Positions 1 to 64,000 of a stretch of DNA of 64,000 nt are shown here, piece by piece. The DNA comes from Mycoplasma sp. Lineage in GTDB: Bacteria; Bacillota_I; Bacilli_A; Mycoplasmatales; Metamycoplasmataceae. The notes beneath the pieces were generated by a model. The model was not told the origin of the DNA and made no database searches. It worked only from the letters and a program-made list of their open reading frames with translations. Position numbers and translations under genes: made by a program. The stretch covers positions 124,001 through 188,000 of the forward strand of contig JAMPIX010000002.1 in NCBI GenBank assembly GCA_024721275.1, given 5' to 3'. Positions within the stretch are counted from its first letter, which is position 1. Each line of letters opens with the position of its first letter.

Positions 1-885
1 AGCACGTATTGTTCCTGTAACAGGTGTAATTAAAACATTATCTACACCATCTATTGAAAGAGATGGTAAATCTTGAGGTAAAACAACTTTAGATGGCAAT
101 TTTTCTTTAGGTACTGAACTTGAAAATAATGTTGAAACTTTTGAAGGTAAAAGATTTGTTAATTTATATTGTTCGTATCCACTTTTATTTTTTCAATGAG
201 TAACAATTCTATATGTTTTGTCTAAAAAATTTATTTTGCTAGCTTTAACTGTAATTACTAAAGTTCCTGCATTATCATTTGGAGCTCAAGAAAAAAGTTC
301 TAAATTAACACCATTTAGATTATTTATTTCATTATTTTTTAATATAGTTGTAGTTGGTTTAGGCACTAATGAAGGCAAAAGATTTGAATCTTCTGTTGGA
401 ACATTTAATAATTTCAAAATGTCTTGTGAAGGAATGTTGTTTAATAATTTTTGCTTTTCTCTTTTTTGTTTTTTAAGTTCTGTCTCTCACCCTGAAGTTG
501 TGATATCAACCTCTTTTGTTGAAGAATTATCTTCTGTTGATAATTTAGCATGGAAACTTAATGATCCGTTTTCATCTGATGGTGTTCAATTTGTTATTTC
601 TATATCAATATGTTCTACACCATTAATTGTTAAATCTTTAACCGATTCAATTTTTTTAAATAAACTTGGTACTACTATTTCACTTGGAGTGATTTGGATT
701 GCTTTTAAAATAGAATCTTTATCAATATTATCAAAATTCATTTTATCTATTATTGATGATTGTTGAGCGTTACCATTGGTGGTACCTTCATCGCCTGAAC
801 CTCAACCAGATCCACATGATGCAACTGTTGCTACTGTTCCAGCTACAGCTAGTGTTCCAAATATTAATGCTATTTTTCTTTTCAT
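1..885 (-). CDS. Surface lipoprotein with lipoprotein-associated repeats (3' end outside window)
   Basis: The protein starts MKRKIALIFGTLAVAG and reaches a lipobox, ATVASCG, so it should be a diacylated lipoprotein anchored on the outer face of the membrane. After the Cys come repeating units of roughly 90-100 residues, each with a 'LTINGV..' strand and a 'WTP(S/N)D..G(S/T)L' motif. These resemble the mycoplasma lipoprotein-associated domain (PF04200 type); I assign this by eye. The start at 885 has a GGAGG Shine-Dalgarno just upstream, and a TATACT -10 box lies at 927-932. The gene runs off the left edge without a stop. It is a close paralogue of the next gene, with a nearly identical signal peptide. 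Ligand and function are unknown; surface variation or adhesion is only a guess. Confidence 0.85.
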
Positions 886-1090
886 GATTTACATACCTCC
901 ATCTTGTTTACTTTAAATATATAAGTAGTATATCACTTTGAAAAAATTTTAAGAGTATTTACTTCTTACTATTGATTGTTTTTTATTGATATTTTTATTA
1001 TTTTTTTTATAAATTATATGAAAAAATATACTTTTATTTTTTTGTTATTATCAATATTTTTTTAAATTAAAAACTAATTTTGAAGCATTA

Positions 1091-1825
1091 TTAACGATGT
1101 GATGATTTAGTTTTTCAGTGAGTGACAATAGTATATGTCTTGTCTTTAAAACTCGGTTTGCTAACTGTAACTTTAATTGTTAAAGTTCCTGCAGTATCAT
1201 TTGGTGTTCAAGAAATAATTGCTAAATTGATATCACTTAAATTAGTTGCCATTTTATTTTTTAATATAGTTATAGTTTTATTTTCTAATATAGTTTTAGA
1301 AGGCTTAGCTACTAACGAAGGTAGAATTTTTGTGTTTTCTCTAGGAATTCTAAATAAGTTTAAAATATCATGTGATGGAATATTATCTAACAATTCTTGC
1401 CTTCTTCTCTTATCTGCTTTTTGTATAGTATCTCAACCTGAAGTTTTAATATAAATTACTCTTGTTGGCATATCATTTCCAAGTGATAATGAAACACCGA
1501 AACCAATAGTTCCTTCTTGATCTGATACTACTCAATCTTTTATTTCAAGATTAACATGTTTTACACCATTAATTGTTAAATTTTTAACTGAAGTAATTTT
1601 TGGAAGAGAACCTGGCAATGTTGTTTCACTAGGAATAAATTGAAGCGCTTGTAAAATGTCATCACTACTAATGCTATTATATTTGTCTTTATCTTCATAT
1701 GATAATAGACTTCAATCATAATTTTCTCCATCGTCTGAATGTTTTCGAGAACCACAAGATGCAATAGTAGCTACTGTCCCAGTTACAGCTAGTGTTCCAA
1801 ATATTAATGCTATTTTTCTTTTCAT
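1091..1825 (-). CDS. Surface lipoprotein, short paralogue
   Basis: A 244-residue lipoprotein whose signal peptide (MKRKIALIFGTLAVTG, lipobox ATIASCG) differs from that of the neighbouring lipoprotein gene at only a few residues. The mature part has two repeat units, one with 'LTINGVKHVNLEIKDW' and one with 'SWTPNDTAGTLTI'. It ends in KTKSSHR where the longer paralogues continue with further units, so it may be a shortened copy. Two internal UGA codons are read as Trp. An AGAGGA Shine-Dalgarno precedes the ATG and a TATAAT box lies at 1863-1868, so it has its own promoter. Function is unknown; it is an exported, membrane-anchored surface protein. Confidence 0.85.
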
Positions 1826-2030
1826 GATTTAAATGTCCTCTTTATATTATTTAATTACTGTAATTATAATATTTTCATTGTTTATAAAGGGAATATGCTT
1901 TTTAATTTGCTTGATTTTATTGACATATTTTCTTAATTTATTTTTACTCAAAATTAAATTTTTGCTTAATAAAAAAATATACTAGAAATTAGTATATTTA
2001 TGATTTGATATTTTAATTTTTAATAATCTA

Positions 2031-4232
2031 TTAAGTTGTCATTTGATATTTTGAAGTATCTTTGTTTGATCCATCAAAATCTGCTTTTGTTCCTCAACTA
2101 TCCATCGATGGTATATCAACAGTTCAGCTGTAATAGAATATTGAACCTTCAGCAGGAATTGTTGTAGGTAAATTAAGTTCAGGTGGAACTACCATTACTG
2201 TTTCAGGAGCTGTTCCTGTATATCCAGAAAGATTTTTAATTGCATCATCATTAGTTTTCATTGCAGTTATTGCATATCCATTAGTTGTATTTGTTCTAGC
2301 TATATTTTTTACATTTTCTAAAATTGTTTGATCAGCTGCACCGTATTTATAACCATCTTGAGAATAAATTCCAGGCTTTTGATTTCAACCAGAAATTTTA
2401 TAATCTTCTTCAACTCTTGCAGTTGATTGCGCAGTTAAAACTAAATGGAATGTTATTGAACCATCATTGTCGTTTGGAGTTGCTTGAGCATTAATCATAA
2501 CTTTAACACTACCACTTATGCTTGCAACACTTATAGTAGGTGGTATTGTAATTCCAGAAACTGCAGCAGTTGGAAATACAGTAGGATCAGGTTGAATTCC
2601 AAGAAGTGTTTTCATTTGATCGCTAGTAAGTCCATTTAAAATATTTTGATCTATTGGACCATTTTTATTAAATTCATCAATAGAGATTGATTCAGTACGT
2701 CTTATTGTTGTTTTATTTAGCGAACCAACTTCTTTTGTAAGTGTTACATCAAATGAAACTGTGCCTGCTGAAACAGATGATACATAATTTGAAAAAGCAA
2801 CATTTATTCCATTCATTGTATTTTGTCCTTCAGTTAAATCTAAAGAAGTTATTGTAGGAGCTGAACTTGGAGCTGGTTGGTTATTTGTTGTTGGATCATA
2901 ATCTGGTGCAGCTTTTTGAATTGTAGATTTAATTGTTGGTATAGAAAATCCATTTAAAATATTTTGATCATTTTCATTAGTAGTTTTTCAATTATTTCAA
3001 GTTAAATCAATAACTTTATCAGTTAAACCAGAAGCAGGTTTTGAAATTGTAGCTATAAAAACTAATGTACCTGTATCATCATTTGTAAGTTGTGATGCAG
3101 ATAAAGAAACAGTTAATCCATCAAGATTATTAAGTGTTTGCATTACTTTATCCGGTGGTGTTGGAACATCACTTGGGAAAGTACTATTATTTGGATTTAT
3201 TGTTGTAAATAACGGTTTAAGCATCGCACTAGTAATACCATTTAATTTTGATTGATCTGTTTCTGCACCGGCTTTATTAAAACCATCAAGTGAAAAATGC
3301 ATTGTTTGATTTAATGCTGAATTGTCTTTTATAAAAGTAACATCAAATGTCATAATACCTTTTTGTGTATCTGCATTGTAATTTGAAATAGCAGGTTTTA
3401 AATCTCTTGAAACACCTAGACTACTTCTTACTTCAACTATCGCTGGTGGCTGTGGTGGATTACTTGGAACTATCGTGCTTCCATCAGGATTTGGAAGAGA
3501 TATATTTAATGCTGTTGCTAATTGTTGAGTTGTTGCAGCTTGAATTATTCTTGAATCATTTTTAGATGTTGTTATTCAGCCATTTTTAGATACATTAATT
3601 GTTTTTGAAGTTAAACCTGGTTTTGATAATGTAAAAGAAAAACTAATAGCTCCTAAATCGTTATCAGGTTGATAAGAACCAGGAGTTAGTTCTCCTTTTA
3701 ATCCCTCTACACCTTTAACAGTTAAATTTTCTAATGATACGGTTGTAAGTTTACTGAATGAATCAGGTGGAAAAACAGTTGGATCTGGTGTTACTTTTAA
3801 ACTTGTAAGAAGATCATCGCCTGTTATAGAATTTAATATAGCTTGTTCATTAGCGGGATTTGAACCAGTTTTTCAACCAGAAGAACTTATTTCTTTAGGA
3901 ACTTCATTTATCCCATCTTTTGAAATAGTTACATTAAATGCTAATGTTCCAACGCTATCATTCGGAGTTCAGTTTGAGATAGTTATTGAAAGTCCAGAAA
4001 CTCCATTAATAGTTAAGTTTTCTAAACTACTTCCTTTTGGCTCAACTACATCACTAGGCATAGTTGTTGCTTGTGGAGTTAATTTCAAAGCACTTAAGAC
4101 CATTGTTTGAGTTATTGAGTTTACTTTGTCTTGATCTGTTTCTTTGTCACCACACGATGCAACAACTGCAACCGATCCTACTGTAGCTAATATTGATAAG
4201 GAACCAAGTCCTAATAAAAATTTCTTTTTCAT
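2031..4232 (-). CDS. Large surface lipoprotein with about six tandem repeat domains
   Basis: A 733-residue lipoprotein starting MKKKFLLGLGSLSI with lipobox VVASCG. The mature region is a chain of about six units of 90-110 residues. Each carries a 'LNGIT..L' helix-like segment, a proline-rich 'FPSDV..PP' linker and a 'NDD.GTL.F..T(I/L)SK' strand pattern, typical of the mycoplasma lipoprotein-associated domain. The last 90 residues (YAITAMKTND onward, with WTVDIPSMDSW) look different and may be a separate terminal domain. Shine-Dalgarno AAGAAGGAA and an extended -10 (TGTG-TATAAT at 4263-4268) show independent transcription. It sits head-to-tail with two smaller paralogues. Role unknown; a surface-exposed, possibly antigenic protein is inferred. 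Confidence 0.87.
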
Positions 4233-4262
4233 ATTTATTTCCTTCTTATGTTTTACACTCTA

Positions 4263-4268
4263 ATTATA
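4263..4268 (-). promoter_or_regulatory. Promoter -10 of the large lipoprotein gene
   Basis: On the minus strand the sequence TGTGTATAATTAG places a consensus TATAAT about 30 bases before the start codon at 4232, followed by a good Shine-Dalgarno. No clear -35 is seen, as is common in mollicutes. Confidence 0.6.
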
Positions 4269-4358
4269 CACATAGAAAAGGCAACAAAATAAACTAAAAA
4301 ATATAATAATTTTTCTTAACTTATTTTAAGTTAAATAAAACAACTTTATTAATTTTTG

Positions 4359-4874
4359 CTATTCTAAAAGTCAATTTTTACCTTTTTGAACTTCAAATTG
4401 TGACAATCCTTTATAACCAGTTTGTCTGTGAACTTCATATATCATTGTCATTACACAATTTGATAAATTAAGAGATCTAGATTCTGGAACCATAGGAAAA
4501 CGTAAACAATAATCAATTTTTTCTCTTAGTATTTCTTTTGGAATTCCCGTGCTTTCTCTACCAAACATTAAAAATATATCTTTATCTTCATATTTAGAAA
4601 AATCAGGTGTTGAATGATATTGTTGTGCATATCTAGTTACATAATAAATAACTTCATCTTTATACAGTTTTAAAAATTCTTCATAAGAATCATGAACTTC
4701 ATGCTCAATGTCTGAAAGAACTTTACCAGCTCCTGGTCTTTTCATTCACTTTGGTTCTAATTCAAACGGTATTGGTTTTATAATGTGTAATTTTGCTCCT
4801 GTTGCAAAACAAGTTCTTATAATACTTCCTGTGTTTGGTGATATCTCTGGATTGTATAAAACTACATTAATCAT
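4359..4874 (-). CDS. trmL: tRNA (cytidine/uridine(34)-2'-O)-methyltransferase TrmL
   Basis: A 171-residue SPOUT-class methyltransferase that 2'-O-methylates the wobble base of tRNA(Leu). The start [20 protein letters not shown] matches the family N-terminus, including the N-T-G-x-I-x-R signature. The trefoil-knot motifs follow: 'LMFGRESTGIP' (cofactor loop) and 'RSLNLSNCVMTMIYE' near the C-terminus. The length is close to that of the bacterial enzyme. Two UGA codons are read as Trp. The ATG at 4874 overlaps the end of valS by 8 bases, so the two are probably translationally coupled. Assignment is confident; activity on a particular tRNA isoacceptor is taken from the family. Confidence 0.9.
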
Positions 4875-7359
4875 ATTTCTTTAACTCCTCTAATACATTT
4901 TCTAATTTTTCTTTGTATTCATTATATTTTTTCTTTTCTAATTCAATTTTTTCTTTTGGTGCTTTTGCTACAAAAGAACTATTATTTAAAATATTTGTTG
5001 ATCTTTTTATTTCTCCATCTAGAGTTTTCTTTAATTTTAATAACCTATCTTTTTCTTGATCAATTTGTTTTTGATCTTGATGTATTCTTATACTAAATCC
5101 ATCTAATTGAATTAAAGCATTACCAAGTTCATTAATTATTTTTGAGTTTGTCATTTTTAAAATTAGCTTTTGAGCTTTATCATTTAATTCTTTTGAACTT
5201 GAAAAATTAATTTCTATTTTATTTGCAATTCCAAAGTTACTTCTATATTCTCTTATTTTAGATACTACTTGAATAACGTCATCAATATACTCTGTTTTTG
5301 AATAAGTATCAAATTCTTGTATTGGTTTTTCTAATACACTTTTATTATTTATTCTTGTAAATATTTCTTCTGATAAGAAAGGTAAAAATGGATGAAGCAA
5401 TATCATAAAATTAGATAATAGGTTTATTGCAAATTCTTTATTTGGATTAGCTTTTGACATTTCAATATATCAAGAAGACAAGTCATTAATAACAAATTTA
5501 TAAATTAATTTTCCTATTAAAGTAAACTCATAATTATTAATATGAATATCTATTTCTTTTTGAAGATTAGCTAATCTATTTGCTATTCATTTATCATGAT
5601 CATTTATTTCAGTAGTTAAATTATCATTTAGCATTATTATATATCTTGAAATATTTCATATTTTATTATTTAAATTTCATGCAGATGATAACTTTTCTTT
5701 AGAAAAACTTATATCGTGTCCTGCTGAAGTATTTGTTAATAAATATCATCTTAAAGCATCAGAACCATATTCATCAATTAATTTAATTGGATCTATTCCA
5801 TTTCCTAATGATTTAGACATTTTTCTTCCTTGAGAATCTCTTACTAAACCATGAATGAAAACATCGTTAAATGGTTTCTTTCCTTGAAAATATAATCCCT
5901 GGAAATACATTCTTGCAACTCAGAAGAAGATAATATCGTAACCTGTAACAAGAAGATTTGTTGGATAATATCTATTTAATTTTTCTTCATTATTTGGTCA
6001 ACCTAAAAATGCAAAAGGAGCTAATGCAGATGAAAATCAAGTGTCTAAAACATCATCATCTTGTTTTCAATCATTGCCGGGACTTTCTAATTGAACTTTA
6101 ACTTCTTCACCTTTGTATCATGCCGGAATTCTATGACCTCATCAAAGTTGTCTTGATATTGTTCAATCATAAACATTTTCCATTCATCTAGTTAATGTTT
6201 TTTCAAATTTAGGAGGAAAGAATTTTACTTTATCTTTTGAATTTAAATCATCCAATAAAAGCTTAGCTAATTTATCCATTTTTACAAATCATTGTTTAGA
6301 AACTATTGTTTCTATAACTGAACCTGTCTTTTCTGAATACTTTACATTATTAACAATGGCTTCAACTTTTTCAATTAAGTTTTCTTTTTCGAATTTATTA
6401 ACAATAGCTTCTCTTGCTTCAAAACGATCCATTCCTTCAAATTCATTTGCAAAATGATTCATTTTACCAAACTTATCAATTGATTCATTTATTTCTAAAT
6501 TATTTTCTTTAATAATTTGTATATCCATTTCAGCATGTGCAGAAACTTTCATTATTCCTGTTGCAAAATCTGGTTCAATATTTTCATCAGCTATTATCGG
6601 AATCGGCTGTTTAGAAAAAATTGATATTGCTTTTTTACCAATATATTTTTTATTTTTCTCATCACTTGGATTAATTGCCAACGCTACGTCAGAAGGAGTT
6701 GTTTCCGGTCTTGTTGTTGCTACAACTAAATAGTCATTAGAATTTTCTAAAAAGTATTTAAAATAATACATTTTAGATTTTGTTTCTTTTGGAATTGACT
6801 CAATATTAGAAACAGCTGTTTGTAATGTGACATCTCAATTTATAGGTCTAAAACCATTGTATATTAATCCGTCGTTGTATAACTTTATAAAAACACTATT
6901 TACAGCATTATTTGCTTCTTCATCAAGTGTAAATCTTTCACCAGTATAATCTAATGCAAGACCAAGTTTTGCTCATTGTTCTTTTATTGTGTTTGAAAAT
7001 TCATCTTTTCAATTTCAAACTTTTTGCAAAAATTCTTCTCTTGTAAAATCACTTCTTTTTTTACCAAATTCATCTCAAAGTCTATTTTCTACTTTTGCTT
7101 GTGTTGCTATTCCGGCATGATCCATTGCAGGTAAAAATAAAACATCATAATCATATATTTTTTTGTATCTAATAATTGTATCTTGTATAAAAGAATCTAG
7201 AGCATGACCAATGTGTAATTTACCTGTAACATTTGGTGGCGGAAGTATTATTGTAAAAGGTTTTTTAGTTTTATCATCATGTTTTGAAAAAAAACAAGAA
7301 TCAATTCATTCTTTATGTTTATTTTTTTCAACTTCAATGTGATCATATTTTTTATTCAT
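4867..7359 (-). CDS. valS: Valine--tRNA ligase
   Basis: An 830-residue class Ia aminoacyl-tRNA synthetase that charges tRNA(Val). The Rossmann-fold motif reads '[18 protein letters not shown]' (HIGH), and the second signature is '[10 protein letters not shown]' (KMSKS). The editing domain lies between them ('[20 protein letters not shown]'). An anticodon-binding domain and a C-terminal lysine-rich coiled coil ('[19 protein letters not shown]') complete the usual ValRS layout. Many UGA codons are read as Trp, so the gene looks broken under the standard code but is intact under code 4. A TATAAT box lies 10 bases before the ATG at 7359, with no Shine-Dalgarno; the trmL start overlaps the 3' end. 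Confidence 0.96.
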
Positions 7360-7394
7360 TTGTTTAATAATTATACTAATAATTAGTTTAAATA

Positions 7395-7400
7395 TATAAT
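7395..7400 (+). promoter_or_regulatory. -10 box for a leaderless choline-kinase-like mRNA
   Basis: TATAAT at 7395-7400 is followed by only seven bases (TGTAATT) and then the ATG at 7408. Transcription would start at or next to the initiation codon. There is no Shine-Dalgarno, so the mRNA is probably leaderless. Confidence 0.55.
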
Positions 7401-7407
7401 TGTAATT

Positions 7408-8187
7408 ATGATAAAAAAAGTAGAAGAATGAAAAAAGAAATATAATCCAAAAAAAATGGAAAATATTTCTGGATTGACAAACGAGTCTTTTATAATTACT
7501 TTCGATGATAAAAAAATGTTTTTACAATTTAAAAAATTTAATGGTTTTAATCATAAAATTGATTATCAAATATTAAATGAATTTGAGCACGTTCCAAAAT
7601 TAATTGAAAGTAAAGAAAATTATAATTTATGAGAATTTATAGATGCATCAAAAGATGACATTTCTAAAGAAGATAAGATTATTAGAGCTTGTACAATATT
7701 AAAAAAACTGCATAAAAGTAAATTGAAATTTCCTGAAATTGATATAAAGGAAATAATAGATAATTACATTGAATTAGCTAACAAATTAAATGAAAATGTA
7801 ATGCCTAAAGAAATAAACAATATGTATAGTGAAGCAATAGATAGATATAAAAAATTATCAAAAGATACACCTATTCATTATGATCCCTGATTGCTAAACT
7901 TTATTTTTACAAATGAAAAAGATTATTTAATTGATTTCGAATTTGCATGTATGGGAGATAGATATTGAGATATAGCTTATATAATGGAAGGATCTCAATT
8001 GAACGACAAAGAAAAAGAATTTGTATTAAAACAATTTGGAAAATTAGATTATAAAAAGCTTGATGATGCAATATTCTTGGTTAACTACATTACTTTAGTT
8101 TGATTGTATAAACATGAAAACTATAATTTATTTCCACATCAAAATATTATTAATAGATTAAATGAAAAAAGTAATTTAAACAACTAA
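7408..8187 (+). CDS. Choline/ethanolamine kinase-like phosphotransferase (APH fold)
   Basis: A 259-residue protein of the aminoglycoside-phosphotransferase/choline-kinase superfamily. The catalytic loop 'HYDPWLLNFIF' (H-x-D-x4-N) is followed by the Mg-binding 'LIDFEFACMGDRYWDIAY', with D-F-E and the conserved Asp of the D-x3-D-x-A motif. The N-terminal nucleotide-binding lobe ('GLTNESFIITFDDKKMFLQF') fits the LicA-type choline kinases common in mollicutes. A likely role is phosphorylation of choline or a related amino alcohol for lipid head groups; this is inferred from the family and the substrate is not proven. The 3' end overlaps the convergent ABC permease gene by 12 bases. A second APH-type kinase domain occurs at 30487-31248. 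Confidence 0.72.
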
Positions 8188-8961
8188 AAATGTTTTTATT
8201 TTTTTAGCAGAAAATTCAAATAATACAATTATTGTTGTTATCATATAAACTAATTCTGGAAATGTTGTTCAAATTTGATCATAAATATTTTGGAAATATA
8301 AATTAAAACTAGCTATATTCAATATTGGAATACTTGCTACAACAACCATATTATCTTTTAATCATGTATTTACAATAGGAACGTATGAAATAAATGACAT
8401 TATTAAAAATAATACAGCAGTAAAAGTTATTACAACACCAGCTAAAATATATGTTGTAGGTTTAGAAAATGGAAGTGCAAGCATTGTTCTTGCTAAAAAT
8501 ATAATAAAAAATATCATAATCATGAAACAAAAACAAAATAAAATTGCTCTTCCTCATTCACCGACACTTATTAATTGACCTTCTCTAACTGAATAAGTAA
8601 TTATTGAAAGTATAAATGAAACAAAAACTATTGAAAGCGCATAAAGAGTTGAAGCAAATAATTTAGAAAATAAAACTTTTCTTTCTGGAAAACGTAAAAA
8701 AGAAATGATATTTTTGTCTATTGATGCTTTATCTACCATTTGTTTATATAAAGTAGCACCCATTGAATAAGATGCACCAAGACCAATTGCATAGTCAACA
8801 ATTTTTAATCCAGAGAAATTATCAGAATTTTGAAGCAAAATTTGAGGAAGTATTAATAAATTTAATACTAAAATTACTAAAATATTAATCGGAGAAAAAA
8901 CATTTTTAATTTCAGAAACTAGAACTAGTCTTCAATCCTTGAACAATAATTTACTTTCCAT
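8176..8961 (-). CDS. ABC transporter permease (ABC-2 type)
   Basis: A 261-residue integral membrane protein with about six hydrophobic segments ('INILVILVLNLLILPQIL', 'LYALSIVFVSFILSIITY', 'AILFCFCFMIMIFFII', 'YILAGVVITFTAVLFLIM' and others). It starts 11 bases inside the end of the upstream ATPase gene, so the pair forms a two-gene exporter operon. The topology suits an ABC-2 or NatB/EcsB-like permease. Substrate cannot be deduced. The start ATG at 8961 gives MESKLLFKDWRLVLVSEIKN, a typical amphipathic N-terminus for such permeases. UGA codons for Trp occur at several positions. Confidence 0.78.
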
Positions 8962-9841
8962 CTTTATACCCCTTATAAAATTCTTCAGAAATACTTGCCT
9001 TATGTAATGAAGAATAAACATATTTTTTATCTTTAGATAAAATATCATTGATCTCTTTAAAATGTTCAATACCTTTAATTTTGATTGAATATTCTTTATT
9101 TTCATTATTAAATATTTCAATAACATTTTTGTTTTCTTTTAATTTTGAAATATCTATATCATCATTAACAAGAATAGTAATACTTTTATCATCGCTATTT
9201 TTTTCTTTAATTAATACTCCGTCTTTTAATATATAAAATTCATCACACATTTCCTGAACAACATCCATTCTATGAGATGTTATTATTACAGTTAATTTTT
9301 TTTCTTTTTTAAGTTCAAAAATCATTCTTTCAATGACTTTAACCATTAAAGGATCTAATCCATCAAAAGGTTCATCTAAAAATAAATATTTAATATTAGG
9401 ATTCAACAATGCAACTATTATTTTTATTTTTTGTTGATTACCTTTAGATAACTTTCTTATTTGTTTTTTTATAAATTCAGTAAATTCTAGCTTCTCTGTT
9501 AATTCATAAATTTTCTTTTTACCATCTGATCACTTGTAACCATATAAATTTGATATATGATGTAAATAAGAAATCACAACTTCTTGATTTTTACTTTCTT
9601 TTTCTGCAGATAAATAAGAAATCATTTTCTTAGTTTTTCAATTTATTTTATTTTCATTATATAAAATAGTCCCGTTCTTTGGAACTAAAAAATCAGCAAG
9701 TGCATTAAAAGTAGTAGTTTTTCCAGATCCATTAAAACCAATTAAACCGGTTATTTTATTTTCTTTAAATTCAAGTGATACATTATTAACAGCAACTTTT
9801 TCACCAAATGTAACAGTTAAATCTTTTACTTTTATTGACAC
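8951..9841 (-). CDS. ABC transporter ATP-binding protein
   Basis: A 296-residue ATPase of an ABC exporter. Walker A is 'GFNGSGKTTTF', the signature region is 'IRKLSKGNQQKIKIIVALL', Walker B 'YLFLDEPFDGLDP', and the H-loop 'VIITSHRMD'. The C-terminal 75 residues form an extension as in NatA/BcrA-like drug or signal exporters. The start is a GTG at 9841; a TATAAT box lies 11 bases upstream, so the leader would be nearly absent. The permease gene overlaps the 3' end by 11 bases. Export of a lipid, peptide or drug is possible; nothing in the sequence decides between them. Confidence 0.88.
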
Positions 9842-9875
9842 GATTAAATATGATTATATTGTAATTTTTAATCAA

Positions 9876-10865
9876 TTATGCAAAAAGTTGTAATCATGAT
9901 GGTAATTTATCATATATATCTACAGCAAATCCAACATTAGTTGAAACTAATATTCCAAAAATAATAGTTAATCCTATAATTCCCAATAATACTCAAAAAA
10001 CAATTTTCACTCATAAAGGAAAATGTTTTTTTTCTTTTTTATCATCAGAATCATTTGATGATGCTTTTGCTTCTTTTTGAGCTCTTTTTTCTTTTTTAGA
10101 TATTACAGATTCTTCTTTTTTATTATCTTTGTTAATGTCATTTTTTTCTTTTTCATTATTAAAAGAAGTTGAAGAAACAATTAAACTATCTTTTTCTGAT
10201 TCATTTTCACTCTTTGTTTCAAAATGATTATATAAATTAACTTCATCTTTTTTATCTTCTTTTTCTTTATTTAAACCTAAAAAGCTATTTAACGCTTCTC
10301 TTTCTTCATCTGTTTTTTTACTATTGATTTCATTATTTATCGGAGGTTCAACAACAAAAGGAGTTTCGTTTTCTTTGTTTTTAATTTGATCTTTTGTTAC
10401 TTCACTTTTCTTAGTATCTTCAGGTAATACTAATTTATCAATATCAGGCATAGATATTTCTTCTTTTTGTGTATCTAAATTCTTTGGTTCCACAGCAACT
10501 GGAGCAACATTTATTTTTGGTTCTTCCACAATTGGTTTTGGAATTATTTTTTTAGGTTTATTTATTGTTTCTGGATTTCTTTTTTTAACTGTATGTATTG
10601 ATGAAAGTTTTGGCATAACAACTCTTGTTAATTTTTGAGAGTCAGTTTTTTTAATTCCAGAAGTATTGTTAGATGGTAAAACATCTCATTTACTTATTTT
10701 TCTAAAAGTCCCACTTCTAGACTGAACTAAAATTGAAGTTGCATTTTTTAAAGAAGCTGCATAATGAATAGCTTCTTTTTGTGTATCTAAAATTTTTGTT
10801 GGTCTTCCAGCTTTACCATTTTTTACTGCTCATTTACCTTCGTGGTGTACTATATATTTAATCAT
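9876..10865 (-). CDS. DUF2188-domain protein with charged linker and C-terminal membrane anchor
   Basis: A 329-residue protein in three parts. Residues 1-60 (MIKYIVHHEGKWAVKNGKAG, then 'TQKEAIHYAASL') match the small DUF2188 fold. Residues 60-275 are a low-complexity Lys/Glu/Pro/Asn-rich linker, probably disordered. Residues about 280-310 ('IVFWVLLGIIGLTIIFGIL') are one transmembrane helix followed by a short tail. It would be a tail-anchored protein with a long cytoplasmic arm. Function unknown. A truncated paralogue of the N-terminal domain lies just upstream (11053-11262). A TGC-TAAAAT extended -10 ends seven bases before the ATG, so the mRNA may be leaderless. Confidence 0.75.
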
Positions 10866-10872
10866 TAATATA

Positions 10873-10878
10873 ATTTTA
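10873..10878 (-). promoter_or_regulatory. Extended -10 directly before a DUF2188 gene
   Basis: Minus-strand TTTGC-TAAAAT lies seven bases upstream of the ATG at 10865, with no Shine-Dalgarno between. The same block (TGCTAAAATTATATTAATG) stands before the paralogous gene at 11262, where the -10 box is 11270-11275. The conservation supports a functional promoter and leaderless initiation. Confidence 0.5.
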
Positions 10879-10906
10879 GCAAAGAATTAATGTAATTTAA
10901 TAATAA

Positions 10907-11055
10907 TTAACACTTATATAAAAGCATTTTGTTATTTTTTCTTCTTGTAACAGTTTTCTTTGTCTTTTTAGGAGCAACTTTTTTAGTTGCTTTTTTCTTT
11001 GTTGCTGTTGCTTTTTTAGTTGTATCTTTTTTAGTTGCTTTTTTCTTTGGAATTA
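10907..11055 (-). pseudogene. Out-of-frame Lys/Thr/Ala-rich tail following the second DUF2188 ORF
   Basis: In the -1 frame relative to the DUF2188 ORF, an open frame encodes an unusual basic tail: 'CLIPKKKATKKDTTKKATAT' then 'KKKATKKVAPKKTKKTVTRR' and a short end, KNNKMLLYKC. It has no start codon or Shine-Dalgarno of its own. A run of six A residues ('CAAAAAATTG', about 11060-11070) sits where the frames would have to join. The tail resembles histone-H1-like Lys/Ala/Thr repeats and the N-terminal extension of ATP synthase beta nearby. It could be a decayed C-terminus, an indel error in the sequence, or a product of -1 frameshifting. Confidence 0.5.
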
Positions 11056-11262
11056 AACAATTTTTTGAGTTGGCATAACATCTCATTTACTTATTTTTCT
11101 AAAAGTTCCATTTTTTGATTGTACTAGAATTGAAGTTGCATTATTTAATGATGTTGCATAATGAATAGCTTCTTTTTGTGTATCTAAAATTTTTGTTGGT
11201 CTTGTATCTTTACCGTTTTTTACTGCTCATTTACTTTCGTGGTTTACTATATATTTAATCAT
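11053..11262 (-). CDS. Short DUF2188 protein (apparently frameshifted)
   Basis: A 69-residue protein starting MIKYIVNHESKWAVKNGKDT, with 'TQKEAIHYATSLNNATSILV'. It is very similar over its whole length to the first 60 residues of the neighbouring 329-residue DUF2188 protein, so the two are recent duplicates. It stops at MPTQKIV, and a basic Lys-rich reading frame continues in the -1 frame just after the stop. The small domain alone may still fold. The promoter is the same TGC-TAAAAT block as in its paralogue, seven bases before the ATG. Function unknown. Confidence 0.65.
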
Positions 11263-11348
11263 TAATATAATTTTAGCAAAATAAATTACGTTAAATAAAA
11301 ATGTTAGCAGTTTGTTCACATTTATGTAAGATACCAGCGCAACTGTAG

Positions 11349-11368
11349 ATGTTGTTGTCACACAACAT
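11349..11368. other. Perfect 7-bp inverted repeat in the atpC-DUF2188 intergenic region
   Basis: ATGTTGT, a 6-base loop, then ACAACAT. It lies in the 146-base gap between the atpC terminator and the short DUF2188 gene. No U-tract follows on either strand, so it is not a typical terminator. It could be an operator or a structured leader upstream of the DUF2188 gene; nothing else recognisable lies in this gap. Confidence 0.3.
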
Positions 11369-11408
11369 TACATACAACTAATATTTTATTTTCTCTTTAT
11401 TTTATAAA

Positions 11409-11437
11409 AAAAATATGAGTTTGATCCTCATATTTTT
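11409..11437 (-). terminator. Intrinsic terminator of the ATP synthase operon
   Basis: On the minus strand an 11-bp stem (AAAAATATGAG paired with CTCATATTTTT) encloses a 7-base loop and runs into a T-rich tract. It begins immediately after the atpC stop codon at 11441, so it ends the atp transcript. Confidence 0.8.
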
Positions 11438-11440
11438 AAC

Positions 11441-11854
11441 TTATTTTTCTTTAATTCTAATTTTATTAAGATTTTTGGAAAGTGCCAATTCTAACTTAAT
11501 CATTTCTGAATCTGATTGTTTTTGTTTTATCATTGTTTCCAATCTTTTAACTTCATTTTTATTAGCAACAACATCAATATCTTTTTTGAAAACAATATCA
11601 TCAGTAATAATTGTAACTTTTTCTTTTTCGACATATAAAAGGCCGCCAGATATTGCACATTCTTTAAAATCTTTTGAAGATGGTAATTCAATATTTAAAC
11701 TACCTATTGTTAATGAAGCAACTGTTGGAATGTGGTTTTTCATAATACCCATTTTTCCTTCAGTAGTTTCAACAGTAACTATTGAAACAAACGCATCAAA
11801 AAATATTCCATTAGGTGTAATTACTTTTAGTCTAGTTTGTTTTGAATTTTCCAT
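11441..11854 (-). CDS. atpC: ATP synthase F1 epsilon subunit
   Basis: A 137-residue epsilon subunit of the F1 rotor stalk, last gene of the atp operon. The N-terminal beta-sandwich is recognisable by 'LKVITPNGIFFDAFVSIVTV', 'GKMGIMKNHIPTVASLTIG' and 'ISGGLLYVEKEKVTIITDD'. The C-terminal helical hairpin ('KRLETMIKQKQSDSEMIKLE') is present, so the inhibitory two-helix domain is retained. The length is normal. It starts three bases after the atpD stop, and a strong terminator follows directly. It couples gamma rotation to the c-ring and may inhibit ATP hydrolysis. Confidence 0.95.
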   Translation of the reverse strand: MENSKQTRLKVITPNGIFFDAFVSIVTVETTEGKMGIMKNHIPTVASLTIGSLNIELPSSKDFKECAISGGLLYVEKEKVTIITDDIVFKKDIDVVANKNEVKRLETMIKQKQSDSEMIKLELALSKNLNKIRIKEK

Positions 11855-11857
11855 AAT

Positions 11858-13363
<1,506 letters not shown>

Positions 13364-14221
13364 TTATATTGCCTCAGCTCCAGCAACTATTTCTGAAATT
13401 TCTTGTGTTATAGCTGCCTGACGAGCTCTATTATATTCTAAGTCTAGTTTTTCTATTATTTCATCTGCATTATCTGTAGCATTTTCCATTGCTGTTCTTC
13501 TTGAAGACATTTCAGAAACTTTAGATTCTGCAAGTGCTCCATAAATAACTGATGATATGAATAATGGTAATGAATTTTTTACTACTGTTTCTGGATTTGG
13601 TTCAAATGATGTTAAAGCTTTTAATTTCTTAGGTTCATCATTTGTTTTTTTCTCAGTTTTTGTTTCTTCCATTGGAAGTAACTTTAAAACAGTTGGTTCA
13701 AAAGTAATTGAATTTATAAATTTTGTATAAACTAAATTAATTTCTGAAATTTCTCCTGTTTTATATAATGCCAAAGCTGTCATTGCAACTTTTGAAGCAT
13801 ATTCGTAATTAGGATGGTCACCTACTGAAGGGAATTCAGCTTGTAATTTTCTATCTATTGCTTTATAATGACCTATCCCTTTTGATCCTAAAGAAATTAT
13901 TTTATCCTTAGCACTTGAAGTTTGTTTAACTAATTTAAATATGTTTGAGTTATATCCTCCACATAATCCTAAATCAGAGTTAATTACTATAAATAATTTT
14001 GTATCGCTACCATCATTTGATAATAATTTTTTTATATCTTCAACATTTGATAATAAATCATGGAACGTATCATAAACAGCTGAATAATATTCTTGAATAT
14101 TTTCAAGATTATCTTTAGCTCTTTTTAATTTAGCAGTAGCAACAAGCTGCATAGCTTTTGTAATTTTTCTTGTTGTAGTTACTGACTTAATACGTCTTTT
14201 TGTTTCTTCTAATGAAGCCAT
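13364..14221 (-). CDS. atpG: ATP synthase F1 gamma subunit
   Basis: A 285-residue gamma subunit, the central rotor shaft. The conserved N-terminal helix 'IKSVTTTRKITKAMQLVATA' and the C-terminal helix 'SRRTAMENATDNADEIIEKL' are diagnostic. The middle Rossmann-like domain carries 'INSDLGLCGGYNSNIFKLV'. A Lys/Glu-rich insert around residues 185-200 ('METKTEKKTNDEPKKLKALT'-like) is a mild lineage-specific feature. It lies between atpA and atpD as in most bacteria, with gaps of two and nine bases, and should be translated from the same mRNA. Confidence 0.96.
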   Translation of the reverse strand: MASLEETKRRIKSVTTTRKITKAMQLVATAKLKRAKDNLENIQEYYSAVYDTFHDLLSNVEDIKKLLSNDGSDTKLFIVINSDLGLCGGYNSNIFKLVKQTSSAKDKIISLGSKGIGHYKAIDRKLQAEFPSVGDHPNYEYASKVAMTALALYKTGEISEINLVYTKFINSITFEPTVLKLLPMEETKTEKKTNDEPKKLKALTSFEPNPETVVKNSLPLFISSVIYGALAESKVSEMSSRRTAMENATDNADEIIEKLDLEYNRARQAAITQEISEIVAGAEAI

Positions 14222-14223
14222 GA

Positions 14224-15810
14224 CTAGTTATCTTTTCCTTTTGCTTTTTCTAAACCAGGAATTACATCATGTTGTTTAGGATCATATCCTTGTAAATTTT
14301 TAATAAATGATTTAACAAAGTCAACCATTAATGCTTTAGCTTTATTAGTAAATGCTTCATCTACTTTTTTGCTTTTAGCAACTTCTTTTCTTAAAGCTTT
14401 TGCTTTTGTATTTGTATTAAAGAATTGAATTAATTCATCTCTAAATTTTCTTATTGATTCTTTAGGAACAGGATTTATTATTCCTTCTTTAACTGTCATG
14501 AAAACAAACACTTGATCTATTTGATCTATTGGTGAATATTGTTTTTGTTTTAGAATTTCTAAAATTTTAACACCATTAGATAATGTAAATCTTGTTGATT
14601 CATCTAAGTCAGATCCGAATTGAGCAAATGCTGCCATTTCGAAATATGAAGCTAAGTTAAGTTTTAAAGAACCAGTAACTTTTTTAATAGCAGGTATTTG
14701 AGCATCTCCACCAACCCTTGAAACTGATAGTCCAGCATCAACAGCAGGTCTTTGGTTAGAATTGAATAAATCTGTATTTGTAAATATTTGTCCATCTGTT
14801 ATAGAAATAACATTTGTAGGAATATATGCAGAAATATCACCAGCTTGAGTTTCGATTATAGGTAATGCAGTAATTGAACCACCACCATATTCTTTATTAA
14901 CTCTTGCTGCTCTTTCTAATAATTGAGAGTGTAAGTAGAAAACATCACCTGGATAAGCTTCACGACCTGGAGGTCTTCTTAATAATAATGACATTGTTCT
15001 ATATGCAACAGCATGTTTTGAAAGATCATCATATACAACTAAAACATCTTTACCATTTGCCATTCATTCTTCAGCAATTGTTACTCCTGTATATGGAGCT
15101 AAATATTGAAGTGGTGATAATTCAGAAGCTGTAGCTGAAACTATTGTTGTATAAGCTAATGCACCTGCTTTCTTTAATTGTTCAACAACTTGAGCAACAG
15201 TTGAATTCTTTTGACCAATAGCAACATAAACACAATTAACATTTTTACCTTTTTGGTTGATTATTGTATCTATAGCTATTGCAGTTTTACCTGTTTGACG
15301 GTCACCAATAATAAGTTCACGTTGTCCTTTTCCTATAGGAATCATTGCATCGATTGCTACAAGACCTGTTTCTAAAGGTTGATTAACACTAACTCTAGAC
15401 ATAACTCCTGGAGCAATTTTAAATACTGCAGAATTTTTTGAAGTTTTTAATGCTTTTTTGCCGTCTATTGGTTGACCAAGAGCATTAACAACTCTACCAA
15501 GCAATGCATCACCAACTGGCACTTCAACAATACGCTTAGTTCTTTTTACAGTATCTCCTTCTTTAACATTTGTTTGATTTCCCATCAGAACAGCTCCAAC
15601 TGCATCTTGCTCAAGATTAAGAACCATTCCATAAACGTTTCCAGGGAATAATAATAATTCACCTAACATCGCTTTGTCTAATCCAGAGATTAAAGCAATA
15701 CCATCACCAATTGTTAGTACTGTACCAACTTCTTCAGTTTTAGTTTTGCTTCCATATCTCTTGATTTGTTCTTTAATAATAGCACTTATTTCACTTGCTT
15801 TTACTGCCAT
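14224..15810 (-). CDS. atpA: ATP synthase F1 alpha subunit
   Basis: A 528-residue alpha subunit with non-catalytic nucleotide sites. It shows '[20 protein letters not shown]' (P-loop), '[18 protein letters not shown]', '[20 protein letters not shown]' and '[20 protein letters not shown]'. A UGA codon just before '[13 protein letters not shown]' is Trp; read as a stop it would split the gene in two, which is clear proof of code 4 in this genome. The N-terminus, [20 protein letters not shown], is standard for delta-subunit binding. It directly abuts atpH. Confidence 0.97.
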
Positions 15811-16353
15811 TTACTGTTCTCTCTTTCTAAGTAATTCATTTCTTAATTGCTCAATTTTTCCTGTCATTGAAACATTGACTATTTCATCGTTTACAATGAT
15901 TTTGACTCCAGCTATTAAACTTTCATCAATAAGGTTTTCTAATTCAATTTTTTTACCAAATACGGCTTCTGCCTTTTTAGAGATTTGATTAAACTCTGTT
16001 GGTTTTAAAGGTTTAGCTGAATAAACTATTCCTTCTGCGATACCTAGTTTCTTATTAAACATTTCAATTGATTTATTTAATATATCAACTATATATTGCA
16101 TTCTTTTTTTATCTATTAATAAGAATAAAAAGTTATAAATATTTTTTTCTATTTTTGTTTTGAAAACTTTCTTTATTACTTCTTGCTTTTCATCTCTTTC
16201 AATATTTAAAGATTCTAAAATTTTTACAAGTTCAGGATTATTAACAAAAGCTTTTTTTAATTCACTTAATTGTTTTTTATAAGAAGAAACTTTTTTTGTT
16301 TCCTCTGCAATTTCGTAAATAGCTATTGCGTAATTATCTAAGAATTTTTCCAT
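15811..16353 (-). CDS. atpH: ATP synthase F1 delta subunit
   Basis: A 180-residue delta subunit (OSCP type) that joins F1 to the peripheral stalk. It begins MEKFLDNYAIAIYEIAEETK, the usual helical-bundle N-terminus. The C-terminal signature 'ESLIAGVKIIVNDEIVNVSM' followed by 'IEQLRNELLRKREQ' is well conserved. The length is typical. Its start codon overlaps the atpF stop by one base and the atpA gene follows immediately, so expression is tightly coupled. Confidence 0.94.
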   Translation of the reverse strand: MEKFLDNYAIAIYEIAEETKKVSSYKKQLSELKKAFVNNPELVKILESLNIERDEKQEVIKKVFKTKIEKNIYNFLFLLIDKKRMQYIVDILNKSIEMFNKKLGIAEGIVYSAKPLKPTEFNQISKKAEAVFGKKIELENLIDESLIAGVKIIVNDEIVNVSMTGKIEQLRNELLRKREQ

Positions 16354-16889
16354 TAACTAAAATTTGAATTAACAAAATCCTCGATAATTTTTTTATTAGC
16401 TGCTGTATCAACTTCTTTTTCAACTATTTTCTTTGCCGCTTCAAGAGCTACATCAACAATCTCTTTTCTTGCATTTTGAGCAAATAATTGTTTTTCACGA
16501 TCTATTTCACTTTTAGCGTCTTGCATCATTATTTCAGATACTCTCTTAGACTCTATAATAGCTTCATATTTTATTTTACTTGCTTCTAATTTTGCATTTG
16601 AAAGAATAGTCGCTGCTTCATCTCTAGAAATACGTAATTCCTCGAATGAAGTTTCTCTATTTTTTGTTGCTATTTCGTTCTTTTTAGTTGCATTATCTAT
16701 ATTAGATTGAATATAGTTTGTTCTGTCTCTCATGCTTTTTTTAACTGGTTGTCAAACAAGTTTTGTTAACACAACCATTAAAACAGTTACAGCTAATAAT
16801 GTTGCTAATACAGTAGGTCAAGCAGGAAATAATGCTTTAAATTTTTCAGCAATATCTGTTGCTACGTCGTTAACTCCGTGTACTATCAT
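16353..16889 (-). CDS. atpF: ATP synthase Fo subunit b
   Basis: A 178-residue peripheral-stalk subunit. One N-terminal transmembrane helix ('WPTVLATLLAVTVLMVVLTK', with 'LVWQPVKKSMRDRTNYI' after it) is followed by a long charged coiled coil with 'DEAATILSNAKLEASKIKYE' and 'RKEIVDVALEAAKKIVEKEV', as in other b subunits. No lipobox Cys is visible, unlike the lipoprotein-type AtpF annotated in some other mycoplasmas. An in-frame UGA before 'QPVKKSMRD' is Trp. The start at 16889 (MIVHGVNDV) follows a GGAG-type Shine-Dalgarno. Confidence 0.93.
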
Positions 16890-16950
16890 TTTTTTCTCCT
16901 TTGAATTTGTTTTTTAGAATCTGTTATTTTTTGTAATTTAAATATTCTAA

Positions 16951-17265
16951 TTAGAATACGAAAATTAATAAGATTGAAATAACTAAACAATATAAAGCTG
17001 CAGACTCAGCAATAGCTGAACCAACAATCATCATTGTTCTTATTTTTGCTTCTGCTTCTGGGTTTCTACCAACTGCTGCTGCTGCTCTACCAGCTGCAAC
17101 CCCTTGACCTATACCAACTCCAGCTGCACCAATCATTGAAAGACCTGCACCAACACCTAAAAGTCCGTAAGCAAGACCTCCACCTGTTGAAACATTTGTA
17201 GTTCCATCTTTAACACCAGGTGCTAAATTTAAACCACTATGAATAACATCAGTTATATTTAACAT
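16951..17265 (-). CDS. atpE: ATP synthase Fo subunit c
   Basis: A 104-residue proteolipid that forms the rotor ring. Two transmembrane helices are separated by the polar loop 'AAVGRNPEAEAKIR'. The ion-binding carboxylate is Glu in 'SAIAESAALYCLVISILLIF'. The Gly-rich first helix 'GAGLSMIGAAGVGIGQGVAA' is classical. About 28 residues precede the first helix, longer than in most bacteria. There is no Gln/Thr pattern that would clearly indicate Na+ specificity, so H+ coupling is assumed. Strong AAAGGAG Shine-Dalgarno. Confidence 0.95.
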   Translation of the reverse strand: MLNITDVIHSGLNLAPGVKDGTTNVSTGGGLAYGLLGVGAGLSMIGAAGVGIGQGVAAGRAAAAVGRNPEAEAKIRTMMIVGSAIAESAALYCLVISILLIFVF

Positions 17266-17281
17266 TTTTTTCTCCTTTGAA

Positions 17282-18055
17282 TTAAGCTAATTGTACATTA
17301 GCATTTTGTTTTGTTTGTTTTTCTTGATAAACGACAATTTTCTTTGTTTTCTTTTCTTTTGCATGTTCGACTTCTTCTTCACCAGTTTCCAATACTCAAT
17401 ACATCAATGTAAGAATTGTGAATACATATCCTTGAATAATTCCATCAAATAAATCGAAGTAAACATGGAATGGCGGTGCCAATAAGGAACCTAGAAGATT
17501 AACTTCACCAATCACTGGGATTTTTGCTCAAATTAAGCCGAAAACATGATAGAAAAGATACATGATTGTTGATCCACCTATCATATTTCCAAAAATCCGG
17601 AATGATATTGATATTAAAGGAGCGAATTGCCCTAAAATTTCAACTGGATTGTATAGATATTTTTTAAAGAAACGTAATTTATGATACATAATACCAACAA
17701 CAAAAATTCCTATTCAAGCAACCAACCCTAATATTAACGGTCCTGAATAAGAACTATTAGGTGGTTCAAAACCAATAAGACCCATTAAGTTACCTACTAC
17801 CATAAATGATAATAAAGTAAATATATATGGAGTTACTGGTGATAGTTTATTCCCTGCCACTGATTTTATCAACCCATCAACACTTCTAACGTATTGCTCA
17901 GCTATTAGAGCAACACCTCTTGGTGCTTCAGTTGGTACTGAATTTTTTACTTTTTTATAAATTACAATTGCTAAGATTGTAATTATTAAAGTAACCAAAA
18001 CAATTGAAACCAACTGTGGCTGAACGTTATTAAAATTATCTACAAATTCACTCAT
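17282..18055 (-). CDS. atpB: ATP synthase Fo subunit a
   Basis: A 257-residue membrane subunit that forms the proton half-channels. The essential Arg lies in 'LISISFRIFGNMIGGSTIMY', preceded by 'VGNLMGLIGFEPPNSSYSGP' with the usual Pro-containing loop, and the C-terminal helix is 'GYVFTILTLMYWVLETGEEE'. A charged C-terminal tail ('HAKEKKTKKIVVYQEK') extends into the cytoplasm. The gene starts eight bases before the end of the atpI-like gene and ends 16 bases before the atpE ATG. Confidence 0.94.
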
Positions 18056-18509
18056 ACCTTTTCATTTCTTCGTTATTATTCTTATTGAATTTAGATATAT
18101 GTGCTAAGAATGTACTTAAGCCATAAACACCAATTCCACCTAAAAATGTAAATACATTAATAGGTCCGTATAAGTCACTAGTAGTTGTTGTTTTAAATAG
18201 AACATGATTTTTTGTATAACCATCTATGTAGATGATTGCAAAAATTATTCCTACAAAAATTAAAGCAACAGTTAGAGATCTTACAAAACTTGATAAGAAA
18301 GCAAACAATTTTGTCCTTTTTTTATTAAAAATTTTTTTAAAGAAAATAGAATTTGTAAATAACATAATGAAAACAAAAATTATTCCTACAGTTCAACCTG
18401 ATAAGAATGATCAATTAATAAACCCCATAAAAGAAAAAATAATAATTCCTATTGTAGAAATTATTAATGAAATATTTAACATTTTTCTTTCCATTGGTAA
18501 TTTACTCAA
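18048..18509 (-). CDS. ATP synthase-associated membrane protein (AtpI-like)
   Basis: First gene of the atp operon, with about four transmembrane segments ('SLIISTIGIIIFSFMGFI', 'WTVGIIFVFIMLFTN', 'SLTVALIFVGIIFAIIYIDG', 'FTFLGGIGVYGLSTFLAHI'). By position and topology it is the AtpI-like protein that helps assemble the c-ring. The start is uncertain: I take TTG at 18509, seven bases after AAAGGA; the next ATG is at 18494. A much better Shine-Dalgarno and ATG lie upstream at 18553 in another frame, and a CCCAAAG slip site joins the two frames. The 153-residue version is given here. Confidence 0.65.
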
Positions 18510-18511
18510 TA

Positions 18512-18553
18512 CTATTCCTTTGGGCAGCAATAGATAGCTTTATTTCTACCCAT
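18512..18553 (-). CDS. Short leader ORF of the atp operon with a possible -1 frameshift site
   Basis: Thirteen codons, MGRNKAIYCCPKE, start at an ATG preceded by AAAAAAGGAG, the best initiation signal in front of the operon. The stop UAG comes right after C-CCA-AAG-GAA. A -1 slip on CCCAAAG (18518-18524) moves the ribosome into the AtpI frame without meeting a stop, giving MGRNKAIYCCPKGIVLSKLP as the AtpI N-terminus. Alternatives are a coupled leader peptide or a single-base sequence error. Confidence 0.4.
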   Translation of the reverse strand: MGRNKAIYCCPKE

Positions 18554-18596
18554 AATTATTCTACTCCTTTTTTATTGAATTAGTATGAGTTTTTCA

Positions 18597-19868
18597 TTAT
18601 TTTATGATTTTTTTAATTATGTTATTTAGGTCCTTTAAAGACTCTTTTAAAGTACCTGAATATTTAGTAATTAATTCCTCAACTTTTAGCTTAGATTTTT
18701 CAATATTTTCTTCTGAATCGTCTCTTCAAACACTATCCATTATTCTTGCTGTTTCAATGAATGCATCTTGGTCAAATCCTCTTGTTGTCATTGCAGCTGT
18801 ACCAAGTCTAACACCAGATGTAACTACTGGAGATTCTTTATCAAAAGGAATTGTATTTTTGTTTGCTATTATATTTACTTTTTCTAAAATAGCAGTAGCT
18901 TTTTTTCCGGTAATTCCATAAGCAGATTTAACATCAATAGTGAATAAATGATTATCACTTCCACCAGTAATTATTTTTGATCCTAATTTCTTAAATTCAC
19001 TAAAAAAAGCGTTGTTATTATCTAATACATTTTTAATGTATTTTTTAAACTCAGGTTCAAGCGCTTCTTTAAAAGCAACAGCTTTTCCTGCTATTTGATG
19101 AACAAGAGGTCCGCCTTGTATTCCAGGGAATATTGCAGAGTCTATTTTCTTTGCAATTTTTTCATCATTTGTCATAATAATTCCACCACGTGCACCACGA
19201 AGAGTTTTGTGTGTAGTCGATGTTATTATATGAGCATGACCTACTGGAGAATTGTGCATTCCAACTGCAATAATTCCTGCAACGTGTGCTATATCAGCTA
19301 ATAAATATGCACCTACTTCATCTGCTATTTTTTTAAATCTAGAAAAATCATATTCTCTTGGATATGCAGAAAATCCACAAATAATTAATTGTGGTTTTAC
19401 TTCTAATGCTCTTTTTCTAACGTGTTCATAATCAATGAATCCATTTTCATCAACATCATATGAATGACCTTCATAAATTTTTCCAGAAAAATTAACTTTG
19501 TAACCATGAGTTAAATGACCACCTGATGATAAAGACATACCTAGAATTTTCTCTCCAGGATTAATTAAAGCCATAATTGCAGCTTGGTTTGCTTGTGAAC
19601 CAGAATGAGGTTGTACATTTGCATATTTAACATTAAAGAGTTTTTTTAATCTTTCTATTGCTAATGATTCTATTTTGTCAACAATTTCACATCCACCATA
19701 ATATCTTTTTTCAGGATAACCTTCAGCATATTTGTTAGTTAATATACTTCCTTGTGCTTTAAGTACATTTCTAGAAACAAAGTTTTCTGAAGCGATTAAC
19801 TCGATTGTATTTCTTTGTCTTGAATCTTCTTCAATTATAAAATCAAATATTTCATCATATTTTTTCAT
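18597..19868 (-). CDS. glyA: Serine hydroxymethyltransferase
   Basis: A 423-residue PLP enzyme that interconverts serine and glycine and loads one-carbon units onto tetrahydrofolate. The PLP lysine is in '[18 protein letters not shown]'; substrate-binding stretches '[20 protein letters not shown]' and '[15 protein letters not shown]' are intact. A UGA in 'MDSVWRDD' near the C-terminus is Trp. It provides methylene-THF for thymidylate synthesis and, through FolD, formyl-THF; folD and a FolT-like transporter are also in this window. An AAGGAGT Shine-Dalgarno precedes the ATG. It lies between the rpsO terminator and the atp operon. Confidence 0.96.
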
Positions 19869-19887
19869 ATTTACTCCTTTTACATTA

Positions 19888-19912
19888 AAAAAACAACTTT
19901 ATTAGTTGTCTT
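19888..19912 (-). terminator. Intrinsic terminator after rpsO
   Basis: On the minus strand ACAACT, a five-base loop and AGTTGT are followed by seven T residues. It lies between the rpsO stop and the glyA Shine-Dalgarno, so glyA depends on read-through or a weak promoter. Confidence 0.7.
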
Positions 19913-19923
19913 TTTATATTTAT

Positions 19924-20190
19924 TTATTTTCTTAAGTTTAATTCTTTTATAAGTTTTGAATATCTATCGAAATCAACGCTTTTAAGTTTTGAAAGTAATT
20001 TCTTTCTTTTTTCAATCTTAGCAATAAACCCTCTTTTTGAGTGATTATCTTTTTTGTTAACTTCAAAGTGTTTTTTTAACTTTTCAATATCGTGTGTTAA
20101 TATTGCAACTTGTACTTCATATGTACCAGTGTTTTTATCATTATTACCGAATTTTTTAGTTAATTCTTGCTTTTCTTGTTTATTTAACAT
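19924..20190 (-). CDS. rpsO: 30S ribosomal protein S15
   Basis: An 88-residue S15, which binds 16S rRNA helices 20-22 early in 30S assembly. 'TGTYEVQVAILTHDIEKLKK' and 'DNHSKRGFIAKIEKRKKLL' are diagnostic. I chose the ATG at 20190 (MLNKQEKQELTKK) because GGAGG lies correctly upstream; an in-frame ATG twelve bases earlier overlaps that Shine-Dalgarno and has none itself. It has its own promoter (TATAAT at 20270-20275) with a leader of about 70 bases, and a terminator downstream. Confidence 0.95.
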   Translation of the reverse strand: MLNKQEKQELTKKFGNNDKNTGTYEVQVAILTHDIEKLKKHFEVNKKDNHSKRGFIAKIEKRKKLLSKLKSVDFDRYSKLIKELNLRK

Positions 20191-20275
20191 TTTGTCCTCC
20201 ATGAATTCTCGTTACCCACATATAAACTTGGACGATGTCTATATCCAGAATAACCTATTTTGCTAAATAATTATA
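20191..20275 (-). promoter_or_regulatory. rpsO: rpsO promoter and possibly structured 5' leader
   Basis: TATAAT at 20270-20275 gives a predicted transcript start near 20263 and a leader of about 73 bases that is less AT-rich than its surroundings. It can form CTGG/CCAAG and ACAT/ATGT helices and a GGTTA/TAAC closing stem ending near the Shine-Dalgarno. In many bacteria S15 represses its own translation by binding such leaders; whether this one does is inference. Confidence 0.4.
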
Positions 20276-20310
20276 TATTATTTTTATCGATTATTGATAT
20301 TAGATACAAT

Positions 20311-21141
20311 TTAATAAATAAAATGTTTTTTAATATTTTTAATATCAGATTCTATTAATCCATTTTGTGAATCTTTAATAATAGATCTGTATTTTGCTAA
20401 TATTCGTAATGCAAAATATTTACCAGATAAATCAATATCTGTATCAATGATTTTAAATATTGATTTTTTTATATCATCAAAATCTAAATGAACTGCAGCC
20501 GGATATGCAAAGCCATTGTAAATTATTTCTGCAATAAAGATTCCAGGCGGAGGTAAAAGCTGATTATCATCAAATTTTAAAATATTGTTATCAACTGTAA
20601 ATGATGGTATTCTTCATTTTTGAATTAATATTTTTTCTAAAAAATCAATGTCACCAAATTCAATCGCTTCTTTGACAATGTTTGTTCCAATCTTTTTATT
20701 ATTTATTTTAAATATTTCTTTGACAATAGTATTTTCAAAATTGTCTTTTAAATATTGAAAATTACCTTTTCCTTTTGATCCGAATTTATAATCTTTACCA
20801 ATTACTATTCTTTTTGGATTAATTTTTTCTTTAATTATTTCAATAAATTTATCAGGTTCAATTTTTGAAAATGAATCATCAAAATCAGCAACAATTACAT
20901 AATCAATACCAGCATTAGCTAATGTTACTAAATGCAATTCTAAAGAAGTAAAAGATTTAAATGAATTTGATTGTTTAGGCAAATCCTTAAAATTAGAAAA
21001 AGTAAATATTGCAACTTTATCATCATATTTTTTTGCTTCATCAATTAGAGTTTTATGTCCTATGTGAAGTGTTTCAAAAGATCCTAGCAATAATGTTACA
21101 TTATTTATTTTTTTATCTGAGTTAAACTTTATTACTTCCAT
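20311..21141 (-). CDS. ribF: Bifunctional FAD synthetase RibF with an eroded kinase domain
   Basis: A 276-residue RibF. The N-terminal FMN adenylyltransferase half is intact: 'LLGSFETLHIGHKTLI' (HxGH), 'IVIGKDYKFGSKGKGNFQYL' and 'IGTNIVKEAI'. The C-terminal half, from about residue 175, should be the riboflavin kinase barrel. It keeps 'LLPPPGIFIAEI', but the G-x-P-T-x-N nucleotide/Mg motif is absent and the catalytic Glu of the 'E-V-H-I-F-D-F' motif is not visible. FAD synthesis is therefore likely, while riboflavin phosphorylation is doubtful. The start overlaps truB by 20 bases. A UGA (Trp) lies at 'QKWRIPS'. Confidence 0.82.
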
Positions 21142-21967
21142 TGTTATATTCTATTTTATCAATAATTTCACTAAATACCTTTTTTGGCACAGCTAAATTT
21201 TTATTAGGAGCTATTATTGCTACAATTTCGTTATTAAATAGTGCCATTTTTTTATTAATGATTTCTAAATTAATTGATCTTCCATGTTTTATTTTTAATA
21301 ATTGTTCCATTGTTAAATCAACTGTTTCAATAGCTAATAATTTTGAAACATCAATATCTTTGTCAATGTCATCTATAGATAAATTTCCAATCATTGTTCT
21401 TCTTAATCCGGACATAAAAGCACAGCTATTTAATTTTTTAGCAATATCAACAATTAAAGATCTAATATAAGTTCCTTTTGAAACTTTTACTTTAAATTTT
21501 GCAATAGGAAAATTAAATTCTAATTTTTCAATATTAAAAATTTCAACTTCATTTGCTTTTAATTGAAATTCTTTATTTTCTCTTGCTAATTTGTAAGCTC
21601 TTTTACCATTTATTTTCTTAGCTGAAAAATTAGGAGGTATTTGATTATATTTACCTAAAAAAGAATTTAATACTTTATTAAAATCTTCTTCGTTTATCAC
21701 TTGATTACAAACAGACGTTACTTCGCCTTCAGAATCATATGTAGTTGTATTTTTACCAAATTCCATTTCAGCAATATATTCTTTAGTTTCATTATTAATA
21801 TATGAAATTAATTTTGTTGATTGACCAGTAGCAACTAATAATAATCCGCTTGCAAGTGGATCAAGTGTTCCAGTATGTCCTATTTTTTTAATATTTTTTT
21901 CTATAGAATATTTTTTTATAAATTTAAAAGAAGATATTCCAGAAGGTTTATCAAGTAATACAAACAT
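21122..21967 (-). CDS. truB: tRNA pseudouridine(55) synthase
   Basis: A 281-residue TruB that makes pseudouridine 55 in the T-loop of tRNAs. Motif I reads 'GHTGTLDPLASGLLLVATGQ' with the catalytic Asp, preceded by 'DKPSGISSFKFI'. 'AYKLARENKEF' and 'VSKGTYIRSLIVDIAKKL' are the other conserved blocks. The C-terminal PUA domain is short, as in other mollicutes. It starts at the last base of the preceding ABC-F gene's stop codon and overlaps ribF, the usual truB-ribF pairing. Confidence 0.95.
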   Translation of the reverse strand: MFVLLDKPSGISSFKFIKKYSIEKNIKKIGHTGTLDPLASGLLLVATGQSTKLISYINNETKEYIAEMEFGKNTTTYDSEGEVTSVCNQVINEEDFNKVLNSFLGKYNQIPPNFSAKKINGKRAYKLARENKEFQLKANEVEIFNIEKLEFNFPIAKFKVKVSKGTYIRSLIVDIAKKLNSCAFMSGLRRTMIGNLSIDDIDKDIDVSKLLAIETVDLTMEQLLKIKHGRSINLEIINKKMALFNNEIVAIIAPNKNLAVPKKVFSEIIDKIEYNNGSNKV

Positions 21968-23556
21968 TATTTATTTTTTCTAAAAATAAGATAGTCTTCT
22001 AATGTTCCTTTAAATAAAGTTGGATTTTCTTCATCTATATCAATTAGAGCATTTGCAACTTTTGAAATAAAGGTTTTATTATATGTTGAAAAAATTAATC
22101 CACCTTTATATTCATTTAATCCTTTTATTGTTGAAAAAATTGATTCAATATCTAAATGGTTCAATGGTTGATCTAAAATTAAGAAATTAGATTCTCTAAC
22201 CATCATTCTTGCAAACATTAATCTTACTTTTTCTCCTCCTGATGTATCTTTAGCTTTTTTATAAACATTATCATTTGAAAATAACATTCTACCTAAATAA
22301 GTTCTCATTCTTGAATCTGCATTATCAGAAGTGAATTGAGATAATCAACCCATTAGTTCTAAATCGTTATCAAAGAATTCTGCATTATCAGAAGGAAAAT
22401 AATCGCTAGTAATTGTATCTCCTCAAGTAACAGTACCAGTCGTAGGTTTTTCTTTTCCAGCAAGAATATCTAAAAACTTAGTTTTAGATATATCATCTTT
22501 TCCTATAATCGCTAATTTCTCATGCGGATTTATTCTGAATGAAACATTTTTAAATAGTGTTTCACCTTCTGAATTAACATAAGAAAGATCTTCAACAATT
22601 AAAACTTTTTTTCCATTTTCTCTATTAATATCAAAATTAACAAATGGATATCTTCTTGTTGAAGGTTTAATTTCTTCTAATTCAATTTTCTCCATTGATT
22701 TCTTTCTTGATGTAGCTTGTTTAGATTTAGAAGCATTAGCTTGGAATCTTGCAATGAAAGCTTTAAGACTTTTTATTTGTTCTTCTTTTTTCATATTTTG
22801 TTGTTTAACAAGCTTTAACATCAATTCAGATGACTCTTTTCAGAATGAATAATTACCTGCATATAGTTTTGCAGTTGTTCTATCAATATCAATTATGTGT
22901 GTACATACATTATCTAAAAAACCACTATCATGAGATACAACGATTATTGTATTTTTATAGTTTTGCATAAATTCTTCTAATCATTGAATTGATTCAAGAT
23001 CTAAGTGGTTAGTAGGTTCATCTAATATTAAAATATCAGGATCTCCAAATAAAGCTTTTGCTAATAAAATTTTTATTTTATCAATAGCAGGAAGATCAAC
23101 AACTTTTTTATTTCAGTTTTCTTTTTCAATACCTAAGTCATCAAGTAATTTTTGAGCATTAGCTTCTGATTCTCATCCGCCCATTGTCGCAAATTTTTCT
23201 TCAAGCTCTGCTGCTTTATGACCGTCTTCTTCTGAGAAGTCTGGTTTTGCATAAAGTGCATCTTTTTCAGTCATTATTTGATAAAGAGTTTTGTGTCCCA
23301 TAATAACAACTTCTGTAGCAACATAATCATTGTATTTATAATGATCTTGTTCTAATGTAGAAATTCTTTTCCCTTTTTCAATTATTATTTCACCTGAAGT
23401 TTTTTCAACTTGTCCACTTAATATTTTTAAAAAAGTTGATTTACCAGCACCATTTGCACCAATAACTCCGTATGTACCTTCGATTAATTTAAGATTTACA
23501 TCTGAAAATAAAGTCTTATCTGGGAATTTTTTTGTTAAATTTAGTATTTGTATCAT
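21967..23556 (-). CDS. ABC-F family ATPase (YkpA/YbiT-like) with atypical motifs
   Basis: A 529-residue protein of two ABC domains without membrane segments, as in ribosome-associated ABC-F factors. The first domain has a good Walker A ('[19 protein letters not shown]') and Walker B ('[11 protein letters not shown]'), but its signature region is '[15 protein letters not shown]' instead of LSGGQ. The second has '[17 protein letters not shown]' in place of G-x4-GK(S/T), '[15 protein letters not shown]', and '[12 protein letters not shown]' where the catalytic Glu is Gln. A Lys-rich linker near residues 245-285 matches the interdomain arm. Only the first site looks catalytic. It sits inside the translation operon, which supports a ribosomal role. 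Confidence 0.85.
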
Positions 23557-23559
23557 ATT

Positions 23560-23901
23560 CTATTTTTTGTTATCAGATATTTTTTTCAAAATATCTTCAA
23601 TTTGTTGTCCTTTCTCGAATGAAGTATCTAGTTTGAAAATAAAATGAGGAATTCTTCTCATTGATGATCTTCTAGCAACTTCACCTCTTATAAATGAGCT
23701 TGCGCTATTTAATATTTTTAATGAATCATCTGGTTTAGAAAAGAATGAAACAAAAACAATACAATCACCTAAATCTTTTGAAAGTTTTACTTCAGTAACT
23801 GTTGTTAATGTTAAATTTGCATTTGTTAAATCATTATTAATTATTTCTGAAAGTAAAATCATTAATGATTTTTGCATTCTTAATACATTTATTGATGCCA
23901 T
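23560..23901 (-). CDS. rbfA: Ribosome-binding factor A
   Basis: A 113-residue KH-fold protein that matures the 16S 5' region in 30S assembly. It has the family N-terminus 'RMQKSLMILLSEIINNDL' and the C-terminal 'IRGEVARRSSMRRIPHFIFK', including the conserved 'R.P.(L/I).F' stretch. The length is typical. It overlaps the infB stop by one base, preserving the classical infB-rbfA order, and is followed four bases later by the ABC-F gene. Confidence 0.94.
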   Translation of the reverse strand: MASINVLRMQKSLMILLSEIINNDLTNANLTLTTVTEVKLSKDLGDCIVFVSFFSKPDDSLKILNSASSFIRGEVARRSSMRRIPHFIFKLDTSFEKGQQIEDILKKISDNKK

Positions 23902-25715
23902 TAGTTAATTCTCACTTCTTCATATGCCTCAATAACATCTTCTTCTTTAATGTCATTGAATTTGTAAATATTAATTCCACATTCAAAACCTTTTTTAACT
24001 TCTTTTGCTTGATTTTGTTCTCTTTGTAATGAACTTATTCTACCTTTGAATATTTCTTTACCTTTTCTTAAGATTCTAATTTTAGATTTATTTTTTATTA
24101 ATCCACTATCAATTTTAGTTCCAGCAATGTTTCCGTGTTTTGATGCAAAAATAACTTTTAAGATTGTTCCTCTACCTATAACTTCCTCTTTATATTTAGG
24201 AGCTTCAAGACCTTTTATTTTTGCTTCTATATCTTCAATTATTTTATAAATAATGTCATATGTTTTTAATTCTATACCTTCTTGTTTAGCAAGTTCTTTT
24301 TCAAAAGTATCTATTCTTAAGTTAAATGCAACTATCATTGCGTTTGAAGCTATTGCTAATAAAATGTCTGAACGAGTAACTTTTCCTACAGATACTAAAA
24401 CTGCATGAACTTCAACTTCATTACTAGAGATATTATTAAGTGAATATTTTATTGCTTCTGCTGTTCCTTGAACATCTGATTTAATTATTACGTTAAATAC
24501 TTTTTTACCATTTTCATTAACAACTTTTGTTTGAAGGTGTTTTTTATTTAAATCTCTTTTCTTTTCAATTTCAGCTTTTTCTGTTGCAATTTTTTTAGCA
24601 AATTTTTCATCATGGAAAATGAAAAACTTATCCCCTGTATTTGGAGGATAACTTAATCCTATTATTACTGCAGGTTCACCTGGTAAAGCTTTATCTATAT
24701 CTTCCATATAAGTATTTGTTAGTTTTTTAATTTTTCCACATTGAGAACCAGCTACAATAAAATCATTTTTTAATATTGATCCATTTTCAACTATTATAGT
24801 TGCAACTGTACCATGACCTTTATCAATTCTAGTTTCAATAACTCTACCAATTCCAAGTCTATTTGGATTAGCTTTTAAGTCTAATACTTCTGCTTGTAAT
24901 TTAATAGCTTCATATAGATCTTGAATACCATCACCTTTTAATGCTGAACCATAAACAAACATTGTGTCTCCACCTCATTCATCTGTGATTAATCCATGTT
25001 CAGATAATTCATTTTTTATTCTTTCAAGATCTTTTGTATGTTTATCCATTTTATTAACAAATATTATTATTGGAACATTAGCAGCTTTTGCATGATCAAT
25101 AGCTTCAACAGTTTGTTTCATAACACCATCATCAGCAGCTACAACTATTACAACTATGTCTGTTACTTGAGCTCCTCTTGCTCTCATTTGAGAAAAAGCT
25201 TCATGACCAGGAGTATCTAAGAAAGTAATATTAAAACCATGAAAATCAACTTTATAAGCACCAGTATGTTGAGTGATTCCACCTTTTTCTTTTTGAACTA
25301 CGTTAGATTTTCTAATGTAATCTATTAAAGTTGTTTTACCATGATCAACATGACCCATAACAGTTATTATCGGAGGTTTAGTTTCTAAATTTTCTTCTTC
25401 ATCAACTATTTCAACTTCATTCATAAAATTAGTTGCATCTATAGATTTTTCTTTTTGAAAATCAAGATCGAATTCGATACATACTTCTGCAATCATCTCT
25501 TCATCAAGCATTTCATTAATATTCATCATTTTTCCATTTTTGAAAAAATATTTTATGACATCATTAGGGTGTATTTTTGATTTTTGAGCAAAATCAGAAA
25601 TAGAAAGTGGGCCAGAGTATATAAATACTCCGTCTTTTACACCAACATCTACTCTTTTTAATTTATCCTTTATTGCTTGGGCATTTGTTTTTCTTTTTAA
25701 TACTTTTTTTGCCAT
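23901..25715 (-). CDS. infB: Translation initiation factor IF-2
   Basis: A 604-residue IF-2, the GTPase that brings fMet-tRNA to the 30S complex. G1 '[16 protein letters not shown]', the switch region '[14 protein letters not shown]', G3 '[20 protein letters not shown]' and G4 'IFVNKMDK' are all intact. The N-terminal region is short (about 110 residues), as usual in mollicutes, and contains the IF2 N-terminal motif '[20 protein letters not shown]'. Domains II-IV follow. A UGA before '[12 protein letters not shown]' is Trp. The gene starts directly after rnpM and ends overlapping rbfA. Confidence 0.97.
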
Positions 25716-25716
25716 T

Positions 25717-25977
25717 TTAATACTCCTCTAAAATTTTTGTTAATTCGTCATAAACTGATTTATCTACTTCCACTCTGAATGCTCTATTCAATAATTTATT
25801 TCTTCTTAATTTTTTTGAAAGCTTTTTATCTTTTAAAATATAAGCTCCACGACCATCGATCTTTTGTTCAAGATCGATTTTAATTTCGCCATCCTTTGTT
25901 TTTACAATTCTTATTAATTTAACTTTTTCATAGCTTTTATTTGTAGCTATACATTTTCTTAAATTATTTATTTGCAT
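25717..25977 (-). CDS. rnpM: RnpM/YlxR family RNA-binding protein (DUF448)
   Basis: An 86-residue basic protein. '[19 protein letters not shown]' and '[20 protein letters not shown]' match the YlxR fold with its G-R-G-A-Y motif. In Bacillus relatives this protein binds RNase P RNA and modulates RNase P. It lies between nusA and infB, its invariant position in Firmicutes and mollicutes. Stop and start codons of rnpM and infB are one base apart. Confidence 0.9.
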
Positions 25978-25979
25978 TT

Positions 25980-27458
25980 TTATAATTCATTATCAAATTC
26001 GAAATCAGCTTCCATTTTAGCTATTTCTTCATCTGAGAATACAACATCTGTTGCGAAATCAGGTTCAATTGATAAATCAATATCATCCTCTTCAACCATA
26101 GGTTTGTTGTTTGTTCTAGGTTTTTTAGGTCTAGGTTTTGAAGGTCTTTCATCTCTTTTATAAGGGAATTCATTATCTGAATTATCAATTATAATGTCAT
26201 CGAAATCTTCATTTGCATTAGTGAAATCATCATTAAATGATTCGATATCTCTATCAATATCATCGAATGAACTTTCTCTTCTTTTGTTTCCTTGTCATGG
26301 TTTTGTTCTTCTATTATTATTAGCATTATCATTAATCATGTTTAATTCATTTTCATCAGCTATATTACCATTTCAAGTAATATTTATTCCTTCATTGGTT
26401 GCTTTTTCTTGAGAATATAAATCTATTTTCATATTTAATAATTCTGATACTAATCTTTGGTTTCTACCACCTCTACCTATTGCTAAAGTAAATTGAGAAT
26501 TAGGAACGATAATTTGTGCATGATTTTCATCTAAAATATTCACACCAATTACTCTTGATGGTGAAATTGCAGCAGCTATGTATTTTTCTTTAACTGGAGA
26601 TCAAGCAATTAAGTCTATTCTTTCCCCACCTAATCTTCTACTAATAGCATTTATTCTATCTCCTCTATTTCCAACACATGAACCTACAGGTTCAATATTT
26701 GGATTATTAGATTTAACAACAACTTTTGATCTTATTCCTGGTTGTCTTGCTATAGAAACTAATTCAATTGTTCCGTCAGCAACTTCCGGAACCCCTTCTT
26801 CAAATGCTTTTACAACATCTTTTGGAGAACCGTTTGAAACTATAATTTGTGCATCTTTTGCTTCTTCTAAAACTTCTTCTACAAAAACTTTTGTTTTTTC
26901 ATTTAGTCCTATTTCAATTTTCACATTTCTAAATTTTGATGGCATAAATGCTTTTGTTCCATTTATTTCAAAAATTCCATTTTTACCCATTCCGATGTCA
27001 CCTTTAAAAATAGCTTCTTGAACTGTTCCTTTTAATGGTAAAAATTTCTCGTAAATATATTTTCTTTCTTCAGAACGTGTTAATTGAATAAAATGTTGTC
27101 TAATTTTTGAAACTTGTTTTTTATCAAAAATATTGAAATCTATTTCAAATTCAATTGTATCTCCTACTTTTACATCTTTGTTTGCTAATTGCGCTTTCTT
27201 TAAAGGAATTAAATAAGAAGCTTCATCTTCTGAAAAGTCCTCATCTTCTACAACCTCAAGATTTGAGTTTAATAAGATAACTTCATTTTTTTCGTTATCA
27301 AAAATTATTCTTATCTTTGCATCTGGATCTAAATCCCCATGATAAACTTTTTTAATAGATTCTAGTAAAATTTCCTCTAAAATTTTTGTGTCATTTTGAA
27401 ATCATGGTTTCTCTTTTATATGATCCATAAATTCAAAAAAGTTGATTTTGTTTTTCAT
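25980..27458 (-). CDS. nusA: Transcription termination/antitermination factor NusA
   Basis: A 492-residue NusA that binds RNA polymerase and nascent RNA. It has the N-terminal polymerase-binding domain (MKNKINFFEFMDHIKEK), an S1 domain ('VGDTIEFEI' to 'FEINGTKAFMPSKFR'), and two KH domains ('PVGSCVGNRGDRINAISRRL' and 'FTLAIGRGGRNQRLVSELL'). After residue 380 comes an acidic tail rich in Asp, Asn and Pro with no recognisable AR repeats. Two UGA codons are Trp. It has its own promoter at 27526-27531 and a leader hairpin. Confidence 0.95.
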
Positions 27459-27482
27459 TTTTCCTCCCTATATAAATTGAAA

Positions 27483-27531
27483 AAGTACCTAAAGGTACTT
27501 CACACTTAATGAAAATAACACTTTAATTATA
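27483..27531 (-). promoter_or_regulatory. nusA: nusA promoter and leader hairpin
   Basis: On the minus strand TATAAT at 27526-27531 predicts a start near 27519. The leader then forms AAGTACCT/AGGTACTT (27483-27500), an almost loopless 8-bp palindrome followed by five T residues, ending about 20 bases before the GGGAGG Shine-Dalgarno. It could be a weak attenuator, or a rimP terminator that nusA must read through. Confidence 0.5.
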
Positions 27532-27545
27532 CAACAATTACTTTG

Positions 27546-27995
27546 TTAGAAAAAATATTTGTTTATTTTAACAATGTTTGACTTTTCAACTTTTATTTTT
27601 CTCATGTTACCTTTTTGATCTCATATAACTAATATGTCATTATCGTGTATTTCTTTTAATTTACCTACAAAACTACTTAAACCATAAAATTGTTTTTCAG
27701 GAAAAATTTCTATTTTCTTATCTATATAGTTTTCTAATTCATCAATTTTTATTTCAAAAGAAGTTCCAGATGAATAAATATCTAATATATATTCAACATC
27801 AATTAAATTATTTTCATCTAAGAAAACAGATATTTTTTTACTTAAAGTAGTTATATGATCCATATTTCTATTTTGAAATTCTAATTCAATCTTTAAAAAG
27901 TTATTTCCAAATTCTTTTTTAAAAAAAAGTTCATTTACTTTTGCTTCATCTTTTAATAGATTTTGTATTTCTGTTTTAATTTTTTGTGTATTCAT
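27546..27995 (-). CDS. rimP: Ribosome maturation factor RimP
   Basis: A 149-residue RimP (YlxS/DUF150) that assists 30S assembly. The family pattern is seen in 'KKISVFLDENNLIDVEYILD', 'YSSGTSFEIKIDELENYIDK' (usual form '...E-V-S-S-P-G-...R-P-L') and the C-terminal small beta-barrel 'GLSSFVGKLKEIHDNDILVI'. Similarity is moderate; the position immediately before nusA is strong support. A UGA in 'LVIWDQKGN' is Trp. Its start overlaps the ylxM stop by one base. Confidence 0.85.
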
Positions 27996-28219
27996 TATTT
28001 AAAATTAATTTTTCTTTCTGTATCTTCTAATTTTGCAATAGCTTTTTTAATCGCATCATTAATTGCTGCTCTAGATGAAGCTGTTATTTCTGAAATTTCA
28101 GACATAGTTAAATCTTCTAAAAAGTATAAATGAATTGCTTGTCTTTGAGTTTGAGTTAAAAAACCTTTGTATTTATCAAACAATTCAACTACTCTATTTC
28201 TTTCTTCCAAAGATTTCAT
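27995..28219 (-). CDS. ylxM: YlxM-family helix-turn-helix protein
   Basis: A 74-residue protein with a sigma-4-like helix-turn-helix ('LTQTQRQAIHLYFLEDLTMS' followed by 'EISEITASSRAAINDAIKKA'). This is the YlxM/p13 family, found next to ffh or ftsY in Firmicutes and thought to modulate the signal-recognition particle GTPases. It is shorter than the Bacillus protein (about 110 residues). It follows ftsY by four bases, which agrees with a link to the SRP pathway. Confidence 0.85.
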   Translation of the reverse strand: MKSLEERNRVVELFDKYKGFLTQTQRQAIHLYFLEDLTMSEISEITASSRAAINDAIKKAIAKLEDTERKINFK

Positions 28220-28223
28220 AAAT

Positions 28224-29447
28224 TTATTTAATCAAGTCCTTTGTTAAACCATAGATAAATGCATCAAGATCAAATTCTTGTAAATCATCCATTTGTTCTC
28301 CAAAGCCAATAAATTTAACTGGTAGATTTAATTCATCTTTTATTGTTAAAACAATACCACCTTTTGAAGTACCGTCCATTTTAGTTAATATAATTCCGGT
28401 TACATTTGTAACATCTCTAAATTCTCTTGCTTGAGAAATTCCATTTTGACCAGTTGTTGCATCAAGAACTAAAACTATTTCATGTGGAGCGCCGTGTATT
28501 TTTGCAGAAATTATGTTTTTCATTTTTGCTAATTCTGACATTAGATTTACTTTATTTTGTAATCTTCCAGCAGTATCTATTATTAAAATATCAAATGCTT
28601 CATCTTTAGCTTTTTTAACAGCATCAAAAACAACTGAAGCAGGATCTGATGCATTTCTTTCAGGTTTAACTATTTGACAATTTAATCTATTTGCTCAAAC
28701 ATCAAGTTGTTTAACAGCGCCTGCTCTAAATGTATCAGCAGCAGCTATTAAAACCTTCTTTCCTTCATTCATATATTTATTTGCTAGTTTTGCAATTGAT
28801 GTTGTTTTACCAACACCATTTACTCCAACCATTAAAATAACATTTACTCTTCCTTCGTGAATATCAAATCTTGTATCAACTTCTGATTGATTTGCATATA
28901 TTATGAACATTTTGTCAGCAATAATTTCATTTATTAAATTAAAGTCTTTTATATTTTCATTACGAACTTCTTGTTTTATTTCATAAATTATATTCATTAC
29001 TAATTGAACACTAATATCTGACATTATTAAAACTTCTTCAAGATCATCGAAATAATCATCGTCAATTTCATTGTGTTTTGTTTGAAGTTCTTTCAGTCTT
29101 CTTGAAAAAGAAGAACCTGATTTATTCATTCCGGCTACATATTTGTCAATTTTTTTATTTTTTATTCTTTGTTTTTTTAATTTTTTCTCTTCTTTTAATT
29201 TGCTTTTATCATCTTTTTTTGGTGCAGTAAAACTAAATTCATTAATATCATCATCATCGTCATCAAAAGAGATAGTACCAACTTTTGAAACAGAATCTGA
29301 GTTAAAAGAAGGACCATGGTCTTCAAAACCATAATCTTCTAAATTCACTTGTTCAGTTTCTATAACTTTTTTCTTCTTTTTTAATTTAGATGTTTCTTCA
29401 TCGTTTAATGTAAAAAGTCTTTCTTTTAAATTTTTAAAAAATCCCAT
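28224..29447 (-). CDS. ftsY: Signal recognition particle receptor FtsY
   Basis: A 407-residue SRP receptor GTPase. The NG domain has '[20 protein letters not shown]' (G1), '[20 protein letters not shown]' (G2), '[16 protein letters not shown]' (G3) and '[15 protein letters not shown]' (G4). The first 130 residues form a charged, Lys- and Asp-rich A-domain that would contact membrane or translocon. A UGA (Trp) sits at 'LDVWANRLN'. The gene has TATAAT 11 bases before the ATG and little Shine-Dalgarno. It works with Ffh, encoded at 56047-57384. Confidence 0.96.
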
Positions 29448-29511
29448 AATTACTAATTATTATATTATATAAAAATAGTTTTAATGAAAATTAAAGTAAA
29501 AAAATAAAATT

Positions 29512-30435
29512 TTATCTTCCTTCATTTTCGCTATTTATTTCATAAGCTATAGCTTCTTCATGAATACCGTATTTTTCATGTTCTTTTTCTTCTCATGATT
29601 TTCCAAGAGTATTGTAACGTTCTATAATATTTTCTTCAGTTGTTATTTGAGTATCTCATGAAAGAAATTCATTCATTTCTTCTTTTGTTAAATTAAAATC
29701 TTGAACTTCTATATTTTCTTTAACTCTACTTGCATTTTTACTCTTTGGAAGAATAGTTATATTCTTTTGTAATGATTCTCTTAATAAAATTTGAGCTTCA
29801 GTTTTATTATATTTTTTTGCTAATTCATCAATGAATGAAACTTGTTTTTCACTTAGTGCATGATGTTCAAATAAAACAGCAATTGTTTGATATCCAGTTA
29901 CAATAATTTCTTTTTCATGACAAAAATCTACAAGATCTTTTCTTTGATCTAATACATTGTATTTAAATTGATTCACTTCTGGTCATTCACCATATTTTTC
30001 ATGAATCATTTTTAAAATCTTGATATTAGCATTTGAAACACCAATATGTTTTACTTTACCCATTTTTTTAGCATTAATTAAAAATTCATATGCATTTACA
30101 AATTTTTCAATAGTTCCTGGTCAATGAAGTAAAAATAAATCTATAGGTTTTCTTCCTAATCTAATATTAGATTCATCTATTGCTTTTTGTGCAAGTTCAT
30201 CACTTTCAAAAAATCTAAGATCTAATTTTGATGTAATGAAAATGTCATTGTTAGTAGCAATTTCAACTCCTATATGTGCTTCATTTTTATAAATTTGAGC
30301 AGTATCTATTCCTTCGTAATTAGCTTCTAATGCAGCGTTAACTGATTTTGATATTTCACTTGGTAATAATCTTCATGTTCCAAGTGAAATGCTTGGCATT
30401 TTATCTCCGTTTTTGAATTTAAATTCTTTTTTCAT
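29512..30435 (-). CDS. Aldo/keto reductase
   Basis: A 307-residue NAD(P)H-dependent aldo/keto reductase with the (beta/alpha)8 barrel. The catalytic tetrad is visible: Asp and Tyr in 'EGIDTAQIYKNE', Lys in 'FITSKLDLRF', His in 'FLLHWPG'. 'HIGVSNANIKIL' and the cofactor-phosphate loop 'ITILPKSKNASRVKENIE' are conserved. Substrate is unknown; such enzymes commonly reduce methylglyoxal and other aldehydes. It has its own promoter (TATAAT at 30468-30473) and an AAAGGAAG Shine-Dalgarno. Confidence 0.9.
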
Positions 30436-30486
30436 AATATTACTTCCTTTTTTTATGTATAAACAATATTATACTCTTTAAGAAAG

Positions 30487-31848
30487 TTATATTAATTCAT
30501 AATTATTTAATAAACGTTTTTTTATAGTTCTCATTTCTCTTGTTTGATCAACAGATAAAACTCATAGAAGTGAAAAAGTATTTACTAAAAATTTGTAATC
30601 TTTTAGTTTTTCTTTATCAAGATTTTGGCTTTTAAAATCAACACCTTCTGTAACGAAAATATGTGCAAAATCGAAATATTCCGAATTCATTCTAACTCAC
30701 TCAAAATCAATTAAAATAACTTCTTTGCCATTTCAAAGCATATTTTTTCCACTTATATCATTATGTGAAATGACTAATTTTTCATCTTTATATTTTGTTA
30801 ATAATTCATTATATTTTGATTTTAATTTTCCTTTATATTTATTTTGAGTTGATAAATTATCTTCTAGTTTTGAAAAGAAATCATCATATTTATGTCAATC
30901 ATGTTTTTCAACATTATCAACTTTAATTTTATGAAACTCTATTAATGATTTAAATAAAGAATCTTCTTTTTGTTTTGTTCATTTGGTAATAATTTCGCCT
31001 TTAATTCATTTTTTTAGCATTATTCCTGAATAGTTATCATAATAAAAACTTTCTTTATCATGAATTGCGGAATATATTCTACTTTCATTATCTCAATTAG
31101 CCATTTTTGTATGAGGAATTCTTATTTGTCATCAAATGTCATTAACCATAACTTTATATGATGAATTTGCAATACCTTTATAATATTTTTTTACTTTTTG
31201 AATATCCTTTTCCTGAATTTTAAGCTTCTTACAAATATAGTTATTCATAATTTTTCTTTCTGAAAATAATTGCAAATTATTTGAAAATAAAATATATTTC
31301 AAATTATTTATTTTTGAAAATGATCCAACAAATGCTGCAATTGAAACACCTAATGTTGCTGTTGGTATTATTCAATTTATTGCCATCGATGCAATAAAAC
31401 CAGTTTCTCAAAATCAGATACCAGATAATGTTAATGAAACGAATTTTAAAAAGAATGAAATAAACATCATTAGAATAATTCACAAATAATTTGTCTTAGA
31501 TGTTGTTTGAAAATTAATAGCTGGAAGAATCATAATTATTGTAGGAAAATAATAGTCAAAGAAAAAAGATAAAAATCCTCCTGGTCCTAAAGTTATTTGG
31601 CCCGTTGCAAATCAAACTCACGGAGTTATTAACACAACTGCTATTGATGATCTAAAGTTTAAAAATAAAACAAGCATTATTAAAACAACATTTCAAATCT
31701 CTATAACTGCAAATCCGCCTGGTCCAGGAATTATTCTGTCGAAAAATTTTAAAACAGTTAATAAAGCAACTGTAATTCCCATTTGAGTTATTTCACTAAT
31801 AGATAATTTCTTAAAAAAAATATTATCTTTTATTTTGCTCTTTTTCAT
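30487..31848 (-). CDS. ThiT-like thiamine transporter fused to an APH-type kinase
   Basis: One uninterrupted 453-residue frame (UGA = Trp). Residues 15-185 are about six transmembrane helices resembling the ECF S component ThiT: 'EITQMGITVALLTVLKFF' at the start, the amphipathic 'LSFFFDYYFPTIIMILP' (compare 'LLDY..AF' in ThiT) and 'FLKFVSLTLSGIWFW' (compare 'LRF..H..SG..F'). Residues 201-453 are a kinase of the choline/aminoglycoside phosphotransferase fold, with catalytic 'SHNDISGKNMLW' (D364, N369) and Mg-binding 'VILIDFEWVRMNSEYFDFAH' (D381). A TPP riboswitch stands in front. I infer uptake of thiamine with immediate phosphorylation. M201 could be an internal start, but no stop separates the parts. 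Confidence 0.8.
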
Positions 31849-31855
31849 TTAGATA

Positions 31856-31995
31856 TGTTCCTGCTTAATTTTGTTTTTAAATAGGGAACAGAAGTTAAAT
31901 TGTATCTTGTTACGCTAGTATTAACTAGATCAACTGATAAGAGTTCATCTCAACCACAAATGTAGTGCCTCTGTACAACCTATTTTAAAATTATA
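31856..31995 (-). promoter_or_regulatory. TPP riboswitch with promoter and translational switch
   Basis: An extended -10 (TGT-TATAAT, 31990-31995) precedes an aptamer at about 31894-31983. It shows the THI-box elements in order: P1 arms TTGTA/TACAA, GAGGCAC, TTGAGATGA (consensus CTGAGA), ATCAGTTGATCTAG and TTAATACTAGCGTA (consensus GATCTGGATAATGCCAGCGTA). Downstream, TGTTCC (31885-31890) can pair with GGAACA (31856-31861), which covers the AGGA Shine-Dalgarno of the gene at 31848. No U-tract follows, so thiamine pyrophosphate should block translation rather than terminate transcription. Confidence 0.88.
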
Positions 31996-32117
31996 ACATT
32001 TGATAAAAAAAGAAATAAAAAAAGGCTTTTTTGCTTATAAATAGTAATGTTATTTTTTACATTTTAAGTAAATAATATATTTAATTAATAATTCCATACA
32101 ATAGAGTTTTAATTATA

Positions 32118-32123
32118 TATAAT
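32118..32123 (+). promoter_or_regulatory. -10 box of the nrdJ operon
   Basis: TATAAT at 32118-32123 predicts transcription from about 32130, giving a leader of some 35 bases with two purine-rich ribosome-binding stretches (AGAAGGA and AGAGAGGA). The rest of the 32000-32165 gap is AT-rich sequence without a recognisable element; the leader is too short for a cobalamin riboswitch. Confidence 0.55.
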
Positions 32124-32165
32124 AATTCACATTAGAAGGAAAATAGAGAGGAAAATATAAACTAA

Positions 32166-34670
32166 ATGAAGTATTCAAAAAATCATATCGAGCAATTAAA
32201 TAGACAAATTAAGGAGCACTTTCCTTTAATTGCACCAATAACTGAAAAAATGAAAACATCAAGAACTGGAGTATCAAGAATGGTTATGCTTGATAGATAT
32301 GCTAATAAAGATGTTAATCTAAAAACATTGGAGGTTAATGATCTTGTAATTGCAAAAATTAAAGATGATCCAAAATTTCCAACATCAGGAATTGGTTATG
32401 TAACTAAAATATCTGGAAAAAAAATTACAATTGAAGTAGAGGAAAGTTATGTACCATCAATCGATCCAGCTTTAAAACCTAAAAATAATCAAATAACAGT
32501 TAATAAAAATTCTGTTTCAAAACCATTGGAACTTTATTATGAACAAATAGTATGTAGAGTGAGTAAAAATTTAGCTCAAGTAGAAAGCCAAAATGAAAAG
32601 GAAAAGTGAACTAAAGAATTTTATAACATTCTTGCAAACGAACATTTAATACCAGCAGGTAGAGTTTTATATGGTGCTGGTTCAGGTACAAATGTTACTT
32701 ACTTTAATTGTTTTGTTTTACCAATGATTCAAGATAGTAGAGAAGGAATAGCAAAACATAGATGAGAAGCTATGGAAATAATGTCAAGAGGTGGAGGTGT
32801 AGGAACTAACGGTTCAACATTAAGACCAAAAAATGAAATTGCTAAAAAAGTTGGTGGAAAATCATCTGGTGTTGTTTCATGATTAAATGATTTATCTTCT
32901 TTAACAAACTTAATTCAACAAGGCGGTTCAAGAAGAGGGGCACAAATGATTATGTTAAATGATTGACACCCTGACATCATAGAATTTATTATTTCAAAAA
33001 TGCAAAATCCTAATATTTTAAAATGAATTATTGATAACTTTAAAAATCCTAGAATATTAGCTGAAGCTAAAAGAAAATTAAAGTTTGTTCCTTTAACAGA
33101 ATCAGAAATTAGAATTCACAAAGAAATAATAAAACTTTCAAAAGATGAAGAATTAGTAAAAAATTCAAAACAAAAAATTAAAGGAAAAGGTACATACGAA
33201 GTTGAAAATATCGATTTCCTTTCTGGTGCAAATATTTCAGTTGGTATAACTAAAGAATTTATGGAAGCAGTTGAAAATGATGATGATTATGATTTTATTT
33301 TTCCAGATGTAAATGTATTAAATCCTGCACAAAAGAAATTTTATAATGAAAAATGACATCAAATAGGTGATGTAAGAGAATGAAAAAAAATGGGATATCC
33401 TGTTAAAAAATATGGAACAATAAAAGCTCAAGAATTATGAGATTTAATTAATTTTTGTGCAACTTATTCAGCTGAACCTGGAATATTCTTTATTGACGTT
33501 GCAAATGAAATGACAAATGCATCAAGTTATAATCAAAAAGTAGTTTGTACAAATCCATGTGGAGAGCAACCACTTACTCCATATTCAGTATGTAATTTAG
33601 CAGCTCTAAATTTAGACACTTTTATAAATAAAGAAACAAAAGAAATTTTATGAGATGACTTAAAGAAAACAGTTAGAGTTGCTGTTAGATTACAAGATAA
33701 CATAATTAATAGTACTCCATATTTCTTAGAGGCTAATGAAAAACAAGCTCTTGGAGAAAGAAGAATTGGTTTAGGAATTATGGGTCTGCATGATTTATTA
33801 ATTTGAAAAGGATTAAGATACGGTTCTCCAAAATCATTAAAATTAATTGATAAAGTATTTGAAACAATTGCAACAGAAGCATATATTTATTCTTCAGAAT
33901 TAGGAAAAGAAAAAGGTCATTTCTTATTCCAACAAAGTATTGAAAAATTATTGGAAACAGGTTATATTAAAAAACTTAATTCTAAAGCAAAAAATGCAAT
34001 TAAGAAAAATGGAGGACTAAGAAACTCTCACTTATTAACAATTGCTCCAACTGGTTCAACAGGAACAATGATGGGTGTTTCAACAGGATTAGAACCTTAT
34101 TTTGCTTTCAAATACTACAGATCAGGAAGACTAGGTAAATTTATAGAAGTTGATCAACCTATCGTTAAAAAATGAAAAGAAATCAATAACTATACAAAAG
34201 ATGAATTACCTGAATTCTTTGCAACAAGTATGGATATAACTCCAGATGAGCACGTTGATGTTCAAACTACAATTCAAAGATGAATAGATTCATCTATATC
34301 TAAAACAGTTAATGCTCCAAAAGGATTTTCAGTTAAAAACGTTGAAAGAGTTTATATGAAACTTTACAAAAACGGTGCCAAAGGTGGAACTGTTTATGTT
34401 GACGGCTCAAGAGATGCTCAAGTATTATCAATTTCTAAAGATGAAAATGATGTTAAAAAAGTTGTTGATGTTCCGATATCACATGAATTCATTGAAAGAA
34501 AACATGAAATTGAAGAAAAACTTGTTGATGTTCCATCATTAAAACAAGGAAAAAAATTTGGAAATGATATTGGTGATATTTGTCCAATATGTAAAGAAGG
34601 TATAGTTGAAGATATTGGTGGATGTTCAACATGTACAAACTGTCAAGCACAACTAAAATGTGGTCTGTAA
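32166..34670 (+). CDS. nrdJ: Adenosylcobalamin-dependent ribonucleotide reductase (class II)
   Basis: An 834-residue NrdJ that reduces ribonucleotides using a radical generated from adenosylcobalamin. The N-terminal region ('TGVSRMVMLDRYANKDVNLK' and a small beta domain 'LVIAKIKDDPKFPTSGIGY') matches the Firmicutes NrdJ layout. 'YFNCFV' carries the first redox Cys. The catalytic triad lies in 'VCTNPCGEQPLTPYSVCNL' (N463, C465, E467). 'LLTIAPTGSTGTMMGVSTGL' is a conserved active-site loop, and the C-terminus has a zinc-like 'CPICKEG' and 'CSTCTNC' with a redox tail. Many UGA codons are Trp. The cobalamin adenosyltransferase gene follows without a gap. Confidence 0.93.
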
Positions 34671-35186
34671 ATGATACAAATTTATTATGGTTTTGGAAAA
34701 GGTAAAACATCTGCTGCAAATGGTATGGCAATCAGATCTTTAGCAATAAATAATAAAGTTATGATAGCTAGATTTTTAAAAGGGATGATTACAACTGAAG
34801 ATACAATTCTAAAAAAAATAGGAGTTGATATAGTTAAAAGACATCCTTCTGAAAAATTTGTAATCGAGATGAATGAAGAAGAAAAAGTTAAAGCTAAAGA
34901 AGAAGTTGTTTCAACTTTAAATTACATCAAAAATAATTACAAAAAATATGACTTAATAATTATTGATGAGTTTCTAGATTTACATGCATCTACTGTAGGT
35001 TTTTTTACTGAAAATGAAATGTTTGATTTTATAAAAGAAATTTCTTCAACAGGTGTTGAAATTATAATAACAGGACATGTTAAAATAAATTCCATCTTTG
35101 AAAAAGCAGATCTTGTTACATTGTTTAACAATGAAAAACATTATTTTGATGCCGGAGTAAAAGCACGTATTGGTTTTGAATATTAA
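34671..35186 (+). CDS. ATP:corrinoid adenosyltransferase (CobA/CobO/BtuR family)
   Basis: A 171-residue adenosyltransferase that converts cob(I)alamin to adenosylcobalamin. The P-loop 'YYGFGKGKTSAANGMAIRSL', then 'MIARFLKGM', 'DLIIIDEFLD' and the C-terminal 'KADLVTLFNNEKHYFDAGVK' with 'ARIGFEY' match the CobO/BtuR family over its whole length. Its ATG follows the nrdJ stop immediately (TAA-ATG), so the two form an operon. It would make the cofactor that NrdJ consumes from a scavenged corrinoid. No cobalamin uptake genes are in the window. The final four bases overlap the convergent dCMP deaminase. Confidence 0.92.
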   Translation: MIQIYYGFGKGKTSAANGMAIRSLAINNKVMIARFLKGMITTEDTILKKIGVDIVKRHPSEKFVIEMNEEEKVKAKEEVVSTLNYIKNNYKKYDLIIIDEFLDLHASTVGFFTENEMFDFIKEISSTGVEIIITGHVKINSIFEKADLVTLFNNEKHYFDAGVKARIGFEY

Positions 35187-35641
35187 TTAACTATTACTTC
35201 AACATCTTTTACATTTATATATTTGATACCAAGCTTGTCAAATATTTTTTTTGAAACAATATTATCTTCAGTTCCATCATACTTGCTGCTTGAGTAATAT
35301 ATTTCCTTTATTCCTGATTGAATGATAAATTTTGCACATGTTGAACAAGGAAATAATGTGACAAACATTCTTGTACCTTTTAATGTAGCAAGATTTGTAT
35401 TTAATATAGCATTCATTTCAGCATGAACAACATATTTATATTTTGTATCAATTGCGTCTCCTTCTTTGTCTCAAGGCAATGAATCATCGCCTTTTGGCAT
35501 TCCGTTGTAACCTAATCCACAAATAACATTATCATCGTTTACAATAACTGCTCCAACCTTTGTATTTGGATCTTTTGATCTCATTGCTGTTACTTTTGCT
35601 ATTGCAATAAAGTATTCTTCTCATGTTAATATTTTTTTCAT
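35183..35641 (-). CDS. Deoxycytidylate deaminase (ComEB-like)
   Basis: A 152-residue zinc-dependent deaminase of the dCMP deaminase/ComEB family, converting dCMP to dUMP for thymidylate synthesis. Zinc ligands and catalytic Glu are in '[10 protein letters not shown]' (H-A-E) and '[15 protein letters not shown]' (P-C-x-x-C). '[15 protein letters not shown]' and '[12 protein letters not shown]' are typical. It is convergent with the nrdJ operon (4-base overlap) and is part of the same nucleotide theme, together with the dUTPase at 54920. A UGA after 'SLP' is Trp. Confidence 0.93.
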
Positions 35642-35694
35642 TCTACCTCAACTTAATAATTTAATTATAACAATGTCAATAACAAAAAAATATA

Positions 35695-35725
35695 AAAAAA
35701 ATAAGGAATAAATCCTTATTTTTTT
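35695..35725 (-). terminator. Intrinsic terminator of rpsB-tsf
   Basis: ATAAGGA pairs with TCCTTAT across a short AT loop, extended by A/T pairs on both sides and followed by a T-tract on the minus strand, just after the tsf stop at 35746. Because of the flanking A/T runs it could also act in the other direction, ending the dCMP deaminase side only weakly. Confidence 0.75.
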
Positions 35726-35745
35726 AATATTAATTATTCAATTAA

Positions 35746-36630
35746 TTATTTCATTTGGCTTGCTACTTCGGCGGCGAAATCTACTTCATTTTTTTCAATT
35801 CCTTCACCTACTTCAAATCTAACCATTGCTTTTGCAACTGCACCATGTGATGCTAAGTATTTTTCAACACTTTGTTTAGATTCCATAACAAATGCTTGAT
35901 TTACTAATGTGATTTCTGAAAGAACTTTATTTAGTTTTCCTTCTGACATCATTAATTTAATTTTTTCAGGTTTATTTTGCATTTTTGGATCTTCATTAAT
36001 TTCTTTCATGATTTCCGCTTTAAAACCTTCAACTTGTTCATTAGGAACTTCTGTAACATCTAAATATTGTGGGTTCATTGCTGTTATGTGCATTGCAACA
36101 TTTTTAGCAATTTCTTCATTTCCACCTTCAAGTAAAACTAATGCTCCAACTTTTCCATTAACATGAGTATATGCACCTAATGTTTGTGAATCTGTTTTTA
36201 CAATTTGTTTTGCTCTTCTAAAGTGAATTTTTTCACCAATTGTTGTTGTTGCATCTGAGGCAACTTGTCCAACTGTTTTTCCATCTAATGGTACATTAGC
36301 TGCTTCTTCATCAGTGTTGAATGTTGCAGAAACTAATGTTTTAGAAATTTTTGCAACCAATTCTTGGAAAGTTTTATTCATAGCAACGAAATCTGTTTCT
36401 GAATTTACTTCAACAATTGAAGCTTTATTTCCTTCGACTGTTGTTGAGATTAATCCTTCAGCAGCAATTCTTCCTGCTTTTTTAACAGCTTTTGCTGCTC
36501 CCTTTTCTTGAAGAATAACAATAGCTTTTTCTATATCTCCATCTGCTTCTTCTAATGCTTTTTTAGCATCAAGAATACCTGCTCCAGTTCTTGATCTTAA
36601 TTCTTTAACTTGTAAAGCTGTTACTGCCAT
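35746..36630 (-). CDS. tsf: Elongation factor Ts
   Basis: A 294-residue EF-Ts, the nucleotide exchange factor for EF-Tu. The N-terminal UBA-like domain 'VKELRSRTGAGILDAKKALE' and 'IEKAIVILQEKGAAKAVKKA' is diagnostic, followed by 'GNKASIVEVNSETDFVAMNK' (the T-D-F-V motif that contacts EF-Tu) and two core subdomains ('GALVLLEGGNEEIAKNVAMH'). The length is standard. Its start overlaps the rpsB stop by one base; the operon is closed by a strong terminator. Confidence 0.97.
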   Translation of the reverse strand: MAVTALQVKELRSRTGAGILDAKKALEEADGDIEKAIVILQEKGAAKAVKKAGRIAAEGLISTTVEGNKASIVEVNSETDFVAMNKTFQELVAKISKTLVSATFNTDEEAANVPLDGKTVGQVASDATTTIGEKIHFRRAKQIVKTDSQTLGAYTHVNGKVGALVLLEGGNEEIAKNVAMHITAMNPQYLDVTEVPNEQVEGFKAEIMKEINEDPKMQNKPEKIKLMMSEGKLNKVLSEITLVNQAFVMESKQSVEKYLASHGAVAKAMVRFEVGEGIEKNEVDFAAEVASQMK

Positions 36631-37505
36631 TATTTAGTTTCCTCGCTTTTTGGTTCTTTATTTTCTCTTGGAGTTCTTGGTTCTCTTTGTTCTCTAGATT
36701 GGAAATTATTGTTTCTTCCATATCTTTCTTCTCTAGGTTTTTTAGGAGTAACAGGTAAAACTATTTCATCATCTTCTTTATAAGCAAATAATGTTTCTCC
36801 ACCTTTTGCTTCCATAATTGCATCTGCAAGTATTGTAATAATTAATGAGATTGATTTTTTAGAATCATCATTAGCAGGAATTGCTAAGTCTACTAATGTA
36901 GGATCAACATTTGTATCAACTATACCAAATATTTTTGTTCCTACTTTTCTAGCTTCTCTTATAGCAATTTCATCATGTTTTGGATTAGCAACAATCATAA
37001 CTGTTGGTTTTCTTCTCATGTTTCTAATTCCTAAAAGATTCTTTTGTAATTTAGCTAATTCTTTTTGGAATAAAGAACCTTCTTTTTTTGTATAACCTTC
37101 AAAATTAGTTTCTGCTAATTTTTCTAAGTCACCCATTCTTCTAATTCTTTGACTAATTGTTTTTTGATTAGTTAAGATTCCACCTAATCATCTTTCATTA
37201 ACATAGTATGAATTTGTACGTAATGCATTTTCTTTTATTGTTTCTTTTGATTGTTGTTTTGTACCAACAAAGATAAATGATGCACCTTTTTCAACGTATT
37301 TTTTAATTACTGAATATCCAAATTCAATTGTTTTCATTGTTTTTTGAATATCAATTATATGAGTATTCCCTTTTTTCATATGAATATATGGTTTCATTTT
37401 TGGATTTCATTCTTTGGCTTTGTGACCAAAATATACACCAGCTTCTAAAAGCTTGTTCTTAGAAACTAATTGTTTCTTTTCTTCTTGTTGAGTTGTTTCT
37501 GACAT
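36630..37505 (-). CDS. rpsB: 30S ribosomal protein S2
   Basis: A 291-residue S2. '[20 protein letters not shown]' and 'GVYFGHK' at the N-terminus, '[15 protein letters not shown]', '[20 protein letters not shown]' and '[20 protein letters not shown]' are conserved. I take the ATG at 37505 because AAGGA precedes it; an in-frame ATG at 37589 would add 28 residues but lacks a Shine-Dalgarno. Beyond the S2 fold, the C-terminal 45 residues are a charged Arg/Glu/Asn/Pro-rich tail ('[20 protein letters not shown]'). Two UGA codons are Trp. Confidence 0.94.
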
Positions 37506-37555
37506 TTTTTCCTTAAGTTTTTTTTGTTTATTTGTTAACTTCTTATAGTTTCTAA

Positions 37556-37592
37556 CATTTGGCACTTTTTTGATTAAAAGCACACCCAAATG
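37556..37592 (-). promoter_or_regulatory. rpsB: Stem in the rpsB leader
   Basis: On the minus strand CATTTGG (37586-37592) and CCAAATG (37556-37562) form a perfect 7-bp stem around a 23-base loop, about 50 bases before the rpsB ATG. S2 autoregulation by leader structures is known in other bacteria; that this stem serves this role is inference. Confidence 0.35.
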
Positions 37593-37764
37593 AATTCACT
37601 ATAATGCTTTGTAATTATATGTCTACAATATCTTTGTTAGAGATACACATATTTATTTTACTTTTTAATTTTAACACAAAGAATGAAAAGTGCTAAAAAT
37701 AAGAAAGTATTAATTGTGTTAGTTTAGTCTAACAATAAAATAATGTAATATAATAAGTTTTAAT

Positions 37765-38595
37765 ATGATTAATTGATATCCAGGGCATATGGCCAAAACA
37801 ATGAGAGAGTTAAAAGAAAAACAAAAACTTGCTGATGTTTTTATAGTTGTTTTAGATTCAAGAGCCCCTATATCAACTTACAATATTGAATTAGATAAAA
37901 TCGCCCCACACAAACCAAGACTTTTTATACTTTCAAAAATTGATTATGCAGATCCGAATAAACTAAATTCTTTATCAGAACAAATTGCTGGTAAAGATGA
38001 TTTAATTATCGGTGTTAATCTTTTAAAGAGAAAAAGTAGAAAAAAAATAATAGATACTTTAGGAGCAATAATTGAAAATAAAAAAGAAAGAAATTCTAGA
38101 AAAGGAATTGTTACAACAAAATTAAGAGTCTTTGTTGTCGGTGTTCCAAATTCTGGTAAATCTACTTTAATAAATCTTCTTGCACAAAAGAAAGTTGTAA
38201 ATGTTGGAGATAAACCTGGAGTTACAAGAGGTCAACAATGAATAACTGTTTCTAATTTTCAATTACTTGATACACCAGGTGTTCTTTGACCAAAATTTGA
38301 TGATCAATTAATTCCAATAAAACTTGCTGCAATTAGATCAATTAGAACAGAAATTTTTCCTGATGATCAATTAGCATTTTCTATTTATATTTTAATTTCT
38401 AAATATTATCCTAACAAAATAAGAAAACTTGGATTAGAACCAATAACCGAAAATGAAAATAACATTGATGAACAATTAAATATTTTAGGAAAATCTAAAA
38501 ATTTTATTATTAAAGGTAATCGTGTAGATATGACAAAAACATATATTTGATTTATTTCTTTTTCTAGTAAATTAGTAGGTGTTACATATGATTAA
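37765..38595 (+). CDS. rbgA: Ribosome biogenesis GTPase RbgA (YlqF)
   Basis: A 276-residue circularly permuted GTPase needed for late 50S assembly. The order is G4 'RLFILSKIDYADP' (usual N-K-x-D, here S-K-I-D), then G1 'VGVPNSGKSTLINLLAQKK', G2 'GDKPGVTRGQQW' and G3 'LLDTPGVLWPKF', diagnostic for YlqF. The start MINWYPGHMAKTMRELK is the conserved N-terminus. UGA codons in 'INWYPG' and 'QQWITV' are Trp. TATAAT lies about ten bases before the ATG with no Shine-Dalgarno. The 3' end overlaps mnmG by eight bases. Confidence 0.95.
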
Positions 38596-40414
38596 AAATT
38601 ATGATGTAATTATAGTTGGTGGTGGACATGCAGGTCTTGAGGCAACTTTTGCTGCTGCTAATCTTGGAAAAAAAGTTGCACTTATTTCTTTAAATAAAAA
38701 TATGCTTGGATCAATGCCTTGTAATCCATCAATAGGTGGTCCAGCAAAAGGAATTCTTACAAGAGAAATCGATGCACTTGGAGGAGTTCAAGCAATCATT
38801 GCTGATAAAGCAACTATTCAAATTAAAATGTTGAACGAATCTAAAGGGCCTGCTGTTAGAGCATTAAGAGCTCAAATTGATAAAGATTTATATATGAAAT
38901 TGATGTTGGAAGAAATTGAAAAACATCCAAACATTGATCTTGTTCAAAATAAAGTAAATAAATTAATTGTTGAAGATCGAAGAGTTATTGGTGTTATTGA
39001 TAACGATGGAAATGAAACTTTTTCAAAAGCAGTAATAATAACAACAGGTACATTTTTAAAATCACATGTTCTTAGAGGAGATGAAGTTAAAGCGGAAGGA
39101 CCCGATGGACAAGAAGCTGCAAATGAATTATCGGCGGATATTAAAAAATATGGTTTTAAAGTTCAAAGATTAAAAACAGGAACACCTCCGAGAGTGTGAA
39201 CAAATAGTATTGATTTTTCAAAAGTTCAAAAAGAAGTATTAGAACTTAAACCACTTTCTTTTTCTAATAGTAGTCAATTTAATTTAAAAGAACAAGTTTC
39301 TTGTTATTTAACTTATACAAATAATAAGACACATGAAATAGTTAGAAAGAATATGAATAAATCTTCTTTATATTCTGGATTGGTTTCAGGAGTTGGACCA
39401 AGATATTGTCCTTCAATCGAAGATAAAATTGTTAGATTTGCTGATAAAGATAGACATCAAATTTTCTATGAACCAGAAACTAAAGAGGGCGATGTAATTT
39501 ATGTTCAAGGTTTTTCTAGTTCAATGCCAATAGATGTTCAACAAGAAATGTTGAAAACATTACCTGGAATGGAAAACGCTAAAGTTAAAAAATGAGCATA
39601 TGCAATTGAATATGATTCAGTAGATCCATTAGAATTAAAAATAAGTTTAGAAACAAAGAAAATTGAAAATCTTTATTTTGCAGGTCAAATGAATGGTACT
39701 TCAGGTTATGAAGAAGCTGCTGCTCAAGGATTAATAGCAGGAATTAATTCTTCTTTAAAAATTGATAAAAAAGAACCACTTATTTTAAAAAGAAATGAAT
39801 CTTATATTGGAGTTTTAATTGATGATCTTGTTACAAAAGGAACAAATGAACCATATAGAATGTTAACTTCAAGAGCTGAATATAGATTGCTTCTTAGAAA
39901 TGATAATGCTGATTTAAGACTTTCAAAATATGGTTACGAAATAGGTTTAGTATCTCAAGATGTATATGATAATGTCATTGAAAAGAGAAAATTAATTGAC
40001 AAAAGAAAAAATGAATTAAAAAACAAACATCTTTCTTCTAAAGAAGAAATAGCAAAAAAATATAACATTATTTCTGGACCAACATATTATGAACTTTATG
40101 GAAGACACGACATTAACCAAGAAGATTTAAGAGATGATTTTAAATATTTTGATGAAATGATTGTTGAAATTCGTTTAGAAGGATATATTAAAAAACAAAA
40201 TAGACAAGCTGAAAAAATGAACAAGCTTGAAAAATTAAAAATACCAAAAGAGCTTGATTATTCTGATGTTATGAATTTAGCTAATGAAGCAAGACAAAAA
40301 TTTATTAAAATAAAGCCAGAGACAATTGGTCAAGCATCAAGAATTTCAGGAATTAATCCTGCTGATATTCAGTCTTTAATGTTTTATATAGAGGTTAAAA
40401 GAAATGAAAATTAA
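38588..40414 (+). CDS. mnmG: tRNA uridine-5-carboxymethylaminomethyl modification enzyme MnmG (GidA)
   Basis: A 608-residue FAD enzyme that, with MnmE, modifies U34 of tRNAs reading split codon boxes. FAD-binding '[20 protein letters not shown]', the family signatures '[20 protein letters not shown]' and '[20 protein letters not shown]', and the C-terminal '[20 protein letters not shown]' and '[20 protein letters not shown]' are all present. The ATG at 38588 is supported by AGGTG upstream and by [12 protein letters not shown]. Several UGA codons are Trp. It overlaps rbgA at the 5' end and rlmH at the 3' end. Confidence 0.97.
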
Positions 40415-40835
40415 AATAATTTGTGTTGGAAAAATGTCCAAAAAAAATAGAGAATTATATGACTCTTATGTAAAGAAAATAAATTTCTATGCAAAGACTC
40501 ATATCTCAGAAGTTAGAGAAGTTAAGGATACAAATCCAGAAGTAATAATTAAAAAAGAAACTGAAATGATTAAGAAATTAATTCCTAAGAATTCAAAAGT
40601 ATTTTTATGTTCACTTCAAGGTAAACAATATGATTCAGTTGAATTTTCAAATTTATTTACTGAAGCTAGTTTAACTTTTATAATTGGTGGATCACACGGT
40701 GTTGATGAAAGTCAATTTGAAAACAAAATTTCATTCTCTAAAATGACATTTCCACATCAATTATTTAGAACAATCTTATGTGAACAAATTTTTAGAAGTT
40801 TGAATATTTTAAATGGTGGAAAGTATCATAAATAA
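40404..40835 (+). CDS. rlmH: 23S rRNA (pseudouridine1915-N3)-methyltransferase RlmH
   Basis: A 143-residue SPOUT methyltransferase that modifies helix 69 of 23S rRNA. '[14 protein letters not shown]' is the conserved SAM-binding knot motif, and '[20 protein letters not shown]' with 'ILNGGKYHK' is the invariant C-terminus. The length is close to that of Staphylococcus RlmH. It starts inside the last codons of mnmG, so the three genes rbgA-mnmG-rlmH are one overlapping unit. Confidence 0.95.
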
Positions 40836-40865
40836 ATTGAGTATATTGGGTATAATTTAAATTAT

Positions 40866-41639
40866 ATGAAAAAAGAAAATAAAAGACATTTGTGAAATCA
40901 AAAAAAGATGGCTTATGTCAGCGTTTTAATTGCTGTATCTGTCGTATTTGTTTTAATAGGTTCAATGATGTTTGCTATAACTTCATTCCCTTCTTTTAAA
41001 GTTGCTTTTGGTGGATTGCCTGTTAAAATAACTGGTTTTTTATTTGGTCCAATTATTGGTGGAGTTACAGGTGCGCTTGCAGATATTTTATCTTTTATAT
41101 ATTTACCAACTTACTATCATATAGCTTATACAATTGTTATGGCTTTAGCAGGAATTGTGCCTGGAATTGTTGTACTAATTTTTGTTAGAATTAAACCTAA
41201 TATACATATATATTTTTGAATATGTGTAGGTACAATTCTTTCAATAATGGCTGCAGTTGTATTAATGATAAGTCAAGTTAATCAAACAACACTTGATGAA
41301 TTAAAATTTCCAATTCACAATAGATTAGCTTTACAAGGAATAACCGTTGCAGGAATGGCAACTATGTTAATAGCAACAATTATTTGTAGATTTGCTATGA
41401 AAAAAGAAAATTTTACTTTTATTGTTCCAATAATAGTTGCAGTTGTACTTTCAGAAATATGTAATGATTTAATAACACCTTGAGGTGATACAAAAGTTCT
41501 TGATGTTCCATACATTGCAGCTTCTCTTGCTCACATTTTTATTTCACCAATTAAAATGATTTTTAATATAACAGTAATTTATATATCACTAAAAGTAATT
41601 CAGCCACTAATAATGGGCAGAAAGGAAAATAATTATTAA
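40866..41639 (+). CDS. ECF transporter S component, FolT-like
   Basis: A 257-residue membrane protein with about six helices. The segment 'FGGLPVKITGFLFGPIIGGV' followed by 'TGALADILSFIYLPTYYHIA' is characteristic of the folate-family ECF S components (FolT), with their conserved first loop and G-A-L-x-D motif. It would work with a shared EcfA-EcfT module encoded elsewhere to take up folate, matching folD and glyA in this window. Substrate is inferred from the family. TATAAT lies nine bases before the ATG with no Shine-Dalgarno. The gene ends one base before cysS. Confidence 0.8.
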
Positions 41640-41640
41640 T

Positions 41641-42852
41641 ATGAAATATATTTATTTATGTGGACCAACAGTTTATGATGATGTTCATATTGGTAATATT
41701 AGACCTTTAGTAATTTTAGATATTTATCTAAATTCACTTAAATATAAAAAAGAAGAATTTACTTATATTCAAAACATAACCGATATTGATGACAAAATAA
41801 TTGATAGAGCAAAAAAAGAAAATGTAACTGAAGAAGAAATAACAAACAAATATACAAATAGATTTATTGATGTTATTGAAAAATTAAAAATAATGAAACC
41901 AAATCATATGCCAACAGTTGTAAAAAATATTGATTATATTATCGATTACATTGATAGATTAGTAAAAAATAACAACGCTTATGAAATTAACGGTAATGTT
42001 TACTTTGATACAAAATCTATCGATGGTTATGGAAAGCTTGCAAACATAAACGAGATTGAGCAAACAACAACTGTAGATGCAACAGATAAAAAAAATGAAA
42101 ACGATTTTGCTTTATGAAAAAAAACTGATCTAGGTATTAAATGAGATTCACCATGAGGAAAAGGAAGACCTGGCTGACATACAGAATGTTCAGCTTTTAT
42201 AGATAAATACGCAAATCATAAATCTATAGATTTACATGTAGGTGGCATTGATTTAAAATTTCCACATCATGTAAACGAGGATGCTCAGTATGTCGGAGCA
42301 AATGGTGTTCATATTGCAAAAGAGTGATTTCATATCGGACATTTAAATTTTGAAAATCAGAAGATGTCAAAATCATTAGGTAATATAAAAAAAGCTAAAG
42401 ACATCATTGCTGAATATGGATCTAATTTTATAAAATTACTTTTCTTTAATTCATCTCCAACAGCTCCACTAGATTTAAATGCTGAAATAATTAAAACAAT
42501 TAAATTAGAAGAAAAAAAATTAAATGACCTTATTAAAAAAATTAAACTATTTTTACTTTCAACAGATCAAGAAATGAAAGATGAAATAGATTTATCGCTT
42601 TTTGTAGAAAATATAAATAACTTTAATTTTTCAAATGCTAGAAAAAATTTAAATGATGCAATAAGTTTATTTAATAAAAATAATAATTTAAAAAATGCAA
42701 AAGAAATAATTGAAATGATGAAAATCATTGGTTTTGATTTTGAACTAAATATAAATCAAGAATTAAAACAACTTTATAAAAAATGAAATGAATTAAAAAA
42801 ATCTAAAAATTGAGATGAAGCAGATAAAATAAGAGATATTCTTTTAAAGTAA
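41641..42852 (+). CDS. cysS: Cysteine--tRNA ligase
   Basis: A 403-residue CysRS, short compared with the usual ~460 residues, as is common in mollicutes. '[20 protein letters not shown]' contains the zinc Cys and the HIGH-type motif; 'GRPGWHTECSAF' and '[10 protein letters not shown]' supply the other zinc ligands; '[18 protein letters not shown]' is the KMSKS loop. The C-terminal anticodon-binding domain is reduced. Several UGA codons are Trp ('PGWHTE'). The start abuts the FolT-like gene (GGAAAATAATTATTAATATG), and the end overlaps the convergent nuclease-like gene by nine bases. Confidence 0.95.
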
Positions 42853-43917
42853 ATCTTCTCCAGAAACTCCAAAAAGATTCATTTCCATTTCAGCTTGATC
42901 ATCTTCCATTTTTTTAATTAGGAAATCTATTTCACTTTGAATACTTTCAACAGTTGATTCATTAGTAATCAGTTTACTTTTTAGTCCTTTTTCTATTGTT
43001 AATAAATCATAATCAGGTTTTTCTTCTTCAATAGAAAAATCATTAAAAATATTTTGAAAATTTTCCATTATAAACTCGTCATTTTTAAAGTCTTCAAAAT
43101 GAGAAGATGAAGCATTTTTCTTATTTTCAATATAATGACCAATATTTTTTGCACTTGATTTTTTTAATATATTAAGTATGTTTTTGTATTTTCCTTTTTT
43201 AATAGAGAACTTTGAATTTTCTGTATAAAATTTTTTTAATACTTTATATCTATTATCTGATTGTTCTTTATTATCAGAAATTCATTTCATTCTTAATACA
43301 TCATCAAGTGAATAATGTCTAAGCATTTCCATAAGTATTTTGTCATCAATATCGATTTTGACCTTACTTATATCTTTTGGATTATAAGCTTTTGCATAAA
43401 GATAACCACCAATTATAGAAGCAACTGCACCATCACTAATCTTTGTATAATTCGAACTTTTTGTAAACTTACCTTTTTTGTAATTACTATAACTCATTTT
43501 TTCAATAGCTTTTGGAGAAATTTTGCTTTGATCAAGATTAAAATATTTAGTAGATTCATAGCCATAACTCATTTTTGATAATTTAGCTGAAAACACTCTT
43601 GTTTCTGGATATTGAGAAACTTCTTTAAAATTTCTTCCAAAAAGTTTAGCTAAAATTTTTCTTTCTAGTCCACCATTTCAAGAAATAAAAGTGGGGTTTG
43701 AAATATTTCATTCATTAAGAATATTATTTATTTCAGTTTTAGTAGTTTTAAAAACATTATTTTTTTTAATTTTTGTAAAATCAAGAACAACAACTTTTGC
43801 ATCACCTGTATTTACATTACAAATAGAAAAAGCATAAGGTAATTCATTCTCGGAATGAACCATTCATGATATTGGTGCTGATATTGCTTCAAAATCTATA
43901 TAAACTTCGTTACTCAT
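42844..43917 (-). CDS. Predicted DEDD-type nuclease-like protein (DUF2779-like)
   Basis: A 357-residue protein I do not recognise with certainty. The N-terminal 210 residues look like an RNase-H-fold 3'-5' exonuclease: 'EVYIDFEAISAP' gives an Asp-x-Glu pair (D8, E10), 'TFISWNGGLERKIL' a possible second motif (residues 77-88), and 'HYSLDDVLRMKWI' (D205/D206) a terminal Asp. The order fits DEDD enzymes and DUF2779. The C-terminal part is Lys/Asn-rich and then acidic ('IEEEKPDYDLLTIEKGL'). TATAAT ends seven bases before the ATG, so the mRNA looks leaderless. It lies next to an Abi_2 gene and a cyclase, which suggests defence. Confidence 0.5.
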
Positions 43918-43934
43918 TTTTAAAATTATATTAC

Positions 43935-44780
43935 TTATTCAAAATACTTAAAATATTTTTGATATATTTCATCTTTTATTTGCTCTGGCAAAATTTTATT
44001 ATTTTCTTTTCAAAAATTTAAAACTCTTTTTGGCGCATCAGGAATTAATTTAATTAATGATTTTACAAAATTACTTCAGCGAATAACACCTTTGCCTTTA
44101 AATGTTTTAAAAAATATTTTTTCCTTTATTGGATTCATATGTGCAATTCTATTTCTATATTTATTTATGTTACCCATATCTTTAAACGAAATATTCATTT
44201 TCTTGTAAATATTATTTTCTTTAAAATTTTTATTGTATTTTATTAATTTTTTTAAATCTCCCAATGATAAGGAATTTATAAATATTCAAATAGGAGATAT
44301 ATTATTTTTTAGTTTTCCTTTTAAAATTAATTCATCTTCTTCTATATGTTTTTCATGAATTGCATTAATTTTAGTTAAAAAATTTTTGAAATAATTATCA
44401 TCTTTTTTAAAAATATAACCATCTTTCGATAAATAGTTAAATGCATTATTTTTACTAATTGAATCAGCAATATTTCTTTTAAAAAGATGTTCAATCTCAT
44501 AAATTAGTTCAAAAACAAAAAATGATGATTTTTTACTAAATTCATGTAATTTTAAAATATCTGAAAGTTTAGTACCCCTAATATATTTTAGTCCTTGATT
44601 TTTGAAAATTTCTTTTCTAAACATATTGCTAAATTCATATATAAAATAAGCATAATTAATTTTTTCAAAAACATTTTTTACATCTATTTCTAATCCTCTT
44701 TTTGATAAAACATATTCCATTTCACTAATAGTGAAATATTCATTATTATAAGTGTCAATTTTTATGTCTTCTTTATTCAT
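43935..44780 (-). CDS. Abi_2-family (AbiD/AbiF-like) HEPN protein
   Basis: A 281-residue protein. 'ISEMEYVLSKRGLEI', 'SSFFVFELIYEIEHLFKRNI' and the C-terminal 'INKYRNRIAHMNP' match the Abi_2 family of abortive-infection proteins. R209 and H214 form the R-x4-H motif of HEPN ribonucleases. It is therefore predicted to be an RNase-type toxin that stops growth on phage infection; activity and trigger are inferred. A short structured RNA with its own promoter and terminator is encoded immediately upstream (44795-44869). The gene then has its own TATAAT seven bases before the ATG, so it is probably leaderless. UGA (Trp) occurs at residue 165 and in 'GVIRWSNF'. Confidence 0.72.
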
Positions 44781-44794
44781 TTTCTAAATTATAT

Positions 44795-44869
44795 CAATAA
44801 AAAAAATAGAAGCGGACGCATCCAACTTCTATCTAGGACATCCGTCCCCCCATACTTATTAGTATAGCA
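44795..44869 (-). ncRNA. Putative small structured RNA upstream of the Abi_2 gene
   Basis: On the minus strand an extended -10 (TGC-TATACT, 44861-44869) predicts a start near 44855. About 55-60 bases follow: GGGGGGACGGATGTCC, a short linker, then ATAGAAG...GGATGCGTCC...CTTCTAT and eight T residues (terminator stem 44806-44832). GGAC/GTCC forms a small 5' hairpin; alternatively GGACG pairs with CGTCC in the 3' part, which would compete with or form a pseudoknot with the terminator. It is strikingly GC-rich for this genome. A genuine short RNA is likely; its partner is inferred from position. Confidence 0.6.
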
Positions 44870-44896
44870 CTTTATTAAAGTAAAATATAAAACTTA

Positions 44897-45457
44897 CTAA
44901 AATCAAAATCATAGATTTTTTTTAGATGTAGATACCTTTGACTTATTTGGTTTGTGAGACATAAATAATTTTTTCATTTGATCTACAGACTTATTATCAT
45001 CTAAACCTTTTTTTAAAGGTAAAACTCATTTTTTAGTAGTGTATTCACCATAATTTTTGTTAGTAATTTTAGAACCATGAGCTGCTGCATTTATCGAGTG
45101 TGACACAATTAAATTTTCATTTCCTCCTTGTTTAAATAGTCCATAAGAAACTCCTATACCCATCTCTATTTCTAAATCCTCTTCTAAAAATAAAACTTTT
45201 CCGTCTATTTCATCAAATAGATTAATTATTTCTTTTTCATTATCTAAAGAAGAAATGTTAAAAAGCATTAAAACTCCATCTCCTATAAAATATGTTTTTC
45301 GATGACTTAAATTTTTTCAATTTCCAGTATATGAAGAAAATTGAGAAAATATTTTTTCATGTTTTGATAATTTTGTATCTAATGATTCGTCTAAATCAGA
45401 TGAATTTCTTACATCAATATATATTGAAATTATTTTTTTCTTTTGTTTTTTACTCAT
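44897..45457 (-). CDS. Class III nucleotidyl cyclase-like protein
   Basis: A 186-residue protein with the core of class III adenylate/guanylate cyclases. 'IISIYIDVRNSSDL' gives the first metal Asp (D15), 'YFIGDGVLMLFNI' the second (D60), 'EMGIGVSYGLF' the central strand, and 'SHSINAAAHGSKI' corresponds to the V-N-x-A-A-R-L block with the conserved Asn (N123); the usual Arg is His. The size suits stand-alone defence cyclases such as those of Pycsar systems, but no cyclic-nucleotide-binding effector is adjacent. Product nucleotide unknown. TATAAT ends six bases before the ATG, so the mRNA looks leaderless. Next downstream are the small RNA and the Abi_2 gene. Confidence 0.65.
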
Positions 45458-45543
45458 AAATAAATTATATTCAAAAAATAAATGAGTAAAAAAAATAAAT
45501 ATTTAAAATAGTATAATTTAAATAAATTAAGGAGATTAATACT

Positions 45544-46221
45544 ATGGGGAAAATAATTATTGGAAAAAATAGTGTCTTGGATGCTATTGAAAATGAACTG
45601 CCTATTAAAAAAGTTTATACAAGTGACAAAAATATTAAAAGCAATAAATTTGAAATCATTTATAAAAATAATATAGAACTGAATAAAATTTCCAATAAGA
45701 ATCATCAAGGATATATTTTAGAATTACAAGAATTTAATTATTCAACAATAGATGAATTAATTAAAAGCGATCCCAAAAGGGTACTAATTTTAGATCATAT
45801 TCAAGATCCTCAAAATTTTGGTTCTATTTTAAGAAGTGCAAATGCATTTGGTGTTAAATTTATAATTTTTCCAAAAAACAGACAAGTAGATGTTACAGAT
45901 ACTGTATTAAAAGTTTCATCTGGCGGATTTGTTGGTTTGAAATTAATTAAAGTTACTAATATAAGTAGAACAATAAGTATTTTGAAGGAGCATAATTATT
46001 GAATATACGCTTCTACTTTAAGTGGCAATTCTACAGAAATAAGCAAAGTTGAACCATCGGAAAAAATGGTTTTTGTAATAGGTAATGAAGAAAAAGGAGT
46101 ATCGCAAAATGTAGTAAAAAATTGTGATTTCAATTTTCACATAGAAATGTACGGCACTGTTCAATCATTAAATGCTGCTGTAGCAACTGCAATTATTTTA
46201 TTTAATTTTGCAAAAATATAA
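45544..46221 (+). CDS. rlmB: 23S rRNA (guanosine-2'-O-)-methyltransferase RlmB (TrmH family)
   Basis: A 225-residue SPOUT methyltransferase. 'MGKIIIGKNSVLDAIE' is the RlmB-type substrate-binding N-terminus; 'LDHIQDPQNFGSILRSANAF' (motif 1, N-x-G-x-x-x-R), 'VIGNEEKGVSQ' (motif 2) and 'GTVQSLNAAVATAI' (motif 3, S-L-N-x-x-x-A) are all present. Promoter TATAAT at 45512-45517 and an AAGGAG Shine-Dalgarno. It precedes the sigma factor, rpmG, secE and nusG, the same order as in Bacillus. One UGA ('HNYWIYAST') is Trp. Confidence 0.94.
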
Positions 46222-46761
46222 ATGTCAAGTACAAAAAATAGAATTTACAAAGAACAAGTCATTAATTTTTCATATAAGAAATATGAATACATAATTAAAA
46301 AAATGGCAATTTTATGTAAAAAAAGGCATACAAATTTACCATTAGAAGTAGATGATTATATAAATTACTTTTTAATGGAATTTAATGATGTTACAAAAAA
46401 ATTTAATTCAAAATATAATGTTAAATTTGAAACTTATCTCTCTTATCATTCTTATTATAAGATGTCTAGTTATGCTAAAAAATTTATGAATAAAAACAAT
46501 ACTTTAATGAATAATATGGTTTCATTCAATGATGTTTTTTATATAGCGGGTGAAAACAATCACGAAATCTTTAATCAAGAAAAAATAAACATTGAAATGC
46601 CCAAAATGTCTTTTTTTGAAAAGAATACTTTTAGAATTTATTTTCAAAAAAACAATAGCATAAAACAAACTTCAAAAATCTTAAATAAAAGTGAAAGTGC
46701 TGTAATTGCTGCTATAGCAAGAATAAGAAAAAAGTTTAGAGCTAATAAAACAATTCAATAA
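46222..46761 (+). CDS. Sigma-70-like factor (SigH-like)
   Basis: A 179-residue protein in the position of sigH, between rlmB and rpmG-secE-nusG. 'KNNSIKQTSKILNKSESAVI' with 'AAIARIRKKFRANK' is a region-4-type helix-turn-helix. The N-terminal 100 residues could be a degenerate region 2 ('LSYHSYYKMSSYAKKFM' near the -10-recognition helix). Mycoplasmas carry similar divergent factors linked to recombination and competence-like genes. Its regulon is unknown. It starts on the base after the rlmB stop. Confidence 0.7.
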   Translation: MSSTKNRIYKEQVINFSYKKYEYIIKKMAILCKKRHTNLPLEVDDYINYFLMEFNDVTKKFNSKYNVKFETYLSYHSYYKMSSYAKKFMNKNNTLMNNMVSFNDVFYIAGENNHEIFNQEKINIEMPKMSFFEKNTFRIYFQKNNSIKQTSKILNKSESAVIAAIARIRKKFRANKTIQ

Positions 46762-46785
46762 ATGTGCTATACTTAAAGTACTAAA

Positions 46786-46926
46786 ATGAAGAGTAAAATA
46801 ATGCTTGCATGTGAGATATGTCATACAAGGAATTACAAAACAAATAAATCTAAAGAAGAAAGAGTTAGAGTTAAAAAGTTTTGTAAAAAATGTAGAAAAC
46901 ACACAATGCACCTAGAGGAAAAATAG
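46786..46926 (+). CDS. rpmG: 50S ribosomal protein L33
   Basis: A 46-residue L33 with two zinc knuckles, 'ACEICHTRNY' and 'FCKKCRKHT', so it is the C+ (zinc-binding) form. It is too short for most ORF cut-offs. An extended -10 (TGC-TATACT at 46768-46773) lies 12 bases before the ATG, with no convincing Shine-Dalgarno, so the leader is nearly absent. secE follows after four bases. Confidence 0.93.
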   Translation: MKSKIMLACEICHTRNYKTNKSKEERVRVKKFCKKCRKHTMHLEEK

Positions 46927-46930
46927 TAGA

Positions 46931-47110
46931 ATGAAGAATAGTATAAAGAGATTTTTAAAAGAATTCAAAAGAATGAAATGACCAACAACAAAAGAATTCT
47001 TTTTCTTTTTCTCGCTTTCTTTAGTATTTCTAATAATAACTTCACTATTTTTCTATGGAGTTAGCTTATTATTTACGCATTTATGAGATTCAATAGGAGT
47101 GAGTTTATAA
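46931..47110 (+). CDS. secE: Preprotein translocase subunit SecE
   Basis: A 59-residue single-span SecE, the clamp subunit of SecYEG. The amphipathic 'RFLKEFKRMKWPTTKEFF' (with the conserved W-P) is followed by one transmembrane helix ('SLSLVFLIITSLFFYGVSLL'). Trp codons are UGA. It sits between rpmG and nusG, its normal place. The Shine-Dalgarno GAGG lies within the end of rpmG. Confidence 0.93.
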
Positions 47111-47113
47111 AAA

Positions 47114-47683
47114 ATGGAAAGAAACGAAATGAAATGATACACAATTACAACGATGCCGAGAAAGGAAAAAAAAGTTGTAGAAAGTTTAGAAACTAGAAAA
47201 GTAAATGAAAATCTTGACCATTTATTTTCTGAATTTTTTGTTGCAATCGTTCCTTATAGAACACCAAAAGGGAAAGTAAGTGAAAAAAACTTATATCCTG
47301 GATATGTTTTTATAAAAATGGATATGACAGATGAAGCTTGATTTAAAGTTAGAAATACTGAATTTGTTACTGGTTTAGTTGGATCATCTGGTCAAAGAAC
47401 AAAACCTACACCTATTTCTGAATTTCAAATGAGAAAAATGTTTAAAAGACTTGATGAAGCAAAAGAAAATTTTAAAAATGAAAATCCCGGAAAAGTTAAA
47501 ACTAATTTCAAAATAAATGTTGGAGATAGAGTTTTAATTACTGAAGGAACAATGAAAGATGAAGTTGGAACAATTCTTGAAATTCACGAAGATAGAGAAG
47601 TTGCTATTATTGAGTTAATTGTTTTTGAAAGAAAAACACCAACAGAAATTCCTATAAAACATATAAAAGGCGCAACCTTATAA
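47114..47683 (+). CDS. nusG: Transcription antitermination factor NusG
   Basis: A 189-residue NusG that binds RNA polymerase and couples it to the ribosome. The NGN domain shows 'KWYTITTMPRKEKKV' and 'NLYPGYVFIKMDMTDEAWFK' followed by 'VRNTEFVTGLVG'. The C-terminal KOW domain is 'INVGDRVLITEGTMKDEVGT' with 'IPIKHIKGATL'. The start at 47114 (MERNEMKWYT) lies three bases after the secE stop; M6 is also possible. UGA codons encode the Trp residues. Confidence 0.94.
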
Positions 47684-47705
47684 TTTAATTTTTAATTATT
47701 TTTGT

Positions 47706-47813
47706 TATACTATATATACACTGTTAACTATTAAGTAGTTTTTAGTGTATATATTTTATTTAGTGTGTGGAAGATTAAGATCGTTATACCACTCAGAGAA
47801 AGGAAGTTTGCTC
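47706..47813 (+). promoter_or_regulatory. rplK-rplA promoter and structured leader
   Basis: An extended -10 (TG-T-TATACT, 47706-47711) is followed by a large hairpin whose arms are TATACACT and AGTGTATA, with an inner AACTA/TAGTT stem, at about 47715-47755. Next comes GTGTGGAAGATTAAGATCG...ACCAC, closable by GTGG/CCAC, then AAAGGAAG and the GTG start of rplK. The first hairpin could also end nusG transcription. The second element is a candidate L1-binding site, since L1 commonly represses the L11-L1 operon. Confidence 0.5.
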
Positions 47814-48398
47814 GTGGCTAAAAAAGTAGTACGTATCGCAAAATTACAATTTAACGCTGGTCAAGCAAAACCAGGTCCAGAATTAGCTGGTCTTGGGATT
47901 GTTATGCCAGAGTTTACAAGACAATTTAATGATGAAACAAGAGATAGAGGATCAGAACCTGTTCCTGTAGCTATTACAGTTTATAATGATAAATCATTTG
48001 ATTTTAAATTATTTACTGCACCAGCATCATATAAATTATTACAAGCAGCAAAAATTAAAAAAGGAGCTGCAAATTCAAAAACAGAAATCGTTGGAAAAAT
48101 AACAAAAAAACAATTACAAGAAATAGCAGAATATAAAATGGTTGACTTAAATGCTCATACTATTGAAGCTGCAATGAAAATTATTGCCGGAACTGCAAAG
48201 AACATGGGAATAGTTATTGAAGGTATTGACAACGTTGAAGAAGCAATGGCTCAAGCTAAAGCAGCTGAAAAACAATTGAAAGCAGCAGAAGCAGCTGAAG
48301 AAAGATTAGAAGCAGAAGCAGAAGCAGCTAAAGATGCTGTAGATTCATTCGAATCCGAAAAAGGAAGCGATGGAGACGATGAGGAGGAAAGTAAATAA
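47814..48398 (+). CDS. rplK: 50S ribosomal protein L11 with acidic C-terminal extension
   Basis: A 194-residue L11 starting at GTG (47814), placed nine bases after AAAGGAAG. The core (residues 1-140) is normal: 'LQFNAGQAKPGPELAGLGI', 'FTAPASYKLLQAAKIKKGA' and 'ITKKQLQEIAEYKMVDLNAH', ending 'IAGTAKNMGIVIEG'. About 50 further residues form an Ala/Glu-rich coiled-coil ('QAKAAEKQLKAAEAAEERLE') and an acidic end ('SEKGSDGDDEEESK'). Typical L11 has about 141 residues, so this tail is an addition. Its stop overlaps the rplA start by one base. Confidence 0.95.
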   Translation: MAKKVVRIAKLQFNAGQAKPGPELAGLGIVMPEFTRQFNDETRDRGSEPVPVAITVYNDKSFDFKLFTAPASYKLLQAAKIKKGAANSKTEIVGKITKKQLQEIAEYKMVDLNAHTIEAAMKIIAGTAKNMGIVIEGIDNVEEAMAQAKAAEKQLKAAEAAEERLEAEAEAAKDAVDSFESEKGSDGDDEEESK

Positions 48399-49087
48399 TG
48401 GCTAAAAAAATTAACAAAAAATTAGCAGAAGCTAGAAAAAAAGTTGATGCAGAAAAATTTTACACCTTATCAGATGCAATTAAATTAGCAAAGGAAACAT
48501 CATATACAAAATTTGTTGGTTCATTAGATTTAGCAATTAAATTAAATCTTGATGTTAGAAAAGCTGAACAACAATTAAGAGGTTCAATTGCATTACCTCA
48601 CAGTACAGGTAAAACTGTTAAAGTTTTAGTTGTTACAAATGATGCTAATTTAACTACACAAGCTAAAGAAGCAGGGGCTGATTTAGTTTACAATACTGAA
48701 GATTTAACAGCAATGTTACAAAAAGAAGTATTTGATTTTGATATTATGGTTGCTGATCCAAAAATGATGCCAGTATTAGGTAAATATGGTAGATTACTTG
48801 GACCTAAAGGACTTATGCCTAACCCTAAAGAAGGAACAGTTACACCAAATGTTGGTAAAGCAGTTACTGAACTTAAAAAAGGTAAAGCAAAATATAGAAC
48901 AGATAAATCTGGGATTGTGCATGTTTCAATAGGTAAAGCATCTATTAGTGATAAAGAATTATTAGAAAATGCAGAACACATATTAGCAGTTATTAAGAAA
49001 TTAAGACCAACTGTTGTTAAAGGTGCATATTTCTTAACACTTTCTATATCAGCATCAATGGGACCATCAATAAAAATAGAGTTTTAA
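48398..49087 (+). CDS. rplA: 50S ribosomal protein L1
   Basis: A 229-residue L1 of the ribosomal L1 stalk, which may also repress its own operon. 'DLAIKLNLDVRKAEQQLRGS', 'LPHSTGKTVKVLVV', 'GRLLGPKGLMPNPKEGTVTP' and 'LRPTVVKGAYFLTLSISASM' are the conserved blocks. Length and motifs are normal. The ATG overlaps the rplK stop codon (TAATGG), giving coupled translation. A terminator follows within 30 bases. Confidence 0.97.
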   Translation: MAKKINKKLAEARKKVDAEKFYTLSDAIKLAKETSYTKFVGSLDLAIKLNLDVRKAEQQLRGSIALPHSTGKTVKVLVVTNDANLTTQAKEAGADLVYNTEDLTAMLQKEVFDFDIMVADPKMMPVLGKYGRLLGPKGLMPNPKEGTVTPNVGKAVTELKKGKAKYRTDKSGIVHVSIGKASISDKELLENAEHILAVIKKLRPTVVKGAYFLTLSISASMGPSIKIEF

Positions 49088-49113
49088 TAAATAAACAATT
49101 GAATTCAAAATAG

Positions 49114-49145
49114 AACACTTATAGGGTGTTTTATTTTTTTTATTT
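49114..49145 (+). terminator. Intrinsic terminator after rplA
   Basis: AACACT and GGTGTT form a 6-bp stem with a TATAG loop, followed by TTATTTTTTTT. It ends the rplK-rplA transcript before pepF. Confidence 0.75.
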
Positions 49146-49184
49146 TTATAAATGTTAAAATTTATATTATAGAAATGAGGTAGT

Positions 49185-51011
49185 ATGAAAGCTAAACAAT
49201 ATAAAAAGAGAAGTGAAATTCCAACAAAATATAAATGAGATTTAGACGATATTTTACAAGGGAAAAAAATAGATGATTTAATTAATGAATATAAAAATAT
49301 ATATGAATCTTTAATTTTAAAAAAAGATGATAAATTCAAAAATTCTAAAAATTTTTTAGAGTGATTAAAAGTAGAAGATCAACTTGAACTACTTAATAAT
49401 AAAATTAGCAATTGACTAAATAATACAATAAACCAAAATCTTGTAAATCCAGAAGTTAATAAGACTATGCAAGAATGAGAATTCATTCAATATAATTTGT
49501 CAAAAAAAATGGGTCCATCTAAACCTGATATTTTTAAAAATGCTTCATTAATAAAAAAATGAATTGCAAATAAGGAATTTGATAATTATAGAATTGAATA
49601 TAACAGAATTCTAGAAGAAAAGAAACATCAACTACCAAAAGCTATTCAAGAATTTAGATCTGTTGAACAAAGAGCTGACATACATGCTGAATCAGTATTT
49701 TCTATACTTTCATACACTGAATTAGATTTTGGTTATGCTACTTCATCAACCGGTAAAAAAATTAAAATAACAAATGCAAATAGAATGAAGCTTTCTGAGA
49801 ATAGTGATGCAAAAATAAGAAAAACATCAATGTTAGGATATAGAGATGCACATTTAAAACATAAAGAATCAATGTCAAATTTATTATTTCAACATTTTAA
49901 AAAAATAACAGTTTGATCAAAACTTTTAAAACATGATTCAGTAATTGATTATTTAATTTTTCCAGATAGATCTACAGAAAAATTATTAGTTTCATTATAT
50001 GAAGCTGTTCAAAGTAATTTAAAAACATTCAAGGACTATGAAGCAATTCATAAAAAAGTATATAAATCTAAATTTAAAAAAGCAATGACTAAATTTGATA
50101 GAAATGTTCCATTAGTAAATGTAAAAACAGATTTTACAATAGAAGAAATGCAAGGAATAATATTAAAAGCATTTAAACCATTTGGCAAAGAATATATTGA
50201 CATCATAAAAAAATCTTTTAAAGAAAGATGAGTTGATTATATGGCGGTTGATAATAAATACACCGGTGCTTATTCAATAGGTGAACAATACGGAATTGAT
50301 AAAAAATATATATTAATGAATAATGATGGAACAATAAGAAGTTTAGAAACGTTAGCACATGAGTTAGGTCACTCAATGCATTCATATTTTGCTGAAAAAG
50401 ATAATCATATTAGAAATGCAGAATATTCAATTTTTGTTGCCGAAATAGCTTCCATATTTAATGAATTAATTTTATTTGATTATTTACTTAATACAACAAA
50501 AAGTGATAAATTGAAATTTAAAATTAGACAACAAATGGCTAAAGGTTTTGAAGGTACTGTATTGAGACAAATCATTTTTTCAAATTATGAATATGACATG
50601 TATAAATTAATCGAAAGTGGTAAAGCGGTTTCAACATATGATGCAATTTCAAAAGTTTATTATGATAATTCATCAAAATATGCTTTAAGTAAAAGTAAAT
50701 ACAACAAAGATGAACAATGATTAGCAGTAAATGTTCCACATTATTATTACAATTTCTATGTATATAAATATGCAATTGGTCAACTAGCTGCAAATATATT
50801 ATTTAAGAGATATAAAAAAGATGGCAAGTCTTCATTGCAAACTTATATAGATAAATTTTTATCAATTGGTTCAACACTAACACCACTTGAAACATTAAGA
50901 AATATTGATATTGATTTAGAAAATCCAGAAACTTATAAAGAAGGTTTCGAAATTGCAAATGAAAACAATTTAGAATTAAAGAAATTAGCTAAAAAGTTGT
51001 TTAAAATATAA
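49185..51011 (+). CDS. pepF: Oligoendopeptidase F
   Basis: A 608-residue M3B-family zinc metallopeptidase that cleaves short peptides in the cytoplasm. The active site is 'ETLAHELGHSMHSYF' (HExGH, where E is catalytic) with the downstream Glu in 'VAEIASIFNELILFDYL'. The C-terminal 'NFYVYKYAIGQLAANIL' block is also typical of PepF. It likely recycles amino acids from imported peptides. GAGG Shine-Dalgarno before the ATG at 49185; many Trp codons are UGA, so the standard code would fragment it. Confidence 0.95.
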
Positions 51012-51062
51012 ATATATTAGAGTTTTAATAAAATAATTTATAATTTAAAAAAAGGTAAAGAA

Positions 51063-52778
51063 ATGAAAGTAAATAAAAATATGAATCACTCAGCAGCACA
51101 TGTTTTAGCAGCAGCTGTTTTAAAATTATTCCCAAATACAAAAATTGGTTTTGGACCCGCAATAGACGAAGGTTTCTATTATGATTTTGAATTTGAAAAT
51201 CCAATTTCAGAAAATGATCTTCCGAAAATAGAAAAGCAAATGAAAAAAATAATTTCTGGTGGAGGAAAAGTAGAACAAGTTAATGAATATGATTTAGAAA
51301 ATCAACCTTATAAAGATGAACTTGTTGATGAAATAATAAAAAGAGGAGAAACTCCTAGTTATTATGGAATCATTCACCCAAGTTCTGGTAAATCATTATT
51401 TACTGATTTATGTGCTGGTGGTCATATTGAATCTATTTCTAAAATTAAACATTTTAAATTATTATCACTTGCTGGAGCTTATTGAAGAGGAGATTCTAAC
51501 AATAAACAATTAACAAGAATTTATGGTACTGCTTGAGAAAGTAAAGAAGAATTAGATCAATATTTAAATTTACTTAAAGAAAGAAAAGAAAGAGACCATA
51601 GAAAAATTGGAAAAGACATGGAAATATTTATGTTTAATAATTTATCAGGTCAAGGTTTTCCTATTTGATTACCAAATGGAATGATTATTAAAAATGAAAT
51701 TCAAAAATTCATAAGAGAAAAAGAAGTTAAATATGGTTTTAATGAAATTCAAACTCCTTCAGTTGGATCTGTTGAGCTTTATAAAATATCTGGTCATTGA
51801 CAACATTATAAAGACGATAATTATCCTCCGATAAAAAGCGATAATGAAGAATTAATGTTAAGACCTATGACATGTCCGCATCACTTACTTGTCTATAATA
51901 GAAAAAGACATTCATATAAAGAATTTCCAATTAGATATTCTGAACAAGCAAGATTATTTAGATATGAAAAATCTGGTGCTTTAACAGGACTAGAAAGAGT
52001 TAGAGCTATGGAGCTAACTGAAGGTCATGTTTTTGTTAGAGAAGATCAAATAGCGGAAGAATTTAAACATTTATATTCATTAATAAATGAAACATTAAAA
52101 GTCTTTAATATAAAAATTGATTATGTTTCTCTATCTTTAAGAGATAAAAATGATAAAGATAAATATTTTGATGATGACAAAATGTGAGAAAGCGCTGAAG
52201 CAAAATTAAGAAATGTTTTAGATGAAATGAAAATAGAATATGTTGAAGTAGAAGGTGAAGCTGCTTTCTATGGACCAAAAATTGATATGCAAGTAAAAAC
52301 TGTTTTAGGACATGAAATAACAATGTCAACATTGCAATTAGATTTCTTATTACCAAAAAGATTTGATGCAAAATATTTGGATAAAGATGAAAATGAACAA
52401 ACCCCAATTTTAATTCATAGAGGACTAATTGGAACTTATGAAAGATTTATTTCAATTTTACTTGAACAAACAAAAGGTAATTTACCATTTTGAATAGCTC
52501 CTAAGCAAATCGTTGTTATTCCAGTTTCTCTTGATAATCATACTGATTATGCATTAGAAGTTTTCAACAAATTGAAAGAAAATAATTTTAGAGTTAAATT
52601 AGATAATAGAAATGAAAGACTAGGTAAAAAAATTAGAAATGCTCAGACTTCAAAAACTAAATATCAAATTGTAATCGGTGATAATGAAGTAGAAAATAAA
52701 GTAGTAACAATTAGAAAATATGGTTCAGAAGAAACCGAAACAATTACTTTAGATGAATTTATAAAAAGAGTTAAATAA
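51063..52778 (+). CDS. thrS: Threonine--tRNA ligase lacking the TGS domain
   Basis: A 571-residue class II synthetase. It begins with the editing domain: '[20 protein letters not shown]' and '[20 protein letters not shown]' retain the H-x3-H and C-x3-H residues. The catalytic core has motif 1 ('[18 protein letters not shown]'), the zinc Cys in '[20 protein letters not shown]' and motif 3 ('[20 protein letters not shown]'). The anticodon domain follows. The N-terminal TGS domain (about 60 residues) of typical ThrRS is absent, as in several mollicutes. TATAAT at 51039-51044 and an AAAAGG Shine-Dalgarno. Confidence 0.96.
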
Positions 52779-53597
52779 ATGAACATAATAAACGGAAAAG
52801 AACTAAGCATTAGGAAATCTAATGAATTAAAAGACAAAATTAAAAATTTTTCTGGAAAACCTTCCTTAGCAATTTTCTTAGTTGGTAATGATGAAAGTTC
52901 AAAAATATATGTAAGAAATAAAATTAAAAAAATGGATGAACTTGGAATCAAAAGTAAATTATTTTTTAATGAAGAAACTACAACAGAAGAAATGATTCAA
53001 CAAATAGAAAAATTAAATGAAGATGAATCTATAAATGGTATCATGGTTCAATTACCTTTACCAAATAATATAAATGAAAATAAAGTTGTTAACACAATTA
53101 AAAAATCAAAAGATATTGACGGTTTAAGAGATGATACAATTTCTTCTATTAAAAATGGAGATGATGTATTTTTACCAGCAACTGTTGGTGGAGTATTAGA
53201 AATTTTTCGTGAATACAATGTAGATATAAAAAATAAAAATGTTGTAATTATTGGAAAGTCTAGAATAATAGGATATCCTTTAGGACTTGTAATGATGAAT
53301 CTTGGATCGAATGTTACTTGATTAGTAAAAGGTGATTCATTAGACAAAACTAAGAATGCTGATATATTAATTGTTGCAGCAGGAAATAAGCATTTAATAA
53401 AAAATGATGATGTGAAAAGTGGAGTCATAATAATTGATGTAGGAATTACTAGAATTAATAAAAAAATATATGGAGATGTTGATTTTGATAATGTTAAATC
53501 TAAAGCTTCATTAATAACTCCTGTACCTGGCGGAGTAGGTCCTATGACAATATATTATTTAATGAAAAATATTGTAAATTCATATGAAAAGGATTAA
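52779..53597 (+). CDS. folD: Bifunctional methylene-THF dehydrogenase/methenyl-THF cyclohydrolase
   Basis: A 272-residue FolD that converts methylene-THF to formyl-THF. '[18 protein letters not shown]' contains the catalytic Tyr and Lys, '[17 protein letters not shown]' and 'KSKDIDGL' the substrate loop, '[20 protein letters not shown]' the NADP-binding G-x-S motif, and '[13 protein letters not shown]' the C-terminal signature. It starts on the base after the thrS stop, so both share a transcript. Together with glyA and the FolT-like transporter it gives a working one-carbon branch. Confidence 0.94.
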
Positions 53598-53604
53598 AAT
53601 CATA

Positions 53605-53754
53605 TATAATAATTATGCAAAATTAATAAAGTTGCAAGAAAGAGAATTAACTTCCACCTGATGGATTAGGTCCATGGGTAAATGCTACAACAAATATAAT
53701 GTTAGTAAGTATTAGTGATTCTTTATCACTATTTTTTATTTCAAGGAGAGAACC
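53605..53754 (+). promoter_or_regulatory. infC-rpmI-rplT promoter and attenuator-type leader
   Basis: TATAAT at 53605-53610 starts a leader of about 138 bases. It contains GGATTAGGTCC and CCACCTGATGG stretches and ends in TAGTGAT/ATCACTA (53713-53731) followed by six T residues, an intrinsic terminator placed 20 bases before the Shine-Dalgarno. In Bacillus the equivalent operon is controlled by L20 binding and premature termination in its leader; the layout here fits that, but the RNA fold was not computed. Confidence 0.55.
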
Positions 53755-54348
53755 ATAGCGAGATTTAACAAAAAAGTACCACCTAAAAAAGAGCATTTAA
53801 TTAACAATGACATAAGATTTCCAAGTGTATTTGTAATTGATGAAACAGGCGCAAAATTAGGTGTAATAAGAACAAAAGCTGCAGTAGAAATGGCTAAAGA
53901 AAGAGGGTTTGATTTAGTTGTAATATCTAAGGCTAATAATGTTCCAGTAGCAAAAATATTAGACTACGGTAAATTTAAATATAATAGAAGCAAAAAAAGA
54001 AAAGAAGCGAAAACAAAACAATCTGTTACAAAAAATAGAGAAGTTAGGTTAACACCTTTAATTGGAATAGCTGATTTGAAAACAAAAGCTAAAAAAGCTA
54101 GAGAGTTTATCCTTGATGGAGATAGAGTTAAAGTATCTTTAAAATTTAGAGGAAGAGAAATGGCAAGACAAGAACTTGGACATGAAACACTTAAAAAGTT
54201 TTATGCAGAAGTAGAAGATATTGCACAAATTCAACTAGATGCGAAACTTAATGGAAGATTTTTAGATATGTATCTAACAATTGACAAAAAGAAAGCTCAA
54301 CAAAGTAAAAAGAAAGAGGTAAAAGAAGATGCCAAAAATGAAAACTAA
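53755..54348 (+). CDS. infC: Translation initiation factor IF-3 (AUA start codon)
   Basis: A 197-residue IF-3. The N-domain shows '[20 protein letters not shown]' and '[20 protein letters not shown]' with '[20 protein letters not shown]'; the C-domain shows '[19 protein letters not shown]' and '[20 protein letters not shown]'. No ATG/GTG/TTG fits the start; the AAGGAG Shine-Dalgarno is followed at normal spacing by ATA at 53755, giving (M)[14 protein letters not shown]. Rare start codons (AUU, AUA, AUC) are a known hallmark of infC, because IF-3 rejects them and so limits its own synthesis. A short Lys-rich tail overlaps rpmI. Confidence 0.93.
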
Positions 54349-54517
54349 ATCATCAATAACAAAACGTATAAAAGTTTCAGCAACCGGAAAAGTTAAACGT
54401 GGTCAAGCATATAGATCGCATTTAGCTACTCACAAAACAACAAAGCAAAATAGACAATCAAGAAAAGCTGATGTTGTTAGCACTTCAGATTTAAAAAGAT
54501 GAAAGGGATTATATTAA
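54329..54517 (+). CDS. rpmI: 50S ribosomal protein L35
   Basis: A 62-residue basic L35. '[20 protein letters not shown]' and '[20 protein letters not shown]' match the family from end to end. It begins 20 bases inside infC and is followed by rplT, the universal infC-rpmI-rplT order. The Trp in 'DLKRWKGLY' is UGA. Confidence 0.95.
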
Positions 54518-54537
54518 TATAATTTTTAGGTGTAAAA

Positions 54538-54891
54538 ATGAGAAGTAGAAATGTACCCGCAACAAGAAAAAGAAGAAAAAAATGACTTAAATTAGCAAAA
54601 GGATATTTTGGACACAAGTCAATTGGATATAAAGTTGCAAAACAACAAGTAATGAAATCATGAACATATTCTTTCAGAGATAGAAAAAATGTTAAAAGAG
54701 AATATAGAAAATTATGAATATCACGTATTAATGCAGCAGTTAAAGCTGAAGGAATGAATTATTCAACATTTATAAACGGAATTAAAAAAGCAAATATTTC
54801 ATTAAATAGAAAGATGTTATCAGAATTAGCTATTAATCAACCTGAAGCATTTAAAACAATAGTAGAAATGGCTAAAAAAAGTATAAAGTAA
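54538..54891 (+). CDS. rplT: 50S ribosomal protein L20
   Basis: A 117-residue L20, an early 50S assembly protein and probable regulator of this operon. '[20 protein letters not shown]', '[20 protein letters not shown]' and '[20 protein letters not shown]' are conserved; the length is normal. Four of its Trp codons are UGA. The Shine-Dalgarno AGGTG lies in the gap after rpmI. Its stop codon lies in the loop of the downstream terminator. Confidence 0.96.
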
Positions 54892-54906
54892 TTTATACTT
54901 TTTTTA
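54879..54906 (+). terminator. Intrinsic terminator overlapping the rplT stop codon
   Basis: AAGTATAAA (54879-54887) and TTTATACTT (54892-54900) form a perfect 9-bp stem; the four-base loop GTAA contains the rplT stop codon. A T-tract follows and runs into the TATAAT box of the next gene. Confidence 0.8.
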
Positions 54907-54919
54907 TAATCAAAATATT

Positions 54920-55423
54920 ATGAAGAAAATTAGTTTTAAAGAAATACAAGAAAAACAAAAAGAATTAGATGCTTTTATATTACAAAAAATATCTAGTGTA
55001 GAAAATGAAAAATTATTCTTAGATAGAATAATCGCTTTATTGGTTGAATTTGGAGAATTTTTAAATGAAAGAAAAGATTTTAAATATTGATCAATAACAA
55101 AAAATGTAAATAAAGATGCTCAATTAGAAGAATATATTGATTGTTTACATTTTATACTTTCAATAGCAAACATCATTAATTATGATGTTGAAATAGAGTA
55201 TAGCGAAAGTGACAAAACCTTAAAAGAGTTATATCTAGATCTATTTAATTTTTCTGTTAAGTTAAATACAAAAGATGTTGAAGAAAGAAAAAAGAATCTT
55301 GCATTATTAGTTGTAGCTTATATGCAAGTAGCTGAAAAAGTAGGTTTTACAGAAAAAGAAATTTTTAGTATGTATAAAACTAAAAATGAAATAAACTATA
55401 AGAGAGCTAAAAGTAAATACTAA
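54920..55423 (+). CDS. Dimeric dUTPase (all-alpha NTP pyrophosphatase)
   Basis: A 167-residue protein of the dimeric dUTPase/MazG superfamily. Metal-binding helices carry 'LLVEFGEFLNERKDFKYW' (E-x-x-E) and 'LEEYIDCLHFILSIANII' (E-x-x-D). Similarity is to the stand-alone dUTPases of Firmicutes and their phages. It should hydrolyse dUTP to dUMP, feeding thymidylate synthesis and keeping uracil out of DNA; dCMP deaminase and NrdJ are also encoded here. TATAAT lies nine bases before the ATG at 54920 with no Shine-Dalgarno. The end overlaps a convergent membrane-protein gene by four bases. Confidence 0.82.
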
Positions 55424-56043
55424 TTTTTGTTTGAATGTCTATTGTGAAAGAACATATACAATCATCCAAAGAAGAATATAATTGCTGCTATAAGAACATA
55501 ATAAATAGCAACACTCATTGCAGAATTACTATGAATATCTAAAACACCATAAATAGGTTCATCAAAAAGAAACATTGTAGCTAATTGATAAAATAAAAAG
55601 ACTAAAGGCAATATAAGAACTAATGGAAAGAATTTGTAATGAATTCTTTCATTTTTTTGTTTTTTGTAATCAAATACAAGTAACACAATAGCTAAAATAG
55701 GTGTAATTCCATGTAGTAAAAGAGTATCCAATCAATCTTTGAAAGTGCTAGGTGGTCCAGCAGTTGGTAATAAAATTACTCAATAAACTAAAAATGTTAC
55801 GGAAATTCAAGAAGTAATTAATATTTGATATATTTTTAATTTTTGACCATGTTTATTTAAAGCAACTCTAATGAAAATATATGAAAAGACTAATTCATTT
55901 GAAATATATGTAAAAGTAATAGGAGTAACTCATCCACCACTATTAATTCCATATGCTAATGTATAACCATATATTAAAGCTGTTGCTGAAAAAAATATTA
56001 ATAAATATGAAATAAGATTTCTTTGTTTTGAAAAATCTAACAT
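55420..56043 (-). CDS. Pr6Pr/FAR-17a-like membrane protein
   Basis: A 207-residue integral membrane protein with six predicted helices. The motif 'DWLDTLLLHGITPILAIVLL' with a conserved Asp, His and Pro resembles Pr6Pr and FAR-17a/AIG1 family proteins, which are common in mollicutes but functionally unassigned; eukaryotic members hydrolyse fatty-acid esters. The N-terminus 'MLDFSKQRNLISYLLIF' follows shortly after the ffh gene. Call rests on topology and this one motif. UGA codons are Trp at several positions. Confidence 0.6.
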
Positions 56044-56046
56044 ACT

Positions 56047-57384
56047 TTAAAAAATCCCTTTAGTTAACATACTTGGATCGAATGTTCCACTTTTCATACG
56101 TTTTGATAATTCGGCCATTTGCTTTCTCATTCTTTCAAATTCATTTACCAATAAATTATATTCCTGAGCGCTTCTTCCTGAACCTTTCATTATTCTATTT
56201 TTTCTAGAAGATTGTTTCAATAATTTAGGATTCTTTCTTTCTTTTATTGTCATAGAAGACATTAATATTTCAAATGTTTTTAATTTCTCTTCCGCTGATT
56301 CAATTTTATCTTTTGATATTTTTTGCATTCCTGGAATCATACCAAGTATCTTAGAAAATTTACCCATTTTTTTAACTTGTTTTAATTGATTTAACAAGTC
56401 ATCAAGGTCAAACTTACCTGAAAATAATTTCTTTGTAACTTTTTTTGTTTCCTTTTCATCAAAAACTTGCTCTGCTTGTTCAATAAGTGATAAAACATCA
56501 CCCATTCCAAGAATTCTATTTGCTAATCTATCAGGATGGAATACATCTATATTATTTACTTTTTCACCAGTACCAATAAAGAACATTGGTATACCTAATA
56601 ATTTTGTTATTGATAAAGCTCCACCACCACGTGTGTCAGAATCTAACTTTGTTATTACCGATCCGGTTAATCCTAATTTTTCATGGAATGTTTTTGCAAC
56701 ATTTATAATATCTTGTCCTGATAAAGCATCGATAACAAATAAAATATGTTCTGGTTTTACAATTTTCTTTATATCTTGTAATTCTTGCATTAAATTATCA
56801 TCAATTGAAAGTCTTCCGGCTGTATCAATTATTATAAAATCATGTTCTTTAGTTTTTATCGCTTCTTTAACAATGTCTTGAGGTTTTATATTTGTACCTC
56901 TTTCAAAAACATCAACATTTAATGATTTTCCTAAAGTTACCAATTGATCTATAGCAGCAGGTCTGTATACATCGGCTGCAACAATTAATGGATTATTTAC
57001 TTTTTTATGTTTTCTTAAATAATTAACAATTTTTGCAGTAGTTGTAGTTTTACCAGAACCTTGCAATCCAACCATAAGCATTATTTTTGGATTTTTCTTG
57101 AAATTCATTTCCTTAGTTGTGCCACCAAGTGTATTTTTTAATTCTTCATTAACAATTTTAATTAATTGTTGAGAAGGATTTAAAGCCTCATGAAATTGAG
57201 TTCCTATTACTTTAGCTTTTATATTTTTAATAAAATCTTTTACAACAAATAAATTAACATCAGCTTCAAGTAAAGCAAGTTTTATTTCTCTTACCGTATC
57301 TGAAATATTTTCTTCAGTTATTGTATGTTTTGATTTGAATTTATCCATCGACTTTTGAAGCCTGTTACCTAAAAAATTTAACAT
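56047..57384 (-). CDS. ffh: Signal recognition particle protein Ffh
   Basis: A 445-residue SRP54-type GTPase. G1 'LMVGLQGSGKTTTTAKIVNY', G2 'AADVYRPAAIDQLVTLG', G3 '[14 protein letters not shown]', G4 'GSVITKLDSDTRGGGALSIT' and the methionine-rich M domain ('KKMGKFSKILGMIPGMQKIS', then 'RIMKGSGRSAQEYNLLVNEF') are intact. It targets nascent membrane proteins to FtsY and SecYEG. No UGA codon interrupts it. It ends three bases before the neighbouring membrane-protein gene and lies downstream of the riboflavin genes. Confidence 0.97.
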   Translation of the reverse strand: MLNFLGNRLQKSMDKFKSKHTITEENISDTVREIKLALLEADVNLFVVKDFIKNIKAKVIGTQFHEALNPSQQLIKIVNEELKNTLGGTTKEMNFKKNPKIMLMVGLQGSGKTTTTAKIVNYLRKHKKVNNPLIVAADVYRPAAIDQLVTLGKSLNVDVFERGTNIKPQDIVKEAIKTKEHDFIIIDTAGRLSIDDNLMQELQDIKKIVKPEHILFVIDALSGQDIINVAKTFHEKLGLTGSVITKLDSDTRGGGALSITKLLGIPMFFIGTGEKVNNIDVFHPDRLANRILGMGDVLSLIEQAEQVFDEKETKKVTKKLFSGKFDLDDLLNQLKQVKKMGKFSKILGMIPGMQKISKDKIESAEEKLKTFEILMSSMTIKERKNPKLLKQSSRKNRIMKGSGRSAQEYNLLVNEFERMRKQMAELSKRMKSGTFDPSMLTKGIF

Positions 57385-57392
57385 ATTCTATA

Positions 57393-57836
57393 TTATAATT
57401 TATTTTGCAAATTATTTAAAAGTTTATATAAAGACTTTGCTGCAAATTTACCTTCGTCATTTCTATTTTTTGTTTTTAATATTACCATTACATCATCTAT
57501 TGTTTCAGCTTCAATAACACCTTGCATTACTGGAGTGTTATATTTAATAGATAATTCAACCATTTTTTCCCTTGTTATTCTAGACATATTTTTTGCATAA
57601 ACAGTTGTTTTGCCACCTATTATTGATCCAATTACTATTACACCAATAATATCTTTATCTTTAGATAAAAAATGATTAAGTGTAAATGGAACTTCTCACA
57701 TTCCTGGAACATCTATTGTAGTTATAGAATTAAATCCATCTGACTTTAATTGATCTATTGTTGATGTTTTTAATTTTTCACCTATTTTTTCAATAAAATT
57801 AGCATTAATTACTAATACTTTTTGATTTTGCTTCAT
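57393..57836 (-). CDS. Lumazine synthase-like protein (RibH) lacking catalytic residues
   Basis: A 147-residue homologue of 6,7-dimethyl-8-ribityllumazine synthase. 'VLVINANFIEKIGEKL', 'DVPGMWEVPFTL' (compare V-P-G-A-x-E-I-P), 'IGVIVIGSIIGGKTTVY' (compare G-x-V-I-R-G-x-T-x-H) and 'YNTPVMQGVIEAETIDDVM' align with RibH throughout. The catalytic His of the R-G-x-T-x-H motif is Val and the Arg is Gly, so normal catalysis is doubtful. No other riboflavin biosynthesis gene is present here. It overlaps ribU by 32 bases and so is under the FMN riboswitch. A flavin-binding, storage or carrier role is a guess. Confidence 0.75.
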
Positions 57837-58518
57837 TACTTATTTCCTTTACTCCTTTTTTAACTTCTTTATATGTTCAAATACGAGCAACCACAACAAA
57901 TACAACTGAAATTATAGAAAATTTAGCAAGATTAGCAACACCAAAAGCTACAAACATTCCTAGTCAATAATTACTAATACTGAAAAATGCCACTGAATAA
58001 ACATAAGAATATCCATCTATAGCATTTGAAATAGATGGAGATTTTATTACATCTAATAAATATCAATACATAGGTGTAAATAAAACAGAATTTAATAATG
58101 GTGCAATTATTGTAATTAATAGAGTAGATATCAATGTAGAAATAATAAAATTATTTTTTAAACTAAGAGATGTTGATTTCTTGAAATGCTTATGCAATAC
58201 AAAAAACATTACACAAAAAATAAGACCACATAAAAATAAAACAAAATTATTTCAAATTCCTAATGTAGAATATCCAAACGATCCAATCGCTGGTCCAATA
58301 GCAAATCTTAATACTAACAATAACAACGCTCATTTGAAATCAAGTATATATAAAGTTATCATTATAAAAATTAATGATAGATTTAAATTCATATACACTT
58401 CACCAAATGGCATAAACTTTTCTAAATATTGAAATAGCAATACAAGAGAAAGCATTAATCCAGTAAGTGCAATCTTAAAATTAAGATTGTTAAAATAGAT
58501 GTTTCTTTTAAAATTCAT
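57805..58518 (-). CDS. ribU: Riboflavin transporter RibU (ECF S component)
   Basis: A 237-residue membrane protein with about six helices: 'IALTGLMLSLVLLFQYLEKF', 'MNLNLSLIFIMITLYILDFK', then 'WALLLLVLRFAIGPAIGSFG' and three more. The 'R-F-x-I-G-P' type loop and overall plan fit RibU/ECF S components; the FMN riboswitch directly upstream makes riboflavin the likely substrate. It needs an energising EcfA-EcfT module from elsewhere. No clear Shine-Dalgarno precedes the ATG at 58518. The 3' end overlaps the RibH-like gene. UGA codons are Trp. Confidence 0.85.
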
Positions 58519-58553
58519 GATTGAAATAAGTCAAATATTTTGATTATGTATAA

Positions 58554-58685
58554 AAATATTTTATTCCATCCGGACTATACCGTCGGTTTGGGAATCTAAC
58601 CCAATCTGCTTTTCAGCTCGTAGACTTTACTACCGATTGACGAATTTCGCGTCACCCTTAAAATATTTAACTTGTAATTATTATA
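58554..58685 (-). promoter_or_regulatory. FMN riboswitch and promoter for ribU
   Basis: Minus-strand TATAAT (58680-58685) is followed by a complete RFN element, 58668 down to 58554. P1 arms AAATATTTTA and TAAAATATTT pair perfectly. Inside are AGGGTGACGCGAAATTCGTC, CGGTAGTAAAGTCTACGAGC, GCAGATTGGGTTAGATTCCC, and AACCGACGGTATAGTCCGGA followed by TGG, all diagnostic of the FMN aptamer. No T-tract follows; the palindromic P1 strand can pair with a later AAATATTTTG, so translational control or an AU-rich switch is possible. Confidence 0.93.
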
Positions 58686-58694
58686 CTAAAAAGA

Positions 58695-58723
58695 AATAAA
58701 AAAAGCTGCGATTAAGCAGCTTT
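58695..58723 (-). terminator. Intrinsic terminator overlapping the rplS stop codon
   Basis: On the minus strand AAAGCTGC, a six-base loop and GCAGCTTT are followed by a T-run. The loop contains the rplS stop codon (58712-58714). It ends the rpsP-trmD-rplS transcript just before the FMN riboswitch promoter. Confidence 0.85.
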
Positions 58724-59080
58724 ATTTTTTGTTTTTTTCAATTCTTTAAGTCTTGCTGACTTACCTTTTAATTCTCTCATGTAGTAAAGTTTTGCTCTAC
58801 GTACTTTGTTTTCTCTCAATACTTTTATTGAAGCGATAACAGGTGAATGTACAGGGAATGTTCTTTCAACACCAATTCCGTAAGATATTTTTCTAACTTT
58901 GAATGTTTCTGTTGGTCCTGAACCTTTTCTACTTATTACAAGTCCTGAAAATAATTGTATTCTTTCTTTATTTCCTTCACGGATTCTAACATGAACTTCT
59001 ACATTATCTCCAGCTTTAAAAGCAGGAATATTTTTTCTTTGTTGTTTATCTTCAACTATAGTTAATAATTTATTTTTCAT
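58712..59080 (-). CDS. rplS: 50S ribosomal protein L19
   Basis: A 122-residue L19 located at the 30S-50S interface. '[20 protein letters not shown]', '[20 protein letters not shown]', '[20 protein letters not shown]' and '[20 protein letters not shown]' are all conserved. It starts one base after the trmD stop. A Shine-Dalgarno GAAAGGAA lies within the end of trmD. Confidence 0.97.
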
Positions 59081-59081
59081 T

Positions 59082-59741
59082 TTATTTCCTTTCTAATAAA
59101 TCTGGTCTATTTCTTTTTGTTTTTTCAAATTTCTTTTGTTTTCTTCATTTCTCAATTTCTTTATGATTTCCATTAAGTAGTACTTCAGGTACTTTCATAC
59201 CATTGTAATCTCTTGGTCTTGTGTATTGCGGATAATCTAGCAATCCATCGGAAAAAGAATCGTTTTGATGTGATTCCTCTTTGATAACTCCTGGAACTAA
59301 TCTGATTATTGAATCAGCTAATACCATTGACGGAACTTCTCCTCCAGTTAAAACATAATCTCCTATTGATATTTCATCATCAACTAAGTCAACAACTCTT
59401 TCATCAAAACCTTCATATCTTCCTGAAACTAAAACAATATGTTTTTCTTTAGAAAGATCATAGGCCATTTTTTGATTATATTTTTTACCTTGAGGTGATA
59501 ATAATATTTTTTTACCATCTAAGTTTTTAATTGCTCTATCAACCGGCCCTACTTTAAGAAGCATTCCTGCTCCTCCACCATAAACTTCATCATCAACTTT
59601 ATTGTGTTTGTTATTTGAGTATTCTCTAATATCAACAACATCAATTTCAATTATCTTTCTTTCAATAGCTTTCTTGATAATTGATTCTCCGATGAATTGT
59701 TCAAAATATTTTGGAAATAAAGTTACAAAAGTAATTTTCAT
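59082..59741 (-). CDS. trmD: tRNA (guanine(37)-N1)-methyltransferase TrmD
   Basis: A 219-residue SPOUT methyltransferase making m1G37 in tRNAs to prevent frameshifting. '[20 protein letters not shown]' is the N-terminus; '[20 protein letters not shown]' and the deep knot '[20 protein letters not shown]' with '[20 protein letters not shown]' are intact, as is '[20 protein letters not shown]'. A UGA near the C-terminus is Trp, so the protein continues about 20 basic residues beyond it. It lies between rpsP and rplS, the usual order. Confidence 0.96.
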
Positions 59742-59747
59742 ATAAAT

Positions 59748-59987
59748 TTACTTTTTACTAATTTTTTCTTTCTTTAAAATATTTTTAACTGTTGGAGTTG
59801 GAACTGCACCATAACCTAATCATTTTTGAACTAGTTCTTTGTCAATCTTAACAGTTTTTTGTATTGGGAAATATAAACCAACTTCTTCAATGATTCTTCC
59901 ATCTCTAGGTGCTTTAGCATCAGCTGCAACTATTTTGTACATTGGGAAGTGTTTTTTACCCATTCTTTTTAATCTTAGTTTTACCAT
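59748..59987 (-). CDS. rpsP: 30S ribosomal protein S16
   Basis: A 79-residue S16. '[20 protein letters not shown]', '[20 protein letters not shown]' and '[20 protein letters not shown]' are diagnostic. The Trp is UGA, so the standard code would truncate it. It starts the rpsP-trmD-rplS operon, with AAAGGA before the ATG and an extended -10 (TGG-TATAAT) at 60018-60026. Confidence 0.95.
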
Positions 59988-60017
59988 ATAAATCCTTTCT
60001 TTAATTTATGTTATTCT

Positions 60018-60051
60018 ATTATACCAAAATGTAAAGCGTTTTTGCTTTACA
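60018..60051 (-). terminator. polC terminator joined to the rpsP promoter
   Basis: On the minus strand TGTAAAGC, a six-base loop and GCTTTACA (60030-60051) lie just after the polC stop, followed by TTTT. The bases right after it, TGG-TATAAT (60018-60026), are an extended -10 for rpsP. Terminator and promoter are thus packed into about 35 bases. Confidence 0.75.
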
Positions 60052-60053
60052 AG

Positions 60054-63000
60054 CTAAAAAAGACTTATTTGATTTTTTTCATTTAAATTCTTCAGTATTT
60101 TTAGCTCTTTCATCTTTTCTAAAAGGGTTTTATTAATACGTGTTCTTTTTTGAAAATCTTCTATTGAATTAAATTCTCCAAGCTTTCTTTCATTTTCTAT
60201 ATTCATTGCAACAGCATCACCAAGTCCATCTATTGCAATAAATGGAGGTATCAATTGTTTATTTTCGTGATCAATAATTCATTTTTTTGCCAATGATTTA
60301 TGTAAATCAATATTCGAAATTTTAATTTTTCTTGCAAATGCTTCAAGACATAATTCTAAAATTGGAATTAATGCAATTTCTTTATTAGAAAGTTTATCTA
60401 AACCTCTTTTATTTTTATTTTTTTGCAGAAAAACTAATTTTTCTAAAACAGCTTCCTTTCCTTTATTTATAGTTTCAATATCACTTACATCAGCTCTAGT
60501 TGAAAAGTAAGTAGCATAATATGCTAATGGATGATTTATTTTAAATCATGCAATTCTTCATGCCATTTTTACATAAGCGATAGCATGCGCTTTAGGGAAC
60601 ATATATTTTATTTTTTGACATGAATCAATATATCATTGAGGAATTTTATTTTTTCTTAAAATATCGACCCATTCATTTGTAAGTCCTCTTCCTTTTCTTA
60701 CATTTTCCATTATTTTAAAAGCAAGAGAATTTTCAATTTTATTATCAATTAAGTAATTCATTATGTCATCTCTACATGAAATTATTTCTGATAGTTTTTT
60801 CTTTTGTTCTTTAACTAAAATTTCAGCATTATTTGTTCAAACATCTGTACCATGTGATAATCCAGAAATTGATACTAAATCACTAAACGATTTTACTTTT
60901 ACAGACTTAAGCATTCTTCTAACAAACGATGTTCCAAATTCAGGAATTCCCATAACACCAATTGTTTCACCATTAATATCTTCAGCTTTAATTCCTAAAA
61001 CTTTTGTTGATGAAAATAAACTTATAACATCATCATCTATATTAGGAATATCATTTAAATCAACATTAGTAAAATCAACAAGCATTTTTATTGCAGTGGG
61101 ATCATCGTGTCCTAACAAATCAAGCTTTAATAAATTATCATGAATTGAATGGAAATCAAAATGCGTTGTCATTCATGCTGATTCAGTATCATTTGCAGGA
61201 AAATTTATTGGAGTGAAATCGTTTATACTAAATTCTTTTGGTACAACTATTATTCCACCAGGGTGTTGACCGGTTGTTCTTTTGATTCCAGTAATTCCTT
61301 TAGCTAAAAATTCTATTCACGCTTTTGAAATATTCATTTCTTTTGATTCCGCTCATGATTTAACATAACCAAATGCTGTCTTTTCTGCAACAGTAGAAAT
61401 TGTACCTGCTCTAAAAGCATGATGATTTCCAAATATTTTTTTTACTTCGTTATGTATTATTGGTTGATAATCACCAGAAAAATTAAGATCTATATCTGGA
61501 ACTTTATCAGCTTTAAAACCTAAGAAAACTTCGAATGGAACATTATGTCCTTCTCTATTAAGTTCTGAATTACATTCTGGACATTCTTTTTTAGGTAAAT
61601 CATAACCAGAAATATTTGCTGCATCTTCTGGAAATAGTGTGTATTTACAATTCGGACAAACATAATGAGCTGGAAGAGGATTTACTTCTGTTATATCTAA
61701 TAAAGTTGCAACAATAGATGAACCCACAGATCCTCTTGAACCAACAAGATAACCATCATTTAATGATTTTAAAACTAAATCATGTGCTATTCAATAAATA
61801 ACTGAATAACCATATTTTATAATTGCATCTAATTCTCTATCAATTCTTTTTTGTATTAATGGATGAATATCGTCTCCGTAAATTGATCTAGCATTATTCA
61901 TTACATAATCTGTAAGCTTTTTATCAACACCATGAATTTTTGGTTTATATAAATCATCTTTTATAATTTTGGTTCTTTCAATCTGATTTAATATTTTTTG
62001 TGTATTTGAAACAACAATTTTTTTGATTACTTCTTCATCTTGAATAAAACTAAAAGCTTGCATCATTTCTTGAGTTGTTAAGAAAAATTGATCAGGATAA
62101 ACTGGATTTAATTCACCTCTTCTAAATAGAGGATGCAAACTTCCTCCTAATCCTTTTGAATTAATTATTACTTCATGATATATTTTTGATTCTTCATTTA
62201 CATATCTAGCATCAGATGTAGCTACAACAATTTTATTATGTTTTTTTGCTAATTCAAGAACTTGAAAAATATAATTTTTATAGTCATCCATTGTCATAGT
62301 TTTTCTTTTAAACAAGTGTAAGAAAGATGACATTGGTTGAACTTCTATATAATCATATTTTTTAAATTCTTCATCAATTTCCTTTTTTGTTTTTGTAAAT
62401 ATAGCATTTATTAATCTAGAGTCTAATGATGAAGAACCAATTAAAATGTTTTCATTATTTTTGAGTAATTCATCAAAAAATACAATTGGTCTTTTATAAA
62501 AATTATCTATGTGACTTTTTGAAACAATTTCAAATAAACGTTTTATACCATCTTGATTTTTTGCAATTATACTAACTGTATTTGCAAACTGTTTTTTGTA
62601 TAAATCAGGCGTTGTTAATTTATATAAATAATTTAATGTAAATATTTTATTTTCTTTTAAATCACTCAACATTTTAATAAAAACTTTTGTAAGGACTTCC
62701 GCATCATAATCAGCTCTATGTGCAACGCTACTATCATATAGAATTCCTAATTTTTTAGAAACTCTTTCTAATCTGAAAGTTCTAAATTTTGGATATAGGG
62801 CTCTTGCTAATTGAAGAGTATCAATGATTGGATTTTTTATTAAAGGAAAACCAAATTGTTCTAATTTTGAATTAAGAAAAGAAATATCAAAAGTAGCATT
62901 ATGAGCAACTAATGTTGTAGTTGTTCCAATTCAATCCATTATTTGTTTTAAACCATCTTCTTGATTAACAGAATTTTCAACCATTTCATTTGTAATATTA

Positions 63001-64000
63001 GTTATTTTTGTTATTTCAGAACTAATTGATTTGTTAGGTTTTATAAAAAATTGTTTTTCCTCAACAATTTTTTTATTTTTATATCTTATTGCTCCAAACT
63101 CAATTATGTCTTCTATATTTGCATATAGTCCTGTTGTTTCTAAATCGAATACAATGTATTCGTTATCATTTAAATTACTATCATTTGCATTTTGAATTAA
63201 TTTAACATCTTTATCAAGAACGTTTACTGTAACTCCATATATTACTTTAAACTTTTTATCATTTCTAGTTAAATTATATGCATTTGGAAAAGCTTGAACA
63301 TTTTCATAATCAGTTATAGCAATTCCTTCATGACCTCATTTTCTAGCTACATTTATATATTCTGAAACATCCGATATTCCATCCATTGAACTAAATTTAG
63401 TTCTTAAAGATAGTTCTACTCTTTTTTCAAAATCATGAGCAGTATCTTCTCTTTCTTCAAACATTGGTTTTGATTTAGTCATAATACTAATCATTACTCC
63501 CAATTCATTTGAGTAATTATCAGTTTCAAGATTTCCTCTAACTTCAACTCAATCATTTTCTTTAAAGTTTTTATATACTTCAATTTCCTTTTCACTTTTT
63601 GTTATGCGTTTTGCAATAATTGCATCTGTTAAATCAGTTAAATGAAAACTAAAAATATAATATCCACTTTTTGTTACTGTTAAAGCTGTCTTGAAAATTT
63701 TTGCTAAGAATTCAACTTTTTTTTCATAAGTTGTTTTAAATTCGGATATTTTTAATTCAGCATATTTGTTTCTTCTATATTTGGTTTTAGTAGTATTAGT
63801 TTCTTTATCGTTTTTATCTTCTGCTTTATATTTTTCTTTATTATTTCTAATATTTTTTTTATGTTCAATTTTAGCTTCTTCTAATTCGTTTTTATTTTCT
63901 TCATATCTTACAAGTGATATTTTTTTTAAATTTATTCCGTAATTATTAAAGTGAGTTAAAACTTTTTCTAATAATTTATTAAATTCATCTCATTCTTGGC
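60054..64000 (-). CDS. polC: DNA polymerase III alpha subunit, PolC type (5' end outside window)
   Basis: About 1315 residues of the Gram-positive replicative polymerase; the first ~100 residues lie beyond the right edge. In order: an OB-fold ('[20 protein letters not shown]'), the PHP domain split by the proofreading exonuclease ('[20 protein letters not shown]', '[13 protein letters not shown]', '[11 protein letters not shown]'), then PHP ('[13 protein letters not shown]'). The zinc motif ('[15 protein letters not shown]', 'ECPECNSEL') and the catalytic aspartates ('[15 protein letters not shown]') follow. The C-terminal fingers and tau-binding end (KNQISLF) complete it. Many UGA codons are Trp. 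It ends at a clear terminator. Confidence 0.96.

Follow-up and report, generated by a model that had tools for sequence, protein, structure and literature searches.

We describe a single gene of a Mycoplasma sp. in which a ThiT-like ECF S component is joined in frame to a kinase of the APH/choline-kinase fold, behind a TPP riboswitch. It lies in a stretch of 64,000 nucleotides that was analysed as a whole and is referred to here as the window (GCA_024721275.1, contig JAMPIX010000002.1, positions 124,001 to 188,000); its features are listed in Table 1. The gene is probably a TPP-repressed thiamine acquisition gene that couples import to phosphorylation. When TPP is scarce, the leader fold would leave the ribosome site open and the fused protein would be made; when TPP is bound, the aptamer would fold and the ribosome site would be hidden. 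The membrane half would bind thiamine outside the cell and import it with a shared EcfAA'T module. The tethered cytoplasmic kinase half would then use ATP to phosphorylate the hydroxyethyl group of thiamine, which would trap the vitamin and start (or complete) its conversion to TPP. That both halves act on thiamine, that the product is ThMP or TPP and that trapping takes place are our inferences.

Table 1. Positions of the features discussed (window coordinates unless a locus is named).
Feature	Position	Strand	Basis
Fused gene of 453 codons (genetic code 4), joining ThiT-like S component and APH/choline-kinase-fold kinase	30487..31848	-	open frame and family matches
ThiT-like S component, residues 15-178, long membrane helices in ThiT fold	31315..31806	-	profile, model and residue comparison
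Linker, residues 179-200	31249..31314	-	in frame, without stop
Kinase domain, residues 201-453	30490..31248	-	family matches, motifs, model
Met201	31248-31246	-	aligns with start of stand-alone kinases; weak AGAAAG 5' of codon
TPP riboswitch aptamer (THI box, RF00059)	31889..31982	-	cmscan 58.0 bits, E 9.1e-9, full-length model 1-105
Extended -10 element TGTTATAAT	31990..31998	-	pattern match directly 5' of aptamer
Anti-aptamer pairing, ACAGAGG (31974-31968) with CUUCUGU (31894-31888)	31888..31974	-	minimum-energy fold
Expression platform, UGUUCC (31890-31885) with GGAACA (31861-31856), covering Shine-Dalgarno AGGA (31862-31859)	31856..31890	-	fold with aptamer enforced
DUF402/NtdP-like genes	L142 1445-2083, L153 2974-3585, L064 978-1550, L151 12-575, L076 1579-2190		L142 by family search, others by sequence resemblance

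A preliminary description of this DNA had proposed a THI-box aptamer with its own promoter and a switch that masks the Shine-Dalgarno sequence, and the leader bears this out. In the covariance check suggested at the time, the aptamer scores above the RF00059 gathering score of 54.3 bits, and it is the sole TPP riboswitch in the genome (whole-genome search, E 0.001 or better). The extended -10 element is one of four sites matching TGNTATAAT on both strands of the whole window, and the other three each lie a short distance upstream of an open frame. A scan gave no consensus -35. From the position of this element, the transcript is predicted to start near 31983, roughly where the aptamer begins. 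The unconstrained minimum-energy fold, taken as the ligand-free state, contains the anti-aptamer pairing and leaves the Shine-Dalgarno sequence open, with unpaired probabilities of 0.89, 0.72, 0.74, 0.81 and 0.98. With the Rfam aptamer pairs enforced, it is paired with UGUUCC and these values fall to 0.41, 0.00, 0.00, 0.08 and 0.09. The fold energy of the leader is ordinary (z about -1), and the switch thus rests on specific pairings, not on stability. The modelled pairings are the arrangement expected of translational repression by TPP, and we regard the switch as predicted.

By sequence comparison and structural modelling, the membrane half is a divergent ThiT-type S component, likely specific for thiamine. 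Taken alone, it reaches 17.5 bits (E 0.0048) against Thia_YuaJ (PF09515), short of the cut-off of 25.8, and a family search with the fused protein gave no match to TIGR02357 (ThiT). A clade profile built from ten related S components of the same family, however, matches the Lactococcus lactis ThiT structure 3rlb at 6.5e-20. The two halves of the protein were modelled separately with AlphaFold (pLDDT 85, pTM 0.81 for the membrane half), and in a Foldseek search the top five hits to the membrane-half model are all ThiT, with TMq up to 0.70. The earlier assignment as ThiT-like therefore stands on clade profile and fold, but not on the single sequence, which stays below the Pfam cut-off.

Roles in thiamine contact have been described for W34, E84, H125 and W133 of ThiT (PMC5037267). 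Within the contact set W34, E84, H125, W133, Y146 and N151, four positions are kept or conservatively replaced in the fused protein (F46, D98, W147 and N158 for W34, E84, W133 and N151, respectively) and two are lost (H125 to L139, Y146 to A153); ThiT Y85 is kept as Y99. The pyrimidine-side residues D98, W147 and N158 are retained and the thiazole-side His125 contact is replaced. The two changed pocket residues could mean that the compound taken up by the membrane half, and then phosphorylated by the kinase, is a precursor or analogue of thiamine such as HMP or the thiazole alcohol, and in one relative, G304, a related S component lies in a TPP-riboswitch operon with tenA/thiD/thiM/thiE look-alikes. 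We consider this very unlikely, given that the pyrimidine-side residues are kept and that a precursor route to TPP would depend on ThiE and ThiL, the latter not found in this genome.

Import through the membrane half would draw on the general ECF machinery, and the genome encodes an EcfT (match 1.4e-44) with two EcfA-type frames upstream, so that EcfA and EcfA' are present. The window also contains an FMN riboswitch (58554-58668, minus strand, 96.7 bits) directly 5' of a frame of the MPN527 family (57805-58518, minus strand; 151 bits, cut-off 80). This putative ECF S component is probably the riboflavin importer of the genome. In families f6, f9 and f5, ThiT-like proteins (L143-L148, L150, L152) carry an additional N-terminal region of about 100-190 residues, apparently membrane-spanning, that precedes the S-component fold.

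The kinase half matches Choline_kinase (PF01633; 2e-9, 37.6 bits) and APH (PF01636; 1.9e-6, 28.3 bits) above cut-off, and its AlphaFold model has a pLDDT of 92. It contains the motifs H362-x-D364, N369 and D381-F-E together with E255; D364, N369 and D381 are conserved in 20/20 aligned kinases. The earlier identification of residues 201-453 as a phosphotransferase, for which these three residues had been named, is thereby upheld. The further assignment to the YcfN/ThiK type is not: the score of 29.4 bits against a TIGR02721 cut-off of 299.45 led us to reject this equivalog, and the nearest solved fold is that of the choline kinase LicA. At the beta-3 position, where a Lys usually anchors ATP, the fused kinase has R243 and the usual Lys is absent. 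Among the 20 aligned clade kinases this position is Arg in 14, Lys in three and Gln in three.

Choline and thiamine are alike in carrying a hydroxyethyl group close to a quaternary nitrogen. The nearest solved relatives of the kinase half, in fold and in sequence, are choline kinases, with pneumococcal LicA first, and many genomes carry members of the same kinase family at sites distant from thiamine genes. Both observations would suit a choline, ethanolamine or other small-alcohol kinase that is merely co-regulated with the transporter and has no trapping role. Set against them is the repeated linkage of the family to TPP-riboswitch loci in several other genera. Furthermore, a separate LicC-LicA fusion on another contig is the better choline candidate in this genome, which makes choline phosphorylation less likely as the main role, and we judge this alternative improbable.

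The LicC-LicA candidate (G000 contig 2, L160 2755-4434, minus strand) is a protein of 559 residues with nucleotidyltransferase and choline-kinase domains, and adjoins an EamA permease; the two have the appearance of a LicC-LicA fusion accompanied by LicB. The window itself encodes another APH/choline-kinase-like protein, 259 residues long (7408-8187, plus strand). It scores 53 bits against ycfN_thiK, below cut-off, and resembles a different subfamily that adjoins the fused-type kinase in four genomes (G230, G196, G295 and G007). This protein could be a candidate for a second phosphorylation step. Genera g3 and g9 have a kinase of double length, 450-510 residues (L092 5786-7198, L093 2049-3581, L097 3288-4706, L104 2267-3655). 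Most of the proteins examined resolve into a tandem of two kinase domains from different subfamilies; in G021 and G048 the gene is convergent with the CypI operon.

The preliminary description had suggested looking for the same fusion in other mollicutes. None was found in the order, either with the S-component profile over 320 genomes or with the whole protein over 298, and a scan of genome contigs with the single fused protein returned no relative; the fused form is thus seen in one genome only. What was found instead are unfused pairs, in which S component and kinase are neighbouring genes, in seven genomes (G252, G304, G305, G306, G313, G265 and G273). The pairs span two families, with G265 and G273 in a different family from the other five. 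In 7/7 the S component is the first gene; six of the pairs overlap and use different frames, and the G265 genes abut and share one frame. The nearest relative is G252, Candidatus Mycoplasma mahonii OP267, which is the sole match in the kinase pair alignment. The kinase tree places the S-linked kinase of G252 as the sister of the fused kinase (support 93/64), with long branches.

A TPP riboswitch precedes the pair in 6/7 genomes. It scores 63.2 bits in G273 and 60.9 bits in G265; in G252, G304, G305 and G306 the scores are 46.9-52.3 bits, below gathering, with E 2.2e-8 or better. Upstream of the G313 pair none was found, even with a permissive search. The fusion probably originated from an ancestral overlapping pair, S component then kinase, of the kind still present in these relatives. 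G304 has a second TPP riboswitch, followed by a ThiT-like gene and then by tenA/thiD/thiM/thiE look-alikes recognised by sequence inspection (L069 2107-5403, plus strand). Such a salvage-type operon is unusual for a mollicute, and the contamination of this bin is 4%. In several genomes a DUF402/NtdP-like phosphatase gene repeatedly adjoins the S component or the kinase (Table 1).

In a pair of genes that overlap out of frame, the arrangement of most of the unfused relatives, one indel could mimic a fusion. The gene might then be an assembly or indel artefact that hides two overlapping genes, and Met201 could still initiate a separate kinase; judged from the sequence around this codon, a separate kinase product is possible. 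We attach little probability to an artefact. The frame, proposed earlier as a single one, is indeed continuous over 453 residues in code 4, with 16 TGA codons read as Trp and zero stops across the 22-residue linker. The rest of the window holds 69 frames and is 96% coding, with no obviously broken gene, and its one apparent gap holds a complete folD-like frame. With the other genes of the window intact, the fusion is unlikely to stem from a random indel.

The kinase family is also found beside a different thiamine transporter. In G289, G293 and G187 its gene stands last in a p29-p37-p69 (CypI) operon under a TPP riboswitch, and in G270 it is an inner gene of such an operon; these operons belong to two genera other than that of the window. 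The G270 kinase (L066 734-1903, minus strand) is flanked by the genes for the ABC ATPase and the permease and has about 190 extra N-terminal residues with no Pfam match. Across f1 and f3 genomes the family is widespread at loci remote from thiamine genes, and its general substrate could therefore differ.

The genome of the window is 83.5% complete, and each absence from it is provisional. CypI occurs in 113/135 genomes of the family. It was not found in the window's genome, nor in G304-G306, G193, G230, G196, G307 and G313, all of which have an S component instead; G252 has both. TPK was found in no genome of the window's family and in no genome with an S-kinase pair, and is common among those genomes of family f6 that have the S component alone. 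Among S-containing genomes, S component and kinase are adjacent in 7/17 without TPK versus 0/18 checked with TPK (Fisher p 0.003, with related genomes non-independent and TPK-bearing loci only partly covered). ThiL likewise gave no match in the window's genome, in which two Transket_pyr matches indicate that TPP-dependent enzymes are present.

With neither ThiL nor TPK found, a mono-phosphorylating kinase alone would give ThMP and not the cofactor. Either the kinase itself makes TPP, or another kinase adds the second phosphate, or the gene for this step is missing from the assembly. The first case would make the kinase half a thiamine pyrophosphokinase, which forms TPP directly from thiamine in a single step, or an enzyme acting on ThMP, and in both forms it would replace TPK/ThiL. 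Such an activity would account for TPP-dependent enzymes in a genome where TPK, ThiL and CypI were not found, and for the ties of the kinase to TPP riboswitches in several genera. It is nonetheless unlikely, as the genome is incomplete, as the second phosphate could come from other APH-type kinases (the 259-residue protein and one at G000:C2 72868), and as one-phosphate transfer is usual for this fold. To our knowledge, the known APH-fold kinases transfer one phosphate.

Import coupled to phosphorylation of thiamine remains the best supported reading, because the TPP riboswitch, the ThiT fold and the S-kinase pairs under TPP riboswitches elsewhere all point to it, as does the same kinase family in TPP-regulated CypI operons. 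It also gains from the fact that no other recognised enzyme for thiamine phosphorylation was found and that a separate choline-kinase gene exists. The transport-and-trap device envisaged in the preliminary description is therefore supported by riboswitch, fold and recurrent gene pairs, but membership in YcfN/ThiK is not, and the description did not consider that a kinase adding one phosphate would stop at ThMP. The main cautions against this reading come from residue comparison, namely the loss of the His125 and Tyr146 pocket residues and the Lys-to-Arg change of the kinase, the latter tempered by the fact that most clade kinases share the Arg.

Many mycoplasmas use TPP without a recognised thiamine pyrophosphokinase. 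According to a metabolic model of the minimal cell, a TPK-less mycoplasma that could not grow on TPP would have to contain a kinase yet to be identified (PMC6609329). The fusion and its two-gene relatives offer a concrete candidate for this kinase, and the fused protein may fill the missing step toward active vitamin B1 in these bacteria. A bolder version of this idea would be that the S-component-fused APH-type kinase makes TPP or an obligate intermediate during entry, in place of the CypI importer and TPK/ThiL, and that its family is the missing thiamine-phosphorylating enzyme of TPK-less mycoplasmas. We put this forward tentatively, with more doubt than confidence. The fusion also lends itself naturally to the question of how cargo passes from an S component to an enzyme.

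In agreement with the preliminary description, which knew of no such fusion, our search, which covered the open literature, gave no example of an ECF S component joined to a metabolic kinase, and within this scope the protein would be the first of its kind. The same search gave no description of mollicute S-kinase gene pairs, and the paper on Ca. M. mahonii makes no mention of thiamine. S-component-like folds fused to signalling histidine kinases are known from the 5TMR receptors (PMC11109136). These share with the fused protein an S-component-like membrane fold followed by a soluble C-terminal domain, but are histidine-kinase receptors and not metabolic small-molecule kinases.

Among transporters, one of the closest comparisons is ThiT/YuaJ, a group II ECF S component for thiamine (TIGR02357, PF09515, PDB 3RLB). 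It resembles the membrane half in fold, in TPP-riboswitch control, in the positions of D98/Y99, W147 and N158 and in the presence of a shared EcfAA'T module in the genome. Unlike ThiT, which is a stand-alone protein, the fused protein has a C-terminal kinase, falls below the family cut-offs and has His125 and Tyr146 replaced. The CypI/p37-p29-p69 thiamine/TPP ABC transporter of mycoplasmas (PF06646; PMC4498124) is also under TPP-riboswitch control and has the same kinase family in some of its operons. It is, however, a different class of transporter, and the window's genome has the S-component route without CypI.

On the enzyme side, the kinase half shares with LicA (PDB 4R77/4R7B) and the Choline_kinase/APH families the kinase fold and the catalytic H-x-D-x4-N and D-F-E motifs. 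It differs from LicA in its low identity (~17%), its beta-3 Arg in place of Lys, its TPP-riboswitch context and its fusion to an S component. With YcfN/ThiK (TIGR02721) it has the superfamily and the expected reaction in common, but other kinases of the same genome outscore it against this model. Operons that combine a transporter with a trapping enzyme under a TPP riboswitch are already known from pnuT-tnr3 of Bacteroides (PMC5613172), and transporter and kinase are likewise encoded together under a TPP riboswitch here and in most of the unfused relatives. In pnuT-tnr3, as predicted for the fused gene, one TPP-riboswitch unit specifies an inner-membrane thiamine transporter and a thiamine-phosphorylating enzyme. 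However, PnuT is no ECF S component, Tnr3 belongs to another enzyme family, and the Bacteroides operon uses two genes where the Mycoplasma has one.

What the first reader, a model, noticed from the sequence alone, without database searches (positions are those of the whole stretch)
44795..44869. GC-rich small RNA with its own promoter and terminator directly upstream of the Abi_2 gene
The element is the sharpest local GC spike in the region. An extended -10, a run of six G, two related GGA-C/TCC hairpins and a T8 terminator fit within 75 bases. GGACG can pair with CGTCC across the terminator, so two structures compete. Conserved RNAs have been reported upstream of abiF genes (the 'abiF' RNA motif), and HEPN toxins can be held inactive by RNA. 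This may be a divergent relative or a new class.
Basis: partly seen in the sequence, partly recalled or inferred. Interest (0 to 1): 0.78.

Follow-up and report, generated by a model that had tools for sequence, protein, structure and literature searches.

The report
Terminated small RNA preceding AbiF gene
In a mycoplasma-like bacterium, a tiny, unusually stable RNA with its own start and stop signals sits right in front of a gene for an RNA-cutting, self-toxic defence protein (AbiF). It is probably the RNA that holds the protein in check, and a second, unrelated RNA found here in Malacoplasma-type genomes occupies the same place.

Summary
On the minus strand, an extended -10, a G6 run, two related hairpins and a U8 terminator (about 55 nt) lie 18 nt before the ATG of an Abi_2/AbiF HEPN gene. 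The element ties for the most stable 50-nt fold among the positions sampled in 64 kb. A terminator this close to a start codon was found for 2 of 318 other genes in the loci fetched. It is not the Rfam abiF RNA: no match at any threshold, although the same search finds the motif in phage phiC2. The protein's only significant structural match is PbAbiF bound to its RNA antitoxin (8vz6). No orthologue of gene or RNA was found, so conservation of this RNA cannot be tested. But another Abi_2 lineage, in six Malacoplasma-like genomes, carries a conserved 41-44 nt promoter-hairpin-terminator RNA immediately upstream, with compensatory changes in 4 of 13 pairs, found only beside Abi_2, in five genomic contexts, once behind a divergent gene. 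Most likely reading: a type III-like RNA antitoxin of AbiF, of a class outside RF03085. Antitoxin function is inferred. The main rival is an ordinary terminator of the upstream cyclase-like gene.

The parts
44861..44869 (-). extended -10 promoter element TGC-TATACT of the small RNA (no recognisable -35)
   Evidence: sequence; TGNTATANT occurs 25 times in 128 kb of strand; TATAAT-only promoters with occasional TRTGN extension are the mapped promoter type in M. gallisepticum (PMC4245973)
44799..44853 (-). predicted small RNA, about 55 nt: AUGGGGGGACGGAUGUCCUAGAUAGAAGUUGGAUGCGUCCGCUUCUAUUUUUUUU (start inferred 7 nt after the -10)
   Evidence: fold -18.6 kcal/mol, z about -3; ties for lowest of 12,790 sampled 50-nt windows
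44835..44848 (-). hairpin 1: GGGAC-GGAU-GUCCU
   Evidence: pair probabilities 0.91-0.98
44804..44834 (-). hairpin 2 / terminator: AUAGAAG stem, small internal loop, inner GGA-UGCG-UCC
   Evidence: pair probabilities mostly about 0.99; -11.6 kcal/mol and only terminator in the window within 30 nt of a downstream ATG
44799..44806 (-). T8 tract of the intrinsic terminator
   Evidence: sequence
44788..44793 (-). TATAAT, 7 nt before the ATG: probable separate promoter of the abi gene (leaderless type)
   Evidence: 6/6 TATAAT at 6-7 nt before the ATG of all three island genes
43935..44780 (-). Abi_2/AbiF HEPN RNase-like protein, 281 aa in code 4, active-site motif RNRIAH (residues 209-214)
   Evidence: PF07751 68.2 bits; PADLOC AbiD 8e-17; only significant PDB fold match 8vz6_A, PbAbiF dimer with ncRNA, E 3.1e-5, prob 1.00; RN...H invariant in 42 aligned proteins
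44897..45457 (-). upstream island gene, 186 aa, nucleotide-cyclase-like (weak Cas10b/PycC hits); candidate owner of the terminator in the rival reading
   Evidence: PADLOC E 2.5e-5 and 4.9e-4; one 45% relative, in G017
42844..43917 (-). downstream island gene, 357 aa, DEDD-exonuclease-like motifs read by eye
   Evidence: no significant Pfam or PADLOC hit; sequence motifs only

Best explanation
The element is a small-RNA gene of about 55 nt. It has its own extended -10 promoter and intrinsic terminator, and it belongs functionally to the AbiF (Abi_2) gene behind it. Inferred mechanism: the RNA accumulates and its two hairpins bind the AbiF HEPN dimer, keeping the RNase inactive, as AbiFr and RCd22 do. 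The abi gene is transcribed weakly, from its own TATAAT just after the terminator or by read-through. If phage infection or stress lowers the short-lived RNA, free AbiF cuts RNA and arrests the cell. Shown here: anatomy, fold, AbiF identity with an intact active site, and non-membership of the Rfam abiF and Malacoplasma RNA families. Inferred: transcription, binding, neutralisation and the trigger.
For: Promoter, two stable hairpins and terminator lie within 75 nt of sequence directly before an AbiF gene. The fold match of the protein is PbAbiF solved with its ncRNA. The layout equals the experimentally proven RCd22-abiFCd unit, including two hairpins per RNA (PMC12373285). Intrinsic terminators are sparse in this window, and only 2 of 318 non-Abi genes have one this close upstream, against 6 of 104 Abi_2 genes. 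Another mollicute Abi_2 lineage has a dedicated conserved RNA in the same position: pattern in 6 of 95 family genomes, always just upstream of Abi_2; found in no other context among 84,980 species; 4 of 13 pairs with compensatory change; a held-out member recovered by the covariance model at E 4e-9. The RNA is not antisense to abi: its duplex energy with the abi 5' end is weaker than with 97 of 100 random stretches.
Against: No homologue of the window's RNA or close homologue of its Abi_2 is known, so there is no covariation test. The RNA lacks the bulge nucleotides through which AbiFr inhibits AbiF. The hairpin lies 62 nt after the stop codon of a same-strand gene and could be that gene's terminator. 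One ordinary gene (in L085) shows the same terminator-then-TATAAT-then-ATG spacing. Most Abi_2 genes in the order (98 of 104) show no such unit.
Confidence: 0.56

Rival explanations
1. The hairpin and T8 are simply the intrinsic terminator of the upstream cyclase-like gene (44897-45457), followed by the leaderless promoter of abi; hairpin 1 and the TGCTATACT are incidental.
For: Same strand, 62 nt after the stop codon. TATAAT 7 nt before the abi ATG makes a self-sufficient downstream promoter. An ordinary gene with the same spacing exists in L085.
Against: Terminators are rare after genes in this window. Mapped mycoplasma terminators usually have just two G-C pairs (PMC4245973), whereas here two GC-rich hairpins and the window's only G6 precede the T8. 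An extended -10 sits where a promoter for the hairpins should be. In Malacoplasma the analogous unit cannot be the neighbour's terminator in G248, where the neighbour is divergent.
Confidence: 0.24
2. A cis-acting attenuator of abi only: the nascent RNA can form GGACG/CGUCC as an anti-terminator, and some signal shifts the balance between termination and read-through; no action in trans.
For: The anti-terminator pairing is the minimum-energy fold of the nascent RNA (-11.4 kcal/mol) before the terminator arm is made. RCd22 also represses abiF in cis by termination (PMC12373285).
Against: In the finished RNA the alternative is 4 kcal/mol worse (P about 0.003). abi has its own TATAAT after the terminator, so read-through may not be needed.
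Confidence: 0.12
3. A small RNA unrelated to AbiF, which happens to sit there.
For: No conservation is available to tie it to abi.
Against: Position, and the precedents in C. difficile and Malacoplasma.
Confidence: 0.06

Closest known systems
RCd22-AbiFCd of C. difficile phi027/phiC2 (PMC12373285)
   Same: Own promoter, short RNA with two hairpin motifs, intrinsic terminator, then abiF on the same strand; the RNA binds and neutralises AbiF and also ends transcription early.
   Different: RCd22 is about 100-130 nt with two RF03085 motifs and shares one promoter with abiF; the window RNA is about 55 nt, has no RF03085 motif, and abi has its own TATAAT behind the terminator.
abiF RNA motif, Rfam RF03085 / AbiFr of PbAbiF (PDB 8vz6)
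   Same: Small structured RNA next to an AbiF gene; the window's AbiF model matches 8vz6_A over its whole length.
   Different: No covariance match; no AAGC...GCUCAAAUC asymmetric bulge. In AbiFr, nucleotides of a single-stranded bulge inhibit the RNase (PMC12737573).
Malacoplasma Abi_2-associated RNA
   Same: Promoter-hairpin-terminator RNA a few nucleotides before an Abi_2 gene in another mollicute family.
   Different: One hairpin, usually with a GAAA loop, and a fixed GUAGUU 5' end; model R1 gives the window element only 4.4 bits.
Type III toxin-antitoxin systems (ToxIN, CptIN, TenpIN; from general knowledge)
   Same: Works-like: RNA antitoxin encoded directly upstream of an RNase toxin with a terminator in between.
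   Different: Those toxins have another fold and the antitoxins are tandem repeats; here the toxin is HEPN and there are two dissimilar hairpins.

Membership tests
Rfam abiF RNA (RF03085) | Covariance match at the gathering score of 37 bits | tested here: not met
   none in window, own genome or 320 order genomes; phiC2 control gives 37.6 bits
Rfam abiF RNA (RF03085) | Outer stem, inner AGC/GCU stem, 3' bulge CAAAU(C) | tested here: not met
   absent from the sequence
AbiF / Abi_2 (AbiD/F) HEPN protein | PF07751 above cut-off | tested here: met
   68.2 bits against 25.6
AbiF / Abi_2 (AbiD/F) HEPN protein | R-N-x3-H active site | tested here: met
   RNRIAH at 209-214, R/N/H invariant in 42 aligned sequences
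AbiF / Abi_2 (AbiD/F) HEPN protein | AbiF fold | tested here: met
   8vz6_A E 3.1e-5, prob 1.00, model pLDDT 79.6
Type III-like RNA antitoxin of AbiF | Independent short transcript ending before the toxin gene | tested here: inconclusive
   promoter and terminator signals present; no expression data
Type III-like RNA antitoxin of AbiF | RNA binds and neutralises the toxin | not testable with these tools
   needs co-expression and pull-down
Type III-like RNA antitoxin of AbiF | RNA conserved with the toxin gene across genomes | tested here: inconclusive
   no orthologue of the window unit; met for the separate Malacoplasma unit
   4.4 bits in the window element; no hit in G000

The most novel reading that the evidence does not exclude
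Mollicute AbiF toxins are controlled by at least two very short RNA antitoxins (41-55 nt, little more than a terminator hairpin) that are unrelated in sequence to the known abiF RNA and to each other. RNA partners of AbiF, the proposed ancestor of Cas13, would then have turned over completely between lineages while the protein fold stayed.
Probability: 0.42. Interest if true: 0.77.

Novelty: new variant of a known kind. Interest (0 to 1): 0.58.

Why it matters
AbiF with its RNA is regarded as a forerunner of the RNA-guided nuclease Cas13, so knowing how freely its RNA partner can change bears on how a guide RNA could evolve. Mollicutes have few regulators, and no paper found in the library searched describes an RNA antitoxin of AbiF in them. 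The Malacoplasma RNA gives a clean, conserved, very small test object, and the window gives a second, independent candidate.

Tried and rejected
Rfam at gathering and permissive thresholds: only chance-level hits on the element. Looking for orthologues of the window Abi_2 or its RNA: none in the family by tblastn, genome contigs, viral contigs, phages or plasmids. Copies of the hairpin motif elsewhere in the genome: about as many loose matches as the reversed control. Antisense pairing to abi: weaker than random. Belonging to the Malacoplasma RNA family: no. A neighbour with the same cassette: G017 has the cyclase-like gene but its contig ends about 80 nt after it, and no such RNA is visible there. 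A conserved upstream RNA in all mollicute Abi_2: rejected, most lack one. The AlphaFold model of the cyclase-like protein was too poor (pLDDT 50) to search with.

Full report
What is there. The window is part of a mollicute genome (UGA read as Trp; G000, 613 kb). On the minus strand, between a cyclase-like gene (44897-45457) and an Abi_2 gene (43935-44780, 281 aa), lies the sequence TGCTATACT-AATAAGT-AUGGGGGGACGGAUGUCCUAGAUAGAAGUUGGAUGCGUCCGCUUCUAUUUUUUUU. The fold has -18.6 kcal/mol (z about -3) and ties for the lowest of 12,790 sampled 50-nt windows on both strands. The G6 is the only G6/C6 run in 64 kb. The competing pairing is favoured only in the nascent RNA; in the finished RNA it is 4 kcal/mol worse.

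Promoters. TGNTATANT occurs 25 times in 128 kb of strand, so its presence exactly upstream of the hairpins is unlikely to be chance; no -35 was found. A perfect TATAAT stands 6-7 nt before the ATG of all three minus-strand genes here, which suggests leaderless mRNAs. The Abi_2 gene thus probably has its own promoter behind the RNA's terminator, unlike RCd22-abiFCd, where both share one promoter (PMC12373285). In M. gallisepticum mapped promoters are TATAAT-type with occasional TRTGN extension, and terminator stems usually carry only two G-C pairs (PMC4245973); the element is much more GC-rich than that.

The protein. PF07751 at 68 bits, PADLOC AbiD, active site RNRIAH. An AlphaFold model from 42 mollicute sequences (pLDDT 79.6) has one significant match among 350,542 PDB chains: 8vz6_A, the PbAbiF dimer bound to its ncRNA (E 3.1e-5, prob 1.00). 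The TM-scores are moderate (0.57-0.59).

Genomic setting. In all 13 relatives examined (10 genera other than the window's own), cysS and rlmB are neighbours; in the window the three minus-strand genes and the element sit between them. This looks like an insertion, consistent with a mobile defence island. The cyclase-like gene has one 45% relative in the order (G017); the Abi_2 has none close in its family.

Membership of abiF RNA. No match to RF03085 in the window, own genome or 320 genomes of the order (a search with strict filters in which no control genome rang). The positive control, phage phiC2, gives 37.6 and 19.5 bits for its two motifs. The conserved GCUCAAAU bulge is absent; in AbiFr, nucleotides of a single-stranded bulge inhibit the RNase (PMC12737573). 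It is not a member; it may still work like one.

An independent parallel. Among 118 Abi_2 upstream regions of the order, one clade stood out. Six genomes of one genus (titled Malacoplasma or uncultured Mycoplasma where titles are shown) carry GUAGUUCCCG...UUAUUGAAAAAUAA...CGGGGGUUUUUU, 41-44 nt, 4-22 nt before the Abi_2 ATG. The pattern occurs once in each of these six and in none of 89 other family genomes. A stricter pattern found only four contigs, all from this set, among 84,980 species genomes. Four of 13 pairs show compensatory change in four sequences (6 of 500 shuffles reach this). A covariance model recovers the held-out fifth sequence at E 4e-9; four further weak hits (E 0.0025-0.008) in other genera were not followed. 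The unit sits in five different contexts (after rpsI, plsY, rplL, a 180-aa gene, and next to a divergent gene in G248), so it travels with Abi_2; in G248 it cannot be the neighbour's terminator. In G242 an IS30-like element interrupts the abi gene while the RNA stays intact. Rfam has no family at the RNA.

Control. With one fixed criterion (hairpin of -10 kcal/mol or better, T-run starting within 30 nt of the ATG), 2 of 318 non-Abi genes and 6 of 104 Abi_2 genes score (Fisher p 0.004). Five of the six are the Malacoplasma clade and are not independent, and the test was framed after the pattern was seen. It therefore shows that the position is rare, not that it is general.

Weighing. Best: an AbiF-associated antitoxin RNA (0.56). 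The chief rival, the terminator of the cyclase-like gene (0.24), is real: that gene ends 62 nt upstream on the same strand, and one ordinary gene shows the same spacing. An attenuator acting only in cis (0.12) and an unrelated RNA (0.06) remain. No expression or binding data exist, and for the window's own RNA no covariation can be computed.

Verdict. Observation confirmed; interpretation partly supported. Novelty is a new variant of a known kind, raised above routine mainly by the conserved Malacoplasma RNA found on the way.

Noticed in passing
L145-L150, L151-L154 (G242, G050, G244, G246, G248, G250): Conserved 41-44 nt RNA GUAGUUCCCG...CGGGGGUUUUUU directly upstream of an Abi_2 gene in six Malacoplasma-like genomes; not in Rfam; compensatory changes; five genomic contexts.
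   Followed up: yes
L145 (G242:C1 about 1146785-1149828): An IS30-like transposase gene interrupts the Abi_2 gene near codon 30, while the adjacent RNA is intact; an intact relative exists in G250.
   Followed up: partly
L179 (G026:C1:705500-712500): Between dnaK and a methyltransferase gene, a TATAAT-CCCAU hairpin-terminator unit precedes a truncated Abi_2-like gene and is repeated 1.1 kb on before a decayed remnant; the dnaK tail seems duplicated with it, so a dnaK terminator is not excluded.
   Followed up: partly
window 42844-45457: Three-gene minus-strand island between cysS and rlmB, which are neighbours in 13 of 13 relatives; cyclase-like, AbiF and a DEDD-like protein, each with TATAAT 6-7 nt before its ATG.
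   Followed up: partly
window 44897-45457: Cyclase-like 186-aa protein with weak PADLOC hits to Cas10b and PycC; a 45% relative in G017 stands next to a DprA-like gene.
   Followed up: partly
window 44833-44853 minus: The predicted RNA starts with a six-codon frame AUG GGG GGA CGG AUG UCC UAG; probably chance, but it lies where a leaderless start would be.
   Followed up: no
L016, L020 (G027); L037 (G156): Other Abi_2 genes of the family with GC-rich hairpins upstream (GAGGGG-AUAAA-CCCCUC and a 9-bp GGGCAUAAC hairpin), without a clear terminator.
   Followed up: no
window 58554-58668 and 31889-31982 minus: FMN and TPP riboswitches at Rfam gathering scores.
   Followed up: no
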